A DNA stretch of 53,844 nt from a virus: IMG/VR virus record IMGVR_UViG_3300032092_000043, positions 1 to 53,844 of that record; one strand, written 5' to 3'. The position numbers were made by a program, and so were the translations under genes. Shown piece by piece: positions 1 to 53,844 of this stretch (the first letter of the stretch is position 1; each line of letters opens with the position of its first letter). Below the pieces are notes generated by a model. That model saw nothing but the letters and a program-made list of their open reading frames with translations, searched no databases and was not told the DNA's origin.

Positions 1-117
1 GATCTTCGGATTATCGGTCTTTCTAACGGCGTTGATAACGCTTGGGGCGATGCTTTCACAGTAGTGCAAGTACAAGTCTCTCGCAGTCAATTCGTTGCAA
101 CCATTAACGCCATCTAA
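1..117 (+). CDS. Probable head decoration protein, 3' end (duplicate of the complete copy at 53262-53834)
   Basis: Codons 153-190 and the TAA stop of the 190-residue protein encoded in full at the right end. Position 1 is the first base of a codon, so the frame continues exactly across the circle join. An AAGGAG ribosome binding site follows the stop and serves the capsid gene at 129. This is not a separate or truncated gene. Confidence 0.9.
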   Translation, partial: DLRIIGLSNGVDNAWGDAFTVVQVQVSRSQFVATINAI

Positions 118-127
118 GGAGTCCAAT
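1..127. repeat. Left copy of 127-bp terminal direct repeat (circular contig overlap)
   Basis: These 127 bases are identical to the last 127 bases of the window. They lie inside a gene end and the following ribosome binding site rather than at a packaging locus, and 127 is a common assembler k-mer length. The simplest reading is that a circular (or circularly permuted) phage genome was opened here. Confidence 0.95.
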
Positions 128-128
128 C

Positions 129-1043
129 ATGGCAGCACCAATGCGCAGTACGGACTTTAGAAGCATCGTTGAACCAATAATGAACGAATGCTTCGATGGA
201 GTCTATGATCAACGTACCGACGAATGGTCACGGGTTTTCCGTGAGCAGGACGGTATTCCCCGCAACTACCACGAAGAACCAGTCCTTTATGGATTTGGAG
301 CCGCACCTCAACTGCCTGACGGAACTCCTGTTTCGTATCAGCAGGGTGGTGTTCTCTTCTTGCAACGCTATGTCTATAACGTGTTTGGCTTGGCCTTCGC
401 GTTGACCAAAGTGTTGGTTGAAGACGGCGACCACATCCGCATCGGTCAGGTCTACGCTCGCCACTTGGCTCAGTCTCTCATCGAGACAAAAGAGACCTTG
501 TGCGCAAACGTCTTGAATCGCGCCTTCAACAGCGCGTTTCCCGGCGGCGACGGCGTATCCCTGATCAACACGGCTCACCCCATCGTAAACGGTACTTTCA
601 GCAACCAGTTGACCACTGCGGCCAACCTGTCCCAGACTTCTCTGGAGCAGATGCTGATTCAAATCCGTCAAGCTGTGGACAACAACGGCAAGAAGATCCG
701 CCTTGTGCCCCGCCAATTGGTGGTGGCCCCCGGCAACGTCTTCCAAGCCGAAGTTCTGCTCAAGAGCGTCCTGCGCTCTGGTACAGCAAACAACGACCTG
801 AACCCTGTCAAGTCTATCGGCTTGCTGGACGAAGGCGCTGCTGTTATCAGCCGCTTGACCAGCCCAACGGCGTTCTTTGTTCAGACCGACGCCCCAGAAG
901 GCATGAAGCTCATGATGCGTCGCAAGCTCGAGAAAACCATGGAAGGTGATTTCGAGACTGACTCTATGCGCTACAAGGCCACCGAGCGTTACATCCCCGG
1001 GTTCACCGACCCGCGTGCAATGTACGGCACACCCGGCATGTAA
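129..1043 (+). CDS. Major capsid protein
   Basis: Product of 304 residues, read as the HK97-fold shell protein that builds the icosahedral head. The N-terminal helix and E-loop-like part (residues about 8-110) are followed by a core with the pattern seen in many phage and Mu gpT-like capsid proteins: an ANVLNRAFNSAF segment, a G-D-G-V-S-L-I-N-T-A-H-P segment, then GKKIRLVPRQLVVAPGNVF and a C-terminal strand region ending FFVQTDAPEGMKL. It sits directly after the decoration-like gene and the scaffold-like gene, the expected place in a head operon. The start is set by AAGGAG at 116-121. A strong terminator follows at once, consistent with high expression. The capsid role is an inference from family style and position; no homology search was run. 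Confidence 0.85.
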   Translation: MAAPMRSTDFRSIVEPIMNECFDGVYDQRTDEWSRVFREQDGIPRNYHEEPVLYGFGAAPQLPDGTPVSYQQGGVLFLQRYVYNVFGLAFALTKVLVEDGDHIRIGQVYARHLAQSLIETKETLCANVLNRAFNSAFPGGDGVSLINTAHPIVNGTFSNQLTTAANLSQTSLEQMLIQIRQAVDNNGKKIRLVPRQLVVAPGNVFQAEVLLKSVLRSGTANNDLNPVKSIGLLDEGAAVISRLTSPTAFFVQTDAPEGMKLMMRRKLEKTMEGDFETDSMRYKATERYIPGFTDPRAMYGTPGM

Positions 1044-1051
1044 AGCCAAGT

Positions 1052-1083
1052 GGGGCGGGAGTAAAAAACCCGCCCCTTTTTTT
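1052..1083 (+). terminator. Rho-independent terminator after the capsid gene
   Basis: GGGGCGGG (1052-1059) pairs perfectly with CCCGCCCC (1069-1076), with a nine-base A-rich loop, followed at once by seven T residues. It lies 8 bases after the capsid stop codon and would end or attenuate the head operon. Confidence 0.93.
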
Positions 1084-1115
1084 AATGTTTGGTCAAACTT
1101 TTCAAGGAGCAGACC

Positions 1116-2093
1116 ATGCCTCAATTTTCAGATGATCTCTTTCTGGGTTCCGCCCTTACCGTTCAAGGTATGGACGCCTACCCTGCTGTTTCAACTTTTA
1201 CTGGCTCAATTGCTACCACCACACTGACAGTCACCGCGATGCTTTCAGGTGACCCAATTTTTGTTGGTATGTTTATTGACAGCTCAACGTCTCTTACCAA
1301 TGGAACTTTTATTTCCGCTTTTGGTACAGGCACAGGTGGTGTAGGAACTTACACAGTAAACAACTCACAAACTGTAGCAAGCGCAACCATCATTGGTTCG
1401 GGTAATGCTTTGTTGTCAAACCCATCCCCAATGAGCGTAGGTGTTGGCCCTCTGGGTCGCATTTATGTTTGGGACGCTGTGCCGCAAGCCAAGCTGACGA
1501 ACAACATTGTTGCCGCTGTTATCACAACTGCCACCACGCTCACGCTGGCCGCAGGTGCTGGTGTTACATCCGCCACAATTCAAGGCGGCGCAACAGGCTT
1601 GCAACTTGACTGCCCTCGTGCGGTTTCTACAACCACAGGTGCTGGTACTCCGACTTCTGTCAACATTACTGTTTCTGGCTACGACTACTACGGTCAAGCC
1701 ATGAGCGAAGTAATTGCAACAGGAACAGTGGCATCAACAACTGTCAGCGGTAAAAAAGCCTTCTACCAAATTGCCAGCGTTGTCTCTTCTGGCGCAAGTG
1801 TGGTGACTGTTGCGGTGGGTACGACCGACATCTTGGGTGCGCCATTGCGCATCACTGATGCTGGGTACGTTACTCGCGCAGGCTGGAACAACACCTTAGC
1901 CGAAGATGCGGGCACTTTTGTTGCCGCTGCTACGCTGACGGCTACCACCACAACTGGCGATGTAAGGGGTACTTATCTGCCCTCATCGGCGGCGGATGGT
2001 ATCAAACGTCTCGTGATGGGAATCGCCCTGCCAGCAATTGCGGTAGGCCCAAATGCAACCCGTGTTGGCGCTCTCGGCGTCACACAAGCATAA
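1116..2093 (+). CDS. Structural protein with beta-rich GT repeats (head or appendage), unknown
   Basis: Product of 325 residues, almost free of charged residues and dominated by Thr, Ser, Gly, Ala and Val, as in beta-structured virion proteins. Residues about 25-95 form a module of the type G-S-I-x(n)-L-T-V-T ... G-T-G-T-G-G-V-G-T-Y-T-V-N-N-S-Q-T-V, a beta unit widely shared by phage appendage proteins. The rest (ITDAGYVTRAGWN, RGTYLPSSAADG) looks specific to this protein. ATG 1116 is chosen over the upstream in-frame TTG at 1089 because AAGGAG lies at 1104-1109. Its place after the capsid terminator suggests a decoration or head-fibre role, but this is inference. Confidence 0.6.
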   Translation: MPQFSDDLFLGSALTVQGMDAYPAVSTFTGSIATTTLTVTAMLSGDPIFVGMFIDSSTSLTNGTFISAFGTGTGGVGTYTVNNSQTVASATIIGSGNALLSNPSPMSVGVGPLGRIYVWDAVPQAKLTNNIVAAVITTATTLTLAAGAGVTSATIQGGATGLQLDCPRAVSTTTGAGTPTSVNITVSGYDYYGQAMSEVIATGTVASTTVSGKKAFYQIASVVSSGASVVTVAVGTTDILGAPLRITDAGYVTRAGWNNTLAEDAGTFVAAATLTATTTTGDVRGTYLPSSAADGIKRLVMGIALPAIAVGPNATRVGALGVTQA

Positions 2094-2103
2094 GGAGAAC
2101 GAC

Positions 2104-3417
2104 ATGGGTCAATTTAAACCAATGGTCAAAATGGAGACCACTGAGCCTTCAGTTGAACTGAAGCTCAAAAAAGGCGGCAAAGTGGCCAAAATGGTCAAAA
2201 AGGCTGACGGTGGCATGATGGGTTCGCCCATGAGCGCTGCTGGCGCTATGCCCCCTGCAATGCCTGCCCGTGGCGGCATGCCAATGGCTGGCTCACCAAT
2301 GAAGCCTTCGCTGGCCATGCGTCGTCGCGCCATGAAGGGCATGCCCGCTGGTGCTGGCCCTGCTGGTCCAATTGGCGGTGCAGCTTCAATGCAGACCTCA
2401 ATGCCTATGGCCCCTCCCACCATGAAAAAAGGCGGCAAGGCCGACATGGGCCAAGACAAGGCCATGATCAAAAAGGCCTTCAAGCAGCACGATATGCAAG
2501 AGCACAAGGGCGGCAAAGGCACTTCGCTCAAGCTCAAGCACGGTGGCAAGATGGCCGCTGGCGGTGGGATGCACATGATGCCTGACGGCAAAATGATGAA
2601 GAACTCTGCCATGAAGAGCGGCGGCAAGATGACCAAGGGCGGCATGGCTTGCGCAACTGGCGGCGTAGTCAACGGCCAAGGCGGCTTTGCTACTGGCGGT
2701 GTCGTTAAGGGCCAAGGCGGCTACGCCACTGGTGGCGTTACCAAGTCAAACGGTGGCGGCTACAAAGAAGGCGGCATGACCATGGTCGAAAAGGGCGGGA
2801 AGATGGTTCCTGACTTTGCGGCTGATGGCAAGGGCAAAATGAAAAAAGGCGGCAAGATCAAAGGCATGATGGGCGGCGGAATGATGGACGAAGGCATGAT
2901 GGGTGACGCCATGTACAAAAAAGGCGGTTCCACAAAAAAAGCCTACGCGGCGGGCGGGACTGTTAATTCAGGCCGTCCCGTCGCGATGCCCCAAGGCGCT
3001 AAAAAGCCATCACAGCCCGTAAGAACCAACCTTGTTGTTGGCACTTTCAAAAAGGGTGGCAAGGTCACCCCTGCTGAAGGTAATTTGATGAAGGCATTTG
3101 GGTCTGAGAACAAGACTGCTATGAAGCAGGCAAAGGCTCAATCCAACGATGTCTACAGCAAGTACCAGAAGATGAAAGATGGTGGTTCTCCAACTCCAGA
3201 TGAGCGTTTCTTTGACAAAAACAAAGAAGACCCAAAATCTGCAAGCGACAAAGCAAGTCGTGAGTTGGAAGATGCGATGAACCCCTTGAGTATGGTGAAG
3301 GAACTGGCTGGAAAGGCCAAGAAATACTTCATGCCCAAGGCTGACAGTGTGACCAAGACTAAGGAGTCTGTAACGGTTACACCAGCGGGTAAAAAGCGCG
3401 GCGGAATGGCTTGTTAA
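2104..3417 (+). CDS. Basic KKGGK-repeat virion-associated protein, unknown function
   Basis: Product of 437 residues of low complexity. Lys, Gly, Met and Ala dominate. The tripeptide KGG recurs throughout, usually as K-K-G-G-K, and residues about 185-220 hold three tandem units of the form A-T-G-G-V-V-x-G-Q-G-G. Residues about 300-437 are more ordinary, ending KKRGGMAC. No enzyme motif is visible. Lys/Gly-rich KKGG proteins of this style occur in the structural regions of many uncultured phages, where their role is unknown. The start has AAGGAG at 2093-2098, and a UUCG-loop terminator follows. The basic charge would suit contact with packaged DNA or an acidic partner such as the portal's neighbours (inference). 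Confidence 0.6.
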   Translation: MGQFKPMVKMETTEPSVELKLKKGGKVAKMVKKADGGMMGSPMSAAGAMPPAMPARGGMPMAGSPMKPSLAMRRRAMKGMPAGAGPAGPIGGAASMQTSMPMAPPTMKKGGKADMGQDKAMIKKAFKQHDMQEHKGGKGTSLKLKHGGKMAAGGGMHMMPDGKMMKNSAMKSGGKMTKGGMACATGGVVNGQGGFATGGVVKGQGGYATGGVTKSNGGGYKEGGMTMVEKGGKMVPDFAADGKGKMKKGGKIKGMMGGGMMDEGMMGDAMYKKGGSTKKAYAAGGTVNSGRPVAMPQGAKKPSQPVRTNLVVGTFKKGGKVTPAEGNLMKAFGSENKTAMKQAKAQSNDVYSKYQKMKDGGSPTPDERFFDKNKEDPKSASDKASRELEDAMNPLSMVKELAGKAKKYFMPKADSVTKTKESVTVTPAGKKRGGMAC

Positions 3418-3422
3418 AAACG

Positions 3423-3448
3423 AGTGGGGGCTTCGGCCCCTGCTTTTT
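3423..3448 (+). terminator. Rho-independent terminator with UUCG tetraloop
   Basis: GGGGC (3427-3431), TTCG loop (3432-3435), GCCCC (3436-3440). The stem is extended by G-T wobbles, a G-C and an A-T pair (3423-3426 with 3441-3444). The T run at 3444-3448 follows directly. It ends the transcript of the KGG-repeat gene. Confidence 0.85.
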
Positions 3449-3462
3449 ATTAAGGGAACAAA

Positions 3463-3873
3463 ATGGCTAACACAGTAGCAACGCAAACTATCTTTGATGG
3501 GGAGCGCACAGCAATTCAAAAATTTGATTTTTTGTGCGATGGCTCTGGCAATGAATCTGCGGTATTAAAAGTAGATGTGTCTACTCTTTCGTCAAGCAAT
3601 TCTGGCAAGGCGTGTGATGGCGTCACAATTCTAAAAATTTACGCATCAACGCATGGTTTGCAAGTAGAAATTTTGTGGGATGCAACAACTGATTTATTTT
3701 GTATTGGTGTTCCACAAAACACATTTTACAACATGGATTTTTCATTGTTTGGTGGACTTCCAAATAACGCGGGGGCTGGTAAAACTGGCGATATAAGATT
3801 TACAACAACGGACGCCGCCGCAGGAGATTTTTATTCAATCACACTTGACATGATTAAATCCTATGCCGACTAA
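3463..3873 (+). CDS. Conserved phage protein, probably virion, unknown
   Basis: Product of 136 residues, soluble, with a probable beta-sandwich pattern. Landmarks are KFDFLCDG near residue 20, then LQVEILWDATTD, a MDFSLFGGLPNN segment and a TGDIRFTT segment near residue 110. Small proteins with this pattern recur in the structural regions of marine and freshwater podoviruses, but no function is known to me. AAGGGA precedes the ATG. The 3' end overlaps the next start by 11 bases, which suggests translational coupling. Confidence 0.55.
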   Translation: MANTVATQTIFDGERTAIQKFDFLCDGSGNESAVLKVDVSTLSSSNSGKACDGVTILKIYASTHGLQVEILWDATTDLFCIGVPQNTFYNMDFSLFGGLPNNAGAGKTGDIRFTTTDAAAGDFYSITLDMIKSYAD

Positions 3874-4315
3874 ATCTTCTTCCCAGCATCGTTTAATGGC
3901 GGCAGTTGCGCATAACCCTGACTTTGCCAAAAAGACGGGCATACCTTCTAAGGTTGGCAAGGAATTTGTCAAGGAAGATGCAAAGATGGCGGGTGGTGGT
4001 TTGTATGCAAACATTGCCGCGAAGAAGCAACGTATAGCCTCTGGCTCTGGCGAGAAAATGCGTAGTGCTGGTAGCAAGGGCGCTCCCAAATCTAGCGATT
4101 TTGCCAATGCGGCTAAGACTGCCTCTTACAAAGAGGGCGGCAAGTCAACGGTCAACGCCGCAGGCAACTACACCAAGCCAGAGTTGCGCAAACGTATTTT
4201 CAATGATGTGAAGTCTGAGGCTACTGCTGGAACGGGTGCTGGACAGTGGTCAGCCCGCAAAGCACAGGTTGTGGCAAAGCGTTATAAAGACGCAGGTGGT
4301 GGTTATCGTGATTAA
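3863..4315 (+). CDS. Small basic structural-region protein with YKEGGK motif
   Basis: Product of 150 residues, rich in Lys, Ala and Gly. The N-terminal part (KKTGIPSKVGKEFVKED) and the C-terminal part (KPELRKRIFNDVKSEA, then GTGAGQWSARKAQVVAKRYK) look like two conserved blocks joined by a linker containing SYKEGGK near residue 92, the same motif style as the KGG-repeat protein upstream. The ATG overlaps the previous stop and the end overlaps the next start by 8 bases, so a cluster of three small basic genes (3863-4804) is probably translated together. Function unknown. Confidence 0.55.
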   Translation: MPTKSSSQHRLMAAVAHNPDFAKKTGIPSKVGKEFVKEDAKMAGGGLYANIAAKKQRIASGSGEKMRSAGSKGAPKSSDFANAAKTASYKEGGKSTVNAAGNYTKPELRKRIFNDVKSEATAGTGAGQWSARKAQVVAKRYKDAGGGYRD

Positions 4316-4547
4316 AAAGCCCCAGCAATCATTGAAGGCTTGGGGCGACCAAAAATGGAGAACGAAAAGTGGTAAAAAATCTTCTGAAACTGGTGAAAGA
4401 TATCTTCCAGAGTCTGCAATTAAGAGCCTTAGCCCTGCTGAGTATGCTGCGACGACCAAAGCAAAAAGAGCAGGCAAAGCCGCAGGAAAACAATTTGTAG
4501 CGCAACCCAAAAAGATTGCGCAAAAAACAGCTAAACACAGGTTTTAA
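4308..4547 (+). CDS. Small Lys-rich conserved phage protein (DUF5872-like)
   Basis: Product of 79 residues from GTG 4308. Lys and Ala dominate, with the conserved-looking core KSGKKSSETGERYLPESAI followed by LSPAEYAATTKAKR and KQFVAQPKKIAQKTAKHR. This matches my memory of a small basic family labelled DUF5872, which needs a database check. The GTG overlaps the previous stop (GTGATTAA), so the longer upstream start at 4236 is not needed. Nucleic-acid or virion contact is possible from the charge, but function is unknown. Confidence 0.5.
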   Translation: MIKKPQQSLKAWGDQKWRTKSGKKSSETGERYLPESAIKSLSPAEYAATTKAKRAGKAAGKQFVAQPKKIAQKTAKHRF

Positions 4548-4549
4548 TT

Positions 4550-4804
4550 ATGGCAAAAAAGACTCCCTCTCTTGCTATTGGTCGTGGTGAAAAGTTGCCT
4601 GCTTCTAAGGGGGCAGGGTTGACGGCTAAAGGTCGAGCCAAATATAACGCGGCAACAGGTAGCAATTTGAAAGCACCTCAGCCTCAAGGTGGCGCACGCA
4701 AGGATTCTTTTTGCGCTCGTATGAGCGGTGTGCCGGGGCCGATGAAAGACGAAAAAGGCAAGCCAACCCGTAAGGCGGCGGCGCTTGCGCGTTGGAAGTG
4801 CTGA
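4550..4804 (+). CDS. Small basic conserved protein (DUF6321-like)
   Basis: Product of 84 residues, highly basic, opening with SLAIGRGEKLP and a KGAGLTAKGRAKYNAATG block, then KDSFCARMSG and a C-terminal KAAALARWKC. The layout recalls a small family often called DUF6321 (memory, not searched). It is the last of three consecutive tiny basic genes between the KGG-repeat protein and the gp4-like adaptor. The ATG lies 2 bases after the previous stop. Confidence 0.5.
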   Translation: MAKKTPSLAIGRGEKLPASKGAGLTAKGRAKYNAATGSNLKAPQPQGGARKDSFCARMSGVPGPMKDEKGKPTRKAAALARWKC

Positions 4805-4805
4805 C

Positions 4806-5867
4806 ATGTCATATTCTGGTACTACAGGCACAACCGTTGTAACGGTCCAAACGCTGATTGATCACGGTGCTCGTCGCTGCGGTAAGTTGGCAGAAGAGCT
4901 GACCTCGGAGCAGGTCCTGAGTGCCCGCGAGTCGTTGTTTTTCCTCCTGTCCAACCTGATCAACATTGGCATTCAGTATTGGGCTATCAGCAAGAAGGTC
5001 TACGGCTTCACGGCAGACAAAGCAACGTACCTGCTGCCCCTTGGCGGCAACGACGTGCTCAATGCGTTGTACCGTTATATGAACCGCCCTGACGGCAGCT
5101 ACACATCATCCGCAGGCGGCACAGTGGCCAATCTGTACGATGGTGATGTAGACACGGTATGCACTCAAACCTCTGCAAATGGAAATTTTGCTATCAACTT
5201 TGGCCCGTCCAACCCCATTTTTATTGGCTCAATTGGGTTCCTGCCTGCCTCCAGCGGCACTAAATCATTCATCCTCGAATACTCGCTTGACAACGTGACT
5301 TGGGCAACCTTGGTTGATCTTGGGTCCATCGCCGTGGTCGATAACGAGTGGGTTTGGACCGACATTGCCAACGGCCAGACCGTGCCGTACTACCGCATCC
5401 GCGCCTATAGTGGGACCACCCTGAGCTTGCGAGAATTGTATTTTGGCAACAACAGCACAGAGATCACCATGTCGCGCCTAAACCGCGATGACTACACCAA
5501 CCTACCCAACAAGAACTTCACAGCCAATCAGCCGTTCCAGTTTTGGTTCAATCGCACGATTCCCCAGAGCGAGATCGTGCTTTGGCCAACGCCGCAAGAC
5601 GCCTTTTATCAAATGACCATTTGGTACTCACGCCAGATCATGGACGTGGGTGACCTGTATGGCGAGCTAGAGGTCCCTCAGCGCTGGTACGAGGCTGTGG
5701 TGATGATGTTGTCTCATAGGATGAGCCTTGAGCTGCCCGGGGTGGACGTTACGCGCACCCAGTACCTTGAAGGTCAAGCTGACAAATACCTTGCCATGGC
5801 CGAAGAGGAAGAGCGCGACAAGTCGCCCATCTACTTTGCTCCAAACATCTCCGTTTACACGAGGTGA
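4806..5867 (+). CDS. gp4-like head-to-tail adaptor with inserted discoidin (F5/8 type C)-like domain
   Basis: Product of 353 residues. The outer parts match the style of P22 gp4-like adaptor proteins that sit beneath the portal: helical SARESLFFLLSNLINIGIQYW (about 39-59), then after the insert SRLNRDDYTNLPNKNF, QFWFNRTI, IVLWPTP, and a helical tail with ERWYEAV-type helices. Residues about 97-215 interrupt this fold with a discoidin-like beta sandwich: ANLYDGDVDTVCTQ, then IGSIGFLPASS, FILEYSLDNVTWATLVD and PYYRIRAYSG. Such domains usually bind glycans or surfaces. ATG 4806 is 1 base after the preceding stop. The adaptor assignment rests on motif pattern and position. Confidence 0.68.
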   Translation: MSYSGTTGTTVVTVQTLIDHGARRCGKLAEELTSEQVLSARESLFFLLSNLINIGIQYWAISKKVYGFTADKATYLLPLGGNDVLNALYRYMNRPDGSYTSSAGGTVANLYDGDVDTVCTQTSANGNFAINFGPSNPIFIGSIGFLPASSGTKSFILEYSLDNVTWATLVDLGSIAVVDNEWVWTDIANGQTVPYYRIRAYSGTTLSLRELYFGNNSTEITMSRLNRDDYTNLPNKNFTANQPFQFWFNRTIPQSEIVLWPTPQDAFYQMTIWYSRQIMDVGDLYGELEVPQRWYEAVVMMLSHRMSLELPGVDVTRTQYLEGQADKYLAMAEEEERDKSPIYFAPNISVYTR

Positions 5868-5870
5868 TTG

Positions 5871-6233
5871 ATGGCCATTTTTCTGGACACCCTTGGATAC
5901 TCTGACATTGCAATTGCGATATGCGACCGCTGCAAGATGAAGCGCCCGCACGCCGTGATGCGCAATGATCCGAACTTCCCCGGTCTCCGCGTCTGCAACG
6001 AAGGCTGTGCAGATGAGCTTGACCCCTACCGTTTACCTGCTCGCAAAACCGAAAGGATAACGATTCGGTTTCCACGTCCTGACCTCCCCCTGAACGCAGG
6101 CGACAACTATTTGGTCAGTGGCGGCATCACTACCGTTGTACAAATTTCGACACAAGGCAACACCCAGACGCCAACCTCAAACGGAAACTTGGACACTATT
6201 GCCCCGAACCCACCAAACAACACGAGCACCTAA
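5871..6233 (+). CDS. Small protein with Cys-x2-Cys metal-site pattern, conserved between adaptor and fibre
   Basis: Product of 120 residues. CDRCKMK (about 20-26) and CNEGC (about 45-49) form a possible four-cysteine zinc site, followed by DPYRLPARKTE and the strand-like ITIRFPRPDLPL. The C-terminal 40 residues are Asn/Thr/Pro-rich and probably disordered. ATG 5871 is preferred to the overlapping TTG at 5868, with GAGG at 5861-5864. The stop shares bases with the next start (TAATG), so it is coupled to the fibre gene. Probably a minor virion or fibre-assembly protein (inference). Confidence 0.5.
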   Translation: MAIFLDTLGYSDIAIAICDRCKMKRPHAVMRNDPNFPGLRVCNEGCADELDPYRLPARKTERITIRFPRPDLPLNAGDNYLVSGGITTVVQISTQGNTQTPTSNGNLDTIAPNPPNNTST

Positions 6234-8437
6234 TGTCAGCACAAGTAACCATACTCCAACTGCCAGCCGCAGGTGCTATCACAGGCACTGAGGCGGTTCC
6301 TATTGTTCAAAATGGCGTCACGGTGCAGACGACCACGGCGGCGATCTCCGCATCTCCGTCGCAACCCTACACCTACCTGACCGTCACCCAAACACCTCAG
6401 TTAGCCAACAGCCGCTACGTTGGCGCGACCAACGGCTTGACGATCACTGACGGTGGTGCTCAGGGCGTGTTCAATATAACGACCACAGGCGCTCTTTTGT
6501 CGTTAGTGAACTCTGGTACTGGGTTTCAGGTAAAAACGTCTTCTACGGCCATTACAGGCCGCTCTATTGCCGTTTCTGGCGTTGGGTTGTCAATTTCCAA
6601 TGGAAGCGGCGTTTCTGGCGACCCTACAATCACTTTAGCTGGCCAAGTCCTGAATCTGGCTAACCTGAGCGCCAACGGCCTGATGGTGATCACCTCGGCT
6701 GGTGCGTTGTCGGCCACGTCAATCCTGAACGTGGTTGACCAGACCGCTGTGTTCAATGCGGACGGCACGACTGGCAACCCGACCATTGGTTTGGCGTCAA
6801 ACCCCATCATCCCCGGCACTGGGTCAATCTTTATCCCCGTGGGAACCACTGGTCAGAGGTCTTCTGGTGTAAACGGGCAGATTCGTTACAACAGCACCGA
6901 CGGAGCCTACGAGGGCTATTCTGCGGGCGCATGGCGTCAATTCTCGCTGTCTGGTGGCGTCACCTTGGTCAACACTGGAACGGGCCTCACAGGCGGTCCT
7001 ATTACGGGCGCGGGCACGATTTCCATTGACGTCACCGCCGTGACCGCTGGCTCTTATGGGTCTTCAACTCAGGTAGGAACTTTCACTGTCAACGCCCAAG
7101 GTCAACTGACTGCGGCTGCCAACGTGACAATCACCCCTGCCGCCATTGGCGCAGTGTCGTCTGTATCTGGAACCGCAAACGAAATAACCGCAACGGGAAC
7201 CACCACAGTCGTTATTTCGCTGCCTGCTGCTTTGACCTTTACTGGCAAGACGGTGACGGGTGGCACGTTCTTACTGCCAATCATTTCCTCGATATCAAAT
7301 AGCGGCACGATCACCATTCCGTCAGGAACCGACACGCTGGTTGCCCGCAACACTACCGACACGTTGACCAACAAGTCAATCAGTGGCACAGGCAACACGC
7401 TAACCAACATTGGCAATGCTTCGCTGACCAACAGCACGATCTCTGGCGTTTCGCTTGGGTCAAACCTGTTCAGCTTGACGATTGGTACTGGCCTTACTGG
7501 CACGAGCTACAACGGCTCTGCTGCGGTCACTGTGGCAATTGATTCAACCGTGGTGACCTTGACAGGCACGCAGACGCTGACAAACAAAACCATCAGCGGC
7601 GCAAGCAACACGCTTTCCAATATTGGTAACGCCTCGCTGACAAACAGCTCTGTGACCGTTGGAACGACTGCAATTTCGCTTGGCAGCAGCTCGCTGACGC
7701 TTGGTGGCCTGACTTCGGTTGCGGTCACTCAGGACCCAACGACGGCCCTTCAGCTTGCCACCAAGCAGTATGTGGACACCACCGTTGCGGTCGGTTTGAC
7801 TTTTCACCAGCCTGTGCAGGCGGCAACAACCACGACGCTTGCTACGACGACAGGTGGCACGGTCACTTACAACAACGGCACGGCTGGCGTCGGGGCAACC
7901 CTCACATTCTCCGTGGCGCTGACTGTCCTTGACGGTTACACGCTGGCCAACACAAACCGCGTTCTGATCAAGGACGAGGCCAACCAAGCTCACAACGGCG
8001 TCTATACATGGGCCACTGGTGGCACGGTATTGACCCGCGCAACGGATGCTGACACTTACGGCAGCGGAACCAACCAATTTAGCCAGAACGACTACTTCTT
8101 TGTCCAGAACGGAACTGTCAACAAAGGCACTTCTTATGTGGTGACAACTGCTGGAGTTATCACGTTTGGCACAACGGCAATCACGTTTGCTGAATTTAGC
8201 TCGTCTCAGGTTTACACAGGTACATCGCCAATCGTTATTACTGGCACGGTCATCTCTTTGACCACCGTTCCTGTTAACCTTGGTGGTACAAATCTGACTA
8301 GCTACACCATTGGCGATACGCTTTATGCAAGTGGCGCAACAACATTGTCTAAACTACCACTTGGTACGCAGGGTTTTGTGCTGACAGCGGGCGCAACTGG
8401 GCCTGTGTGGTCTGGCATCTCGGGCGGGACTTTCTAA
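6233..8437 (+). CDS. Tail fibre or appendage protein 1
   Basis: Product of 734 residues, Thr/Ser/Gly/Ala-rich. Residues about 370-480 hold two tandem units of the type T-L-T-N-K-(S/T)-I-S-G ... N-I-G-N-A-S-L-T-N-S, a repeat style common in phage fibre shafts. Residues about 505-660 carry a domain starting ATKQYVDTTVAVGLTF and including NRVLIKDEANQAHNGVY and TRATDADTYG, also frequent in fibres. The C-terminus ends GGTF, as does the appendage protein at 14132-15628. It is probably trimeric and part of the adsorption apparatus. The start overlaps the previous stop by one base. Confidence 0.75.
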   Translation: MSAQVTILQLPAAGAITGTEAVPIVQNGVTVQTTTAAISASPSQPYTYLTVTQTPQLANSRYVGATNGLTITDGGAQGVFNITTTGALLSLVNSGTGFQVKTSSTAITGRSIAVSGVGLSISNGSGVSGDPTITLAGQVLNLANLSANGLMVITSAGALSATSILNVVDQTAVFNADGTTGNPTIGLASNPIIPGTGSIFIPVGTTGQRSSGVNGQIRYNSTDGAYEGYSAGAWRQFSLSGGVTLVNTGTGLTGGPITGAGTISIDVTAVTAGSYGSSTQVGTFTVNAQGQLTAAANVTITPAAIGAVSSVSGTANEITATGTTTVVISLPAALTFTGKTVTGGTFLLPIISSISNSGTITIPSGTDTLVARNTTDTLTNKSISGTGNTLTNIGNASLTNSTISGVSLGSNLFSLTIGTGLTGTSYNGSAAVTVAIDSTVVTLTGTQTLTNKTISGASNTLSNIGNASLTNSSVTVGTTAISLGSSSLTLGGLTSVAVTQDPTTALQLATKQYVDTTVAVGLTFHQPVQAATTTTLATTTGGTVTYNNGTAGVGATLTFSVALTVLDGYTLANTNRVLIKDEANQAHNGVYTWATGGTVLTRATDADTYGSGTNQFSQNDYFFVQNGTVNKGTSYVVTTAGVITFGTTAITFAEFSSSQVYTGTSPIVITGTVISLTTVPVNLGGTNLTSYTIGDTLYASGATTLSKLPLGTQGFVLTAGATGPVWSGISGGTF

Positions 8438-8446
8438 GGAAAAATT

Positions 8447-11245
8447 ATGGCTGCAACAAACTTTACACCGATTCAACTTTACTTCTCAACGACTGCATCT
8501 GCCGTACCTCTGGCGGCAAATCTTGCGCAAGGTGAATTGGCAATCAACATCACCGACGGAAAGCTGTATTACGAGGACAACGGCGGCGTTGTGCAGGTAA
8601 TTGCAACCAAAGGTGCTGGCACGATTGGTGGATCAACAACGCAGATTCAGTACAACAACGCAGGCGCGTTGGCTGGTAATGCTGCAATGGTGTTCAACAA
8701 CTCAACGAACGTCACCACGCTGACCACGCTGAACCTCACCAATGCCCTTGGAGCCATCTACGGCGGCACTGCGCAGTCCACTTATACCCAAGGTGACATC
8801 CTCTACTCCTCGGCCACGAACACGCTGGCCAAGCTTGGTATTGGCGTGGTCAACTACATCCTGACGTCAACTGGAACGGTCCCTCAGTGGGTTGCACCTT
8901 CAAGCATCACCGTCAACACAGCGACCAACCTTGCTGGTGGCCTTGCTGGATCTGTTCCTTACCAGTCGGCTCTCGACACGACGACGTTCTTAGCTATTGG
9001 AGCTGCCAATCGGGTCATGACCTCTACTGGTACTGCCCCGCAGTGGGTGACGTCCCTGACGGGCCTCACAGGCGTTTCCAGCTCTAGCATTACCAATACC
9101 AGCCTGACCTCTGGCCGCGTCGTTGTGAGCACCACCGCTGGCCTTCAGGCTGACGATGCTGACCTGACCTTTGACGGCACAACTTTGTCGGCTGGCGGCT
9201 TCTCAACGGTCGGCCTGAGCACTTTGGTCAAAACCGTCAAGATTGGTGACAGCAACTTTAACGGCGTGGCCGTGTTTGCTGCTGCTACGCCTGCCAAGCT
9301 GTATATGGGTACGGGTACTGTGACCGACGTCACCTCGGCAATCAGCGCAACCAACGCAATTGGTGCAATCGCCTCCTTGGGCATTACCCCAATCGCTGCG
9401 ACCAACACCAGCGTCACCTACACCGACGCAGCCACTTTGTACATTGCAGGCGCTCCAAGCGCTGGCACGAACGTCACTTTGACCAACCCATACGCTTTGT
9501 ATGTGGCTTCTGGTAACGCCTACTTTGGCGGCACAGTGACTGCTGGAACCGTCAACCTGACCACGCTTGACCTGACCAACCTTGAAGTGACCAACATCAA
9601 AGCCAAGGACGGTACGGCTTCGATCACTCTGGCCGACACCACTGGTATTGCCACATTCAGCGGTGCTACCGTATTTACGGCTGGCACAGCGTTATTGCCC
9701 GCCATCACCACAACTGGCGATACAAACACTGGTATTTGGTTTCCTGCGGCTGACACTATTGCCTTTACAGAAGGTGGTGTGGAGTCTATGCGCATAGATT
9801 CGTCAGGCAATCTAGGCTTGGGTGTTACTCCTAGTGCTTGGAGTAGCGCAAGCAGACCCGCATTGCAATTAACAAATGGTGCGGCTTTGTTTACTCGAAC
9901 TGGAAGCACGTTCTTAAGTCAAAACTTTTTTTACAATGCTGGTGACACAGGCTCGTATATTGCCAATGGTTTTGCAACGGTTTATGTTCAAACCAGCGGT
10001 CAACACCAATGGTACAACGCCCCATCAGGCACGGCAAATAACACAGCGGCTTTAACGCAAGCAATGACGCTTGATGCCAGCGGTCGGCTACTTGTTGGCA
10101 CTACCTCTGGTTCTGGCGCAACAATGTTTACTGTCAATCAACCGACTGCAAGCACTGATGCAAAAACGATTGTCTCTGTTACTACTGGAACAAATGCGGC
10201 ATTTACAGCCTTTGTCAACACTACAGTAACCACAGTAGGAACTGAAAACAGTTCTGGTGGAAGCCTTGTTTCTGGTTCATCTGCTTACTCAACTGTTATT
10301 GCAAACAATGGTGCATACCCAATTTCGTTTGGCACAAACAACACAGAACGTGCCCGTATCGACTCCAGCGGCAATGTGGGGATTGGTACAAATAATCCTG
10401 CGGAAAAACTAAGTGTTGCAGGCGCTATACGAGTACATACAGCTTCTAGTGCAGGATTTACTTTAGATGCAAAAGGTGGGTTGTTTGATTTTGTTCCATC
10501 AAGCAATACTGTCCGAGTTGGGTATGTCCCGGGAACATCTGGTGTAAACACAGGTATTTTAACTTTTTTAGTTGGCAGTGGCAGTACAGCGGCTACTATT
10601 GACTCAAGCGGTAACTTTATTGTTGGTACTGGCAATGAAAACGGTCAATTTACTGTTAGAAATGCGTCTGCAAACAAGGCCACCGCTGCAATTATTGCAT
10701 CAAATACGTCTGGGCCAAACTATGCAATTGACGCCGTTAGTCATGCCACTGCCGCCAACACACCATCTTTAATTCGTGGATATTCTGGTAGCGCATCACC
10801 AACACAAGTTTTTAACTTAAGCGGTTTTGGAAACATCACCCAGTTTGGTGGACAGATTTTTTTCCCCGCAACTCAATCAGCATCAACTGATGCAAACTGT
10901 TTGGATGACTATGAGGAGGGGACTTGGACACCTGTATTTTCGGCTGGTGGCATAACGGGAACAAGTATCACATACAGCGGGACATACACAAAAATTGGTA
11001 GAGTTGTGTCTGTAAGTTTTCGTGCAGAGTCAGCATCAGGCAATATAAACGTAAGTTCTTATGCAACATTTTCTGGACTGCCATTTACTGTTGGGGTTAA
11101 GGGATGTGGCTCCGCTACCACAGAAGATATTGATGTTTTTGCTAGTCTTGGATTTGCCGAAACATCAGGCACATCTTTGGGATTGTCTAAATGCGGAAAC
11201 GGAACAACTGCCGATTTGAATGCAATGGTCACATTTTTTGTCTAA
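8447..11245 (+). CDS. Tail fibre protein 2 with C-terminal YEEGTWTP domain
   Basis: Product of 932 residues. It begins with a short N-terminal unit (ANLAQGELAINITDGKLYYEDNG reads across residues about 23-47) typical of phage fibres. A long beta-rich shaft follows, with two units of the form M/A-R-I-D-S-S-G-N-(L/V)-G-(L/I)-G. Residues 819-829 read LDDYEEGTWTP, the hallmark of a small C-terminal fibre domain found in many phages, likely the receptor-facing tip. The region from about 9780 onward is richer in A/T and in TTT codons than the shaft before it, which hints at exchange of the distal part. Start preceded by AAGGAAAA. Confidence 0.75.
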   Translation: MAATNFTPIQLYFSTTASAVPLAANLAQGELAINITDGKLYYEDNGGVVQVIATKGAGTIGGSTTQIQYNNAGALAGNAAMVFNNSTNVTTLTTLNLTNALGAIYGGTAQSTYTQGDILYSSATNTLAKLGIGVVNYILTSTGTVPQWVAPSSITVNTATNLAGGLAGSVPYQSALDTTTFLAIGAANRVMTSTGTAPQWVTSLTGLTGVSSSSITNTSLTSGRVVVSTTAGLQADDADLTFDGTTLSAGGFSTVGLSTLVKTVKIGDSNFNGVAVFAAATPAKLYMGTGTVTDVTSAISATNAIGAIASLGITPIAATNTSVTYTDAATLYIAGAPSAGTNVTLTNPYALYVASGNAYFGGTVTAGTVNLTTLDLTNLEVTNIKAKDGTASITLADTTGIATFSGATVFTAGTALLPAITTTGDTNTGIWFPAADTIAFTEGGVESMRIDSSGNLGLGVTPSAWSSASRPALQLTNGAALFTRTGSTFLSQNFFYNAGDTGSYIANGFATVYVQTSGQHQWYNAPSGTANNTAALTQAMTLDASGRLLVGTTSGSGATMFTVNQPTASTDAKTIVSVTTGTNAAFTAFVNTTVTTVGTENSSGGSLVSGSSAYSTVIANNGAYPISFGTNNTERARIDSSGNVGIGTNNPAEKLSVAGAIRVHTASSAGFTLDAKGGLFDFVPSSNTVRVGYVPGTSGVNTGILTFLVGSGSTAATIDSSGNFIVGTGNENGQFTVRNASANKATAAIIASNTSGPNYAIDAVSHATAANTPSLIRGYSGSASPTQVFNLSGFGNITQFGGQIFFPATQSASTDANCLDDYEEGTWTPVFSAGGITGTSITYSGTYTKIGRVVSVSFRAESASGNINVSSYATFSGLPFTVGVKGCGSATTEDIDVFASLGFAETSGTSLGLSKCGNGTTADLNAMVTFFV

Positions 11246-11259
11246 TTAAAGAGTTCATT

Positions 11260-11282
11260 AGCCTGACTGGATTGGTCAGGCT
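11260..11282 (+). other. Intergenic stem-loop after fibre 2
   Basis: AGCCTGAC (11260-11267) and GTCAGGCT (11275-11282) form a perfect 8-bp stem with a 7-base loop. No T run follows, so a classical terminator is not supported; an mRNA 3'-end stabiliser or weak pause site is possible. Confidence 0.5.
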
Positions 11283-11314
11283 GGACACAACGCCAACCTT
11301 AAGGAGAAACCCAA

Positions 11315-11584
11315 ATGGCAATCACCAAAGAAAAAGTAATCGACCAAATCACCGTGACCGAGAACGGCATCGTTCTCTATCGTGAGGCAACTCGCATCAT
11401 GGAAGACGGTGAGCAACTCAGCCAAACCTACCACCGCACAAGCCTGACACCCGCACAAGACCTCACGGGTCACCCTGCCAATGTCGTGGCTCACTGCAAT
11501 GTGGCTTGGACACCTGAAGTCGTTGCGGCTTATCAGGCTCAAGTGGCGGCTCAGGCGGCTGAACGTCAAAACCAAGGAACATGA
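11315..11584 (+). CDS. Small conserved phage protein, unknown
   Basis: Product of 89 residues: an N-terminal beta-like part (ITVTENGIVLYREATRIMEDG) and a helical Ala/Gln-rich end. The same YREA-plus-acidic pattern occurs in the early-region protein at 41854-42069 (LVLYREATIEID), so the two may be related. AAGGAG at 11301-11306. The stop overlaps the next start (ATGA). It lies between the fibre and lysis genes; function unknown. Confidence 0.5.
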   Translation: MAITKEKVIDQITVTENGIVLYREATRIMEDGEQLSQTYHRTSLTPAQDLTGHPANVVAHCNVAWTPEVVAAYQAQVAAQAAERQNQGT

Positions 11585-11916
11585 GCATGAGCGCGACATT
11601 TACTTGGGCTATTGAGTGGATGAACTGCAAACCCACAGAGGGTTCATACACTGACGTTGTGGTCAATGCTGGCTGGCGCTGTGATGGTGTGCAAGGCGTT
11701 TACAGCGGTGCTTCGTACAGTTCAGCAACATTTCCAATGCCTGAAGGCACGTTCACCCCCTACGACCAACTCACACAAGCACAAGTCTTGGGTTGGTGCT
11801 GGGCAAATGGCGTGGACAAGATTGCAACTGAGGCGGCGGTTCAAGGGCAGATTGACAACCAAATCAACCCACCAATCGTGCAACAACCTTTGCCTTGGGC
11901 AACGCCTGCGGCATAA
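11581..11916 (+). CDS. Small conserved phage protein (DUF7936-like)
   Basis: Product of 111 residues, a predicted beta-sandwich: FTWAIEWMNCKPTEG, VVVNAGWRCDG, then FTPYDQLTQAQVLGWCW and a C-terminal PPIVQQPLPW. This pattern is one I associate with the phage family DUF7936, which sits beside fibre and lysis genes; a database check is needed. ATG 11581 is coupled to the previous stop and has AAGGAA at 11574-11579. Confidence 0.5.
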   Translation: MSMSATFTWAIEWMNCKPTEGSYTDVVVNAGWRCDGVQGVYSGASYSSATFPMPEGTFTPYDQLTQAQVLGWCWANGVDKIATEAAVQGQIDNQINPPIVQQPLPWATPAA

Positions 11917-11971
11917 TTGAAGATGGGCAAACCGCTGGCCCTAACAGCGGCAATTACACGGAGAGTATTTC

Positions 11972-12133
11972 ATGCAAAAAATTGCACTTTCAACTGAGTT
12001 GGTCAACGCAATCCTGCAATATTTGGGCAATCAGCCCTTTGTTCAGGTTCAGCAATTGATCAACGGCATCCAGCAAGAGGCGCAAGCCCAAGTTGCACCC
12101 CCAGCCCCTGCTGACGTGACAGTCGTAGAGTAA
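11972..12133 (+). CDS. Tiny helical conserved protein, unknown
   Basis: Product of 53 residues, starting MQKIALSTELVNAILQYLG and ending in a Pro/Ala tail (VAPPAPADVTVVE). It has one amphipathic helix with a Q-rich second helix. Start preceded by GGAGAG at 11960-11965. Small genes of this kind commonly sit just before phage lysis genes. A CCGCTG/CAGCGG hairpin (11932-11950) lies upstream. Confidence 0.5.
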   Translation: MQKIALSTELVNAILQYLGNQPFVQVQQLINGIQQEAQAQVAPPAPADVTVVE

Positions 12134-12148
12134 AGCGGTAATTGCTTC

Positions 12149-12364
12149 ATGGAACAAATTCAGGAACTTGCCACTGAAACCGACAAGCGCCTGAGCGTTC
12201 ATGAGGCAATTTGCGCTCAACGATATGAGGGCATTCAAGCCCGCTTTGATGATGGTTCCAAGCGCATGAACAGGATTGAGTACCTCTTGTATGTAGTCAT
12301 TCTTGCCGTGTTGCTTGGCCCCGGTGTAGCCGCCGACTTTGTCAAAAAAATTATAGGGGTGTGA
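12149..12364 (+). CDS. Small membrane protein, possible holin or antiholin
   Basis: Product of 71 residues. Residues about 1-42 are a charged coiled-coil-like helix. Residues about 44-65 (YLLYVVILAVLLGPGVAADF) are a single membrane segment with a short basic end. It opens a run of three small membrane genes directly before the endolysin, which supports a lysis role. It is separated from the next gene by one base. Confidence 0.55.
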   Translation: MEQIQELATETDKRLSVHEAICAQRYEGIQARFDDGSKRMNRIEYLLYVVILAVLLGPGVAADFVKKIIGV

Positions 12365-12365
12365 T

Positions 12366-12635
12366 ATGAATTGGGCAGATGTTTTAAAAGCAGTCATACC
12401 CATCATTGTTGCGTCCCTTGCTTGGCTCTTAGGTCAAGTGAATGATTTTTCTACGCGCCTGACACGAATTGAGGGCGCTATGCCTGCATTGATTACCAAA
12501 GAGGGCGTCCCAACAGACAGTCCAATCTCTGCGGAGCGTCGAGCCATGATGAAAGAAAACTTGATGTTGCACATCAACGAATTGCAAGTCAAAGTCAGAT
12601 TGCTTGAAGAACGCGAAAAGATGGTGAAAAAATGA
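12366..12635 (+). CDS. Small membrane protein with C-terminal coiled coil (DUF7201-like), lysis cassette
   Basis: Product of 89 residues. Residues about 5-24 (DVLKAVIPIIVASLAWLLG) form one N-terminal membrane segment. The rest is soluble, with a coiled-coil stretch at about 65-89 (LHINELQVKVRLLEEREK). An N-terminal anchor plus a helical coil is the architecture of an inner-membrane spanin, but it could equally be a holin partner. It overlaps the holin start by 4 bases. Confidence 0.5.
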   Translation: MNWADVLKAVIPIIVASLAWLLGQVNDFSTRLTRIEGAMPALITKEGVPTDSPISAERRAMMKENLMLHINELQVKVRLLEEREKMVKK

Positions 12636-13150
12636 TTCCAATCGTTGCATCCCTACTAGGTACATTGGCTCAGAATGGTCTGGGCCTTTTGTCTTCTGCG
12701 ATTCAAGCAAAGGGCAAGCAAGTTGTTGAAGAAGCCCTTGGTGTGAAGATTTCTGACAACCCATCTGATGCTGAAGTTGCCAAGTTGCGCCAGCTTCAGT
12801 TTGACCACGAAGAGCGTTTGCTTGAGTTGGGCATTGAGAAGGCTCGTATTGAGCAAGAAGAATTGCAGGCGTTGCTCAAGGCACAAGCAAATCAAGAGGA
12901 CAACGTGTCTAAACGCTGGCAGGCTGATATGTCTTCAGACTCGTGGCTGTCAAAGAATGTGCGCCCCGGCACGCTTGTGTACCTCCTAACAGCGTATTTA
13001 ATCTTTGCTCTGCTTGATGGCTACGGGTACAAGATAAGCGAGTCCTACGTCAACCTGCTAGGTCAGTGGGGGATGCTCGTGATGACCGCCTACTTTGGCG
13101 GTCGCACCGTTGAGAAGGTCATGGAGATGCGCAGAAAGGACAAAGAATGA
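12632..13150 (+). CDS. Holin-like protein (GTA holin / 3TM type)
   Basis: Product of 172 residues. It has a hydrophobic N-terminus (1-24), a long charged helix (about 45-95), then NVRPGTLVYLLTAYLIFALLDG (109-130) and a second clear membrane segment at about 141-157 (LGQWGMLVMTAYFGG). This order matches the gene-transfer-agent-type holin family with three membrane segments. It overlaps both neighbours by 4 bases and is followed directly by the endolysin. The likely role is timed permeabilisation of the inner membrane. Confidence 0.68.
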   Translation: MIPIVASLLGTLAQNGLGLLSSAIQAKGKQVVEEALGVKISDNPSDAEVAKLRQLQFDHEERLLELGIEKARIEQEELQALLKAQANQEDNVSKRWQADMSSDSWLSKNVRPGTLVYLLTAYLIFALLDGYGYKISESYVNLLGQWGMLVMTAYFGGRTVEKVMEMRRKDKE

Positions 13151-13488
13151 GCCTGAGTCAAGAACAAGCCGCATTCCTGTTGGATACCTGCAAACTCATT
13201 CAATACGCCACTGAGCAGGGTTTTATGGTCACTGGTGGGGAGTTGTCCCGAACACCTGAACAGCAGGCTCTGCACGTCAAGGCGGGCCGCTCCAAGACCA
13301 TGAATTCAATACACCTCAAGCGCTGCGCTATCGACTTGAACTTCTTCAAGGATGGGCAGATAATATGGGACAAGGGAATTCTTGCACCTTTAGGTACGTT
13401 TTGGGAGTCTTTGCACCCCAAAAATCGCTGGGGTGGCAATTTTAAATCTCTGGTCGATTGCCCGCATTTTGAGCGCAACGTCGGATAA
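13147..13488 (+). CDS. Endolysin, M15-family D-Ala-D-Ala-type peptidase
   Basis: Product of 113 residues, the compact size of phage M15 endolysins. Zinc site: S54-x-H56-x(4)-A61-x-D63 (SIHLKRCAIDLNFF) and a second histidine in CPHFER (H107). W86-E87 supplies the expected catalytic acid. It cuts peptide crosslinks of Gram-negative peptidoglycan. The ATGA overlap with the holin gene shows a lysis operon. No signal peptide is present, so release depends on the holin. Confidence 0.9.
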   Translation: MSLSQEQAAFLLDTCKLIQYATEQGFMVTGGELSRTPEQQALHVKAGRSKTMNSIHLKRCAIDLNFFKDGQIIWDKGILAPLGTFWESLHPKNRWGGNFKSLVDCPHFERNVG

Positions 13489-13499
13489 CGGAGAACAAA

Positions 13500-14135
13500 A
13501 TGACAGTCGCAGCCGTAATGACGTATGACTCGCTGGTCGACGACATCCAGACCTATCTGGAGCGTACCGACCAGCAGACATTGGACAAGATTCCGCAGTT
13601 CATTATGCTGGCGGAGCAGATCATTGCGGCTGAGATCAAATTCCTTGGCAACCTGACTGTGGTCACAAGCACCATGGTGGCATCTGCCAATGTCATTCCA
13701 AAACCCGCACGCTGGCGCAAGACGGTGTCAATGAACGTAACCGTGGCGGGTCAACGTCAGCCTGTGCTGCTGCGCACTTACGAGTACATCCGCGAGTATT
13801 GGCCAAACCCAACCTCGACCGATGTGCCGCTGTACTTTTGCGATTACGACTACACGCATTGGCTGGTAGGCCCTACGCCTGCTTTGGGTTATTCCTACGA
13901 GGTACTTTACTACGAGCGCGTGCAGCCTTTAGATTCCTCGAACCAATCAAACTGGTTCACCCAGTACGCCCCACAGGCGATGCTGTATGGCACTTTGCTA
14001 CAAGCGATGCCGTTCCTCAAAAATGACGAGCGCATGCCTATGTGGCAAAGCAATTTTGACAGAATCATTGAAGTCCTGAAGACGGAGAACGTCACTCGTG
14101 CCGCTGATCGTCAGGCGATTGTGAGGGATTCATGA
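13500..14135 (+). CDS. Head-to-tail connector, phage adaptor (gp4-like)
   Basis: Product of 211 residues. Helical N-terminus (SLVDDIQTYLERTDQQ, IPQFIMLAEQIIAAEIK), a middle with LVGPTPALGYSYEVLYYERVQPL, and a helical end (YAPQAMLYGTLLQAMPFLKNDERM, MWQSNFDRIIEVLK). This pattern is typical of phage adaptor proteins that bridge portal and tail. It is a second adaptor-like gene besides 4806-5867, without the discoidin insert. GGAG at 13490-13493. It overlaps the next gene by ATGA. Confidence 0.65.
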   Translation: MTVAAVMTYDSLVDDIQTYLERTDQQTLDKIPQFIMLAEQIIAAEIKFLGNLTVVTSTMVASANVIPKPARWRKTVSMNVTVAGQRQPVLLRTYEYIREYWPNPTSTDVPLYFCDYDYTHWLVGPTPALGYSYEVLYYERVQPLDSSNQSNWFTQYAPQAMLYGTLLQAMPFLKNDERMPMWQSNFDRIIEVLKTENVTRAADRQAIVRDS

Positions 14136-15628
14136 GCTTTACCAGTCCATTTACAGGTCAGGTCATTCAACCGACCGACGTCTCTTATCGCGATATAACG
14201 CTGTCAGCCGACACAACCCTTTCTTGGCCAATCAACGGCAGCGATACCGACAACGCAGCCGCACGGGTTATGGACGTCACGTCGCTTTCAAGCGGCTTGG
14301 TGCTTTCTGGCGTTACCGTCACAGGTACGGCAGGCCAGTGCTCTTGCACCGCCACCCCAAGCTTGTTTGTTGGCCAAGCAGTTGTTGTCACTGGAGTTTC
14401 CACGGGCACTTCAGGCGGCATCACGACTGGCAACACCTACTACATCATTGTCACCAACGGCACGACGACCTTCACACTGTCGGCCACCTCGGGCGGCGCT
14501 GCGGTGGCCACAACGGCGGGCACGACGACTGGCCTGACGTTCACGCTGGATGCGTTTACCTTGGACATGCCGCCTGCAAATCAGGCCTCTGTTGGCATTG
14601 ATGCGCTGTTCCGCAACGTAGGCTCCTACACCTTCACCGTCAGAACTTACGCTGGTGGCACGATCGTCACGATTGCTCCGGGCGAGGCCAAGTACATCTA
14701 CCTCACCACCAACGCCACCACGGCGGGCACATGGGGCCTCATAGCCTTTGGCGTTGGCACATCCAACGTAGATGCAGCCACCCTTGCTGGTTTTGGCCTC
14801 AAGGCTATTTCCAACACGTTAAACTCAGCAAACGAGGTCAACACCTTTGCGTCCAGTTACACCGCACTTGACACTGACCGCGCATCCACCTACGTTTGGA
14901 CGGGCGGATCTGGCACGCTGACGCTCACCTCTGCTGTGACGCTGGGCAACGACTGGTACATGATGGTCCGCAACGGCGGAACGGGGACGTTGACCATTGC
15001 TCCTGCTGGCGGCATTCTGATCAACGGCGCATCGACAATTTCGTTGCAGCCTGCTGACTCCTGCGTGATCTGCTGCTCTGGCTCTGCATTCTTCACGGTA
15101 GGCTTGGGCCGCAGCACTGAGTTCAACTTTACCCAGCTCACCAAGGCTGTGGTGAGTGGCAGCTACACCCTGACCGCATCAGAGGCGGCCAACACAATTC
15201 AAAAGTACACAGGGACCCTGACTGGCAACGTCACCATAGTGCTGCCACAAACAATTCAGGTGTACTACATCACCAACCAAACCAACGGTGGTGGACCCGG
15301 CTACCAGATCACCTTCACCACGAGCGGAGGCGGGGCTACGGCTACCGTCCCAGCAAGCCAGCAGGTGATCTTGCTGTGCGACTCGGTCAACTTGCTGAAC
15401 GCCTCAACGATTGCCGCTGGTGCGGTGAACGTGTCTCTGGTGGATGGCACGGTGGGCGCTCCATCGCTTAACTTTGCGACCGAGACGTCAACGGGCATCT
15501 ACCGCCCCAGCTCGGGCGAGTTTGGTATTGCAATCTTGGGCGTCAAGCTGTTTGGGCTGACCGCGACAGGGCTAAACATCCCGGGTACGGGGAACTTTAC
15601 TGGGGGTGTTCAGGGCGGGACCTTCTAA
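14132..15628 (+). CDS. Tail fibre or appendage protein 3
   Basis: Product of 498 residues. The N-terminal unit (FTGQVIQPTDVSYRDITLS, then LSWP) and the DMPPANQASVGIDALFRNVG segment form a domain common in podovirus appendage proteins. Residues about 55-140 look like an inserted Thr/Gly-rich beta module (VGQAVVVTGVST ... GTTTFTLSAT) that splits the conserved part. The C-terminus FTGGVQGGTF ends in GGTF, as in the fibre at 6233. It shares a base with the next start (TAATG), so it is coupled to the gp10-like gene. Confidence 0.65.
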   Translation: MSFTSPFTGQVIQPTDVSYRDITLSADTTLSWPINGSDTDNAAARVMDVTSLSSGLVLSGVTVTGTAGQCSCTATPSLFVGQAVVVTGVSTGTSGGITTGNTYYIIVTNGTTTFTLSATSGGAAVATTAGTTTGLTFTLDAFTLDMPPANQASVGIDALFRNVGSYTFTVRTYAGGTIVTIAPGEAKYIYLTTNATTAGTWGLIAFGVGTSNVDAATLAGFGLKAISNTLNSANEVNTFASSYTALDTDRASTYVWTGGSGTLTLTSAVTLGNDWYMMVRNGGTGTLTIAPAGGILINGASTISLQPADSCVICCSGSAFFTVGLGRSTEFNFTQLTKAVVSGSYTLTASEAANTIQKYTGTLTGNVTIVLPQTIQVYYITNQTNGGGPGYQITFTTSGGGATATVPASQQVILLCDSVNLLNASTIAAGAVNVSLVDGTVGAPSLNFATETSTGIYRPSSGEFGIAILGVKLFGLTATGLNIPGTGNFTGGVQGGTF

Positions 15629-17841
15629 TGGCCGCCAAGGTTTTCTCCCTCGACACGCAGCCGGGTATTCAGCGCGACGGCACGGTCTTCGACAAAATGT
15701 TCTACAACGACGGCGAGTGGGTCCGCTTTCAGCGTGGCCGTCCTCGCAAGATCGGCGGTTATCGTGTCATTTCTGACCAGCTCACAGGCCCTTCACGCGG
15801 GATCTGGGTCAACGCTCAGAACGCCTTCACGTCAATCTTCAGCGGCTACAACAACGGCCTTCAGGTCCTAACCATTGACAACAATGGCGTGGGCGCAGGG
15901 GTGGGTAACTTTACCCTGTCCAATTTCACGCAGTCCAACTTGAACTTGTGGCAGTTTGACGGCTTCTATGACGTGGCGGGCACAGGCTTGCAGTCGCTGG
16001 TCGCGCACCCGGGGCAGAACCTTGCCTCCATCGGAAACGACAACGACACCCCAGTCCTGATTGGCGACATCACCGCCTTGACCATGAGTCAAGTTGGCGT
16101 GTTTACTGCCTCTGGCACAACAACAAATTTAAGCGCCACGGTGACCTTGGCAGCGTCCAACACCTTGATCGGCGCTGGCCAAACGGTGACTGGCACGGGC
16201 ATACCCGCCAACACCACGGTGGTGTCCATCTCCACGACCACGCTGGTGATCTCTAACCCTGCCACGGCCTCTGGCACTGTGACATTAACCTTTAACAACA
16301 ACATCTCAGTGTCTGGTGGCGTGGTGTCGCTGCACCCCTACCTGTTTGTTTACGGCAACAACGGCCTGATCCAGAACTCCTCGGCTGGCAACACCAACGA
16401 TTGGGTCTCTGCGGACGCCAACGCGGTCAATGTGGCCTCTGGAAAGATCGTCCAAGGGCTACCCGTCAGGGGCGGCTCAAACGCGCCCTCTGGCCTGTTT
16501 TGGAGCCTTGACAGCCTGATCCGCGTGTCGTTCATCGGCGGCACGGGAACGCCTCCTCAATACTGGCGCTACGACATCGTCAGCAGCCAGTCCTCAATTT
16601 TGTCTTCGCAGTCGGCCATTGAGTACGACGGGGTCTATTACTGGTGCGGTGTTGATCGATTCCTGTTGTACAACGGTGTGGTCAAAGAGATCCCCAACAC
16701 CATGAACCAGAATTACTTCTTTGACAACCTGAACTATGACCAACGTCAAAAAGTTTGGGCAACAAAGGTTCCGCGTTTTGGTGAGATTTGGTGGTTTTAC
16801 CCCCGAGGCGATGCAACCGAATGCACCGACGCCATCATCTATAACGTGCGCGAACAGACTTGGTACGACGCGGGCGAGGCCAGTGGTGCGCAGCGATCGG
16901 CTGGGTACTTCTCCCAAGTGTTCGCTTTTCCTGTGGCCGCAGACTGGCACGCTAGCACCGCTGAGACCGTGTTCACGGGTACTTTTAACGAGGTGTCTGG
17001 CAGCGTTTTTCTGTTCAGCGACACCTACAACACTCAAGTTGCTTTGAATCAGGTCATCACTGGCTCCAACATCCCTACAAGCACGACTGTGGTGGCCATC
17101 ACTTCTAGCAACATCAAGACGCTTGGAGCTATCACAGGAGGCTCTGGCTACGTCAACGGCTCCTACTCCAACGTAACCCTCACAGGAGGCGCAGGATTGG
17201 GCGCTAAGGCCACAATTGGCGTTTCTGGTACTGCCGTGACCACCGTGACCATCACGGCCCGTGGAGCTGGCTATTTGGTTGGCGACGTCCTAAGCGCCAC
17301 GGCGGCCAGTTTGGGTGGCACGGGAGCGGGGTTCTCAATTCCTGTGTCGGCAATTTATGCTCAAGCAATCCAAATGTCGGCGGCTGCCACGGGAACGGGC
17401 GCAGTGTCATTGACCTTTTCAATCCCCCCTGACCTTATTGAGATGTACCAGCACGAGATCGGAACTGATCAGATAAATGGTCAAAATGTACAAGCAATCC
17501 TTAGCTCTTTTGAGACCAACGACCTGAGCTGGCTTGGCGGTGGCCCTTCTCAGCCTCAACCCGAAGGCCTCAACCGCTGGATTCGCGTGGAGCGCATCGA
17601 GCCTGACTTTTTGCAAGAAGGCGAGATGAGTGTGGTCGTGACTGGCCGACCGTTTGCTCAAGGCGAAGACAAAGAGTCCGACCCTTACATTTTTGGACCC
17701 AACACAGGCAAGATTGACATGCGTGAGCAGCGCCGCGAATTGCGATTGAGGTTTACCTCTGATGTGGCTGGTGGAAACTACCAGCTTGGCAAATTGGTTC
17801 TCAACGCCGAGATCGGCGACGTGAGGCCATATGGCCCTTAA
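15628..17841 (+). CDS. gp10-like packaged-DNA stabilisation / tail hub protein
   Basis: Product of 737 residues. The opening LDTQPGIQRDGTVFD followed by WVRFQRGRPRKIGGY, and propeller-like blades (IWVNAQNAFTSIFSGYNNG, YWCGVDRFLLYNG, WWFYPRGD, REQTWYD), are the pattern of P22 gp10-like proteins that plug the tail. The core is interrupted by modules at about 160-225 and 450-600, rich in G-T-T-x-(V/I)-V-S and G-A-G-Y-x-V-G-D-V-L, which look like appendage modules. The gp10 analogy is inferred. Confidence 0.58.
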   Translation: MAAKVFSLDTQPGIQRDGTVFDKMFYNDGEWVRFQRGRPRKIGGYRVISDQLTGPSRGIWVNAQNAFTSIFSGYNNGLQVLTIDNNGVGAGVGNFTLSNFTQSNLNLWQFDGFYDVAGTGLQSLVAHPGQNLASIGNDNDTPVLIGDITALTMSQVGVFTASGTTTNLSATVTLAASNTLIGAGQTVTGTGIPANTTVVSISTTTLVISNPATASGTVTLTFNNNISVSGGVVSLHPYLFVYGNNGLIQNSSAGNTNDWVSADANAVNVASGKIVQGLPVRGGSNAPSGLFWSLDSLIRVSFIGGTGTPPQYWRYDIVSSQSSILSSQSAIEYDGVYYWCGVDRFLLYNGVVKEIPNTMNQNYFFDNLNYDQRQKVWATKVPRFGEIWWFYPRGDATECTDAIIYNVREQTWYDAGEASGAQRSAGYFSQVFAFPVAADWHASTAETVFTGTFNEVSGSVFLFSDTYNTQVALNQVITGSNIPTSTTVVAITSSNIKTLGAITGGSGYVNGSYSNVTLTGGAGLGAKATIGVSGTAVTTVTITARGAGYLVGDVLSATAASLGGTGAGFSIPVSAIYAQAIQMSAAATGTGAVSLTFSIPPDLIEMYQHEIGTDQINGQNVQAILSSFETNDLSWLGGGPSQPQPEGLNRWIRVERIEPDFLQEGEMSVVVTGRPFAQGEDKESDPYIFGPNTGKIDMREQRRELRLRFTSDVAGGNYQLGKLVLNAEIGDVRPYGP

Positions 17842-18091
17842 CCCTGCACAGATTTATGACCCACGCTATCACACGTTTGAGTCGTGGGCGTGCCTTATGT
17901 GCGAGCTTTATGGTGCGCAGAATTTGCAAATCCCAAATGCTCAAACAAATTGGAAAGATTGGGGCAACGGACTTAACGCGATTGACGTCTTCTCAAATGA
18001 GGCAACGCCCCGCACGGACCAATTCAATAATTGGTATGAGTGGGCCGAGGCCATGGTGGCGGCAGTTAATCCAGCGACGCAAACAACATGA
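17831..18091 (+). CDS. Small conserved podovirus tail-operon protein, unknown
   Basis: Product of 86 residues, rich in Trp, Asn and Tyr: YDPRYHTFESWACLMCELY near the N-terminus and TDQFNNWYEWAEAMVAAV at the end. No catalytic motif is seen. It overlaps the previous gene by 11 bases and the next by 4, so it belongs to the same operon as the gp10-like protein and the diiron protein. Confidence 0.55.
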   Translation: MALNPAQIYDPRYHTFESWACLMCELYGAQNLQIPNAQTNWKDWGNGLNAIDVFSNEATPRTDQFNNWYEWAEAMVAAVNPATQTT

Positions 18092-18771
18092 ACTGGTGCG
18101 ACAACTCCAAACTCTTTACTCGGCACTGCGATGCGGTCAGCGTCCTATTCCCAGCGTGGGAGCGTGCGTTTGTTGCTGTGGCCAAGCACCACCTAGCCAA
18201 AGTATCCGACGAGGCCCTCAAGGCTCGCATGGAAGAGTTCATTTGCGAAGAGCTGGCCCACGCAAGTGCCCACGACGCCTACAACGCTCGAGCTGGTATC
18301 ACTGAGGTGGCCAACGCCGAATACAGTAAAACCCGAATTATTCACCGCCGACCCGGCAGTAAGGTATGGCTTGGCACGATGGTGTCAATTGAGCACTTTG
18401 CGGCCTGCATGGGCAGGATGTACCTTGATTGGTTCAAGGGGCGCGAGGGCCGTGAGCACAAATTGTTTGCTTGGCACTCCCGCGAGGAGATTGGCCACAA
18501 GGACCTAGCCATTGACCTTTGGCGCAGTTTAGGCTACTCAGATGCTGACTTGCGGGCAATTGCAAGGCAAAATCAGGTATACGTCATCAAATTTATCGTG
18601 GGTTATACCTTGCAGGGCGTCAGTTTTAGGCGTTTGAAAGACTGGACTGACTTTGCGCAATGGGCGTGGCACATGACAACCAAGGTATTTGTGCCCATGC
18701 TCAAGATCTATTTGCCCAATTTTCACCCAAGCAAGGTGGATGATTGCCGCTATCTGGAGGTTCTAGCATGA
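18088..18771 (+). CDS. Ferritin-like diiron protein, predicted metal-dependent hydrolase (PF10118-like)
   Basis: Product of 227 residues, all-helical. It has the six-ligand diiron pattern of a four-helix bundle: E25, E55-x-x-H58 (in FICEELAHASAH), E102 (SIEHF) and E134-x-x-H137 (SREEIGHKDLAIDLW). Extra histidines H62, H103 and H130 lie next to the site. This order and the EEIGHKDLAIDLW segment match the family annotated as predicted metal-dependent hydrolase (PF10118, COG3687), whose substrate is poorly known. It is tightly coupled to tail genes on both sides (ATGA overlaps), so it is probably made late and may be packaged. No membrane segment is clear. An enzyme of this type is unusual in a virion operon. 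Confidence 0.75.
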   Translation: MNWCDNSKLFTRHCDAVSVLFPAWERAFVAVAKHHLAKVSDEALKARMEEFICEELAHASAHDAYNARAGITEVANAEYSKTRIIHRRPGSKVWLGTMVSIEHFAACMGRMYLDWFKGREGREHKLFAWHSREEIGHKDLAIDLWRSLGYSDADLRAIARQNQVYVIKFIVGYTLQGVSFRRLKDWTDFAQWAWHMTTKVFVPMLKIYLPNFHPSKVDDCRYLEVLA

Positions 18772-19253
18772 GCGGCTTAGGCATTCACCCAGTCAGCTCA
18801 AAAGAGCACATGCTTGAACCCACCGACATCTTTGCGGTGGCCGCGTATGAGGACAAGCGCAGCCAGCAAATTGTTGCCGCTGCCGCAAAGAAGGCAAGCG
18901 TCTCTGTTGAGCGAATGCTTTACTCAATGATGATTCAAGAGTACAGCGACAAGGGCTTGATCCGCATTCGAGCAGGAAACACGTTGTTTACCATTGCCGC
19001 CTTTGAAGGTCGCGTGGGCTGGGTACGCAGCTACAACGGCGACACAGCAGACAACTTGGTCAACAACATGATTGAATTTATGCAAGCGTCCCGCAAGATT
19101 GGTTTTGATGCTCTTTTTGCAATGACGCACACGCCTGAAATTGTCAGGGTTTTAAAGTTGGCAGCAAGAAAAATGAACGACCCAGCCGTCAAAACAAAAT
19201 TTGATAGTGCTAATGGTGTTTTTGCCGTTTCCACTGGTGAAAAGAGGGCCTGA
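18768..19253 (+). CDS. Possible internal virion protein, weakly acetyltransferase-like
   Basis: Product of 161 residues from ATG 18768 (coupled to the preceding stop as ATGA). A helical N-terminal half (RSQQIVAAAAKKASVSVERML) is followed by a compact alpha/beta part: LFTIAAFEGRVGWVRSYNG, then NNMIEFMQASRKIGFDALFA and a C-terminal helix and strand. The second half recalls a GNAT-like fold and the position just before the giant internal protein recalls small internal virion proteins, but neither is firm. No diagnostic residue is seen. Confidence 0.42.
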   Translation: MSGLGIHPVSSKEHMLEPTDIFAVAAYEDKRSQQIVAAAAKKASVSVERMLYSMMIQEYSDKGLIRIRAGNTLFTIAAFEGRVGWVRSYNGDTADNLVNNMIEFMQASRKIGFDALFAMTHTPEIVRVLKLAARKMNDPAVKTKFDSANGVFAVSTGEKRA

Positions 19254-19255
19254 GT

Positions 19256-22200
19256 ATGGGTTTTGTTTCTGACGTTGTTAGCGGGATTGGCAATGCCGTC
19301 GTTGGCGTAGTCACTGGTGTTGTTGACCTTGCTGGTGACGTTATCAAAGGCGTAGGCGATGCTGTTACTGGCGTTTTAAAAATAGTTGAAAATACTGTCA
19401 CGGGCATTCTTAAAGACCCGCTTCCAACCCTCTTGCAAATTGGCGGCGCAATGGTGGGCATTCCGCCATATGTGACGGCTGCTGTGATTACAGCGTCAAA
19501 AGGTGGAAAGCTTGAAGACATTGCCAAATCTGCTGCTGTTTCTTACATAGCTTCTGAGGCCCTTGCCAGCACCAACATTGGCAAAGAAATTGGCAAATTT
19601 ACCAAGACTTCTGGAAGCGATTTCACCAACTACATGATGGAGAATTACAGCCTTCCAGCAGACGTTGCTGTGTCCGTTGCAAAGGCTGCGACTGCAAGTT
19701 TGAACTCTTCAATTATTGGTGGCTTGAATGCAGCAATCAGCGGCAAGTCAATTACCAGCGGTATGGCAACAGGCTTTACGTCTGGTCTTATTTACTCGTC
19801 AACAAACAGCTATTTTGACTCTTTAAACAAGGACCCAAATTGGGGCTTTAGCAACAAAGCTCTAGACCTAATGAAGGGTTCTGCAAGCACCGTTTTAAAC
19901 ACAATTGTTTCAGGCAAAGGTGACCCCTCACAAGCACTCGGGAACTACATTGCCTACGCCACAATTAACTTGGCTGGAACAACGCTTGCGCAGACTGCAA
20001 AGGATGCCTACAAGGTCTTTACGACTGACACCGAGGCGGCAAAGCTTGCTCAGGACAAGTACGTCACGGCCAAGGCCGAGTACGACACAAAAATCACTGC
20101 TGGAGAAAAGCTGCGCAATGAAATAAACGATGAGGCTAAAGCTTTTGAGACTAAAGTTGCCGATGAATTTACACCGTTCAAAACAAGCTACGACGCAATA
20201 ATTGCAGCAAACGAAGCGGCGGTTAATTCATTCAATTGGGAAAAGTCGCGCTTTGACGAAAACAAGTGGGCTTACGAAAATTACCAAACCAAAATGGCGC
20301 AGGACGGCTATCAAATTTACGACGAGGACGTGGGTAATTATTACAGAATGGTTCCAGTCACGGATAAAGATGGTCAAGTTGAATACCATTTACAGTTTGC
20401 GCCAACCAAGCAGTCATATGCCGACAACGCAAACGCCGCAGCCGTAGTGGCAAATGCCGCTGCGGAAAAAGCGGATTTAACTTCCAAAGAAGCTCAAGCG
20501 CTGTACGACGCCAACAAGGACATGCTTGATACGTTGGGAACAACCAAAACTGCAATTGACGAAAAAATTGCCAAGCTCAATGTCATCAAAAGCGATGTTG
20601 AGGACCCAACCGTTGAAGGCTCTACGGCAGCAGCGTTAAAGGCCGCCTCCACCGCCTATCAAACAAAATACGACGCTTGGTCCAAAACCAAAGACGCCGC
20701 TGACCGCTCTGCTGAGAACTACACCAAGGCCTTGGCTGAAGTGGCCACACGCGACGCAACCATTGACGCATTGAACACTGGGGCAATTACCGTTTCCAGC
20801 AAAGACACAAGCGGCAATTGGCTGTTGTCTAACGGCATGACGCTGACGTCGCAAGGTAAGTTCATGCAGGACGGCGCTCAGGTGTTTACAGCCGCCGCTG
20901 GCATTCCTCAAAAGGTCATGGATTTCAAAGCCTCTGACGGCTCCAATGTTGACTTCAATGAAAACTCTGGCCGTCTGCTCTCAGAGACTGACGTAGAAAA
21001 TATTTGCAGACGTGACTATGGCTTCACGCCAACGGCAGCAGAGATTGAGGCAATTGCTGGCGGAACGTACAACGCGCTTGGCAACGACGACATGACCAAT
21101 TTGGCCAACAAAAAGGCCAGAGAGACCTACTTTGCTGTTGTTGGAAAAGATCCGACCGCGTCTGAGCTTGAGACAATTCGCAAGACGGGCAAGGTAATTG
21201 ATGGTGCGGCTGACGCCGCCATCAACGGTCTAGACTTGCCTGCGGACTATGTCTTCCCTGACATGTCAACGCCAGAAAAAATCTCTCGTGGCCAAGCCTA
21301 CGCCGCAGCAAGGGCAAAGTACGGACCAAAAGCAATTTTTGAGTGGACTGACCCTGACACTTTGGTGACAAAAAAATACACCACAGAAAACAGGGAAGAA
21401 AAAGCTGCACGACTTGCAAAGGCCGCGCAAGATGCGCAGAACCGTATCAACCTCATGCCATCTAACGACGTTGCTGGCGCAGGTCGCGGCTTCTTGGGCG
21501 GCAAGCCCGCTGGAGCTGAAAACATCTACCTTGGCAAGAAAGACAACAATGTCTACGTTGATACTCGCGAATACGACGCATTAGGTAACGTGACTAGCGG
21601 CTCTTTAGGCCTTGCTGACGACAAGACCGCAACCAACGTCCGCGCAACAAGCATTGTTGGGCAGATGATTGCTACGGGCGCACAGGGTTTTGGTGAGCTG
21701 ATGCAAAGCTACGCAAGCGGCGCAGCCCTTGCTTCAGGCGGCGACATGAGCAACGCAACCTACAACTTAGGCAAGGCGCTTGAGACTTGGGGCAAAGACC
21801 GCGACGGCGCGGACGTTGTCAGTCAATCCAAAAACATGGAAAGCGCAATTGAGCGGGCAGGTAAAGAGGGCAACATTTTTACGCAGATTGGCATACTGAC
21901 CAAGGCCGCAAAAGACAACCCTTTGGGCATGATTTCAGCCATGGGCAAAGAAGTCGTGCAAGAAGGCCCGGGGTGGGCCGTCGGTGCTGTAGCTGCCGCA
22001 GGCCTTTTGGCCGTCGGTGGTGGGGTTGCTGCGGCTGCCTTGACCGCTGCTGGCGTGGCCGCCGCCATGGACGGCATTGAGTCGTTTGGTGCAGGTGGTC
22101 GCGAGGCCTACGACGCCTTGAAAAAGGCTAATGTGCCCGAGGACCTCGCTCGCGAAAAAGCAATTGTTAACGGCGCAATTCACGCCGCCGTTACCGCGCC

Positions 22201-25200
22201 AGCCGAATTCCTTGCGGACAAGACTTTGTTCAAAGCCTACCTCAACAGCGTCAGTGGTGGCGTTAAAGAGTATGCAGCTAAGTACGGCTCAACAATTGCC
22301 ACAAACGCGGCGAGTGAGTTTATTGAGGCCGTGCCTCAGAACCTGTCAACTCAACAAATTACCACTGGCAAGATGGACCTCAAGACGGCCACTGCTGGCG
22401 CTTTTTACGAGAGCATGATTGGTGGCGGAACAGCCACCTTGGTGCTTGGCCCAGCAGCCATCAACGACGCAGTAATAGTTGCAAAAGATTACGCTGGTAA
22501 CAACGTAACCCTTAAAGAGTTCATGGACGGCACTCGTGACGTCAATCTAAACACCTTGGATTCCTCTGCAACCATTGGAACCTCAAACAACGGCGGCACA
22601 GTGACGCTTGGCGCATTGACTGCTGTCGGCACGGACATTGGTCTTTCTAACACCGAGCTAAAGACCTTCCTGCCAGCCAGCGTAACCGATTACAGCTCTG
22701 TGGTTTACAAATCGGCTGACGGCACTGCGGTGACCCTTGGCAACATCGACTCCATTGTCAAGAAAAACCCAACGCTGGACTTTACGACCGTGCTGGACAC
22801 CGTCTACACCACCAGCGCGGCAGACTTTAAGGTCGTCTTTAGCCCAACCGTTTTGAACGGCACAGCAGACCTCAAGCCTGCAACCGATTACGAAACAACG
22901 GCCAAGGCCGCAGGCTTTCCAAGCTACGCCGTTTACCAGCAGTACGGTGGCGACATATCGGCCTACAACAACGCTCAGAACACTAACTTGGCTACTGCGG
23001 CTGGCTTCCCTGATTACGCTGCGTACACTAAATTCAATGGCGATTTGGCTGCTTACACGGCGTCAAAGACAACACCACCCGTCGTAACCCCTCCCGTTGT
23101 TACACCCCCAGTTGTCACGCCTCCTGTCGTTACTCCGCCTGTTGTGACCCCTCCAGTGGTTACACCCCCCGTAGTGACGCCGCCTGTAGTTACGCCGCCC
23201 GTGGTCACGCCCCCTGTGGTAACGCCTCCAGTTGTAACTCCACCCGTTGTAACGCCGCCTGCAACCGACGTGACAATGGACGCCGTTACCAAGGCCATCA
23301 ATGACGCAATTGCTGGCATTCAGTTGCCCGCAGGCGTCAGCATGGACTCTGTGGTCACGGCCATCAAGAATTTTGCCGCTCAGAACCCAACGCTCAATGC
23401 TGCTGACGTAACGACGGCAATTGCTGCATACATGAAGAGCAACCCGCCAGTCAGCATGGCTGACGTGAGTACGGCGATGGCCACGGCCACAAAAGGCTTG
23501 GCCACAAAGGCTGACATTGCCACAGCAATTGCGGGCATCAAGTTGCCAGCAGGTATCACTACCGCTGACGTCACGTCTGCCATTGAAACTTACATGTCCA
23601 AGAACGCTGGTCTTAGCGCCAAGGACGTGACGGCTGCTGTCAAGACCTACATGGACAACAACCCCGGCCTTGCGGCTGCGGACATCAAGGCCACAGTTGA
23701 AGCGGCAACCAAAGACTTTGCAACTAAGAAAGACATTGAAACCGCGATTGCTGGTATCAAGTTTCCTACAGGAATTACGGCGGCTGACGTCTCTGCTCAA
23801 ATCACGGCAGCTCTTAAAGCAAATCCCAACTTGACTGCGGCGGACGTCACCAAGGCGATCACGACGTACATGCAGAACAACCCCGGCGTGTCGGCTGCGG
23901 ATGTTTCAACTGCAATTAACGCAGCAACTAAAGATTTGGTCACCAACGCATCAATGACAACGGCATTGGCTGGCGTTACTGCTGACGTTAAAACCAAGTT
24001 TGATGGCCTTACTCAAGGTCAAAAAGATATTGTTGCTGCTCAGGTAAAAATGGGCACGGACCTTAACACGGCCATCACCAACGCAGCCGCGCAAACTGCA
24101 ACTCAAATTGCAGGCGTCAAAACCGACATCAGTAATTTGTCCGCTGACGTCAAGATTAAATTTGATGGTCTCACTCAGGGCCAGAAAGACATCGTTGATG
24201 CACAAGTCAAGATGGGTGTCGACATCAACAAAGCAATTGATAACGCGACCAAGCAGACGAGTGAGCAGATCACCAACGTCAGGACCGACCTGACAAGAGA
24301 CATCAAAGACGTTCAAACGCAGTTCAACACTCGCGTAGACGAGCTGGTGCTGCAAGGTAAAACGTACCAAGAAGCCACGCAAGAGGCTTTGAAAGAGCTT
24401 GGCACTGGCGTAAGTGGTTTGCAGACCAGCGTTACTGATATACAAGAAAAAGCAAAACAAGCCGCAAAAGTCGAAGCTGCAAAAACCAAACAGGCCAACG
24501 TTAACAGTGGACTGAGCAGGGCCATGTCGTTGATTGCGCCAACCCTTGGGGCTGGCTTAGTGGACACCTCAAGCCCCGGCTTTGCAGATATTGGTTTAAA
24601 AACCACAGGCGAAGCAAAATTTGAAGGGCCGCTTGAGCAATACCTCAAGATGGTCAAAGAAGGCGATTACACGCCAAACCCAACCCAGCCAGAAACTCAA
24701 CAACAGAACCAGCAGGTGGCCCAAGTGCAAGACGAACTTTCAACCCCACAGCCTCAACCCCAGCAAGGGTCTGATTATTTCAACTACGGGCAGCAGACCG
24801 ACATCAATGACTTTCTGGGTGGCGGTCAAACTCCGACGCTTCCGTTTAAAGCTGGTGGCCTTGCGACGCCTTTGTTTGCGGGTGGCGGCACAACCCGCTA
24901 TGGCCACTACGCTGGGGGTGGCTTGAATGTGGTTCACCACTCTGGCAAGCCACGGCTGGACTTCCGCACAGGCAACGCTGTCACGGGACCCGGGGACGGG
25001 CAGTCCGATGACATCCCCGCCATGTTGGCCGATGGGGAGTTTGTTTTCCCTGCTGACGTGGTGGCCGCGCTTGGAAATGGCTCAACCAAGGCTGGAAGCG
25101 ATAAACTCTACGACATGATGCACTCTATTCGGGCGTATCACAGGTCGGCAAAACCAAAAGATTTACCGCCACCCGCAAAAAAATCACCTTTGGATTACCT

Positions 25201-25231
25201 GACAAAAACTGCACGCAAGGCTAGGAGATAA
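19256..25231 (+). CDS. Giant internal virion / DNA-ejection protein (1991 residues)
   Basis: Residues 1-60 are an amphipathic V/G/D-rich region. Residues 260-480 are coiled-coil-rich. Residues about 905-945 are strongly hydrophobic (AVGAVAAAGLLAVGGGVAAAA), a candidate membrane-active part. Two AAGFPxYAxY units near 1215-1270 precede twelve perfect VVTPP units (1276-1335). Then come three 73-residue repeats (IAG-I-(Q/K)-(L/F)-P units at 1352, 1425 and 1498) and two FDGLTQGQKDIV units 54 residues apart (1582 and 1636), all helical. The end (about 1862-1930) carries FKAGG, FAGGG and YAGGG motifs and then GPGDGQSDDIPAMLADGEFV, a C-terminal signature of many phage internal and tail proteins. It probably forms part of the ejectosome. 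No enzymatic motif was recognised. Confidence 0.7.
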   Translation: MGFVSDVVSGIGNAVVGVVTGVVDLAGDVIKGVGDAVTGVLKIVENTVTGILKDPLPTLLQIGGAMVGIPPYVTAAVITASKGGKLEDIAKSAAVSYIASEALASTNIGKEIGKFTKTSGSDFTNYMMENYSLPADVAVSVAKAATASLNSSIIGGLNAAISGKSITSGMATGFTSGLIYSSTNSYFDSLNKDPNWGFSNKALDLMKGSASTVLNTIVSGKGDPSQALGNYIAYATINLAGTTLAQTAKDAYKVFTTDTEAAKLAQDKYVTAKAEYDTKITAGEKLRNEINDEAKAFETKVADEFTPFKTSYDAIIAANEAAVNSFNWEKSRFDENKWAYENYQTKMAQDGYQIYDEDVGNYYRMVPVTDKDGQVEYHLQFAPTKQSYADNANAAAVVANAAAEKADLTSKEAQALYDANKDMLDTLGTTKTAIDEKIAKLNVIKSDVEDPTVEGSTAAALKAASTAYQTKYDAWSKTKDAADRSAENYTKALAEVATRDATIDALNTGAITVSSKDTSGNWLLSNGMTLTSQGKFMQDGAQVFTAAAGIPQKVMDFKASDGSNVDFNENSGRLLSETDVENICRRDYGFTPTAAEIEAIAGGTYNALGNDDMTNLANKKARETYFAVVGKDPTASELETIRKTGKVIDGAADAAINGLDLPADYVFPDMSTPEKISRGQAYAAARAKYGPKAIFEWTDPDTLVTKKYTTENREEKAARLAKAAQDAQNRINLMPSNDVAGAGRGFLGGKPAGAENIYLGKKDNNVYVDTREYDALGNVTSGSLGLADDKTATNVRATSIVGQMIATGAQGFGELMQSYASGAALASGGDMSNATYNLGKALETWGKDRDGADVVSQSKNMESAIERAGKEGNIFTQIGILTKAAKDNPLGMISAMGKEVVQEGPGWAVGAVAAAGLLAVGGGVAAAALTAAGVAAAMDGIESFGAGGREAYDALKKANVPEDLAREKAIVNGAIHAAVTAPAEFLADKTLFKAYLNSVSGGVKEYAAKYGSTIATNAASEFIEAVPQNLSTQQITTGKMDLKTATAGAFYESMIGGGTATLVLGPAAINDAVIVAKDYAGNNVTLKEFMDGTRDVNLNTLDSSATIGTSNNGGTVTLGALTAVGTDIGLSNTELKTFLPASVTDYSSVVYKSADGTAVTLGNIDSIVKKNPTLDFTTVLDTVYTTSAADFKVVFSPTVLNGTADLKPATDYETTAKAAGFPSYAVYQQYGGDISAYNNAQNTNLATAAGFPDYAAYTKFNGDLAAYTASKTTPPVVTPPVVTPPVVTPPVVTPPVVTPPVVTPPVVTPPVVTPPVVTPPVVTPPVVTPPVVTPPATDVTMDAVTKAINDAIAGIQLPAGVSMDSVVTAIKNFAAQNPTLNAADVTTAIAAYMKSNPPVSMADVSTAMATATKGLATKADIATAIAGIKLPAGITTADVTSAIETYMSKNAGLSAKDVTAAVKTYMDNNPGLAAADIKATVEAATKDFATKKDIETAIAGIKFPTGITAADVSAQITAALKANPNLTAADVTKAITTYMQNNPGVSAADVSTAINAATKDLVTNASMTTALAGVTADVKTKFDGLTQGQKDIVAAQVKMGTDLNTAITNAAAQTATQIAGVKTDISNLSADVKIKFDGLTQGQKDIVDAQVKMGVDINKAIDNATKQTSEQITNVRTDLTRDIKDVQTQFNTRVDELVLQGKTYQEATQEALKELGTGVSGLQTSVTDIQEKAKQAAKVEAAKTKQANVNSGLSRAMSLIAPTLGAGLVDTSSPGFADIGLKTTGEAKFEGPLEQYLKMVKEGDYTPNPTQPETQQQNQQVAQVQDELSTPQPQPQQGSDYFNYGQQTDINDFLGGGQTPTLPFKAGGLATPLFAGGGTTRYGHYAGGGLNVVHHSGKPRLDFRTGNAVTGPGDGQSDDIPAMLADGEFVFPADVVAALGNGSTKAGSDKLYDMMHSIRAYHRSAKPKDLPPPAKKSPLDYLTKTARKARR
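23081..23260 (+). repeat. Twelve 15-bp units encoding VVTPP, with shuffled codons
   Basis: Twelve in-frame units, each Val-Val-Thr-Pro-Pro with no amino-acid change, span exactly 180 bases. Almost every unit uses a different combination of synonymous codons (Val GTC, GTT, GTG, GTA; Thr ACC, ACA, ACG, ACT; Pro CCC, CCA, CCT, CCG), so the DNA is far less repetitive than the protein. It is a stiff, extended proline linker. Confidence 0.97.
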
Positions 25232-25233
25232 AC

Positions 25234-26265
25234 ATGTCAATTACTCAAGGCTCACCGTTACCGGATATTAAAACAACCGAGACGCGTACCGATACCGCGC
25301 CGTCTTACTACACTGACTATTTGTCTGGGCTTTCAAAAGCTGGGGAAACAGCTTTAGGAAAATCTCCAACTCAGGCCGTTGCTGGCTACGACCCATTGCA
25401 AGTTATGGGGTACAGCAATTTGCCCGGTGCTACCACCTCGTACCAACCCACCTTGCAGGCCGCTCAAAACACCGCTGCTCAGGCCGCAAAAGGCATCAGC
25501 CCTGAGCGCATTCAAGCCTTGATGAACCCGTACACCAGCAACGTGGTGGACGAGATGGCTAGACTGTCTCAGCAGAACGTGCAGCGCAATTTGCTGCCTA
25601 CCATGAAGGCTGGCTTTGTTGGCACGGGCGGCCTTGGCAGCCAACGCTACGCAGGCGCTCTTGGACAGTCCATGGCAGACATTCAGGCGGGCTTGACAGG
25701 CCAACAGTACGGCGCACTGTCAAAAGGCTACAGCGAGGCTCTAAAGGGCGCGTTGGACGAAGCCCAGTTGCAGAACTTGACCGCTGGTACTCAAGGCAAG
25801 TTGGCCCAGCAAGAGCTGGACACAGGGCTGACTGCTGCTGGCGCTTTGACCAAGGCTGGTGCGGAGCGTCAAGCATATCAGCAGAGCTTGTTGGACCAGC
25901 CCCTCAAGACCGCAACGACCGCATCTGGCCTTATGCGTGGCTACGAAGTTCCGCAAAGTCAAACCTCGACGTTTGTTGGGCCAAAGGCTGGCTCTTACCA
26001 AACCTCGGATTTGGCCAACATTACTGGCGTGCTTTCGCTTCTTGGCAGCGCTGCTGGCGGAAAAGGAATTGAAAAGGTAGGCACTGCGGGCGCGGACCTG
26101 TTCAATTTTCTTAAAAGGCAATTCGGCGATAGTATTTCAAACGTTAATTTTGATGCAAACGCCCTTCCAAACAGCATGTCAGTTGACGACTATAACGCTG
26201 CAATTAACGGCTGGGTAAAGCAAGACGACGGATCATATGTTGACTCCGAAGGCGAACCTGTTTAA
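25234..26265 (+). CDS. Internal virion protein, probable DNA-ejection component
   Basis: Product of 343 residues, mainly helical and rich in Gln, Ala and Gly. A conserved-looking centre reads LMNPYTSNVVDEMARLSQQNV (residues about 91-111), then LLPTMKAGFVGTGGLGSQRYAGALG. Proteins of this pattern sit among the internal virion genes of many uncultured podoviruses. The C-terminal 70 residues (NGWVKQDDGSYVDSEGEPV) look like a separate small unit. It starts 2 bases after the giant protein's stop and is followed by a related-size operon member. The ejection role is by analogy of position. Confidence 0.58.
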   Translation: MSITQGSPLPDIKTTETRTDTAPSYYTDYLSGLSKAGETALGKSPTQAVAGYDPLQVMGYSNLPGATTSYQPTLQAAQNTAAQAAKGISPERIQALMNPYTSNVVDEMARLSQQNVQRNLLPTMKAGFVGTGGLGSQRYAGALGQSMADIQAGLTGQQYGALSKGYSEALKGALDEAQLQNLTAGTQGKLAQQELDTGLTAAGALTKAGAERQAYQQSLLDQPLKTATTASGLMRGYEVPQSQTSTFVGPKAGSYQTSDLANITGVLSLLGSAAGGKGIEKVGTAGADLFNFLKRQFGDSISNVNFDANALPNSMSVDDYNAAINGWVKQDDGSYVDSEGEPV

Positions 26266-26273
26266 GGTAAAAA

Positions 26274-28130
26274 ATGGCTGAAACTAAAACCCCATCGGCT
26301 GCATATTTATCTGGAGAAGATCCAGAAATTGTTGCGGCAAATAAACGCTATCAAGACGCGGTAGCTCGACTTTCGGACTCTTTAAGCAATCGCAAAATGT
26401 TGTTTGACCCGACCCTTTTGGCTATGGCCGAAGGGTTCTTAACGCCTACTCAAACTGGTAGCTTTGGTGAGTCGTTGGGTAAGGCTGCTGGCAAGGTCGG
26501 AGCAGCTCAAGAAGTGGAAGACAAGCGACAAATGGGCCTTCGTGAGCGTGAGGTTGCCGTTGCTGGACAAGGTATTGAGCTTCAGCGCATGAAGGCCCGC
26601 GACGCGGAGCTGCTCAAGTATTTAAACGATCCACAACCCCAGTCAGGCCCATTAACTGGTCCACAAGCAGGCGCTATTGCTGGGCCGAAGGCTGGCCCGT
26701 TGTCTGGAGGCACTCCCGCAGCCGCAGAAGCCCCAGCCGAAGGCGCTCCCGCCGCTGGTGCTTTGTCGCAGGCGGCAGCGCTACCCGCAGAACCCAAAGT
26801 TGTTGGATCACCTCAAGGTGCGCTGGATTCAATAAAAACCAACAAGCCGTCCGGGTTTGAGGGCGTTGAGGGCATTCAAGTGATGCCAGCAAACCCTGAC
26901 TTTATGACAGCACGCGATTACATTCGGTTGAATCGTATGGATAAGAGCAAGTCTGCTGGTGACCTCATCAAAGAGGCGCAGGAGATCAATCAAAAGCGTT
27001 ACCGAGACAAAGACATTGGCGTGGTGGACTTGGCGAGTGGCAAGCTGTACGAATTCCCAACAGGCAAACAGGAAACGGTCACAATTACTGGTTATCCCGG
27101 AACGCACACTATTGACGCCCGTGCCGCTGCCAGACTTAGTTTTCTTGCCATGAACAACGATCCCGCTTATCATGATTTGGCCAAACGAATTATGGAGGGA
27201 CCGCGCAAACGTGATGAGCCAAGCGCAGTTCAAAACAAGCCCTCCGAGGCAGGAAGCAAGCCCTCCGAGGTGGTGGGCACACCAAATGTATCAAGCGGTA
27301 CACCAAGCGTGTCAAGCGGTGGCCGCAAATCTGTGCAGGAGTTGGCTCTTGACGCAAAGAAAGCTGAAAATGAATTGGCCATCCCGCAAGAAGAGGCTGT
27401 AACACGCGCTAGAAAACTTGGTGAAGCTGGCGCTGCAAAAGAAGCGACGCTTGAAGAGACGGACGCCACAGCACGCCGTGTTTATGGCAACGTGACTCGC
27501 GTTCAAGATTACCTCAAGCAAAGCGGAAACTACTTTGGTATTTTTGCCCGCCCCGGCGTTACCGCCGCAATAAGCACCTTGATCAAAGAGGGTATCCAAA
27601 CCCCTAGTGGCACGTTGAGCCTTGCTGGGTTTGAGGACAGCATGCGCCAGATGATGCCGGGAGTAAAGCAAAAGGATCTGGACAACGTCACCAAGGCGGC
27701 AGCAGAGCTTGCCGAGGTTGAGCTTGCTTTCACCCGTTTGTACTTAGCCAAGCAGGGTGCAGTGACTGAGGGCGAGCGCAAGATTGTTCGCGCCATCCCC
27801 GGGACTGTCAGCAGCAGCCCCGAGGTGCTCCGTTCTCGGATGGAGCTGCTCAAGTCACGTTCGCAGTTTGACATCGATACCGCTGACGCATTTCGCCAAT
27901 GGCAAGACAAGAACCCCGGTCGCTCATACCTCGAGTTTGAGCGCAAGTCGGACCTGTACAAGGACATCAAAAAGGCCTTTGAGGCCGAGACCGAGAAGAT
28001 TTTTGGTGGCATCAAGGCCGTACCCACAAGTCAGCGCAAGCAAGAAGCTGCCGCTGCGGGCAACCCAAGCGCTGGCTTTATTCGAGACCCCAAAACTGGC
28101 GTGATCCGACGCAAGAAAGAAGGTGAGTGA
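26274..28130 (+). CDS. Internal virion protein, helical with low-complexity linkers
   Basis: Product of 618 residues. N-terminal part: RMxxAEGFL-type segment (LLAMAEGFLTPTQTGSFGESLG) and a long helix (EVEDKRQMGLREREVAV). Residues about 125-180 are Pro/Ala/Gly repeats (GPLTGPQAGAIAGPKAGPL). A small middle domain (220-300) has VVDLASGKLYEFPTG. A second linker (about 310-350) repeats NKPSEAGSKPSE and GTPxVSSG. The C-terminal half is helical (TRVQDYLKQSGNYFGIFARPG, LAEVELAFTRLYLAKQGAVTEGE). No catalytic motif is visible. It lies in the ejection-protein operon and starts after AAGGTAAAA. Confidence 0.55.
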   Translation: MAETKTPSAAYLSGEDPEIVAANKRYQDAVARLSDSLSNRKMLFDPTLLAMAEGFLTPTQTGSFGESLGKAAGKVGAAQEVEDKRQMGLREREVAVAGQGIELQRMKARDAELLKYLNDPQPQSGPLTGPQAGAIAGPKAGPLSGGTPAAAEAPAEGAPAAGALSQAAALPAEPKVVGSPQGALDSIKTNKPSGFEGVEGIQVMPANPDFMTARDYIRLNRMDKSKSAGDLIKEAQEINQKRYRDKDIGVVDLASGKLYEFPTGKQETVTITGYPGTHTIDARAAARLSFLAMNNDPAYHDLAKRIMEGPRKRDEPSAVQNKPSEAGSKPSEVVGTPNVSSGTPSVSSGGRKSVQELALDAKKAENELAIPQEEAVTRARKLGEAGAAKEATLEETDATARRVYGNVTRVQDYLKQSGNYFGIFARPGVTAAISTLIKEGIQTPSGTLSLAGFEDSMRQMMPGVKQKDLDNVTKAAAELAEVELAFTRLYLAKQGAVTEGERKIVRAIPGTVSSSPEVLRSRMELLKSRSQFDIDTADAFRQWQDKNPGRSYLEFERKSDLYKDIKKAFEAETEKIFGGIKAVPTSQRKQEAAAAGNPSAGFIRDPKTGVIRRKKEGE

Positions 28131-28131
28131 G

Positions 28132-29676
28132 ATGGCCAACAAAAACATTGAGCAGTTCGTCACCACCTACGGCCCAGTTGCGCAGCAGGTCAGCAAAGAG
28201 ATCAACGTCGATCCCAATGTGCTGCTGAGTCAATGGGGCCTCGAGAGCCGATGGGGTCAAACCGAGATGGCCAAGAAGCATCACAATTTGGGCGGCATCA
28301 AAGACTTCACTGGCAACGGTTTTGAAGCAAGGGACAACAAGACTGGGTCCAAAGACAAGTACGTCCAGTTCGAGGACCCCGAGGTCTTTGGCATGTACTA
28401 CGTTGACCAGATTAAGCGCAACTTCCCTTTAGCGGTCAACACAGGCCCTGACTTAGGCGCGTTTACTCGCGGCTTGGCCTCTGGCAAAAACGGCTCTTAC
28501 TTTGGTGTGCCCGTTCAAGAATATGAAAGCTCACTGGCCAGCGCTCAGGCATCGATACCTGAAAGCAGAATGCTGCCCTTTGAAGCAAGCGAGGGCACGA
28601 CCGCCGCCGCGCCAGCGGAAGAGACCGATGAGCAGCGCGATGCCCGCATGCAGGCCGACATGGACGCCCAAGAAAAGCGTCAGGCTCAAATGATTGGTGC
28701 TGGCACTGGTGCTGGCGTTTCCGCAACCCGCGCAGTAGGGTCTGGCGCAGGGGCCGTGTTAGAAGCGGGCGCAAACCGCGTAGGACAAGGTTTTAGGGCT
28801 GGGATGCAGGGTAAGACGCCACCAACCCCTCCAGCGCCTTCTACGGTCATTCCTAGCGCCTCTGGCACGCCACCGCAAAGCGTTGTCCGCCTACCAATCC
28901 AATCAGGTGGTCCAGACGGTGGTCGATTGGCCCCGGGCCAGACTGGCACGATGCCCTACAACTACGCCAAGTCAGCGGGCTTGACTGATATTGAGGCTGG
29001 CCGTGCCTTGGACATGACCAAGCAAGCGGGCGGCGTGCATGACTTGACGTCACAGAGGCGCGAGGGTTTGGGCAAGATCCAAAGCCTTTTTCCCTCTGAG
29101 ACCTACGTTGAGAACCCACGCTACGGCGGCATCATGACGCCTGACCAAGGTGCTGGTGGCGGGCCAAGACAGTCCTTCTCCATGAAGGCCCCTGTTGCGC
29201 CTACGCCAGACATGCCACAAGGCCAAGCAGGCGGGTTGTCGCAGCTACCCCCTCGCCAACCTATTTCAACGGCTCCAATCCCGCCAAAGCCGCCCTCTGG
29301 CCTTGACACTGTGACCGACATGTTCAAAGGCATGATGAAGCCCGTGACGGCGGCTGTGTCTACCGTTGGGAAGTACGTTTTTCCGCCTTTGGCTTTGGCC
29401 AGCGCTGCGGGCGAAGGCGTCAACATTGCGCAACAGTACCGCAAACCAGAGGGTCAGCGTGACGCTACAAGCATGCTGCTGAGTGGTGGAAATATTCTGG
29501 GGTCTGGTTTGTCAATGTTCCCAGCCACTGCGCCCGTTGGCGTGCCCTTAGCTCTTGGCACTGCCGCCGCGCAAGCGTACCGAGACAGCCCAGACGCTCA
29601 GGCTTACATCAAGAAAAAAATGCAGGGGTTGGCTAATATGCCATTGCTTGACGACATGACAGGACCCCTACCCTAA
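28132..29676 (+). CDS. Virion-associated peptidoglycan hydrolase (glucosaminidase / FlgJ-like) fused to internal virion region
   Basis: Product of 514 residues from ATG 28132, 1 base after the previous stop. Residues 1-140 are a glucosaminidase-type lysozyme fold: VDPNVLLSQWGLESRWGQTEM with catalytic Glu38, then HHNLGGIKDF and a YVQFEDPEVFGMYYVDQIKRNFP segment. Residues about 160-290 are a low-complexity Ala/Gly/Pro region. Residues about 300-514 contain a DLTSQRREGLGKIQSLFPSE block and a hydrophobic helix (PLALASAAGEGVNIAQQY). It probably travels in the virion and opens the cell wall at DNA entry, distinct from the endolysin at 13147. It closes the late operon. Confidence 0.75.
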   Translation: MANKNIEQFVTTYGPVAQQVSKEINVDPNVLLSQWGLESRWGQTEMAKKHHNLGGIKDFTGNGFEARDNKTGSKDKYVQFEDPEVFGMYYVDQIKRNFPLAVNTGPDLGAFTRGLASGKNGSYFGVPVQEYESSLASAQASIPESRMLPFEASEGTTAAAPAEETDEQRDARMQADMDAQEKRQAQMIGAGTGAGVSATRAVGSGAGAVLEAGANRVGQGFRAGMQGKTPPTPPAPSTVIPSASGTPPQSVVRLPIQSGGPDGGRLAPGQTGTMPYNYAKSAGLTDIEAGRALDMTKQAGGVHDLTSQRREGLGKIQSLFPSETYVENPRYGGIMTPDQGAGGGPRQSFSMKAPVAPTPDMPQGQAGGLSQLPPRQPISTAPIPPKPPSGLDTVTDMFKGMMKPVTAAVSTVGKYVFPPLALASAAGEGVNIAQQYRKPEGQRDATSMLLSGGNILGSGLSMFPATAPVGVPLALGTAAAQAYRDSPDAQAYIKKKMQGLANMPLLDDMTGPLP

Positions 29677-29677
29677 T

Positions 29678-29699
29678 TCAAGCGGCTCTCCCCGCTTGA
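29678..29699 (+). other. Stem-loop just after the last late gene
   Basis: TCAAGCGG (29678-29685) pairs with CCGCTTGA (29692-29699) across a 6-base loop. No T run follows directly; it may act with the stronger terminator 40 bases on. Confidence 0.6.
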
Positions 29700-29737
29700 G
29701 TTGCCGTGGCTTTGCCAGTTGCCTGCGGCATTTTTAT

Positions 29738-29770
29738 GCCCCCATCCTTCGCGGGACGGGGGCCTTTTTT
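29738..29770 (+). terminator. Rho-independent terminator of the late operon
   Basis: GCCCCC-A-TCC (29738-29747) pairs with GGA-C-GGGGGC (29754-29763) around a TTCGCG loop, with a single mismatch, followed by C and six T residues (29765-29770). It lies where the rightward late genes meet the leftward block. Confidence 0.88.
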
Positions 29771-29996
29771 AAGGACGTTGATTTGCTAAAGCGCTGGCCA
29801 CTTCGCGGTTCATGCTGGCCACAATGCTGACGCAGCGCTTGTGCTCTTCAGCCGCAATCAAGGGGCGAAGCACAGCCTCCAGCTTCTCGGCAAATTGCAA
29901 GATGTCTACTTCATCAGCAATTAGCGGATCTGGCCGCTTATCATCGCTGAAAAAAAACACTTTTTTGACTAGATCTTCATTTAACAAGGATTTCAT
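29769..29996 (-). CDS. Small hypothetical protein, end of leftward operon
   Basis: Product of 75 residues, helical and charged (KSLLNEDLVKKVFFFSDDK, then DILQFAEKLEAVLRPLIAAEEHKRC). It overlaps the upstream gene by 20 bases in another frame, indicating coupled translation. No motif recognised. Last gene of the leftward block; its stop abuts the opposing terminator. Confidence 0.5.
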   Translation of the reverse strand: MKSLLNEDLVKKVFFFSDDKRPDPLIADEVDILQFAEKLEAVLRPLIAAEEHKRCVSIVASMNREVASALANQRP

Positions 29997-30198
29997 TTTT
30001 GGACTTCCATAGTTCCCAGTTGACGACAGTGTTTCGGGCCATCGAGCGATGCGCGTGACCCGTGTAGGGGTTAAGGTCGCTGCTCAAGAATTCATCAACG
30101 ACGTTTTCTTTTGACAGCATCATCTCGTGCTTTTCGGCGGACTCTTTTGTTGAGAACAGCGTGCCGTCCGAGGCTTGAAAGGCAGTGATGGGCTTCAT
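29977..30198 (-). CDS. Small hypothetical protein of the leftward operon
   Basis: Product of 73 residues. ATG 30198 is chosen because it overlaps the nuclease stop codon as ATGA; an in-frame TTG at 30222 is the alternative. The protein opens KPITAFQASDGTLFSTKESAEKHE, a pattern seen in small phage proteins with an N-terminal ITAF-x-x-x-D-G strand pair. No function known. Confidence 0.5.
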   Translation of the reverse strand: MKPITAFQASDGTLFSTKESAEKHEMMLSKENVVDEFLSSDLNPYTGHAHRSMARNTVVNWELWKSKNEILVK

Positions 30199-30965
30199 GA
30201 GTGTTGGTTCTTGAGTTGCCAAAATTTAAGCAGTGAGCAAAACATTTCCCAGCCGCGTTGGAGGTCCTCTTTGGACCATTCCTTCACGACCACGAGGCCC
30301 GGCACACTGCGCGAGACAAACACGTTGGCGCATCGAGCCTTGGGAATGCCAAGGCCCACACGATACGCGGCCAACTGCATAAGGTGATCATCATACGCAT
30401 CGACCTTGTTGCCGTCCGTAAATTCCTTGGTCTTCACGTCGGCCACAATGCCGTCACCAACAACGCTGTGCAGGTCACACTTGCCGCCAAAGCCGTGGCT
30501 ATGACCAAAGGCCCGCTCGGCAACCCAAGGCTGTTGGCCGAAGATGGTGTCCAAAGCGGCCACAGTGCCCTTAACGTGCTCCTCGTGACGCCTTACCACC
30601 TCACCCTCATAAAAGCCTTGGATCGACGCGTGGATGTCCGTGCCAGCGTCTGCTGCGGCGCGGCCCTGCTCCTTGCTGTCAACCATGATGCGATCGATGT
30701 AATCTTCTTCTGGCTCGCCTTCGATGCGGGGCAGCGTGAGCGCAGCCAACAGCACTTGCTTTTGCAGCCACTGAATGAGCGCAGGCTTGGCCATCACGTT
30801 CAGGACCGTGGTCACGCTGGGCACGAGGTTCTCGGTGCGGGCGTCGCGCAGCGTTGTGTTGCGCTCCTTGCCGTTCTTGCCGATCACTGTGTAGCGCGGC
30901 ACGCCGTCGCGGGTGTACCAGTGATTGCTCTCGCTGGCGCGTGGCTCTTTTGCTGTGATGCTCAT
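30195..30965 (-). CDS. PD-(D/E)XK nuclease (RecB/Cas4-like exonuclease)
   Basis: Product of 256 residues. The nuclease core is visible: VPSVTTVL near residue 48, helix with GTDIHASIQGF (H112), then GFGGKCDLHSVV (D164), DGIVADVKTKEF (D176-x-K178) and the helical motif HLMQLAAYRVG (Q197, Y201). This order (H, D, D-x-K, Q-x3-Y) is that of RecB/Cas4-type PD-(D/E)XK enzymes, which digest or resect DNA ends. No cysteine cluster for an iron-sulphur site is seen. It shares the operon with an SSB-like protein, so a phage recombination or host-DNA processing role is likely. Overlaps both neighbours by 4 bases. Confidence 0.82.
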   Translation of the reverse strand: MSITAKEPRASESNHWYTRDGVPRYTVIGKNGKERNTTLRDARTENLVPSVTTVLNVMAKPALIQWLQKQVLLAALTLPRIEGEPEEDYIDRIMVDSKEQGRAAADAGTDIHASIQGFYEGEVVRRHEEHVKGTVAALDTIFGQQPWVAERAFGHSHGFGGKCDLHSVVGDGIVADVKTKEFTDGNKVDAYDDHLMQLAAYRVGLGIPKARCANVFVSRSVPGLVVVKEWSKEDLQRGWEMFCSLLKFWQLKNQHS

Positions 30966-31351
30966 TTGTTGCCCCGTAATTTGCGCAGCTCGTTGGCCGC
31001 GTGCAGGTAATAGTTATGGTTGCCGTCGGTAGCCGCGTGCATGCCTTCCAGAAGGTCGCAGCAAGCCTTCAGCTCCTTAGTCCTCTCTTCTTGCAAGCGG
31101 CCATCAAAAGCGCGTGATGCCCAATCAATAAACACCTTGGCAGACTCGGCAGCGTTACCTTCAAAAACAAGCTCAGGGCCGTTGAAGTCAAAGCCGCCAA
31201 CCTTTTGGCCAAGGCCGCTGGTGTCGTGATTGTTGTGAAAGCTAATGTTGTAGTTGGGTTTGAAGTTGGCAATTTGCAACTGGCCTTCAGGCACAGTAAT
31301 CTTGGTCTCATGCCACCCGGCCATCTTAGGGAGTTCGTCAAAGTCTTCCAT
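30962..31351 (-). CDS. Hypothetical protein between nuclease and SSB-like genes
   Basis: Product of 129 residues from ATG 31351, preceded by AAAGGA. The first half is beta-rich (WHETKITVPEGQLQIANFKPNYNI) with a His/Asn-rich turn (FHNNHDTSGLG); the second half is helical (ERTKELKACCDLLEGMHAAT). No recognised domain. It is coupled to the nuclease gene by ATGA. Perhaps a nuclease partner, but this is only context. Confidence 0.5.
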   Translation of the reverse strand: MEDFDELPKMAGWHETKITVPEGQLQIANFKPNYNISFHNNHDTSGLGQKVGGFDFNGPELVFEGNAAESAKVFIDWASRAFDGRLQEERTKELKACCDLLEGMHAATDGNHNYYLHAANELRKLRGNK

Positions 31352-31361
31352 CAATTGTCCT

Positions 31362-31817
31362 TTAAAAATTATCAGTGTGTGGCTTTGCGTCGCCAGAATA
31401 ATCTGGTTTTTTTCGCATGTAGGCCTCGTGCAATTCCAAAAAGAAAACAGCGTTGCCTTCTTGGTTTACCGCTTTCCCTCGGTAGGACCAAACATTTTTT
31501 TGTATGCTTGTTCCCTTTTCAACAAAATCAGTGCCAGTTTTGGTCAACTTCCAAACGCCACCAATGTTTGTTTTGTCTTCCCTTTCTGCTTTTTGAACAA
31601 GCCCCCAATACTTTAATTTTTGGAAGTTTGTCCATTGAATTGCAGTTAGTCCAATCTTGCTGATGTTCGTGGCTCCATGCTGTAAATACAGCTTGTAAAG
31701 CGAATTTGCAAGGCTCTGATTAAATGAGTGTTTGTACTCAACAATCTTTGCCCCACAGCAATCGCAAATGCTTGGAGCCTTGCGGTCATCATCAGAGAAA
31801 AGTGCAGCCTGTTGCAT
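31362..31817 (-). CDS. Putative DNA-binding winged-helix-like protein with N-terminal CxxC
   Basis: Product of 151 residues. CDCCGAKIVEYKH near the N-terminus is a half zinc knuckle. The middle (LANSLYKLYLQHGATNISKIGLTAIQWTNFQKLKYWGLV, spanning about 35-73) has the helix pattern of a winged helix, followed by a WKLTKTGTDFVEKG strand-turn-helix typical of such proteins. Gene is 2 bases downstream of the SSB-like stop. The region is more A/T-rich than its neighbours. DNA-binding role is an inference. Confidence 0.5.
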   Translation of the reverse strand: MQQAALFSDDDRKAPSICDCCGAKIVEYKHSFNQSLANSLYKLYLQHGATNISKIGLTAIQWTNFQKLKYWGLVQKAEREDKTNIGGVWKLTKTGTDFVEKGTSIQKNVWSYRGKAVNQEGNAVFFLELHEAYMRKKPDYSGDAKPHTDNF

Positions 31818-31819
31818 GA

Positions 31820-32476
31820 TCAGAAGGGGATGTCGTCATCCATGTCATCAAAGCCTGAACCTGTGTTGGTGGGCTTTCTGACGGGTTGCTCTTGGCCGCC
31901 TTCACGGGCACGCCACTCAGGCGAGCCTTGGATCTTTTCCTTGAGGCCGTTACCAAACGTCTCAAACAATTCCATGTCGGGGTTTTCAATCACAAACATG
32001 GCCACCTTGTTGAAGCCTTCAGGCAAGCCAGCCTTCTTGATAGCCACGGGAACAGGGTTGATCGAGATCACGTTGGTGTACTCTTTGCCGTTGTTGCCAA
32101 CCGACTTGGCTGCCGTAATCATGGCCCATGCACCGAGCACGTTTTTCAGCTCAAAGCCGCGCAGCTCGTCGGTCGTGAAGTCACGGCCACGCCAAGCTTG
32201 CAGGTCCTTGCGGAGGGTCGCCTTCTCGGCCAACGACAGTGTGAAGTTCTTGCTGATTGACATTGGCTCGCCTTTGGCTGTCACCAGCGCGTTGCCGTTG
32301 TCGTCTTCGCCGTGGACCTCAAACTGGATCATTACCTTTTGAAGGTGCTTGACCTGTCCTTGGTACTCGGATTTTTGTGTGCCCAGATCCACGATGCGGT
32401 AGCACCGTGCAAGGTGCATCCCGGGGGCCACTGGTGTAAAGCTGCCGCCGCCGCTGTCTTTCGCTGTCAAACTCAT
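31820..32476 (-). CDS. SSB-like single-stranded DNA-binding protein
   Basis: Product of 218 residues. An OB-fold-like core (MHLARCYRIVDLGTQKSEY, HLQKVMIQFEVHGED, LKNVLGAWAMITAAK, NVISINPVP) is followed by a Gly/Gln/Pro-rich spacer and the acidic tail DDMDDDIPF, almost the same as the DDDIPF tip of bacterial SSB that recruits repair and replication proteins. The fold assignment is inferred, the tail is plain. Its pairing with a PD-(D/E)XK nuclease suggests a recombination or replication module. Coupled to the preceding gene by ATGA. Confidence 0.72.
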   Translation of the reverse strand: MSLTAKDSGGGSFTPVAPGMHLARCYRIVDLGTQKSEYQGQVKHLQKVMIQFEVHGEDDNGNALVTAKGEPMSISKNFTLSLAEKATLRKDLQAWRGRDFTTDELRGFELKNVLGAWAMITAAKSVGNNGKEYTNVISINPVPVAIKKAGLPEGFNKVAMFVIENPDMELFETFGNGLKEKIQGSPEWRAREGGQEQPVRKPTNTGSGFDDMDDDIPF

Positions 32477-32646
32477 TTTTCGCTCCTATCAGGTTTAAAA
32501 ATAGACGCCGTGGGCACGCCGCACTCTACGCAGATCGTCTCCCAGTCGTCTTGGGTAGCAATGCCTGCGATGGCCCTGCGAAGGGCCTCCTCAAGCATTT
32601 GCATTCGTTCCAGCATGAGCTGGTGAAATTCAGACTCGTCGCCCAT
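32473..32646 (-). CDS. Small helical protein upstream of the SSB-like gene
   Basis: Product of 57 residues from ATG 32646: a long amphipathic helix (FHQLMLERMQMLEEALRRAI) then QDDWETICVECGV. Longer forms starting near 32730 would replace the 34-codon gene's frame and lack a better ribosome site. The start lies one base after the upstream stop. Function unknown. Confidence 0.45.
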   Translation of the reverse strand: MGDESEFHQLMLERMQMLEEALRRAIAGIATQDDWETICVECGVPTASIFKPDRSEK

Positions 32647-32647
32647 G

Positions 32648-32752
32648 TCAGTCAACGGCCAAGTAGTAAGCCAGTCCAACCAACACAAACAGCGCGATGC
32701 CGCTGCCGGGGCCAAGAAAAAAACGCACAACTGCTAAGAAAAAGTCCCGCAT
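32648..32752 (-). CDS. 34-residue single-span membrane protein, first gene of the leftward operon
   Basis: Reads MRDFFLAVVRFFLGPGSG and then IALFVLVGLAYYLAVD. A basic amphipathic start is followed by a clear membrane segment (about 18-32). It begins about 20 bases after the leftward promoter's expected start site and ends one base before the next ATG. A weak ribosome site (AAAGCGA) precedes it. It could be a real micropeptide or a leader; conservation would decide. Confidence 0.4.
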   Translation of the reverse strand: MRDFFLAVVRFFLGPGSGIALFVLVGLAYYLAVD

Positions 32753-32770
32753 AATTCGCTTTCGAGTTAA

Positions 32771-32780
32771 ATTTGCGCAA
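32771..32780. promoter_or_regulatory. Operator 1 (ATTTGCGCAA)
   Basis: Contains the palindrome TTGCGCAA (32773-32780). It covers the start site and touches the -10 box of the leftward promoter. Its 10-base form is the exact inverse of operator 2, 41 bases away centre to centre. Likely bound by the Cro-like protein at 32872. Confidence 0.6.
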
Positions 32781-32808
32781 CTCTACCAAATTTAATTTAA
32801 AGATACAA
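32780..32808 (-). promoter_or_regulatory. Leftward sigma70-type promoter
   Basis: On the minus strand TTGTAT (32808-32803) and TAGAGT (32785-32780) are spaced by exactly 17 bases. The expected start site falls near 32773, inside the left TTGCGCAA palindrome. It would drive the SSB/nuclease block. Confidence 0.65.
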
Positions 32809-32813
32809 CCCCC

Positions 32814-32823
32814 TTGCGCAAAT
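32814..32823. promoter_or_regulatory. Operator 2 (TTGCGCAAAT)
   Basis: Second copy of the palindrome TTGCGCAA (32814-32821), inverted relative to operator 1 when the flanking AT is included. It overlaps the -35 box of the rightward promoter, so a bound regulator would block it. Confidence 0.6.
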
Positions 32824-32841
32824 ATTTTTCAAGTGTATGAT
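32814..32841 (+). promoter_or_regulatory. Rightward early promoter
   Basis: TTGCGC (32814-32819) and TATGAT (32836-32841) are spaced by 16 bases in an A/T-rich setting. The start site would be near 32848, 24 bases before the Cro-like ATG. The -35 box lies within operator 2. Confidence 0.65.
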
Positions 32842-32871
32842 GCTCTTAAACCAACCACAAAGGAAGACTGA

Positions 32872-33081
32872 ATGACACTGAAGGAATTTTTTGAAACAAA
32901 GCCGCGAGGAGCGAAGTTGGCTATGGCCACCAAGCTTGGCGTGAGCAAGACGTGGATGAGCCTCGTCATCTCAGGTAGGGAGCTTGCCAGTCCCGAGCTG
33001 AGTGGGGCCATCGAGAGGTACACCAAAGGGCAAGTGAAGCGCACGACTTTGCGGCCCGACATCTTTGGAGACCTAAAGTGA
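32872..33081 (+). CDS. Cro/YdaS-like helix-turn-helix regulator
   Basis: Product of 69 residues. The N-terminus LKEFFETKPRGAKLAMATKLG followed by VSKTWMSLVISGRELASPE is the helix-turn-helix layout of the YdaS/Cro-like family (short first helix, recognition helix near residues 26-36). The rest (SGAIERYTKGQVKRTTLRPDIFG) is the typical family tail. It is the first rightward gene, next to two TTGCGCAA operators, so it probably tunes both divergent promoters. AAAGGAAG precedes the ATG. No separate CI-type repressor is visible, which fits a lytic phage. Confidence 0.75.
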   Translation: MTLKEFFETKPRGAKLAMATKLGVSKTWMSLVISGRELASPELSGAIERYTKGQVKRTTLRPDIFGDLK

Positions 33082-33728
33082 TTTGGTACAAATTCCACCT
33101 TGGTGATTACATCACCCACACCACGCATCTTAGCGATGCAGAGGACTTGGCTTACCGCCGCCTGTTGGATTTGTACTATATGAGCGAGAAGCCAATCCCA
33201 CTCAATACCGAATCGGTTTCGAGAAAAATTCGCATTGATTTAGACATAACCGAATCGGTTTTGGGGGAGTTTTTTGACAAGACCGAAAATGGTTACTTTA
33301 ACTATCGTTGTGATGTTGAAATTGCTAAATATCAAGCGCAAGTCGCAAACAATCAACGACTCGGAAAGCTAGGCGGCAGGCCGAGGAAAACCGAATCGGT
33401 AACCGAATCGAAACCGAAGGTTAACCCTAAGAAGATACAGATAAAGAATATAAATACCATATCGTCGCAAGCGACAACATCACGATTTGACGAGTTTTGG
33501 TCATCATGGCCAACGTCAAAGCGCAAGGTGGCCAAGTCAACCTGCGAGACCAAGTGGTTAAAGTTGAAGCTCGATAACGTCGCGGACCAGATCCTTTCCC
33601 ACGTCAACTCGATCAAGGGCAGCGAGCAGTGGACCACGGGCTTTGAACCTGCTCCCCTGACGTACATCAACCAACGACGTTGGGAAGACGGCGTGGCCGA
33701 ACAGTCGTTTGCGCGGAGGGTGATATGA
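33078..33728 (+). CDS. Replication initiator, DUF1376 (YdaU-like) protein
   Basis: Product of 216 residues from GTG 33078 (overlaps the previous stop). Residues 1-85 match DUF1376: WYKFHLGDYITHTTHLSDAED, then YRRLLDLYYMSEKPIPL. A central basic, Glu/Ser/Lys-rich linker (GGRPRKTESVTESKPKV) leads to a C-terminal domain (FDEFWSSWPTSKRKVAKS, GSEQWTTGFEPAPLTYINQRRWED) like that of phage primosome/initiator proteins. In several phages such proteins recruit the helicase at an origin lying within the gene, and iteron-like repeats are present here. The following genes encode a primase zinc domain and a helicase. Confidence 0.75.
   Translation: MIWYKFHLGDYITHTTHLSDAEDLAYRRLLDLYYMSEKPIPLNTESVSRKIRIDLDITESVLGEFFDKTENGYFNYRCDVEIAKYQAQVANNQRLGKLGGRPRKTESVTESKPKVNPKKIQIKNINTISSQATTSRFDEFWSSWPTSKRKVAKSTCETKWLKLKLDNVADQILSHVNSIKGSEQWTTGFEPAPLTYINQRRWEDGVAEQSFARRVI
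33207..33475 (+). other. Probable replication origin: ACCGAATCGGT iterons plus A/T-rich stretch
   Basis: Three exact copies of the near-palindrome ACCGAATCGGT (33207-33217, 33249-33259, 33390-33400) and two partial ones (ACCGAATCG at 33402, ACCGAA at 33413) lie in the initiator gene. The first two are 42 bases apart and the last three about 11-12 bases apart. They are followed by an A/T-rich stretch (about 33421-33475) that could melt first. The layout is like the lambda origin inside gene O. Confidence 0.6.
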
Positions 33729-34159
33729 CCCCTGTTGAAAATCTGATCTCGCGTTTAGACAAGGTCAAGGGCCGCAACGGTTCATGGACCGCCCGCTGCC
33801 CAGCTCACGAAGACAAAGGGCCTTCGTTGGCCGTGCGCGAGAACGAGGATGGCCGCATCTTGCTGCATTGCTTTGCTGGCTGCGAGACGGCCAACGTACT
33901 TGGTGCAATTGGCATGGACATGACCGACCTGTTCCCGCCCGATGAGAAGCGCCGAGAGTACGCAGTGACTGGCAAGCCCAGCATGAAGCCCGCATTCTTT
34001 GCGAGCGACCTGATGCGCATCATTCATTTTGAAGCGCTAGTGGTGCAGATCGTGGCTTTTGACATTGCCAACAACAAAATGCCAAACGCAGAAACCCGCG
34101 AGCGCATGCTCACGGCTTATGAACGAATCGATGAAGCTGTGAGGTACGCAAATGTCTAG
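33725..34159 (+). CDS. Primase zinc-binding domain protein (CHC2-like)
   Basis: Product of 144 residues. Zinc site C25-x2-H28 ... C49-x3-C53 (WTARCPAHEDKGPSLAVRE and ILLHCFAGCE), the N-terminal domain of DnaG and P4-type primases. The catalytic TOPRIM part is absent, so it may be an accessory that helps a host or separate primase. The C-terminal 60 residues are helical. ATG 33725 overlaps the previous stop, and the end overlaps the helicase start by 8 bases. Confidence 0.75.
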   Translation: MTPVENLISRLDKVKGRNGSWTARCPAHEDKGPSLAVRENEDGRILLHCFAGCETANVLGAIGMDMTDLFPPDEKRREYAVTGKPSMKPAFFASDLMRIIHFEALVVQIVAFDIANNKMPNAETRERMLTAYERIDEAVRYANV

Positions 34160-35162
34160 CGTGGCTGCAATTGAACAACGAGCACGCGCACTTGACGAGG
34201 CCCGCAAGGTGCGTTTGGTGAAGTCGCAGGAGATCGACACAGAGAAATACCTCAAAGCTCACGACGTTACCCATAAGGTCCACGACGCATCAGTGTGGCT
34301 TGAGGAGCTGCAACAGGACCTGATCAACCCGCCTGAGAAGGACTCAAGCACCACAATGCCGTGGGCGAAGACACACTCGACGTTTAGGTATCGGCCCGGC
34401 GAGGTCACCCTGTACGCAGGCAGCAACGGTGGTGGGAAGTCCTTGGTGACTGGCCAAGTGGCCATGGGTCTGATCAAGCAAAAGCAGCGCGTGTGCATTG
34501 CCTCGTTTGAAATGAAGCCCAAGCGCACGCTGTACCGCATGCTGCGCCAATTCGCTGGTGAGAACATTGACTTCCCGCGCTACACCGACAAGGCAACCTA
34601 CATTGGTCGCATGCTTGGGCGCTTCATAGATTTTTCAGAGAGCGGTCTGTGGCTGTACGACCAGCAGGGAACCACGTCGAGCCAGCAAGTGATTGCTATG
34701 GCGCGGTATTGCGCAGTCGAGCTGGGTGTGCAACATGTGTTCATTGACAGCCTGATGAAGTGCGTGACGGGCGAGGACGACTACAACGCGCAGAAATCTT
34801 TTGTTGACGAGCTGACAGCGTTGGCGCGTGACCACAACATTCACATTCATTTGGTCCACCACATCCGCAAGCTGGGCAGCGAAGAGGTGCAGCCAAGCAA
34901 GACAGACATCAAAGGCTCTGGCGCGATTGCCGACCAAGTTGACAACGTGCTGCTCATGTGGCGCAACAAAAAGAAAGAGCACGACGTTCAGAACGGCCAG
35001 ATCCCTGACCACAAAAAGCCAGACGCCTTGCTCATGTGCGAGAAGCAGCGCAACGGTGAGGCCGAAGAGTGGTACAGCTTATGGTTCAACCGCGACAGCC
35101 AGCAGTTTGTGGACGAGAGCGGAGGTGTGCCAATGTCGTTTGATGACCGAGGTGCATTTTGA
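34152..35162 (+). CDS. Replicative DNA helicase, DnaB/Twinkle-like RecA fold
   Basis: Product of 336 residues. Walker A is GSNGGGKS (90-97) and Walker B is HVFIDS (195-200), with the DnaB-type motifs IHLVHHIRKLG and DIKGSGAIADQVDNVLLMWRN (Q-D arginine-finger region). The N-terminal 80 residues are helical, with no primase domain. It is shorter than DnaB, the usual phage form. With the initiator and the primase zinc protein it makes a compact replication module. Confidence 0.88.
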   Translation: MSSVAAIEQRARALDEARKVRLVKSQEIDTEKYLKAHDVTHKVHDASVWLEELQQDLINPPEKDSSTTMPWAKTHSTFRYRPGEVTLYAGSNGGGKSLVTGQVAMGLIKQKQRVCIASFEMKPKRTLYRMLRQFAGENIDFPRYTDKATYIGRMLGRFIDFSESGLWLYDQQGTTSSQQVIAMARYCAVELGVQHVFIDSLMKCVTGEDDYNAQKSFVDELTALARDHNIHIHLVHHIRKLGSEEVQPSKTDIKGSGAIADQVDNVLLMWRNKKKEHDVQNGQIPDHKKPDALLMCEKQRNGEAEEWYSLWFNRDSQQFVDESGGVPMSFDDRGAF

Positions 35163-35402
35163 ATGGCGAAGGTCAAGGACAAGACGAGCATCGTCACCGT
35201 TGTCTCGTTCGGTGGGTCATCCAGCGACGCATACAGGATCGCAATGCAGCGCACCGATGGCTCAACGGTCACACTGACCACACTGGCCGTCGTTACAAGG
35301 GCTGGAATGACTTACATGCAGGCTCTCGACTTGAACAAGATGTTCGCGATCAATGGGTCAAAGGTAACCGAGGTAACTATGGAGAATGGAAATGAACTTT
35401 GA
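35163..35402 (+). CDS. Small beta-rich early protein, unknown
   Basis: Product of 79 residues (KDKTSIVTVVSFGGSSSDAYRIA, then TTLAVVTRAGMTYMQALDLN). It starts at the base after the helicase stop and overlaps the next gene. No motif recognised. Confidence 0.5.
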   Translation: MAKVKDKTSIVTVVSFGGSSSDAYRIAMQRTDGSTVTLTTLAVVTRAGMTYMQALDLNKMFAINGSKVTEVTMENGNEL

Positions 35403-35652
35403 GAAAAACATATTTTCACAGGGTCAAACCCTGTTTACGCAGGACGAGTTCAACAAGGCACTGAGCGAGGCGAAAGCTGAAATCATGGCTGTTGCAATTC
35501 AGACGACCAAGCAGGCAATGTTCCTTGAGCGTAGGGCCTGCGCCCAGATGCTGCTGGACATGGCCGACATGGAGGACGAGGGCACTGTCTGCACAGCCTT
35601 GCGCAATGCAGCCGATCACATGTTTAACCGCACGCCCTCGCAAAACCAATGA
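35392..35652 (+). CDS. Small helical early protein, unknown
   Basis: Product of 86 residues, helical (FTQDEFNKALSEAKAEIMAV, FLERRACAQMLLDMADMEDE). ATG 35392 is preferred to ATG 35386 because GGAG at 35381-35384 then has normal spacing. It overlaps the RusA gene by 4 bases. Confidence 0.5.
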   Translation: MNFEKNIFSQGQTLFTQDEFNKALSEAKAEIMAVAIQTTKQAMFLERRACAQMLLDMADMEDEGTVCTALRNAADHMFNRTPSQNQ

Positions 35653-36050
35653 CCTTGGAAGAATTGCAAAAGCAGCTCAAGGACGTGATCAGCAAAAACG
35701 AAAATGCGATCACCCTCACACTGCCGTGGCCGCCAAGCGTAAACAAATACTGGCGCACGTTTCAAGGCCGCATGATCATCAGCGCAGACGGTCGCGCATA
35801 CCGCAGGGCTGTGGCTGACCAAGTTCTGATTCAACGCGGGGCGAAGGATTACGCGGGCAAGCTGTGCGTGGTGATTGAGGCATTTAGGCCAGATAACAGA
35901 AGGCGCGACCTTGACAACCTGTTTAAGGCGGTCCTCGACGGCTGCACCCATGCGGGCGTTTGGGAAGACGATTGCAATATCGTTGACTTAAGAATTTATT
36001 GGGCCGACTCAGTCGGTGGAATGTTAAAAGTGAAAGTGAGCGAAGTATGA
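35649..36050 (+). CDS. rusA: RusA-family Holliday-junction resolvase
   Basis: Product of 133 residues. LPWPPSVNKYWR (25-36) and FRPDNRRRDLDNLFKAVLDG (79-98) with the acidic D87, D89, D97 and W105-E-D-D108 are the family's hallmark and active-site residues. It cuts branched DNA and fits a recombination-dependent replication or packaging step together with the SSB-like and nuclease proteins. Start ATGA-coupled to the gene before; next gene coupled to its stop. Confidence 0.9.
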   Translation: MTLEELQKQLKDVISKNENAITLTLPWPPSVNKYWRTFQGRMIISADGRAYRRAVADQVLIQRGAKDYAGKLCVVIEAFRPDNRRRDLDNLFKAVLDGCTHAGVWEDDCNIVDLRIYWADSVGGMLKVKVSEV

Positions 36051-36256
36051 ACAACGAAGCATTAAAAGTGAAATGGTTTAACGGGGCCAAGGGCACGGTG
36101 GGCATCGCCAAGGTCAAGACTCACGAGGGAGAGATTGAGTACCGCATTAGCCCAGTTGATGGGTTTTTGGAGCACATGGACGTGCAGCAGATCGTTGCGT
36201 GGGGCGGTCACTTTCCGATGGCCGCTGGTGAAGCATTGTTTGGGAGCGAGGCATGA
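36047..36256 (+). CDS. Small early protein with WFNGAKG motif, unknown
   Basis: Product of 69 residues: VKWFNGAKGTVGIAKVKTHEGEIEYR resembles a short beta-barrel strand set, superficially like cold-shock proteins, and VAWGGHFPMAAGEALFG ends it. The full cold-shock RNA-binding motifs are missing. ATG 36047 overlaps the RusA stop. Function unknown. Confidence 0.5.
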   Translation: MNNEALKVKWFNGAKGTVGIAKVKTHEGEIEYRISPVDGFLEHMDVQQIVAWGGHFPMAAGEALFGSEA

Positions 36257-36426
36257 AAGAAGAACCAGAATTGATTGACATCTTTGCAATGTTTATCGTG
36301 CAGGGCTTGCTGACCGCCGAAGAGGTTGGCGAATACAGCAATGAGCATGTGTCTGAGATCTCGTACCGAGTGGCCAATGCAATGATGATTGAACGCAAAA
36401 ACTGGATTGGAAAAAACTATGACTGA
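36253..36426 (+). CDS. Small early protein, unknown
   Basis: Product of 57 residues (KEEPELIDIFAMFIVQGLL, VGEYSNEHVSEISYRVANAMM). Amphipathic helices, no motif. ATGA-coupled to the previous gene and overlapping the next by 8 bases, so it fits the gapless early operon. Confidence 0.5.
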   Translation: MKEEPELIDIFAMFIVQGLLTAEEVGEYSNEHVSEISYRVANAMMIERKNWIGKNYD

Positions 36427-36763
36427 AAAATTGATTGACCCGCAAGCCGCAGTCGACTTCATGATTGCAAAGTCCAAGGCGTATGCAATTGCCGAGGGCA
36501 ACAAAACCTACATGGAAGAGTTGCGCAAGACCATCAAGGCCGAGCAGATGATTTACGCCGAAGAGTTAGGCCACAAGACAGCGGCCATGCAAGAGCGCGA
36601 GGCGTATGCGTCGGAGCGGTATCGCGAGCACTTGGTTGCCCTGCGTCAGGCCGTGGAGGCTCGCGAGGAGCTGCGCTGGATGCTCATCGCGGCACAGGCC
36701 CGCATCGAGGTGTGGCGCTCACAAGAGGCTAGCAGCAGAGCAGAAGGAAAGGCGACGATATGA
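36419..36763 (+). CDS. Coiled-coil early protein, unknown
   Basis: Product of 114 residues. Residues about 35-114 form a nearly continuous charged coil rich in Glu, Ala, Arg and Gln (EELRKTIKAEQMIYAEELG, then ALRQAVEAREELRWMLIAAQ). ATG 36419 lies inside the previous gene's end. No domain recognised. Confidence 0.5.
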   Translation: MTEKLIDPQAAVDFMIAKSKAYAIAEGNKTYMEELRKTIKAEQMIYAEELGHKTAAMQEREAYASERYREHLVALRQAVEAREELRWMLIAAQARIEVWRSQEASSRAEGKATI

Positions 36764-36912
36764 AAACCGAAGAGGACGAAGAGTTTGAGCGCATTGAGCG
36801 ACAGCAGGCCCGAGCCAATGGTTGGCGCAAGCGCCAGATTGAAGATGAAAAAGAACAGCGCTGCCCCACATGCAACAAACCAATTACCGAAGAGGACCCT
36901 GAAGATGATTGA
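36760..36912 (+). CDS. Small acidic CxxC protein
   Basis: Product of 50 residues, highly charged (EEDEEFERIERQQARANG), with CPTCNKPI near the C-terminus, half of a zinc ribbon. ATGA-coupled upstream, overlaps the next zinc protein by 8 bases. The two adjacent CxxC proteins may be a pair. Confidence 0.5.
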   Translation: MKTEEDEEFERIERQQARANGWRKRQIEDEKEQRCPTCNKPITEEDPEDD

Positions 36913-37054
36913 CAGCACCAGCAAGACGTGCCAAGTGTGTCGCCTACGGCCAGCCGAGGTGAAGGGCAAGAACAGCAGCGGCATGCCTCAGTGGCGATGC
37001 CAGACGTGTCACGATTTAAAGAATCGACTCGGTTTCACAAAGGGCAAACAATGA
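36905..37054 (+). CDS. Small four-cysteine zinc-finger protein
   Basis: Product of 49 residues: C-x2-C (TCQVCRLRPAEV) and C-x2-C (RCQTCHDLKNRLG) about 20 residues apart, a complete treble-clef or zinc-ribbon site. The basic tail (LGFTKGKQ) suggests nucleic-acid contact. ATG 36905 has GAAGAGGACCCTGAAG upstream and overlaps the next gene by 4 bases. Confidence 0.55.
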   Translation: MIDSTSKTCQVCRLRPAEVKGKNSSGMPQWRCQTCHDLKNRLGFTKGKQ

Positions 37055-37683
37055 GTTTTATCGTAGCGTCGTTACCACCCCTGAAGTGTTTTGTCAGGCG
37101 CGAGTTTTTATACAACTTCACCAAAGGGCACGGCGAGTTTGAGCCTGCAATTTGGGTAAGCATCAAGGCCCTGCGCGGTCAGGTCTTCCGCATTGAATCC
37201 CTGCTGCCCAATTACGGAGCCTTGTACGACAAGTTGCCTATTCACGCCTATGTGTGGAAAGAAGACCACGGCAACTTGCCCTTCGACACCTTACAACTGT
37301 GGGACTGCATGGGCTACCGCTTTACGGTTTGCGAGAAGATTGGCCTGCGCAACTTGGGCGTGAAGTTTTTGGGCAAAGACAAGCAGTGGCATCACGGTCG
37401 CTACTTGTTCACCGTTGACTTTTGCGCCGAGGGTATGGACGCTGACACGGGCTTTACCGAGCAGGCCGAGGAACACAAGTCGTTCAATTTCATACGACTG
37501 GAGAACGGTCAGTTTGCTACGCAGCCCAACAACCGCTGCCTGTGGTACGACCAGAGCTTGATCCCCGCCGAGGTGAAGTTCCCCGACTTCCAAGCAGCCA
37601 AAGAGTTCTACACAGTTGACGGCACACGCAAGTGGTCGGCTGGTGATGATTGGTTTTACAACATTGCCCAAAAGGACGCATGA
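37051..37683 (+). CDS. Conserved phage early protein, unknown
   Basis: Product of 210 residues, rich in aromatic residues. It alternates strands and short helices (FIVASLPPLKCFVRREFLYNF, FEPAIWVSIKALRGQVFRI, FPDFQAAKEFYTVDG, KWSAGDDWFYNIA). Two internal Cys are not in a zinc pattern. ATG 37051 overlaps the previous stop. I do not recognise the family, though similar aromatic proteins occur in phage early operons. Confidence 0.5.
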   Translation: MSFIVASLPPLKCFVRREFLYNFTKGHGEFEPAIWVSIKALRGQVFRIESLLPNYGALYDKLPIHAYVWKEDHGNLPFDTLQLWDCMGYRFTVCEKIGLRNLGVKFLGKDKQWHHGRYLFTVDFCAEGMDADTGFTEQAEEHKSFNFIRLENGQFATQPNNRCLWYDQSLIPAEVKFPDFQAAKEFYTVDGTRKWSAGDDWFYNIAQKDA

Positions 37684-37976
37684 CCACCAAAGCAGAAAAA
37701 CAACACATGAACCGCGTGGCCGAGCTGGGCTGCGCGGTATGCAGGCGCATGGGGTACGAAGGAACCCCCGCCGAATTGCACCATCCAAGGGCCTTGGCGG
37801 GGGGCTGGGGGCGTTCAAGCCACATGGACGTCATCCCACTATGTCCAGAGCACCACAGGGGCGCTACGGGCCTCCACGGCCTTGGCACGAGGGGTTTTCC
37901 TAAGCACTACGGCTACGACGAGGCTGACCTGCTGGAGGATGTTAGAACCCTATTAGGGTTTGTCCCTACAAAATAA
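37680..37976 (+). CDS. Ref-like HNH nuclease (recombination-enhancing family)
   Basis: Product of 98 residues. Pattern: HMNRVAELGCAVCRRMGYEGTP (C18, C21), AELHHP (H34-H35), SSHMDVIPLCPEHHRG (C55, H58-H59), GLHGLGTRGF and a final helix ending LLEDVRTLLG. This matches phage P1 Ref and related HNH proteins, whose nuclease acts with RecA filaments on DNA. It closes the first early operon; a promoter region follows. Confidence 0.8.
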   Translation: MTTKAEKQHMNRVAELGCAVCRRMGYEGTPAELHHPRALAGGWGRSSHMDVIPLCPEHHRGATGLHGLGTRGFPKHYGYDEADLLEDVRTLLGFVPTK

Positions 37977-37989
37977 TTTAAAAAAGATG

Positions 37990-38049
37990 TTGCATTGTTT
38001 AATTCTGAGTTACACTACATCCACTGACACAGCAAAACCGCACAGTCAG
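37990..38049 (+). promoter_or_regulatory. Early promoter P1 with 5'-end stem-loop
   Basis: TTGCAT (37990-37995), 15 bases, TACACT (38011-38016), then exactly five bases and CACTG. The transcript would open with the stem CTGAC (38024-38028)/GTCAG (38045-38049) enclosing a symmetric ACA/ACA loop and a GC/GC pair around an AAAACC loop. An A/T-rich tract precedes -35. Same design as P2-P4. Confidence 0.68.
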
Positions 38050-38069
38050 CACCACAGAAAGACAGCGAA

Positions 38070-38369
38070 ATGACCACTACCATCATCACCCCAGCAGCCC
38101 ACGACGTTGACGCCCTCGGCGCACTCTTGGCCCAGATTGCAGCTTTGACCAAAGAAGCTGACGCCATCAAAGACGCCATCAAGAACGACGCAAGCCTGAC
38201 AGGCGACAAGTCCTTTGAGGGCGAACTCTTCAAAGCCACTTACATCGAGAGCAACCGTTCGGTTGTCGACAGCAAAGCTCTGTTCGCAGAGCTGGGCGCA
38301 ACACCTGAGCAGATCGCTCGCCACACCAAAGTGACTGCTGTGTTCAGCGTCAAAGTAACTTCACGTTAA
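38070..38369 (+). CDS. Early protein with helical N-terminus, unknown
   Basis: Product of 99 residues. A helix (LGALLAQIAALTKEADAIKDAI) is followed by a strand-rich part (FKATYIESNRSVVDSKALF, VFSVKVTSR). The layout is similar to small phage proteins with a coiled helix followed by K-A-T-x3-S-x-R, but no name is certain. AAGACAGCGAA precedes the ATG; first gene after P1. Confidence 0.5.
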   Translation: MTTTIITPAAHDVDALGALLAQIAALTKEADAIKDAIKNDASLTGDKSFEGELFKATYIESNRSVVDSKALFAELGATPEQIARHTKVTAVFSVKVTSR

Positions 38370-38381
38370 TCGGAGCGCACC

Positions 38382-38576
38382 ATGATCAAAGTTGAATACA
38401 TTGAAGAGTTGCAAATGTGGCACGCGGGCTATCAAGACGAGCTTGGCAAGCTTGGCGACGGCTTCACCGCCGAGAAGCGCGACGACGCCATCTTTGCACT
38501 GGGCTTGTCCATGGGACGCAACCCAGAGCGCCACAGCCGCCCACTGGGTGACTACCTCGACCAACCAACGAAATAA
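38382..38576 (+). CDS. Small early protein, unknown
   Basis: Product of 64 residues (VEYIEELQMWHAGYQDELGKL, FALGLSMGRNPERHSRPLG). Two helices with an aromatic motif. GGAGCG precedes the ATG. It is followed by the GGGGGC stem-loop. Confidence 0.5.
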   Translation: MIKVEYIEELQMWHAGYQDELGKLGDGFTAEKRDDAIFALGLSMGRNPERHSRPLGDYLDQPTK

Positions 38577-38583
38577 ACCAACA

Positions 38584-38599
38584 GGGGGCTTTGGCCCCC
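38584..38599 (+). other. Intergenic stem-loop H1 (GGGGGC-TTTG-GCCCCC)
   Basis: Perfect 6-bp GC stem with a TTTG loop. No T tract follows; instead AT(C)AAAAGCGAA leads into the next ribosome site. A nearly identical element lies at 41357-41372. Confidence 0.75.
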
Positions 38600-38622
38600 A
38601 TCAAAAGCGAAAGGAAAGCGAA

Positions 38623-38808
38623 ATGGATAATTACACAGCAACAGGTTTGGCAGAGGGCTTCATCGAGGCCGAGAGCGAAGAGCAGGTGTTGGCTGCATGG
38701 CAGCACCTTGTTGACACGGGCCTTGCGTGGCAACTGCAAGGGTTTTTTGGCCGCACCGCCGCCTCGCTCATTGAGCAGGGTTACATCAACGCACCACAGA
38801 AAGCGTAA
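38623..38808 (+). CDS. Small early protein, unknown
   Basis: Product of 61 residues (YTATGLAEGFIEAESEEQVLAA, then LAWQLQGFFGRTAASLIEQGY). Two helices with Trp and Phe, in the style of small phage proteins with an A-x-G-F-I-E-A motif. ATG 38623 has GAAAGGAAAGCGAA upstream. No function known. Confidence 0.5.
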   Translation: MDNYTATGLAEGFIEAESEEQVLAAWQHLVDTGLAWQLQGFFGRTAASLIEQGYINAPQKA

Positions 38809-38810
38809 TC

Positions 38811-39092
38811 ATGAAAATTAAACTCACGGCACACATCCACTACAGAAAACATTCTTGGGAAAAAGAAGGCAGTTACCAAATTTTGTATATCGCACTGCCT
38901 GATGACGAAAGCCTCACCTACATTTGCGCTCAAGAAGTTGAGGTAGAAGTGCCAGACAACTACGACCCACGCGCACAGCAGATTGCCGCGCTGGAGCGTA
39001 AGAGGCAAAAAGTTATGGCTGACTACCAAGCAATGGTCACTGAGATCAACGAGCGCATCAGCAAATTGCAAGCATTGGAGTACACAGCATGA
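38811..39092 (+). CDS. Early protein with beta N-terminus and coiled C-terminus, unknown
   Basis: Product of 93 residues. A strand-rich half (KIKLTAHIHYRKHSWEKEG, YICAQEVEVEVPDNY) leads to a coiled coil (RAQQIAALERKRQKVMADYQ). Starts 2 bases after the previous stop; overlaps the next gene by 4 bases. Confidence 0.5.
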   Translation: MKIKLTAHIHYRKHSWEKEGSYQILYIALPDDESLTYICAQEVEVEVPDNYDPRAQQIAALERKRQKVMADYQAMVTEINERISKLQALEYTA

Positions 39093-39274
39093 AGCACGCA
39101 CAAGCAGATTACATCAACGCGGGGTACAAGTACGAGAAGGCGACCAACGCCGACAAGGCTCGTGCAGTTGCAGAGAGCATCCGCAAGATGCTTCAGGAAG
39201 AACACATTGACGAGCAATCAGACGCACGCTACTTTGTAGAGCGTGGTCGCAAAGAAGCAAGGGAGACAGCATGA
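39089..39274 (+). CDS. Small early protein, unknown
   Basis: Product of 61 residues, highly charged and helical (ADYINAGYKYEKATNADKARA, QSDARYFVERGRKEARETA). ATGA-coupled on both sides. Its C-terminal RKEARETA and the next protein's REAERRRETA are similar, perhaps through duplication of the ends. Confidence 0.5.
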   Translation: MKHAQADYINAGYKYEKATNADKARAVAESIRKMLQEEHIDEQSDARYFVERGRKEARETA

Positions 39275-39474
39275 ACTGGCAACGCGACACTCAAACTAAC
39301 GAACACTATTTGCCCGTCAATGGGGGCTTGTCATGGAAGGTCTACAAGACCGTTGCAAAAGACTATGCCCTGACCTTGCATCACGAGGACATAGGCCACG
39401 GCGAAGATGTCGAGTTCTTTGAAACACTTGCGCAGGCAAAACGCGAAGCAGAACGTAGAAGGGAGACAGCATGA
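39271..39474 (+). CDS. Small early protein, unknown
   Basis: Product of 67 residues (LSWKVYKTVAKDYALTLHHED, FFETLAQAKREAERRRETA). Beta N-terminal half, basic helix at the end. ATGA-coupled on both sides. Function unknown. Confidence 0.5.
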   Translation: MNWQRDTQTNEHYLPVNGGLSWKVYKTVAKDYALTLHHEDIGHGEDVEFFETLAQAKREAERRRETA

Positions 39475-39788
39475 ACACCGACCACATCGTTCACAACAGC
39501 AACACCCAACGCATGGAGTGCCAGCACTGCAACTTTACTCAGGCCGTCAAGATGCCTGCGCCTATCGACTCCATCTTGAGTACGTTTGATGCCTTCATGG
39601 AGGCCCACAAGGACTGTAAGCGCCCTCCCAGCGAGGCGGTGATGTCTGAGTACATCAAAGGCTTTGACGCTGGCTACAGCTACGTCCTCACCGAGATCGA
39701 GCGCTGGCAGGACGAGGTGGGCGTGGACCTGCATGTGCTGCTGTCGCACCTTCGCATGGAAACAACAAAGGGTAGGGAAAATACCTAG
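39471..39788 (+). CDS. Small CxxC early protein, unknown
   Basis: Product of 105 residues. A short zinc-knuckle-like MECQHCNFTQAVKMP near the N-terminus, then helical segments (ILSTFDAFMEAHKDCKRP, VMSEYIKGFDAGYSYVLTEIE). Last gene of the P1 unit; P2 follows 20 bases on. Confidence 0.5.
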   Translation: MNTDHIVHNSNTQRMECQHCNFTQAVKMPAPIDSILSTFDAFMEAHKDCKRPPSEAVMSEYIKGFDAGYSYVLTEIERWQDEVGVDLHVLLSHLRMETTKGRENT

Positions 39789-39808
39789 AAAATAATTTAA
39801 TAAAGTTG

Positions 39809-39856
39809 TTGACTTCGTTTAACTTTGAGTTATACTAACTTCACTGCAATAAGCAG
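39809..39856 (+). promoter_or_regulatory. Early promoter P2 with 5'-end stem-loop
   Basis: TTGACT (39809-39814), 16 bases, TATACT (39831-39836), five bases, then CACTG. The transcript begins with CTGC (39844-39847)/GCAG (39853-39856) around an AATAA loop. Preceded by an A/T-rich tract. Confidence 0.75.
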
Positions 39857-39880
39857 GTAACAGCGAATTAGGAGCGAATC

Positions 39881-40762
39881 ATGAATACAGCATCAAACCC
39901 CTTCGGTGACATGGCAGACGACTTGGGTGCAATTTACGCATCTACACCCGTTGCCCGCGCCACCAACGAAGTGACTTATTTTGAGCAAGATTGCCCCAAG
40001 TGCAGCGGCACTGGAACCTACATGGGTTACAGCCGCTACGGCATGCATTGCTTTACATGTAAAGGCAAAGGAAAGCTGTCCTTTAAAACTTCCCCCGCCA
40101 CCCGTGCTAAGGCAAAAGCCAGTGCACAACGTCGTGCAGCCGCTAAGGTTGACGCGCAAGCCGCTAAGGTTGCAGAGTGGAAAGCTGCTAATCCAGCCGA
40201 GGCTGCATGGGTGGACTCAAGCGCAGAGCGTTTTGAGTTTGCCCGCGCCATGCTCGAGGCCCTCAACAAGTATGGCCACCTCACAGAAAAGCAGATGGCC
40301 ACAGTGCAGCGCCTGACGGCCCAAGATGCAGAGCGTAAGGCCGCCCGCGTTGTCGCGCAAGCAGCACGAGCTGAGTCAGCCCCTGTGGTGTCCGTCGAGG
40401 CCATCGAGGTTGCATTCAACAACGCCAAAGAGTCTGGCGTGAAGTTCCCTAAGCTGCGCCTTGACACCTTTGTCTTCAGCCCTGCTGGTGAGAACAGTAA
40501 AAATGTTGGCGCGATTTATATCAAGTCCAAGGGCGATGGCGTGTATTTGGGCAAGGTCATGGGTGGCCGCCTTTTCACCTCACGCGACTGCACCACAGAG
40601 GCCGCAGCGCGCATTACAGCCGTAGCAAGCGATCCTAAGCAAGCCGCAGTAGCTTACGGTATGAAATTTGGTGCTTGCTCGGTCTGTGGTCGCCAGTTGA
40701 CCGATAGCGATAGCGTCGCTCGTGGTATTGGACCCATCTGCGCAGAGAACTACGGCTTCTAA
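39881..40762 (+). CDS. DnaJ-type zinc-finger and DUF6011-like protein
   Basis: Product of 293 residues under its own promoter (P2). Residues 38-64 carry C-x2-C-x-G-x-G and C-x2-C-x-G-x-G units (CPKCSGTGTY, CFTCKGKGKL), a DnaJ-like zinc site without a J domain. A basic Ala/Lys helix follows (about 70-110). The C-terminal segment (260-293) reads CSVCGRQLTDSDSVARGIG and then P-I-C, the signature of DUF6011. A strand-rich block (YIKSKGDGVYLGKVMGG) lies between. Such combined proteins occur in phage early regions; the role is unknown, possibly RNA or nucleic-acid binding. Confidence 0.65.
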   Translation: MNTASNPFGDMADDLGAIYASTPVARATNEVTYFEQDCPKCSGTGTYMGYSRYGMHCFTCKGKGKLSFKTSPATRAKAKASAQRRAAAKVDAQAAKVAEWKAANPAEAAWVDSSAERFEFARAMLEALNKYGHLTEKQMATVQRLTAQDAERKAARVVAQAARAESAPVVSVEAIEVAFNNAKESGVKFPKLRLDTFVFSPAGENSKNVGAIYIKSKGDGVYLGKVMGGRLFTSRDCTTEAAARITAVASDPKQAAVAYGMKFGACSVCGRQLTDSDSVARGIGPICAENYGF

Positions 40763-40797
40763 GGGTAAGTCCTTAGAAAATATTTTTGCAAAGGGGG

Positions 40798-40858
40798 TTG
40801 ACCTTCCCTTTGTTTAAGTTACAATTACACCACTGACACAGCAAATCCGCATAGTCAG
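40798..40858 (+). promoter_or_regulatory. Early promoter P3 with 5'-end stem-loop
   Basis: TTGACC (40798-40803), 16 bases, TACAAT (40820-40825), five bases, then CACTG. CTGAC (40833-40837) pairs with GTCAG (40854-40858), with an ACA/ATA inner loop and a GC/GC pair, the same structure as P1. Confidence 0.75.
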
Positions 40859-40879
40859 GTAACAGCGAAGGAAAGCGAA

Positions 40880-41350
40880 ATGAAATATCAATACAACGAT
40901 GGAGGCCGAGAGGCCGCAGGCTACAAAGGCACAGCAGGTGACTGCGTGGCTCGTGCAATTGCAATCGCCTCTGGCTTGCCATACGCAGAGGTGTACGCAA
41001 CCCTTGCCAGTGGGACTGGAAGTCAGCCAGCAGGCAAGCGCGGTAAGCGCTCTGCATCCGCCCGCAGTGGCATCAGCGTCAAGCGCAAATGGTTCAAGGA
41101 CTACATGGCCTCCATTGGCTTCGTATGGACTCCCACAATGGGCATTGGCACTGGGTGCAAAGTCCACCTTCATGATGGCGAACTGCCTATGGGCAACTTG
41201 GTGGTGTCGGTCAGCAAGCACTACACCTCTGTGATTGATGGCGTAATTCACGACACTTGGGATCCACAGCGCGAAACGTATTGGGCAAGTTCCGATGGTA
41301 TAGGGCACGTTTCTCGCAGATGTGTTTACGGGTACTGGGCCAAGGCATAA
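40880..41350 (+). CDS. Putative papain-like cysteine peptidase of the early region
   Basis: Product of 156 residues. A small cysteine-peptidase-like layout: GTAGDCVARAIAIASGLPY with candidate nucleophile C22 at a helix start, and NLVVSVSKHYTSVIDGVIHDTW with H114 and an acidic partner (D125 or D128) on strands. These fit a papain-like or NlpC-like fold but no substrate is known. A basic insertion (GKRGKRSASARSG) lies between. It has its own promoter (P3) and ends before a GC stem-loop. An early protease could alter host proteins (inference). Confidence 0.5.
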   Translation: MKYQYNDGGREAAGYKGTAGDCVARAIAIASGLPYAEVYATLASGTGSQPAGKRGKRSASARSGISVKRKWFKDYMASIGFVWTPTMGIGTGCKVHLHDGELPMGNLVVSVSKHYTSVIDGVIHDTWDPQRETYWASSDGIGHVSRRCVYGYWAKA

Positions 41351-41356
41351 AGTGAA

Positions 41357-41372
41357 GGGGGCTACGGCCCCC
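41357..41372 (+). other. Intergenic stem-loop H2 (GGGGGC-TACG-GCCCCC)
   Basis: Perfect 6-bp stem with a TACG loop. Followed by ATTAAAAGCGAATC, without a T run. Sequence and setting match H1 at 38584-38599. Confidence 0.75.
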
Positions 41373-41405
41373 ATTAAAAGCGAATCAAAACCGAAAGGAA
41401 ATAAA

Positions 41406-41654
41406 ATGTCATACATAGCAGAAATTGAAACCCGCGTGGCAGGCATACCCTGCATCATTGGCGTGATCGAGTACGAGAGCACCGCAGGGTCCTACGACTA
41501 CAACGCCCCCAGCGATTGGGACTACCACGGCTACAGCGAGAGCGAGTGGGAGGTCTGTGACCGTCGTGGCCGCCCCGCCCCATGGTTGGCCAAGAAGCTC
41601 ACCGACGAGGACGAGGCGAAGATCGAAAAAAAAATTGAGAAATATTTTAAATAA
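41406..41654 (+). CDS. Small acidic early protein, unknown
   Basis: Product of 82 residues from ATG 41406 (GAAAGGAAATAAA upstream; the longer in-frame form would run through the stem-loop). Strand-rich start (AEIETRVAGIPCIIGVIEYE), aromatic middle (DWDYHGYSESEWEVCDRRGRP), charged helical end. Such proteins are common in phage early regions; no function known. Confidence 0.5.
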   Translation: MSYIAEIETRVAGIPCIIGVIEYESTAGSYDYNAPSDWDYHGYSESEWEVCDRRGRPAPWLAKKLTDEDEAKIEKKIEKYFK

Positions 41655-41657
41655 GTC

Positions 41658-41705
41658 TTTACAGCCCTCAAATTTAACTTATAATTAAACCACTGCATCC
41701 CGCAG
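41658..41705 (+). promoter_or_regulatory. Early promoter P4 with 5'-end stem-loop
   Basis: TTTACA (41658-41663), 16 bases, consensus TATAAT (41680-41685), five bases, then CACTG. CTGC (41693-41696)/GCAG (41702-41705) with an ATCCC loop. No terminator is seen before the terminase genes, so it may feed packaging genes. Confidence 0.78.
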
Positions 41706-41728
41706 GCAACACAGAAAAGGACAGCGAC

Positions 41729-41857
41729 ATGACACAGCAAGAATTCAACCGATTGGTCACGCTGGACATCCAGCGTTTGGTGGCCAAGGCCCAAGCAGAG
41801 TACGAGGCCGAAGTGGCCGAGGAGGAGACAACAGAGGACAGCGAGTCCGCAGAATGA
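41729..41857 (+). CDS. 42-residue acidic early protein
   Basis: Helical start (QQEFNRLVTLDIQRLVAKAQ) and a very acidic tail (EAEVAEEETTEDSESAE). First gene after P4, with AAAAGGACAGCGAC before the ATG. ATGA-coupled to the next gene. Charge pattern suggests a nucleic-acid mimic or linker, without proof. Confidence 0.5.
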   Translation: MTQQEFNRLVTLDIQRLVAKAQAEYEAEVAEEETTEDSESAE

Positions 41858-42069
41858 GCGATCTGCCCACCTTCAGCGTGCATGAGCATATGGTCACCTA
41901 CGAAAACCCGAAGGTGATTATTGACGGCCTTGTGTTGTATCGCGAGGCCACCATTGAGATCGATAGCAGCCACATGGGGCAAGAATTCTTGCTTCGCTTG
42001 ATGTACCACATGGGCGAGGGCCATATCCGCGTGAAGGTGGCCAAACTCAAGGAAAAAACAAATGATTGA
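41854..42069 (+). CDS. Small early protein with LYREA motif
   Basis: Product of 71 residues. IDGLVLYREATIEIDSS recalls the protein at 11315 (GIVLYREATRIMEDG), so they may share an ancestral strand unit. The rest is strand-rich. It overlaps the next gene by 8 bases. Function unknown. Confidence 0.5.
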   Translation: MSDLPTFSVHEHMVTYENPKVIIDGLVLYREATIEIDSSHMGQEFLLRLMYHMGEGHIRVKVAKLKEKTND

Positions 42070-42289
42070 CAAAATCATTGTCAGCGTGGTGTTGGGCGCG
42101 GTGGGGTTCAGCGGGCTATTCCCTGACCTGCCTCAGCCCCTTACGCCAAGACAGTTGCAGCAGAAGGCAAAAGAGGCGTCAAAGGGCGCGGTTTGCGAGA
42201 AGAAGAAGCAAAGCGAAAAGGTGAAACGGTTATGCAAGCGATGGGGGTATGAGCCAAATGAAGTCAGATTTACCAAACAAAAAACCTGA
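42062..42289 (+). CDS. Small basic protein with hydrophobic N-terminus
   Basis: Product of 75 residues. Residues about 5-20 (IIVSVVLGAVGFSGLF) form a short hydrophobic segment or signal-like anchor; the rest is basic and Cys-containing (GAVCEKKKQSEKVKRLCKRWG). It could be a secreted or membrane-anchored basic peptide. The end overlaps the 42-residue membrane protein in another frame. Confidence 0.5.
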   Translation: MIDKIIVSVVLGAVGFSGLFPDLPQPLTPRQLQQKAKEASKGAVCEKKKQSEKVKRLCKRWGYEPNEVRFTKQKT

Positions 42290-42377
42290 AGAGTCGTTGT
42301 CAGATAAGCTGCTTATTGGTACAATGTTTATTGTGTTTTTGATCGTGATGTGTATGCTGCCAGACATCATGCATTAA
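42249..42377 (+). CDS. 42-residue single-span membrane protein
   Basis: Reads MSQMKSDLPNKKPEES, then a membrane segment LLIGTMFIVFLIVMCMLP (about 22-39) and a short tail. It starts inside the previous gene (ATG 42249, GGGGG just upstream) and runs 88 bases beyond it, so the frame is not a mere shadow. Charge bias and position suggest a real micropeptide; expression is unproven. Confidence 0.45.
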   Translation: MSQMKSDLPNKKPEESLSDKLLIGTMFIVFLIVMCMLPDIMH

Positions 42378-42512
42378 GCGAATCAAAACCGAATTGGTTA
42401 CCAGTGAAAGCTGGGTCCAAAATCAACATATAGCGATCCGAAAGCGAAGAGAAACCGAATCGGTTTCGACCAGCACATGCGGCTGGGATCACAAAACAAA
42501 ACGGAGAGCCAT
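42378..42512. promoter_or_regulatory. Non-coding region with ACCGAATCGGT-type palindromes before the packaging genes
   Basis: GAAACCGAATCGGTTTC (42451-42467) is a perfect 17-base palindrome around a central A; ACCGAATTGGT (42388-42398) is a one-base variant; a third variant (A-G-CGAATCGGT) lies at 42740-42750. AAGCGAATCAAAACCGAA at 42376-42393 repeats 41378-41395. These are the same units as in the origin, so a shared binding protein, a late-gene switch or a packaging site is possible. Confidence 0.55.
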
Positions 42513-42740
42513 ATGGCAAAACGCATTTATATCGTCTACGGCAGCCAAGAAGGCACGCGCCTCGTTAAGGCTAGTTTGCGTCAGCAAGCCCTGAACCACG
42601 TTGCAAGCACTGAGTTTAATATTCGCGTCGCAACGCAGGATGACTTGGTTGAGCAGATCACGGCAGGCACAAAGATTGAGCAGTACCGCGCCCCTGAGCA
42701 GCAAGAGCTGATCGAGGACAGCGAGTCACCCGCAAATTAA
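42513..42740 (+). CDS. Small protein before terS, unknown
   Basis: Product of 75 residues from ATG 42513 (GGAGAG at 42502-42507). Alpha/beta layout (KRIYIVYGSQEGTRLVKAS, FNIRVATQDDLVEQITAGT). The YGSQEG loop resembles a nucleotide-binding turn but the rest of such a fold is missing. Acidic end. Function unknown. Confidence 0.5.
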   Translation: MAKRIYIVYGSQEGTRLVKASLRQQALNHVASTEFNIRVATQDDLVEQITAGTKIEQYRAPEQQELIEDSESPAN

Positions 42741-42789
42741 GCGAATCGGTTACCATTGCCTCATCGACATACGGACGAGGACTAAGGTC

Positions 42790-43392
42790 ATGCCAGAAAC
42801 CGCCGCAAAGCCATCAAAACGAGCTACAGCAGCCCCAAAGCCCAAAGCTAAGGCCAAGGGAGCTGCCACGCCGCGCAAAGCCCTAGAAGCCCCAAAGAAG
42901 ACAAGCAAGTCAACCTACACCAAGCAGATAGCTGACATCATCTGTATACGGCTATCAGAGGGTGAGAGCTTGAAGGAGATCGTAAGGTCAGAGGGGATGC
43001 CAGATAGGGCGACGGTTTATCGTTGGTTGTTGGAGCAGCCTGTTTTCTGCGACATGTACACACGCGCACGAGAAGAGCAGGCCGACACGCTGGCCGACGA
43101 AATCATTGCAATTGCTGATGAGTCCCCTGCGATCAACGAGTTCCGCGACAAGCACGGCGACGTGATAGACATCAAGATCGACTCTGGATATGTGGCCTAC
43201 CAAAAGCAGCGCATTGAGGCCCGCAAGTGGACGGCCATGAAGCTTAAGCCTAGGAAGTACGGCGACAAGCTCGAGCTGGCTGGCGACCCCAACAACCCCA
43301 TGAAAGTCGAGATCCAGTCCGAGGCTGACACCTACCTTGCGGCCCTCTTAAAGAACATAGAGCTAAATAAGCAGGTCGCCGCGAATGAGTGA
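42790..43392 (+). CDS. terS: Terminase small subunit
   Basis: Product of 200 residues. The first 40 are a basic Lys/Ala/Pro arm. Residues about 45-82 are a helix-turn-helix (IADIICIRLSEGESLKEIV and MPDRATVYRWLLE), then helices (YTRAREEQADTLADEIIAIAD) and the KWTAMKLKPRKYGDK block typical of this family. It recognises the packaging site and hands DNA to TerL. The end overlaps TerL by 8 bases. Near-palindromes just upstream (42388-42750) are candidate sites. Confidence 0.82.
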   Translation: MPETAAKPSKRATAAPKPKAKAKGAATPRKALEAPKKTSKSTYTKQIADIICIRLSEGESLKEIVRSEGMPDRATVYRWLLEQPVFCDMYTRAREEQADTLADEIIAIADESPAINEFRDKHGDVIDIKIDSGYVAYQKQRIEARKWTAMKLKPRKYGDKLELAGDPNNPMKVEIQSEADTYLAALLKNIELNKQVAANE

Positions 43393-44803
43393 CATAGCCG
43401 AGATCGTGGCTGACCCAGAGACGCAGAGGCATCTAGCGCTGGCCAGCCCCGAGTATCGGTTAGCGTGGGCATGGCGTATGAGCTGGTTCAAGACCCAGCA
43501 CGTCCATCAGACCCTGCCCCCCGGCGAGTGGTGGTCCATCTGGCTGATGCTGGCTGGCCGTGGCGCTGGCAAGACCCGTACAGCAGCCGAGCAGATCGCG
43601 TGGTGGGCCTATGAGAACCCTAGCACGCGCTGGCTGGTGGCCGCCCCAACGAGCGCTGACGTTAGGGCCACATGCTTTGAGGGCGACAGCGGCCTGATCA
43701 CCGTCATCCCCAAGTCGCTGGTGGCCGACTACAACAAGACCGCGCACGAGCTGCGCCTGACAAATGGCAGCCTGATCAAGGGCATCCCCGCATCGGAGCC
43801 TGAGCGCTTCAGGGGGCCGCAGTTCCACGGTGGCTGGTGCGACGAGCTGGCCGCGTGGGATTACATCCAAGAGGCGTGGGACCAAATTCAATTCGGCATG
43901 CGCCTTGGTAAGCGCACCCGCATGATTTGCACGACCACCCCGCGACCGAAAGACCTGATCATTGAGTTGATGGGCCGCGAGGGCGACGACGTGGTGATGA
44001 CCACCGCCTCGACCTATGCCAACCTTGGCAACCTGTCCGAAAACTTTAGGAAGCAGATCCTTGCCTATGAGGGGACCAAGCTCGGGAGGCAGGAAATCTA
44101 CGCAGAGATCATCGACCCCGAGGAGGGCGGCATCGTCAAGCGCGACATGTTCAAGCTCTGGTCAGCAGGCCAGCCCTTCCCCAAGTTCGAGTACATCTTG
44201 CAAAGTTACGACGTGGCTACCTCAGAGAAGGCCCAGAACGACCCGACGGCCTGCATCACGTTCGGCGTGTTCAAGCCGCAGGACGGCCCCATGTCGGCCA
44301 TGATCATCGACTGTTGGCAGGAGCGCATGATGTACCCTGACCTGCGCCCCAAGGTGATCGAGGAGTACGAGACCGTCTTTGGTGAGGGCAAGGACCGCAA
44401 GCGCGTCGACCTGCTGCTGATCGAGGACAAGAGCGCGGGCATCAGCCTGATACAAGACCTGCAACGCGCCCACCTGCCTGTGAGGGCCTACAACCCCGGG
44501 AGAGCCGACAAGCTCCAACGCCTCAACATTGTGTCCAACATCATCGCCCGTGGCCGTGTGTGGATACCCGAAAGCGACAACCGCAAGGGCTACGTCAAGG
44601 ACTGGGCCGAGGGGTTCGTCAGCCAGATCTGCTCCTTTCCCGAGACCACGCACGACGACCTCGTGGACGCCTGCACGCAGGCCCTGCGCTACCTGCGTGA
44701 CGCTGGGTGGCTTGACATCGACCCGCCGCCTGACGACACATGGGACGAGGACGATTACGCCGACACTGGCCGCACAAGAAAGGTGAACCCCTATGCAGTC
44801 TGA
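43385..44803 (+). CDS. terL: Terminase large subunit (ATPase and nuclease)
   Basis: Product of 472 residues. Walker A is AGRGAGKT (57-64), Walker B lies in FHGGWCDELAAWD (D153-E154), and a coupling motif CTTTPRP follows. The C-terminal RNase H-like nuclease shows QSYDVATSE, LLLIEDKSAG and a final DDLVDACTQALRYL with catalytic acids. It pumps DNA into the head and cuts it. Long reverse-strand frames here come from codon bias only. Ends 11 bases into the next gene. Confidence 0.95.
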   Translation: MSDIAEIVADPETQRHLALASPEYRLAWAWRMSWFKTQHVHQTLPPGEWWSIWLMLAGRGAGKTRTAAEQIAWWAYENPSTRWLVAAPTSADVRATCFEGDSGLITVIPKSLVADYNKTAHELRLTNGSLIKGIPASEPERFRGPQFHGGWCDELAAWDYIQEAWDQIQFGMRLGKRTRMICTTTPRPKDLIIELMGREGDDVVMTTASTYANLGNLSENFRKQILAYEGTKLGRQEIYAEIIDPEEGGIVKRDMFKLWSAGQPFPKFEYILQSYDVATSEKAQNDPTACITFGVFKPQDGPMSAMIIDCWQERMMYPDLRPKVIEEYETVFGEGKDRKRVDLLLIEDKSAGISLIQDLQRAHLPVRAYNPGRADKLQRLNIVSNIIARGRVWIPESDNRKGYVKDWAEGFVSQICSFPETTHDDLVDACTQALRYLRDAGWLDIDPPPDDTWDEDDYADTGRTRKVNPYAV

Positions 44804-44975
44804 CCAACCCGCCAAGATAGAGATGTGCGCCAACCGCTTTGAGTTGATAAGCTCATGGGGTGAGCCTGTCGACAAGGCGTGGGCGCGTGACATGTTCGAG
44901 CGCTGGCTAAATCAACGGGTGGACTTGACAGATGCCAGCGTTTATGATGACTTAATTCCAGCAAAAGGTAAATAA
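44793..44975 (+). CDS. Small protein between terL and the large multidomain gene
   Basis: Product of 60 residues (CANRFELISSWGEPVDKAWARDM, ERWLNQRVDLTDASVYDDLIP). Two helices with Trp. Overlaps the TerL stop by 11 bases. No motif; possibly a packaging accessory. Confidence 0.5.
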   Translation: MQSDQPAKIEMCANRFELISSWGEPVDKAWARDMFERWLNQRVDLTDASVYDDLIPAKGK

Positions 44976-44977
44976 GC

Positions 44978-47900
44978 ATGCCCAGCTACATAAATTCCAT
45001 CAAGCCGATTAAGCAAATTGATTTACCAAAGCTAAAGCTAATTGAAACCGATTCGGTTCCAAAGAAGAGCCAGTCCCTCCGAGAGTGGGCCATGGCTGGT
45101 GGTGGCGTCCCTGAATCGCACAAGGACCGGGCCGACGTCTGGCACAAGAAGGCGCACAACTACGCCAAGGGCGGCGCGGTCAATATGCAAAAGGGCGGCA
45201 AGATGGGTGTGGGCATGAAGATTGCCGACGTTGTAGCCGACGCCAGCAAGCAGGCTGACGAGATCCTTGCAGCCAAGAAGGCTGGCAAGCTGGACGATGC
45301 CATGAAGTCCAAGCAAGCGCCCATGACGACGCCCCAAGGCACTGGCCTGCCGTTGATGCCCCGCACCCAAGGCATGTACACCCAAGGCGTCAAGCAAGAG
45401 GACCTGCCCCGCATGACCAAGGTGGATAAGGCCCGCGCCGAGGGTAAGTCGCCTGCATACACCGAGCGCATGCAGGACCTGCTCGACAGCCCCACCGCCC
45501 GCAAGAAGATCGACAAGCTGATCAACAAGGGCAAAGACCTGAACATGACCGAGTGGTACGGCACTGAGCCTTTGCGTCAGGTGGCCATGGACTTGGGCCT
45601 GTCGCCCGAGAAATACAAAGAATTCCTTGCGCAGATGGCCAGTGCCAGTCAGCGCAACCCGGTGGACCAGCAAAACAAGATGGGCAGCTACCTGTGGTAC
45701 TTGAGCCAGACGGACCAGTTGCCCGATGATGCGTTTCTGCTGACCAACAAGATCAAGAAGGACCCGTCGCTCAGGCCCGAGGGCACGGCCATTGAACTGC
45801 CAGAAGGCTACGGCTCGCTGGCGCAGGGTGACATCTTTAAACGTGGCAAGCAGATCGCATCGGGTGACATCATGGGCGCACTGCCCCCAGACAAGAAGCT
45901 GGGCACGTTCTACCGCAACTACCTCGGCAACCTCAAGCCCGTCACGGTGGACGTCAACGCAGTGCGTGGCCCCATCATCGAGCGCGGCGATCCCCGCTGG
46001 CTGTCGTCTAAGCTGGTCGAGAAGGACGACGAGGGCAACGTGATTGCCACCCACTTCCCCCGCAAGGACGTGGCCGAGGGCCGCATGTCGCTGAAGGAGG
46101 CCAAAGAGCGCCCCGGCTTCTGGGAGGCTGCGCCGTCTGGGTCCGAGTACGCAGGCTTTGAGGACCTGTGGCAACGCGGGGCCAAGCGCCACGGCGTTGA
46201 GCCAGCAGAGGCCCAAGCGCTGGGCTGGTATGGCTCTGCTGACGTCACCGCGCTCAAGACCAAGCCTGAGCTGTACATCGACAACCTCGAGCGCATGATC
46301 AAGCGCACCGCCGAGGAGACGGGCCAAAGCCCGCTCAAGGTGATGGAGGAGGTCATCAGGGGCAAGGGCTACCTGTACAAAGAGGGTGGAGCGGTCCAGC
46401 ACTTTGATGGTGGCGGTATGGCAGCCGCAGACTTCGTTGGGGCAGAAGACGACGGCGGCAGCCTTGACAAGGCCAAGCTGATGACCAAGATCCTTGCGGA
46501 CATGGCCAAGAAGCAGGGAAGCCAAGAGGTGGACAGCTTAAAAAAGCCCCGCGCACTCACGGACCTGCTTAACCGTGGAGTGCTGGCAAACAACCCAATA
46601 AGCGCAGGCGTGGATCTTTTTAACATGGGCCTTGGTGCATTTGGCATGGGCAGCGATAAGCCGTTTCTTGGGTCCGAGCACCTCAAGGGCTTGATGGACA
46701 AATACAACATTACGTCTGGCGAAGAACGCCCAATGATGGAGACCGCGTTGAGCTTTGCAAGCCCCGCAGGTATGGTCAAAGGTGCGGTGAAAGCAACAGA
46801 CGCCGCTAAGAAAGCTCCTGAGTTGGTCAAAAAAGCCTCGGATGCTTTAACTTCAAGTAAGATAATTCCTCTGGCCACAGAGGCGAAGACTGCGCAAGCA
46901 GGGAAACCAACAGGAGCTGCATATGCAACAAGACAAGAAGGGCCGTTCTTCCGAGTCAGCCCAACAACACTTAACGTCAGTACGGCAAAGAGTCGCGGAA
47001 TTAGAGAAGCGGATGAACTTCAAGGCCAAGCCCCTGTCGGAGGAACAACAGGACAGGTTGGAGGCGAACTTCCGACGCGCATCGCAGATGAAGAGGTGGC
47101 CCGAATAATCGCTGACCCAGTCGCGAACGAGCCACTAAACATTGCAAAAAGATATACTCAAGAAACGCAAGGCACTGACTTTGTCTTGCCTGAAATCCCC
47201 GAGAGTTCCTTAGTTAAGCAGTCGGCCATTGGCCGCACGCACCAAATCGCCGTCGAGGGTGCGCCTGAATACAAGACAGCGGTCTTCGATGCTTACGTTA
47301 AGCAGATGCCCGAAGTGCTTGAGCAGGCAGGAGCTAAGAACTACGACGACCTTATGGAGAAGGCTTACCGCCAACTTGCAAAGGAAACCGACGCGCAGTT
47401 CCAAGCACTGCCCTACAACTTCTCGTATCACCGCGCTGGTGAGGGCAACTACAACTCCAGCAAGGAGATGGCCGCCGACGTGCATGGCAACAAGCACCTG
47501 TACGTCTTTCAAGGCGGCGACCCCCACGACTTCCTGAACCGCGTTGACCCAAACACTGGCTTAAACGAGAACGAAAAGTTTCGCGCCGTTCACGATTTGC
47601 TTGGCCACGCCATCTACGGTAACCAATTTGGACCAAAGGGCGAAGAGACCGCGTGGGCCATCCACAGCCAGATGTACAGCCCGCTTGCTCGTTTGGCCAT
47701 GACGGCTGAGACTCGCGGCCAAAACTCAATGGTCAACTACAGCCCACTAAACGCAAACCTCAAGGCTGAGATTGCCAAGTACGACAGTATGGCCGACGAG
47801 GCACGCAGAAGGGGCGACAAGGCCCTTTTAGGCGAGATTAACGCAGCCAAGCGCCAAGCGTACTCAGGGTTCCAATATGCGCCCCAGAAGGCTGTATTGT

Positions 47901-48454
47901 TGCCCCCCGAGTTCTTGAGTCCCCAATACGCTGGCGGCATGCCCTCGTACCTTGCGGCAGCAAACCGACCCACAAAGGGAACCGAAACCCAATCGGTTTT
48001 AACGCACTTTAGCAACGACCCCAATTTGCAGTTCACTGATCCACGCAGGTATGGCAGCGGCATCAAGGGGGCGGAGGGTGAGCGCCTGCGCGAGTACCCC
48101 GGCGCAGTACGCGACCGCTCGTACTTCTACCTCGGGGAGCCGAGTATGGTCACGCCCGAACCCGGCCTCGGTGCAAATCGTTACCGTGGCGAGTCGTCCA
48201 GCCTGTACGACATCACGCAAGACCCCTTGAACTTTCGCGCCCTTGCGCGAGAGTCTAATCGCGTACCGTACACCGCCAAGTACAACCAAGGCGTGACCTA
48301 CCCATTGCAAGAAGCCAACGACATGGAGCGTTTGGTCAAAGAGTATGGCTATGAAGGGATGGCCAATCCAAAGGCTTCCAAACCAATGGCCATCATGTTC
48401 AAAGAGACACCAGTCCAACGCCAAAAGCGCGGCGGACTTTCATCGATAAAGTGA
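44978..48454 (+). CDS. Large multidomain protein with HDxxGH domain and K-x-GG tags (polyvalent-type)
   Basis: Product of 1158 residues between terL and portal. Residues about 62-77 and 467-483 hold YAKGGAVNMQKGGK and YKEGGAVQHFDGGG. A first domain (about 180-460) has LGTFYRNYLGNLKPVTVDV and AEAQALGWYG, like a domain of phage polyvalent proteins. A second domain (about 740-1000) has FRAVHDLLGHAIYG with H872-D873-x2-G876-H877, then E911-TRGQN, possibly a metal site. The third domain (about 1007-1140) begins LTHFSNDPNLQF and has a GSGIKGAEGERL loop, as in some phage polyprotein ends; an ADP-ribosyltransferase-like fold is possible but not shown. It may be co-packaged with the DNA. Its end is KRGGLSSIK. 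Confidence 0.6.
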   Translation: MPSYINSIKPIKQIDLPKLKLIETDSVPKKSQSLREWAMAGGGVPESHKDRADVWHKKAHNYAKGGAVNMQKGGKMGVGMKIADVVADASKQADEILAAKKAGKLDDAMKSKQAPMTTPQGTGLPLMPRTQGMYTQGVKQEDLPRMTKVDKARAEGKSPAYTERMQDLLDSPTARKKIDKLINKGKDLNMTEWYGTEPLRQVAMDLGLSPEKYKEFLAQMASASQRNPVDQQNKMGSYLWYLSQTDQLPDDAFLLTNKIKKDPSLRPEGTAIELPEGYGSLAQGDIFKRGKQIASGDIMGALPPDKKLGTFYRNYLGNLKPVTVDVNAVRGPIIERGDPRWLSSKLVEKDDEGNVIATHFPRKDVAEGRMSLKEAKERPGFWEAAPSGSEYAGFEDLWQRGAKRHGVEPAEAQALGWYGSADVTALKTKPELYIDNLERMIKRTAEETGQSPLKVMEEVIRGKGYLYKEGGAVQHFDGGGMAAADFVGAEDDGGSLDKAKLMTKILADMAKKQGSQEVDSLKKPRALTDLLNRGVLANNPISAGVDLFNMGLGAFGMGSDKPFLGSEHLKGLMDKYNITSGEERPMMETALSFASPAGMVKGAVKATDAAKKAPELVKKASDALTSSKIIPLATEAKTAQAGKPTGAAYATRQEGPFFRVSPTTLNVSTAKSRGIREADELQGQAPVGGTTGQVGGELPTRIADEEVARIIADPVANEPLNIAKRYTQETQGTDFVLPEIPESSLVKQSAIGRTHQIAVEGAPEYKTAVFDAYVKQMPEVLEQAGAKNYDDLMEKAYRQLAKETDAQFQALPYNFSYHRAGEGNYNSSKEMAADVHGNKHLYVFQGGDPHDFLNRVDPNTGLNENEKFRAVHDLLGHAIYGNQFGPKGEETAWAIHSQMYSPLARLAMTAETRGQNSMVNYSPLNANLKAEIAKYDSMADEARRRGDKALLGEINAAKRQAYSGFQYAPQKAVLLPPEFLSPQYAGGMPSYLAAANRPTKGTETQSVLTHFSNDPNLQFTDPRRYGSGIKGAEGERLREYPGAVRDRSYFYLGEPSMVTPEPGLGANRYRGESSSLYDITQDPLNFRALARESNRVPYTAKYNQGVTYPLQEANDMERLVKEYGYEGMANPKASKPMAIMFKETPVQRQKRGGLSSIK

Positions 48455-48461
48455 GCACCCC

Positions 48462-51014
48462 ATGGCAACCCAATTCCCAATAGACCCAGAATTCAACCGC
48501 TTTGTTGGCGGCAACCCTGACCAAGACACTGAAGCTGGGGGCGAAGAGGAGGCGCAGGTTGTTGACATGCCTGACCTAGTCAACTCCGAGCTGGAAGAGC
48601 TGCCCGACGGCAGCGTGGTTGTCACCATGGACACCAAGGGGCCGATGGAGGACGAGGACTTCTACCAAAACTTGGCTGACAGCGACCTGATTCAGGACTA
48701 CGACCTGAGCGCCATGGCCCTGCGCTACATCGAGCTGGTCGAGAAGGATAAGGACGCACGCAAGCAGCGCGACAAACAGTACGAAGAGGGCATCAAGCGC
48801 ACGGGCATGGGCAATGACGCCCCCGGGGGTGCGAACTTCAACGGCGCATCCAAGGTCGTTCACCCCGTAATGGCTGAGACTTGCATCGACTTTGCAGCCC
48901 GCGCCATCAAAGAGATGTTCCCACCCGACGGCCCGACCAAAACCAAGATCTTGGGCGACGTCACGCAGGACAAAACCGACATTGCCGAGCGCAAGCGCGA
49001 TTACATGAACTGGCAGTTGACCGAGCAGATTGAGGAATTCCGCGACGAGCAAGAGCAAATGCTGACCCAGCTCCCACTTGGTGGCTCACAGTACATGAAG
49101 CTCTGGTACGACGAGAAGAAGCGCCGCCCCTGCGCACAGTTTCTACCCATCGACAACGTGCTTTTGCCCTACGCGGCAGGCAACTTCTACACCGCCGAGC
49201 GTTTCACCGAGGTTGACGATATCTCTGACTGGGATTACAAGCGCCGCGTGAACTCTGGCATGTACCGCGACACCGTAATGTCCCGCGCCACCATGGACCC
49301 AGAGATGACTGGGGCGCAGAAGGCCACAAACAAGGTCGAGGGCAAGTCCCAAAACGACAACGAAGACGCCGTGCGCCGCGTCTACCACATCTACACATGG
49401 CTCGAGCTGGAAGACGACCCCGTCACTAAGGGTGAAATGGCCCCGTACATCCTGATGATCGACGATCTGTCAAGCGAAGTGATTGGCCTGTACCGAAATT
49501 GGGAAGAGGGCGACAACACAATGACCAAATTGGACTGGGTCATCGAGTTCAAGTTCATCCCATGGCGTGGCGCATACGCAGTTGGTCTGCCGCAGCTCAT
49601 TGGAGGCCTCTCAGCGGCCCTCACAGGCTCTTTGCGTGCCTTGCTGGACTCTGCGCACATCAACAACGCTGCAACGCTCCTGAAGCTCAAGGGCGGCAAG
49701 ATCTCTGGCCAGTCCCAAGAGATCGAAGTCACGCAGGTTGTGGAGATTGAAGGCGCTCCCGGCGTGGATGATGTGCGCAAGATCGCCATGCCCATGCCTT
49801 TCAACGGCCCGTCGCCCGTTCTTTTCCAGCTTTTGGGCTGGCTGACCACCGCCGCCAAGGGCGTGGTGACCACCGCAGAGGAAAAGATTGCCGACGTCAA
49901 CAGCAACACCCCAGTTGGCACGACTCAGGCGCTGATCGAGCAGGGTGCAGCGGTTTTCAGCTCTATCCACGCTCGTTTGCACGAGTCTCAGGGCCGCGTG
50001 CTCAAGGTTTTGAGCCGAATTAACCGCTGGTACTTGGATGACATGCAGCGCGGTGAGGTTGTCGAGGATTTGGAGGTCACTCGAGAGGATTTTGCCCGTG
50101 TGACCGACGTGATTCCTGTGTCGGACCCGCACATCTTCTCTGAGACCCAGCGGATGGCGCAGACCCAAGCGGTTATGGCCATCATGAAGGACAACCCAGA
50201 CCTGTTTAACAAGAAAGTGGTGATACAGCGCTTTTTGAAACAGATCAAAGTCCCCGGCATCAACGAAATCATGGTCGACGTGCCCGCTCCAGTGAAGATG
50301 GACGCCGCCAACGAGAACGTAGCCATGGCCATCGGTCAGGCCGCCTACGCTTACCCCGAGCAGGACCACCTTGGCCACATTCAAGCGCACTTGGACTTTG
50401 CAAAGAGTCCGATTTTTGGTGGTAACCCCATCATTGCGCCAGCCTACTTGCCCAAGTCGGTCGAGCACATCAAGCAGCACATCGTTTTGTGGTACTTAAA
50501 CCGCATGACTGGCTACGTCCAAAAGGCCATGGGCGAGAAGCTCGAGGACTACGAGTTGCAAAAGGACCCCAAGGCCGTCGACAAGCTGTTTGCGCTGGCA
50601 TCGCAGCACGTCGAGCTGGACGCGGACCAAACGCTCAAGGGCATCTTGCCTGTGATCGAGCAACTGATGCAGGGCCTGCAAAAGTTCAAGCCGCAGCCAC
50701 AGATGACGCCAGACACCAAGGTGCTGCTGGACACCAGCATGGCCGAGACCCAGCGCCGCGCCAAGCGCGACGAGGCAGAGATGGGTCTCAAGGACAAAGC
50801 ACTGGCCGCCAAGATCCAAATGGACATGGCCAAGCTGCAACAGGACCAGCAGGAGGCAATGGAAGAGCTGGAAATGCGCTTGGCCATTGCAACCAGCGAC
50901 CAAGAGATGAAAGAACGCATCGAGACAGCCCGCTTAACACGCGATGCGGCAAAGCTCAATTTCGAGCAAACCAAGGCTGTACCAACCCAAGGAGACCGTT
51001 ATGGCAACCAGTGA
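48462..51014 (+). CDS. Portal protein (P22-type length)
   Basis: Product of 850 residues, within the size range of long podovirus portals. The acidic N-terminal 90 residues precede the core (DKQYEEGIKRTGMGNDAPGG, VVHPVMAETCIDFAARAIKEM, QMLTQLPLGGSQYMKLWYDE, FLPIDNVLLPYAAGNF, a PVGTTQALIEQGA channel region). The last 130 residues (about 730-850) are a long coiled helix (KDKALAAKIQMDMAKLQQDQ), like the P22 barrel. It forms the ring through which DNA enters and leaves. Position directly after the packaging genes agrees. Confidence 0.85.
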   Translation: MATQFPIDPEFNRFVGGNPDQDTEAGGEEEAQVVDMPDLVNSELEELPDGSVVVTMDTKGPMEDEDFYQNLADSDLIQDYDLSAMALRYIELVEKDKDARKQRDKQYEEGIKRTGMGNDAPGGANFNGASKVVHPVMAETCIDFAARAIKEMFPPDGPTKTKILGDVTQDKTDIAERKRDYMNWQLTEQIEEFRDEQEQMLTQLPLGGSQYMKLWYDEKKRRPCAQFLPIDNVLLPYAAGNFYTAERFTEVDDISDWDYKRRVNSGMYRDTVMSRATMDPEMTGAQKATNKVEGKSQNDNEDAVRRVYHIYTWLELEDDPVTKGEMAPYILMIDDLSSEVIGLYRNWEEGDNTMTKLDWVIEFKFIPWRGAYAVGLPQLIGGLSAALTGSLRALLDSAHINNAATLLKLKGGKISGQSQEIEVTQVVEIEGAPGVDDVRKIAMPMPFNGPSPVLFQLLGWLTTAAKGVVTTAEEKIADVNSNTPVGTTQALIEQGAAVFSSIHARLHESQGRVLKVLSRINRWYLDDMQRGEVVEDLEVTREDFARVTDVIPVSDPHIFSETQRMAQTQAVMAIMKDNPDLFNKKVVIQRFLKQIKVPGINEIMVDVPAPVKMDAANENVAMAIGQAAYAYPEQDHLGHIQAHLDFAKSPIFGGNPIIAPAYLPKSVEHIKQHIVLWYLNRMTGYVQKAMGEKLEDYELQKDPKAVDKLFALASQHVELDADQTLKGILPVIEQLMQGLQKFKPQPQMTPDTKVLLDTSMAETQRRAKRDEAEMGLKDKALAAKIQMDMAKLQQDQQEAMEELEMRLAIATSDQEMKERIETARLTRDAAKLNFEQTKAVPTQGDRYGNQ

Positions 51015-51153
51015 TCAAGAGCAAAAGAGCATCAATGTGCCCCAGCACAAGCGCATGGCAATGGGCGAAAAGCTCGATGGCCAGAGCATGAAGGGTGGCA
51101 GTCCCGCTCCAACCAAACAGTCAGGAGGCTTGTCACAAGCTAAGAAAAAATGA
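51001..51153 (+). CDS. Tiny basic protein with KGG motif
   Basis: Product of 50 residues. ATG 51001 with AAGGAGA just before it lies inside the portal's 3' end. Contains MKGGSPAPTKQSGGLSQAKKK-like ends (MKGG, SGGL, AKKK), the same style as the KGG-repeat proteins, and nothing else recognisable. Confidence 0.5.
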   Translation: MATSDQEQKSINVPQHKRMAMGEKLDGQSMKGGSPAPTKQSGGLSQAKKK

Positions 51154-51332
51154 GAACCCTTTCCGATTTGATTGGTGGAATCAAGGCTAGGCAGGCTGAA
51201 ATAGCCGCGTCCCTCGTTGCTGGTAATGCGACGAACTGGGAGTCTTACGTTCGACTGGTTGGTCACAACGGGGGTCTGCAAGAGGCCCTCGAAATCCTAA
51301 ATAACCTGATGAAGGAAGATGAAGATGAGTAA
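51150..51332 (+). CDS. Small helical protein, unknown
   Basis: Product of 60 residues (LSDLIGGIKARQAEIAASLV, YVRLVGHNGGLQEALEILNN), ending MKEDEDE. ATGA-coupled upstream and overlapping the GroES-like start. Small helical proteins of this kind often lie next to phage portals. Confidence 0.5.
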   Translation: MRTLSDLIGGIKARQAEIAASLVAGNATNWESYVRLVGHNGGLQEALEILNNLMKEDEDE

Positions 51333-51756
51333 CAACCCGGTAGCTTCTCACGAAGCTGAGATGGCTTGGGCATTTCCGAGCGTAGATCCCGGTGCAAAAC
51401 CTCTTGGTGGACGACTGTTAGTTCAGCTCCGCCGCTCAAAAAAGACGACAACTGCATCTGGAATTATCTTGGTCGAAGAAACCAAGGAAACTGAAAAGTG
51501 GCAAAACATGGTCGCCAAAGTAATCGAGGTTGGACCGCTGGCATTTAAGCATCGTGACACGATGTTGGGCTGGCCCGAAGGATCTTGGTGCGAGGCTGGC
51601 GAATTTATTCGTGTGCCCAAGTGGGGTGGCGATCGTTGGGAGGTCTCGGTTCCCGGCGAGGCCAACGAAGAACGCGCCTTGTTTATGGTCCTGAACGATC
51701 ACGAGGTGATCGCTAAGTTGACTGGTGATCCACTTGCTATGAGGGCATTCCTATGA
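51325..51756 (+). CDS. GroES-like co-chaperonin
   Basis: Product of 143 residues from ATG 51325 (GAAGGAAG at 51311-51318; ATG 51319 is possible). GGRLLVQLRRSKKTTTASG leads to the mobile-loop tripeptide IIL (47-49) that in GroES docks on GroEL, then VAKVIEVGPLAFKHR, and CEAGEFIRVPKWGGDRWEV like the GroES beta barrel. A phage co-chaperonin next to capsid genes would help host GroEL fold the capsid protein, as T4 gp31 does. The central insertion is larger than in bacterial GroES (about 97 residues). Confidence 0.78.
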   Translation: MSNNPVASHEAEMAWAFPSVDPGAKPLGGRLLVQLRRSKKTTTASGIILVEETKETEKWQNMVAKVIEVGPLAFKHRDTMLGWPEGSWCEAGEFIRVPKWGGDRWEVSVPGEANEERALFMVLNDHEVIAKLTGDPLAMRAFL

Positions 51757-52691
51757 GCACCGAAGCCAAAGAAAAGATTGAAGATCTCAACGTCGTTGAG
51801 GAAAAAGACGGTTCCGTCACGGTGGACTTGCCAGATCACATGGCTGACCACTCCAGTGACGAGCCTGAAACTCATCAGGACAACGACGGTGATGTCGACC
51901 ACCCTGACGACACTGATGCGGTCCGAGAGGCAAGGCGCAACCGCCGCCGCGCAAAGAAGGACTACATCAAGCGCACCAACGAGGAGAAGGACCAAAACCT
52001 GATCTTGTTGCGTCGTCAGAATCAGGAAATGCAAGATCGACTTGCCGTCTTGGAGCGCAAGACGCAAGGCGCTGACATGGCCCGTTACGACAAAGCCATG
52101 GAAGACGAGGAGTACCGTCTGCGGTACGCCCAACAGAAAATGCAAGAGGCGACGGACAACTCTGACGGCTCGGCGTTCACCAAGGCCCAAGAGCTTTGGT
52201 ACGACAGTCGACGCAAGCTGGAGGCCATGCACAGCTACAAGGAACAGGTCTCCCGAGCCAGCTCTCAAGAATCAGCGCCAGCTAACCCCAAGCTAGTGCG
52301 TTTGGCCAACAGTTGGATGGAGCGCAATTCTTGGTATGACCCAGAGGCTGGAGATGAGGATACTCAGATCGCCAAGGTCATTGACAACCGTTTGGTTGCC
52401 GAGGGTTGGGACCCGTCATCTCAAGATTATTGGGATGAGCTTGACAACCGCTTGCAAAAACGCCTACCACACCGTTATACTAGAAACACTGACGAGCCTT
52501 CCAGAAGGAGTCCTCGAAGTGTGGTTACAGGATCGAGTCGTGAATCCTCTAGTAGCGTTAATGGCAACCAGTTTGTTTTGGCCCCTGAACAGGTCAGAGC
52601 AATGAAGGATGCAGGTTTTTGGGATGACCAAGAAAAGCGCAACAAGATGATCAAACGATACGCTATTGAAGCACGCAATAAAAGGAACTAA
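51753..52691 (+). CDS. Scaffold-like head assembly protein
   Basis: Product of 312 residues. Acidic start (DHMADHSSDEPETHQDNDGD), long coiled coil (about 60-170: RRRAKKDYIKRTNEEKDQNL, RLRYAQQKMQEATDN), then NSWMERNSWYDPEAGDED and a basic C-terminal helix pair (EQVRAMKDAGFWDDQEKRNK). An acidic/coiled body with a basic helical end is the form of phage scaffolding proteins that bind the capsid. Position, between GroES-like and capsid genes, agrees. Coupled upstream by ATGA. Confidence 0.65.
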   Translation: MSTEAKEKIEDLNVVEEKDGSVTVDLPDHMADHSSDEPETHQDNDGDVDHPDDTDAVREARRNRRRAKKDYIKRTNEEKDQNLILLRRQNQEMQDRLAVLERKTQGADMARYDKAMEDEEYRLRYAQQKMQEATDNSDGSAFTKAQELWYDSRRKLEAMHSYKEQVSRASSQESAPANPKLVRLANSWMERNSWYDPEAGDEDTQIAKVIDNRLVAEGWDPSSQDYWDELDNRLQKRLPHRYTRNTDEPSRRSPRSVVTGSSRESSSSVNGNQFVLAPEQVRAMKDAGFWDDQEKRNKMIKRYAIEARNKRN

Positions 52692-52696
52692 ACATT

Positions 52697-53239
52697 ATGG
52701 ATTCTCGTCTTAAAAAAACCCTTAACGCAGGTGGCCGTGAAAGCCGATCTTCACAAGATTTATCACGAGCTGCCCCCGAAGAGGCGTTCATTTCAAAGCA
52801 GGAACGTCGCAAGATGTGGAGCGATGAATGGACACAAAGTGCGCTGCCGAAGGTCCCAGATATCCCGGGATGGCATCTTTGCTGGTTATCAACCACCAAC
52901 GGCTACGACAGTATTGATAAGCGGATGCGATTGGGTTATGTTCCCGTGAGAGCGGATGAGTTACCCGGATTCGACAATTACCGCGTAAAGGCTGGCGAAG
53001 ACATTGGTTTTATTGCGTGCAATGAGATGCGCTTGTACAAGCTTCCAATGGAAGTTTATCAAGAGGTCATGACTCAAATGCACCATGATGCGCCTAACGA
53101 GGAATCGGACAAAGTCCAAGTCCAAGTTGAGCAGCTTCAAGGAAACCGCGATAGCTCAGGCAAAAGTCTGGGAAGCGTTGAAGGTGAAGGCTTTGGCAAT
53201 TTGAACCGAAATATCCAAACTCCCGTATTCCACGGGTGA
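52697..53239 (+). CDS. Conserved head-operon protein, unknown
   Basis: Product of 180 residues. Residues about 30-120: SKQERRKMWSDEWTQSALPKV, then PGWHLCWLSTTNGYDSIDKR, FDNYRVKAGEDIGFIACNE, a small alpha/beta domain. The rest is disordered and acidic. Similar proteins sit between scaffold and capsid genes in many uncultured phages, but no role is settled. No clear AGGAGG; ATG preceded by AAAAGGAACTAA. Confidence 0.55.
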   Translation: MDSRLKKTLNAGGRESRSSQDLSRAAPEEAFISKQERRKMWSDEWTQSALPKVPDIPGWHLCWLSTTNGYDSIDKRMRLGYVPVRADELPGFDNYRVKAGEDIGFIACNEMRLYKLPMEVYQEVMTQMHHDAPNEESDKVQVQVEQLQGNRDSSGKSLGSVEGEGFGNLNRNIQTPVFHG

Positions 53240-53261
53240 GGATTTAACAAAGGAGTTATTT

Positions 53262-53834
53262 ATGAGTGCAACCTCTACTCCGTTCGGCCTGCGTCCTTCG
53301 TTCCACCCATCGGGTCTGGATCGCGCTGTGGCGCTCGCAAGCGGTATCGCATCTGGTTACAACACTGGCATTCTTAAAGGCCAGCCTGTAGCCCTTGACA
53401 CGTCTGGAAACATCATTGCAGCCACTGCTGGCAGCGCCTTCCAAGGTGCTTTTGCTGGTCATGAGTTCACTGATACTACGGGCCGTCGTCTGGTCAGCAA
53501 TCAGTGGGTGGCCAATACCGCCTACCAAGCTGGTTCTGAAGTGACCTATTACTACTCTGACCCGAATATTGTGTACGACATTCAGGCCAACGGTAGCTTG
53601 GCTCAAACCTCGATTGGTGATCAAGCCAACTTCGCAAGCATCACTGCTGGTTCCACGACCACAGGCTTGTCTCAGTGCATGATTTCCACCTCTTTGGTGG
53701 GTTCGGGCAACGTCGGTGATCTTCGGATTATCGGTCTTTCTAACGGCGTTGATAACGCTTGGGGCGATGCTTTCACAGTAGTGCAAGTACAAGTCTCTCG
53801 CAGTCAATTCGTTGCAACCATTAACGCCATCTAA
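53262..53834 (+). CDS. Probable head decoration protein
   Basis: Product of 190 residues, beta-rich. FGLRPSFHPSGLDRAVA leads to GILKGQPVALDTSGNIIAA, and GSAFQGAFAGHEFTD, a run of features like the lambda gpD type (Q-P-V-A-L-D-x-S-G-x-I). The C-terminal half is strand-rich (VTYYYSDPNIVYDIQANGS). It is next to the capsid gene, with AAGGAG before the ATG (53250-53255). The 3' end is also the first 117 bases of the window. Decoration role is inferred; an alternative is a head-fibre base. Confidence 0.6.
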   Translation: MSATSTPFGLRPSFHPSGLDRAVALASGIASGYNTGILKGQPVALDTSGNIIAATAGSAFQGAFAGHEFTDTTGRRLVSNQWVANTAYQAGSEVTYYYSDPNIVYDIQANGSLAQTSIGDQANFASITAGSTTTGLSQCMISTSLVGSGNVGDLRIIGLSNGVDNAWGDAFTVVQVQVSRSQFVATINAI

Positions 53835-53844
53835 GGAGTCCAAT
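53718..53844. repeat. Right copy of 127-bp terminal direct repeat
   Basis: Identical to 1-127. Removing it gives a unique circle of about 53,717 bp in which the decoration gene runs straight into the capsid gene. Confidence 0.95.

Follow-up and report, generated by a model that had tools for sequence, protein, structure and literature searches.

A phage promoter family with a hairpin at a fixed distance behind the -10 element and a predicted role at the 5' end of the message

Stem-loops at the 5' terminus are known to stabilise bacterial mRNA, as in ompA and papA of E. coli or in bla with an appended hairpin; RppH and RNase E both rely on a 5' end that is unpaired, and a hairpin there impedes RppH, but many mRNAs are degraded by direct entry of RNase E, where such a hairpin is of no help (PMC3997798). 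A stem-loop in the 5' leader increased reporter output 1.5-3-fold and raised mRNA abundance in Cupriavidus necator (also Burkholderiales), and the stem-loop of the T7 gene 10 leader, used in expression vectors, raises expression and mRNA level, C. necator included (PMC6146998). Among phages, the putL RNA of HK022 also occupies the very 5' start of the transcript, is about 70 nt long and folds into two stem-loops with a triplex (PMC9378689), and PeSL cassettes of T4-type phages repeat an early promoter plus a stem-loop between modules of small genes, an arrangement thought to aid gene shuffling (cited in PMC4503421).

The window analysed here is the complete 53.8-kb (53,844 nt) record of an uncultured phage, IMGVR_UViG_3300032092_000043, in which four sites, P1 to P4, lie within positions 37,990-41,705 (Table 1). 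On inspection, each has the anatomy of a sigma-70-like promoter, putatively of the early class, with a stem-loop 7 nt past the -10 element, and exactly five bases separate the -10 from a CACTG motif in all four (ACATC in P1). RNA folding of the leaders up to the ATG returned the same hairpins, with predicted energies of -7.4, -5.7, -9.5 and -5.0 kcal/mol for P1 to P4; stems of only 4 bp reach a modest value of about -5 kcal/mol, and beyond the single hairpin of 13-28 nt the leader is predicted to be open or nearly open. The window gave no Rfam match at gathering score, and no published description of this promoter-hairpin motif was found in the literature searched. The hairpins resemble the T7 gene 10 leader in being phage-derived leader structures; the latter is a single leader, and its phage encodes an RNA polymerase of its own, whereas here a family of host-type promoters is involved.

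Table 1. Promoters, hairpins, upstream elements and neighbouring genes of P1 to P4.
Feature	Position	Strand	Details
P1 upstream box	37953-37968	+	TTAGGG-N5-CCCTA; imperfect dyad; terminator-like or operator-like
P1 A+T-rich UP-element-like stretch	37970-37989	+	AAAATAATTTAAAAAAGATG
P1 promoter	37990-38016	+	-35 TTGCAT 37990-37995, 15-nt spacer, -10 TACACT 38011-38016
P1 5' stem-loop, form A	38024-38049	+	CTGAC-ACA-GC-AAAACC-GC-ACA-GTCAG; predicted +1 A at 38023
P1 stem arms	38024-38028 / 38045-38049		CTGAC / GTCAG; inner GC 38032-33 / GC 38040-41; ACA/ACA between
First gene of P1 unit	38070-38369	+	99 aa, phrog_6244
P2 promoter	39809-39836	+	-35 TTGACT 39809-39814, 16 nt, -10 TATACT 39831-39836
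P2 5' stem-loop	39844-39856	+	CTGC-AATAA-GCAG (arms 39844-47 / 39853-56); predicted +1 A at 39843
P2 gene	39881-40762	+	293 aa, DUF6011 / phrog_4046
Terminator-like hairpin	40757-40778	+	TTCTAAGGGTAAGTCCTTAGAA then AATATTTTTG; directly 5' of P3
Second G-rich/C-rich inverted repeat	40791-40811		contains P3 -35
P3 promoter	40798-40825	+	-35 TTGACC 40798-40803, 16 nt, -10 TACAAT 40820-40825
P3 5' stem-loop, form A	40833-40858	+	CTGAC-ACA-GC-AAATCC-GC-ATA-GTCAG; predicted +1 A at 40832
P3 stem arms	40833-37 / 40854-58		CTGAC / GTCAG; ACA/ATA and GC/GC inside
First gene of P3 unit	40880-41350	+	156 aa, phrog_3754
P4 promoter	41658-41685	+	-35 TTTACA 41658-41663, 16 nt, -10 TATAAT 41680-41685
P4 5' stem-loop	41693-41705	+	CTGC-ATCCC-GCAG (arms 41693-96 / 41702-05); predicted +1 A at 41692
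Small ORF behind P4	41729-41857	+	42 aa, from sequence

The pairing of promoter and hairpin is far more general than these four sites. Relatives were fetched with the 293-aa P2 gene (DUF6011 / phrog_4046), and a matrix trained on the promoter part only, applied to about 140 loci of related viruses, yielded 156 distinct sites, in which the stem starts 6, 7 or 8 nt past the -10 in 36, 96 and 14 cases, respectively, whereas shuffled sequences gave about 6 at each distance. In 2.9 million viral contigs, a pattern restricted to the promoter picked out 73 different downstream sequences; a stem is present in 67 (9.3 expected), and two of the six others have stems with a G-U pair. When the form A hairpin of P1 and P3 was sought without any promoter constraint, all 76 distinct contexts lay directly behind such a promoter. 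As a further control we used unrelated promoter-like sites, from which repeats and members of the family (P3-type promoters followed by GCACYGAACTTCTCGGTGC hairpins) had been removed: those without the family spacer box showed little excess of stems at 6-8 nt over 11-13 nt (171/631 vs 137/631), those with the box a clear one (77/137 vs 19/137). Promoter relatives without a clear stem do occur (L026+6948, L033+816, L028+6756), and the strict TTGAC/TATAAT pattern with CTGG..CCAG is found in only 3 stretches in viral contigs. All elements of the promoter-plus-stem anatomy that the preliminary description had assigned to P1-P4 are present, and shuffled, slid and unrelated-site controls exclude chance. 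Its CACTG holds at fixed spacing in the four sites but not as a conserved unit, as relatives keep the CA and the position of the stem while the stem letters change.

These changes are compensatory: the arms occur among relatives as CTGAC/GTCAG, ATCGAC/GTCGAT, CTGC/GCAG, CCGC/GCGG, CCAC/GTGG, CGAC/GTCG, CGGTC/GACCG and ACGAC/GTCGT, and loop length varies as well, the arm spacing ranging from 4 to 16 nt among family hairpins. Where relatives carry an orthologue of the gene that opens the P1 unit, one and the same position is filled by six or more designs of the hairpin, among them forms A, A*, B, C, S and S*. In form A the internal loops (ACA/A-N-A) and GCAA are nearly invariant, form B keeps AA/AA and GCAA and has a bulge and an asymmetry, and in the short forms the loops vary and span 4-8 nt. 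It had been proposed that the structure is selected, and that relatives lacking stems or covariation would speak against this; same-spacing stems and abundant compensatory changes were found in relatives, which supports the proposal as far as sequence allows. Because the arms compensate, loop length varies and several designs occur at orthologues, the data fit structured RNA, and neither a DNA operator nor a site for a single RNA-binding protein. It is the pairing that appears to matter and not the letters, as in 5'-terminal stabilising stem-loops.

The predicted transcript start would give the leader a geometry that is known to block RppH and RNase E. The dinucleotide CA stands at positions 6-7 past the -10 in 117 of 139 sites and is the likely initiator; counted from the predicted +1, the stem is preceded by 0, 1 or 2 unpaired nucleotides in 18, 89 and 11 sites (118/139 within 0-2 nt). 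We consider it probable that the family carries a built-in 5' protective hairpin, most likely directed against host RNA-destroying enzymes. On this reading P1-P4 belong to a family of strong sigma-70-type phage promoters in which the first stretch to be transcribed holds a self-contained hairpin. The unit consists of a TTAGGG..CCTA box, an A+T-rich UP-like stretch, a -35 TTGAC, 15-16 nt, a -10 TATACT, five bases, C, A (the predicted +1) and the stem-loop, after which the leader runs on to the ribosome-binding site, with a median leader of 47 nt in all. If host RNA polymerase takes the A in the conserved CA as its start, the first 0-2 nt would be unpaired and the remaining 5' end held in a stem of 4-8 bp; the stem would hinder triphosphate removal by RppH and 5'-end tethering by RNase E, and phage messages should consequently outlive unprotected ones. 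The likeness to ompA, papA and bla lies in a stem a few nucleotides (about 0-4 nt) from the 5' end (predicted in the phage) and in a generic structure whose letters are unimportant, but those are individual genes, whereas here a whole promoter family has the hairpin fixed from the -10 in many designs. Some observations do not favour a protective role: the conserved ACA/A-N-A loops and GCAA of form A would be needless for a purely structural function, and 4-bp stems, a few stemless promoter relatives and direct RNase E entry also weigh against it.

Several other explanations were weighed. The preliminary description had offered, beside a block to 5'-dependent decay, binding of a phage RNA-binding protein. 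The former fits better, since the stem lies 0-2 nt from the predicted +1, the structure is sequence-independent and a host-type MAG carries RppH and RNase E/G genes; recognition by a single RNA-binding protein, of the phage or the host, that regulates translation or stability would account for the loops retained in forms A and B, but is improbable, given structurally different hairpins at orthologous genes and short forms with variable loops. Antitermination or anti-pausing, in which the nascent hairpin binds polymerase (as HK022 put does) or an N-like phage protein (as lambda boxB does) and lets transcription of early operons continue past terminators, also appears unlikely. The hairpin does open each unit, A-rich loops and terminator-like hairpins between some units would suit this, and putL is likewise a structured RNA just past an early phage promoter; the family, however, has a single hairpin (13-28 nt) in a short leader in place of the two stem-loops of put, the letters of its stem and loop differ among relatives, as does the length of the loop, and with a promoter every few genes there is less call for long-range readthrough. 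The lambda boxB hairpin has a constant loop and lies next to boxA. The small A-rich-loop hairpins of the putatively early leaders here resemble it, but they have no constant loop, their loop length varies, and a boxA-like GCTCTT is absent from the four leaders.

A role in initiation, with the hairpin pulling RNA from polymerase, hindering backtracking or R-loops and speeding clearance of very strong promoters, would explain why it is tied to the promoter and not to the ribosome-binding site, as every form A context illustrates; since the hairpin can reach 28 nt, it is finished only once the promoter has been cleared and its effect would come late, and we hold this for improbable too. Inverted repeats at start sites are commonly operators, and further dyads lie over the spacer and upstream of family promoters, yet a repressor operator at the DNA level is very improbable: arm spacings of 4-16 nt, paired letter changes and the bulge and asymmetry of form B would be incompatible with binding by a dimeric protein. 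We rejected it on account of the variable arm spacing. A broader form of the protective reading, in which the hairpin is a genome-wide self-marking 'cap' that protects phage messages while host messages are lost to 5'-end-dependent decay, is possible but doubtful; the window showed no decapping enzyme of the Nudix type, so that it would need host decay or another phage factor. If true, host takeover would proceed via differential mRNA survival and not via a new polymerase or sigma factor.

Relatives were found in freshwater viromes and in one Limnohabitans MAG, which encodes RppH (155 bits; curated cut-off 116) and two RNase E/G proteins (522.6 and 494.4 bits; curated cut-off 325.95). Limnohabitans is a lead as host, and the MAG has genes for enzymes of 5'-end-dependent decay. 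Megablast against annotated phages gave no match; by terminase and portal the nearest annotated records are MW202545 (Manatee Spring) and the isolated Caulobacter phages RW, KcrB, RLK and GB2A. The promoter-hairpin scan of MW202545 and KcrB was negative, which suggests a property of the freshwater group that the capsid lineage at large does not share; the promoter-hairpin was not found in any cultured phage. The family amounts to a natural experiment on 5'-end structure, with one promoter type, many genes and designs and spacing kept within about one base. It makes testable whether 5'-hairpin protection is a general rule of early phage expression, and offers ready hairpin-plus-promoter parts for Burkholderiales. 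It also illustrates that RNA structures of 13-26 nt, missed by RNA family libraries, gain covariation support once anchored to a promoter.

Immediately 5' of the -35, A+T content is about 80% (256 distinct sites), upstream hairpins occur at 128 of the 256 sites against 31-45 in shuffles, and boxes resembling that of P1 precede most orthologous promoters. The T4-type PeSL cassettes share the repeated units of promoter and stem-loop; going by the title of the cited work, PeSL is a promoter-terminator motif with the stem-loop as terminator, whereas the conserved stem-loop here follows the +1 and has no T-run. P3 also has a terminator-like hairpin upstream.

At all four sigma-70-like promoters P1 to P4, the anatomy proposed in the preliminary description (a -35, 15-16 nt, a -10, five bases, CACTG and a stem) is base-exact, and RNA folding yields hairpins identical to those claimed. 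The window, 53,844 bases from an uncultured virus, encodes terminase, portal, head, endolysin, DnaB-like helicase/primase and RusA, while no function is assigned to the genes behind P1-P4; from gene position we infer that the P1-P4 units are early.

Coordinates of promoters and associated features in the window and in related viral loci (locus+position)
Feature	Window	Related loci	Observation
P1	37990
P2	39809
P3	40798
P4	41658
P2 protein	39881-40762		C-terminus DUF6011, relatives common across phages; weak Anti-TRAP-like stretch under cut-off
Box TTAGGGaaaGTaCCTAG	37953-37968, 40760-40775	most promoters of L001-L050	~20-30 nt 5' of -35; left half better conserved than right
P3-type promoter	40791-40811	L017+10936, L043+9134, L047+4736	GGGG..CCCC inverted repeat with the -35 TTGAC inside its loop
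Other hairpin class		L006+2506, L008+10936, L012+7717, L015+10936, L018+1229, L019+9634	behind P3-type promoters; GCACYGA-ACTTC-TCGGTGC, 7 bp (U-G or C-G), start 8 nt past -10
Short leader (~20 nt)		L026+6948, L033+816, L028+6756	family promoters without clear hairpin
Dyad TAAC-N3..5-GTTA	39820-39836	orthologues	imperfect, with spacer box TTTAA, across -10
AGCGAA cluster	38064-42443		in and around promoter-unit leaders
Motif lookalike	52475-52525		inside 312-aa ORF; TATACT, then CACTGACGAG..CTCGAAGTG hairpin, -12 kcal/mol

A search of viral contigs with the 293-aa gene behind P2 yielded 50 loci, and P2-gene orthologues again have the promoter and a CTGC/GCAG stem directly upstream, with loops differing in length and letters. 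Because site choice by stem was to be avoided, the loci were scanned with a matrix from the promoter part alone, which in a second version was extended by the promoter segments of P3, P4 and a single relative. Nearly all strong matrix sites, many of them without CACTG, possess a hairpin at the same position: a stem of at least four Watson-Crick pairs starts 6, 7 or 8 nt past the -10 in 36, 96 and 14 of 156 distinct sites (~140 loci), compared to ~5-7 stems at any offset in shuffled sequences. In a more independent test, the promoter string TTGACNNNGTTTAANNTNNNGTTANACT only was run on the viral collection, and 67 of 73 distinct downstream sequences (51 with strict pairing, 16 with the bulged design, form B) have a stem at 6-8 nt, where shuffles predict 9.3. 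Of the remaining six, L118 and L182 form long stems containing a U-G pair; the other four resemble unrelated phages. Conversely, the 26-nt hairpin of form A, the long design of P1 and P3, was found in 97 stretches when no promoter was required, and all 76 distinct contexts inspected are preceded by a -10 and five or six bases, usually with CA immediately before the hairpin. Sigma-70-like sites of the same loci show little stem excess without the family spacer box (171/631 at 6-8 nt, 137/631 at 11-13 nt); with the box the excess is clear (77/137 vs 19/137).

Compensatory changes, proposed earlier as a check, do occur in relatives, in form A, the short forms and form B. In form A, ACTGAC/GTCAG is swapped for ATCGAC/GTCGAT around a constant ACACAGC..GCACA; its alignment has double-sided changes at two pairs, and 100% of cells pair vs 14-34% in slid versions. 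In this and the other stem alignments, rows were picked from stem-bearing sites and related rows are not independent, which biases the pairing percentages upward; our argument rests on the unselected counts instead. Short forms change from CTGC/GCAG to CCGC/GCGG around one AACGTTA loop, or have CCAC/GTGG or CGAC/GTCG, and form B (CTG-A-CC-AA-GCAA-NNN-TTGC-AA-GG-CAG) has a single CC/GG to CT/AG change. Further stems are CGGTC/GACCG, ACGAC/GTCGT, CTTGC/GCAAG and CTGGG/CCCAG. Judged from sequence, the hairpin is retained before P1-gene orthologues while its design swaps (distinct sequences: A 12, A* 10, B 37, C 10, S 17, S* 5).

C at 6 and A at 7 nt past the -10 occur in 117/139 sites, also where stem letters differ, and CA at -1/+1 is a usual sigma-70 initiator. 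Transcripts starting at this A would have 0, 1 or 2 unpaired nt before the stem (18, 89 and 11 sites); the median leader is 47 nt. For RppH and RNase E the 5' end must be single-stranded, and RppH is impeded when a hairpin is appended there (PMC3997798); a stem-loop in the leader increased expression 1.5-3-fold in Cupriavidus necator, along with mRNA abundance (PMC6146998). Among bacterial genomes of the collection searched, form A matches only one 27-kb contig, which belongs to a Limnohabitans MAG; the MAG encodes RppH and RNase E/G. The contig may be phage DNA that was binned together with its host, or misbinned. Given the predicted start, these enzyme requirements, the C. necator effect and the MAG enzymes, it is reasonably probable that the stem would protect the 5' end of the message. 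At the short leaders, the lack of a clear hairpin may be due to a ribosome sitting over the 5' end. The motif was not found in KcrB, the isolated relative scanned.

Similar promoter cassettes precede many different genes here, a likeness to T4-type PeSL cassettes, whose stem-loop, unlike here, is described as a terminator. In 128/256 sites a hairpin lies within the 110 nt upstream, vs 31-45 in shuffles, and a terminator-like hairpin precedes P3. Since the -35 of P3-type promoters lies in the GGGG..CCCC loop, the preceding gene's terminator-like hairpin and the promoter have bases in common. Immediately 5' of the -35 the sequence is ~80% A+T, UP element-like, and farther 5' lies the TTAGGG..CCTA box. 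Box TTAGGGaaaGTaCCTAG frequently overlaps the preceding gene's stop codon; its candidate roles are operator, weak terminator and recombination site. The dyad varies in both arms (TAACT/AGTTA, TAACA/TGTTA) and is a possible operator over the core promoter. The intragenic lookalike is probably due to chance. AGCGAA was not seen immediately 5' of the structural genes checked; 12 of its 20 plus-strand copies in the window lie within the 4.4-kb cluster.
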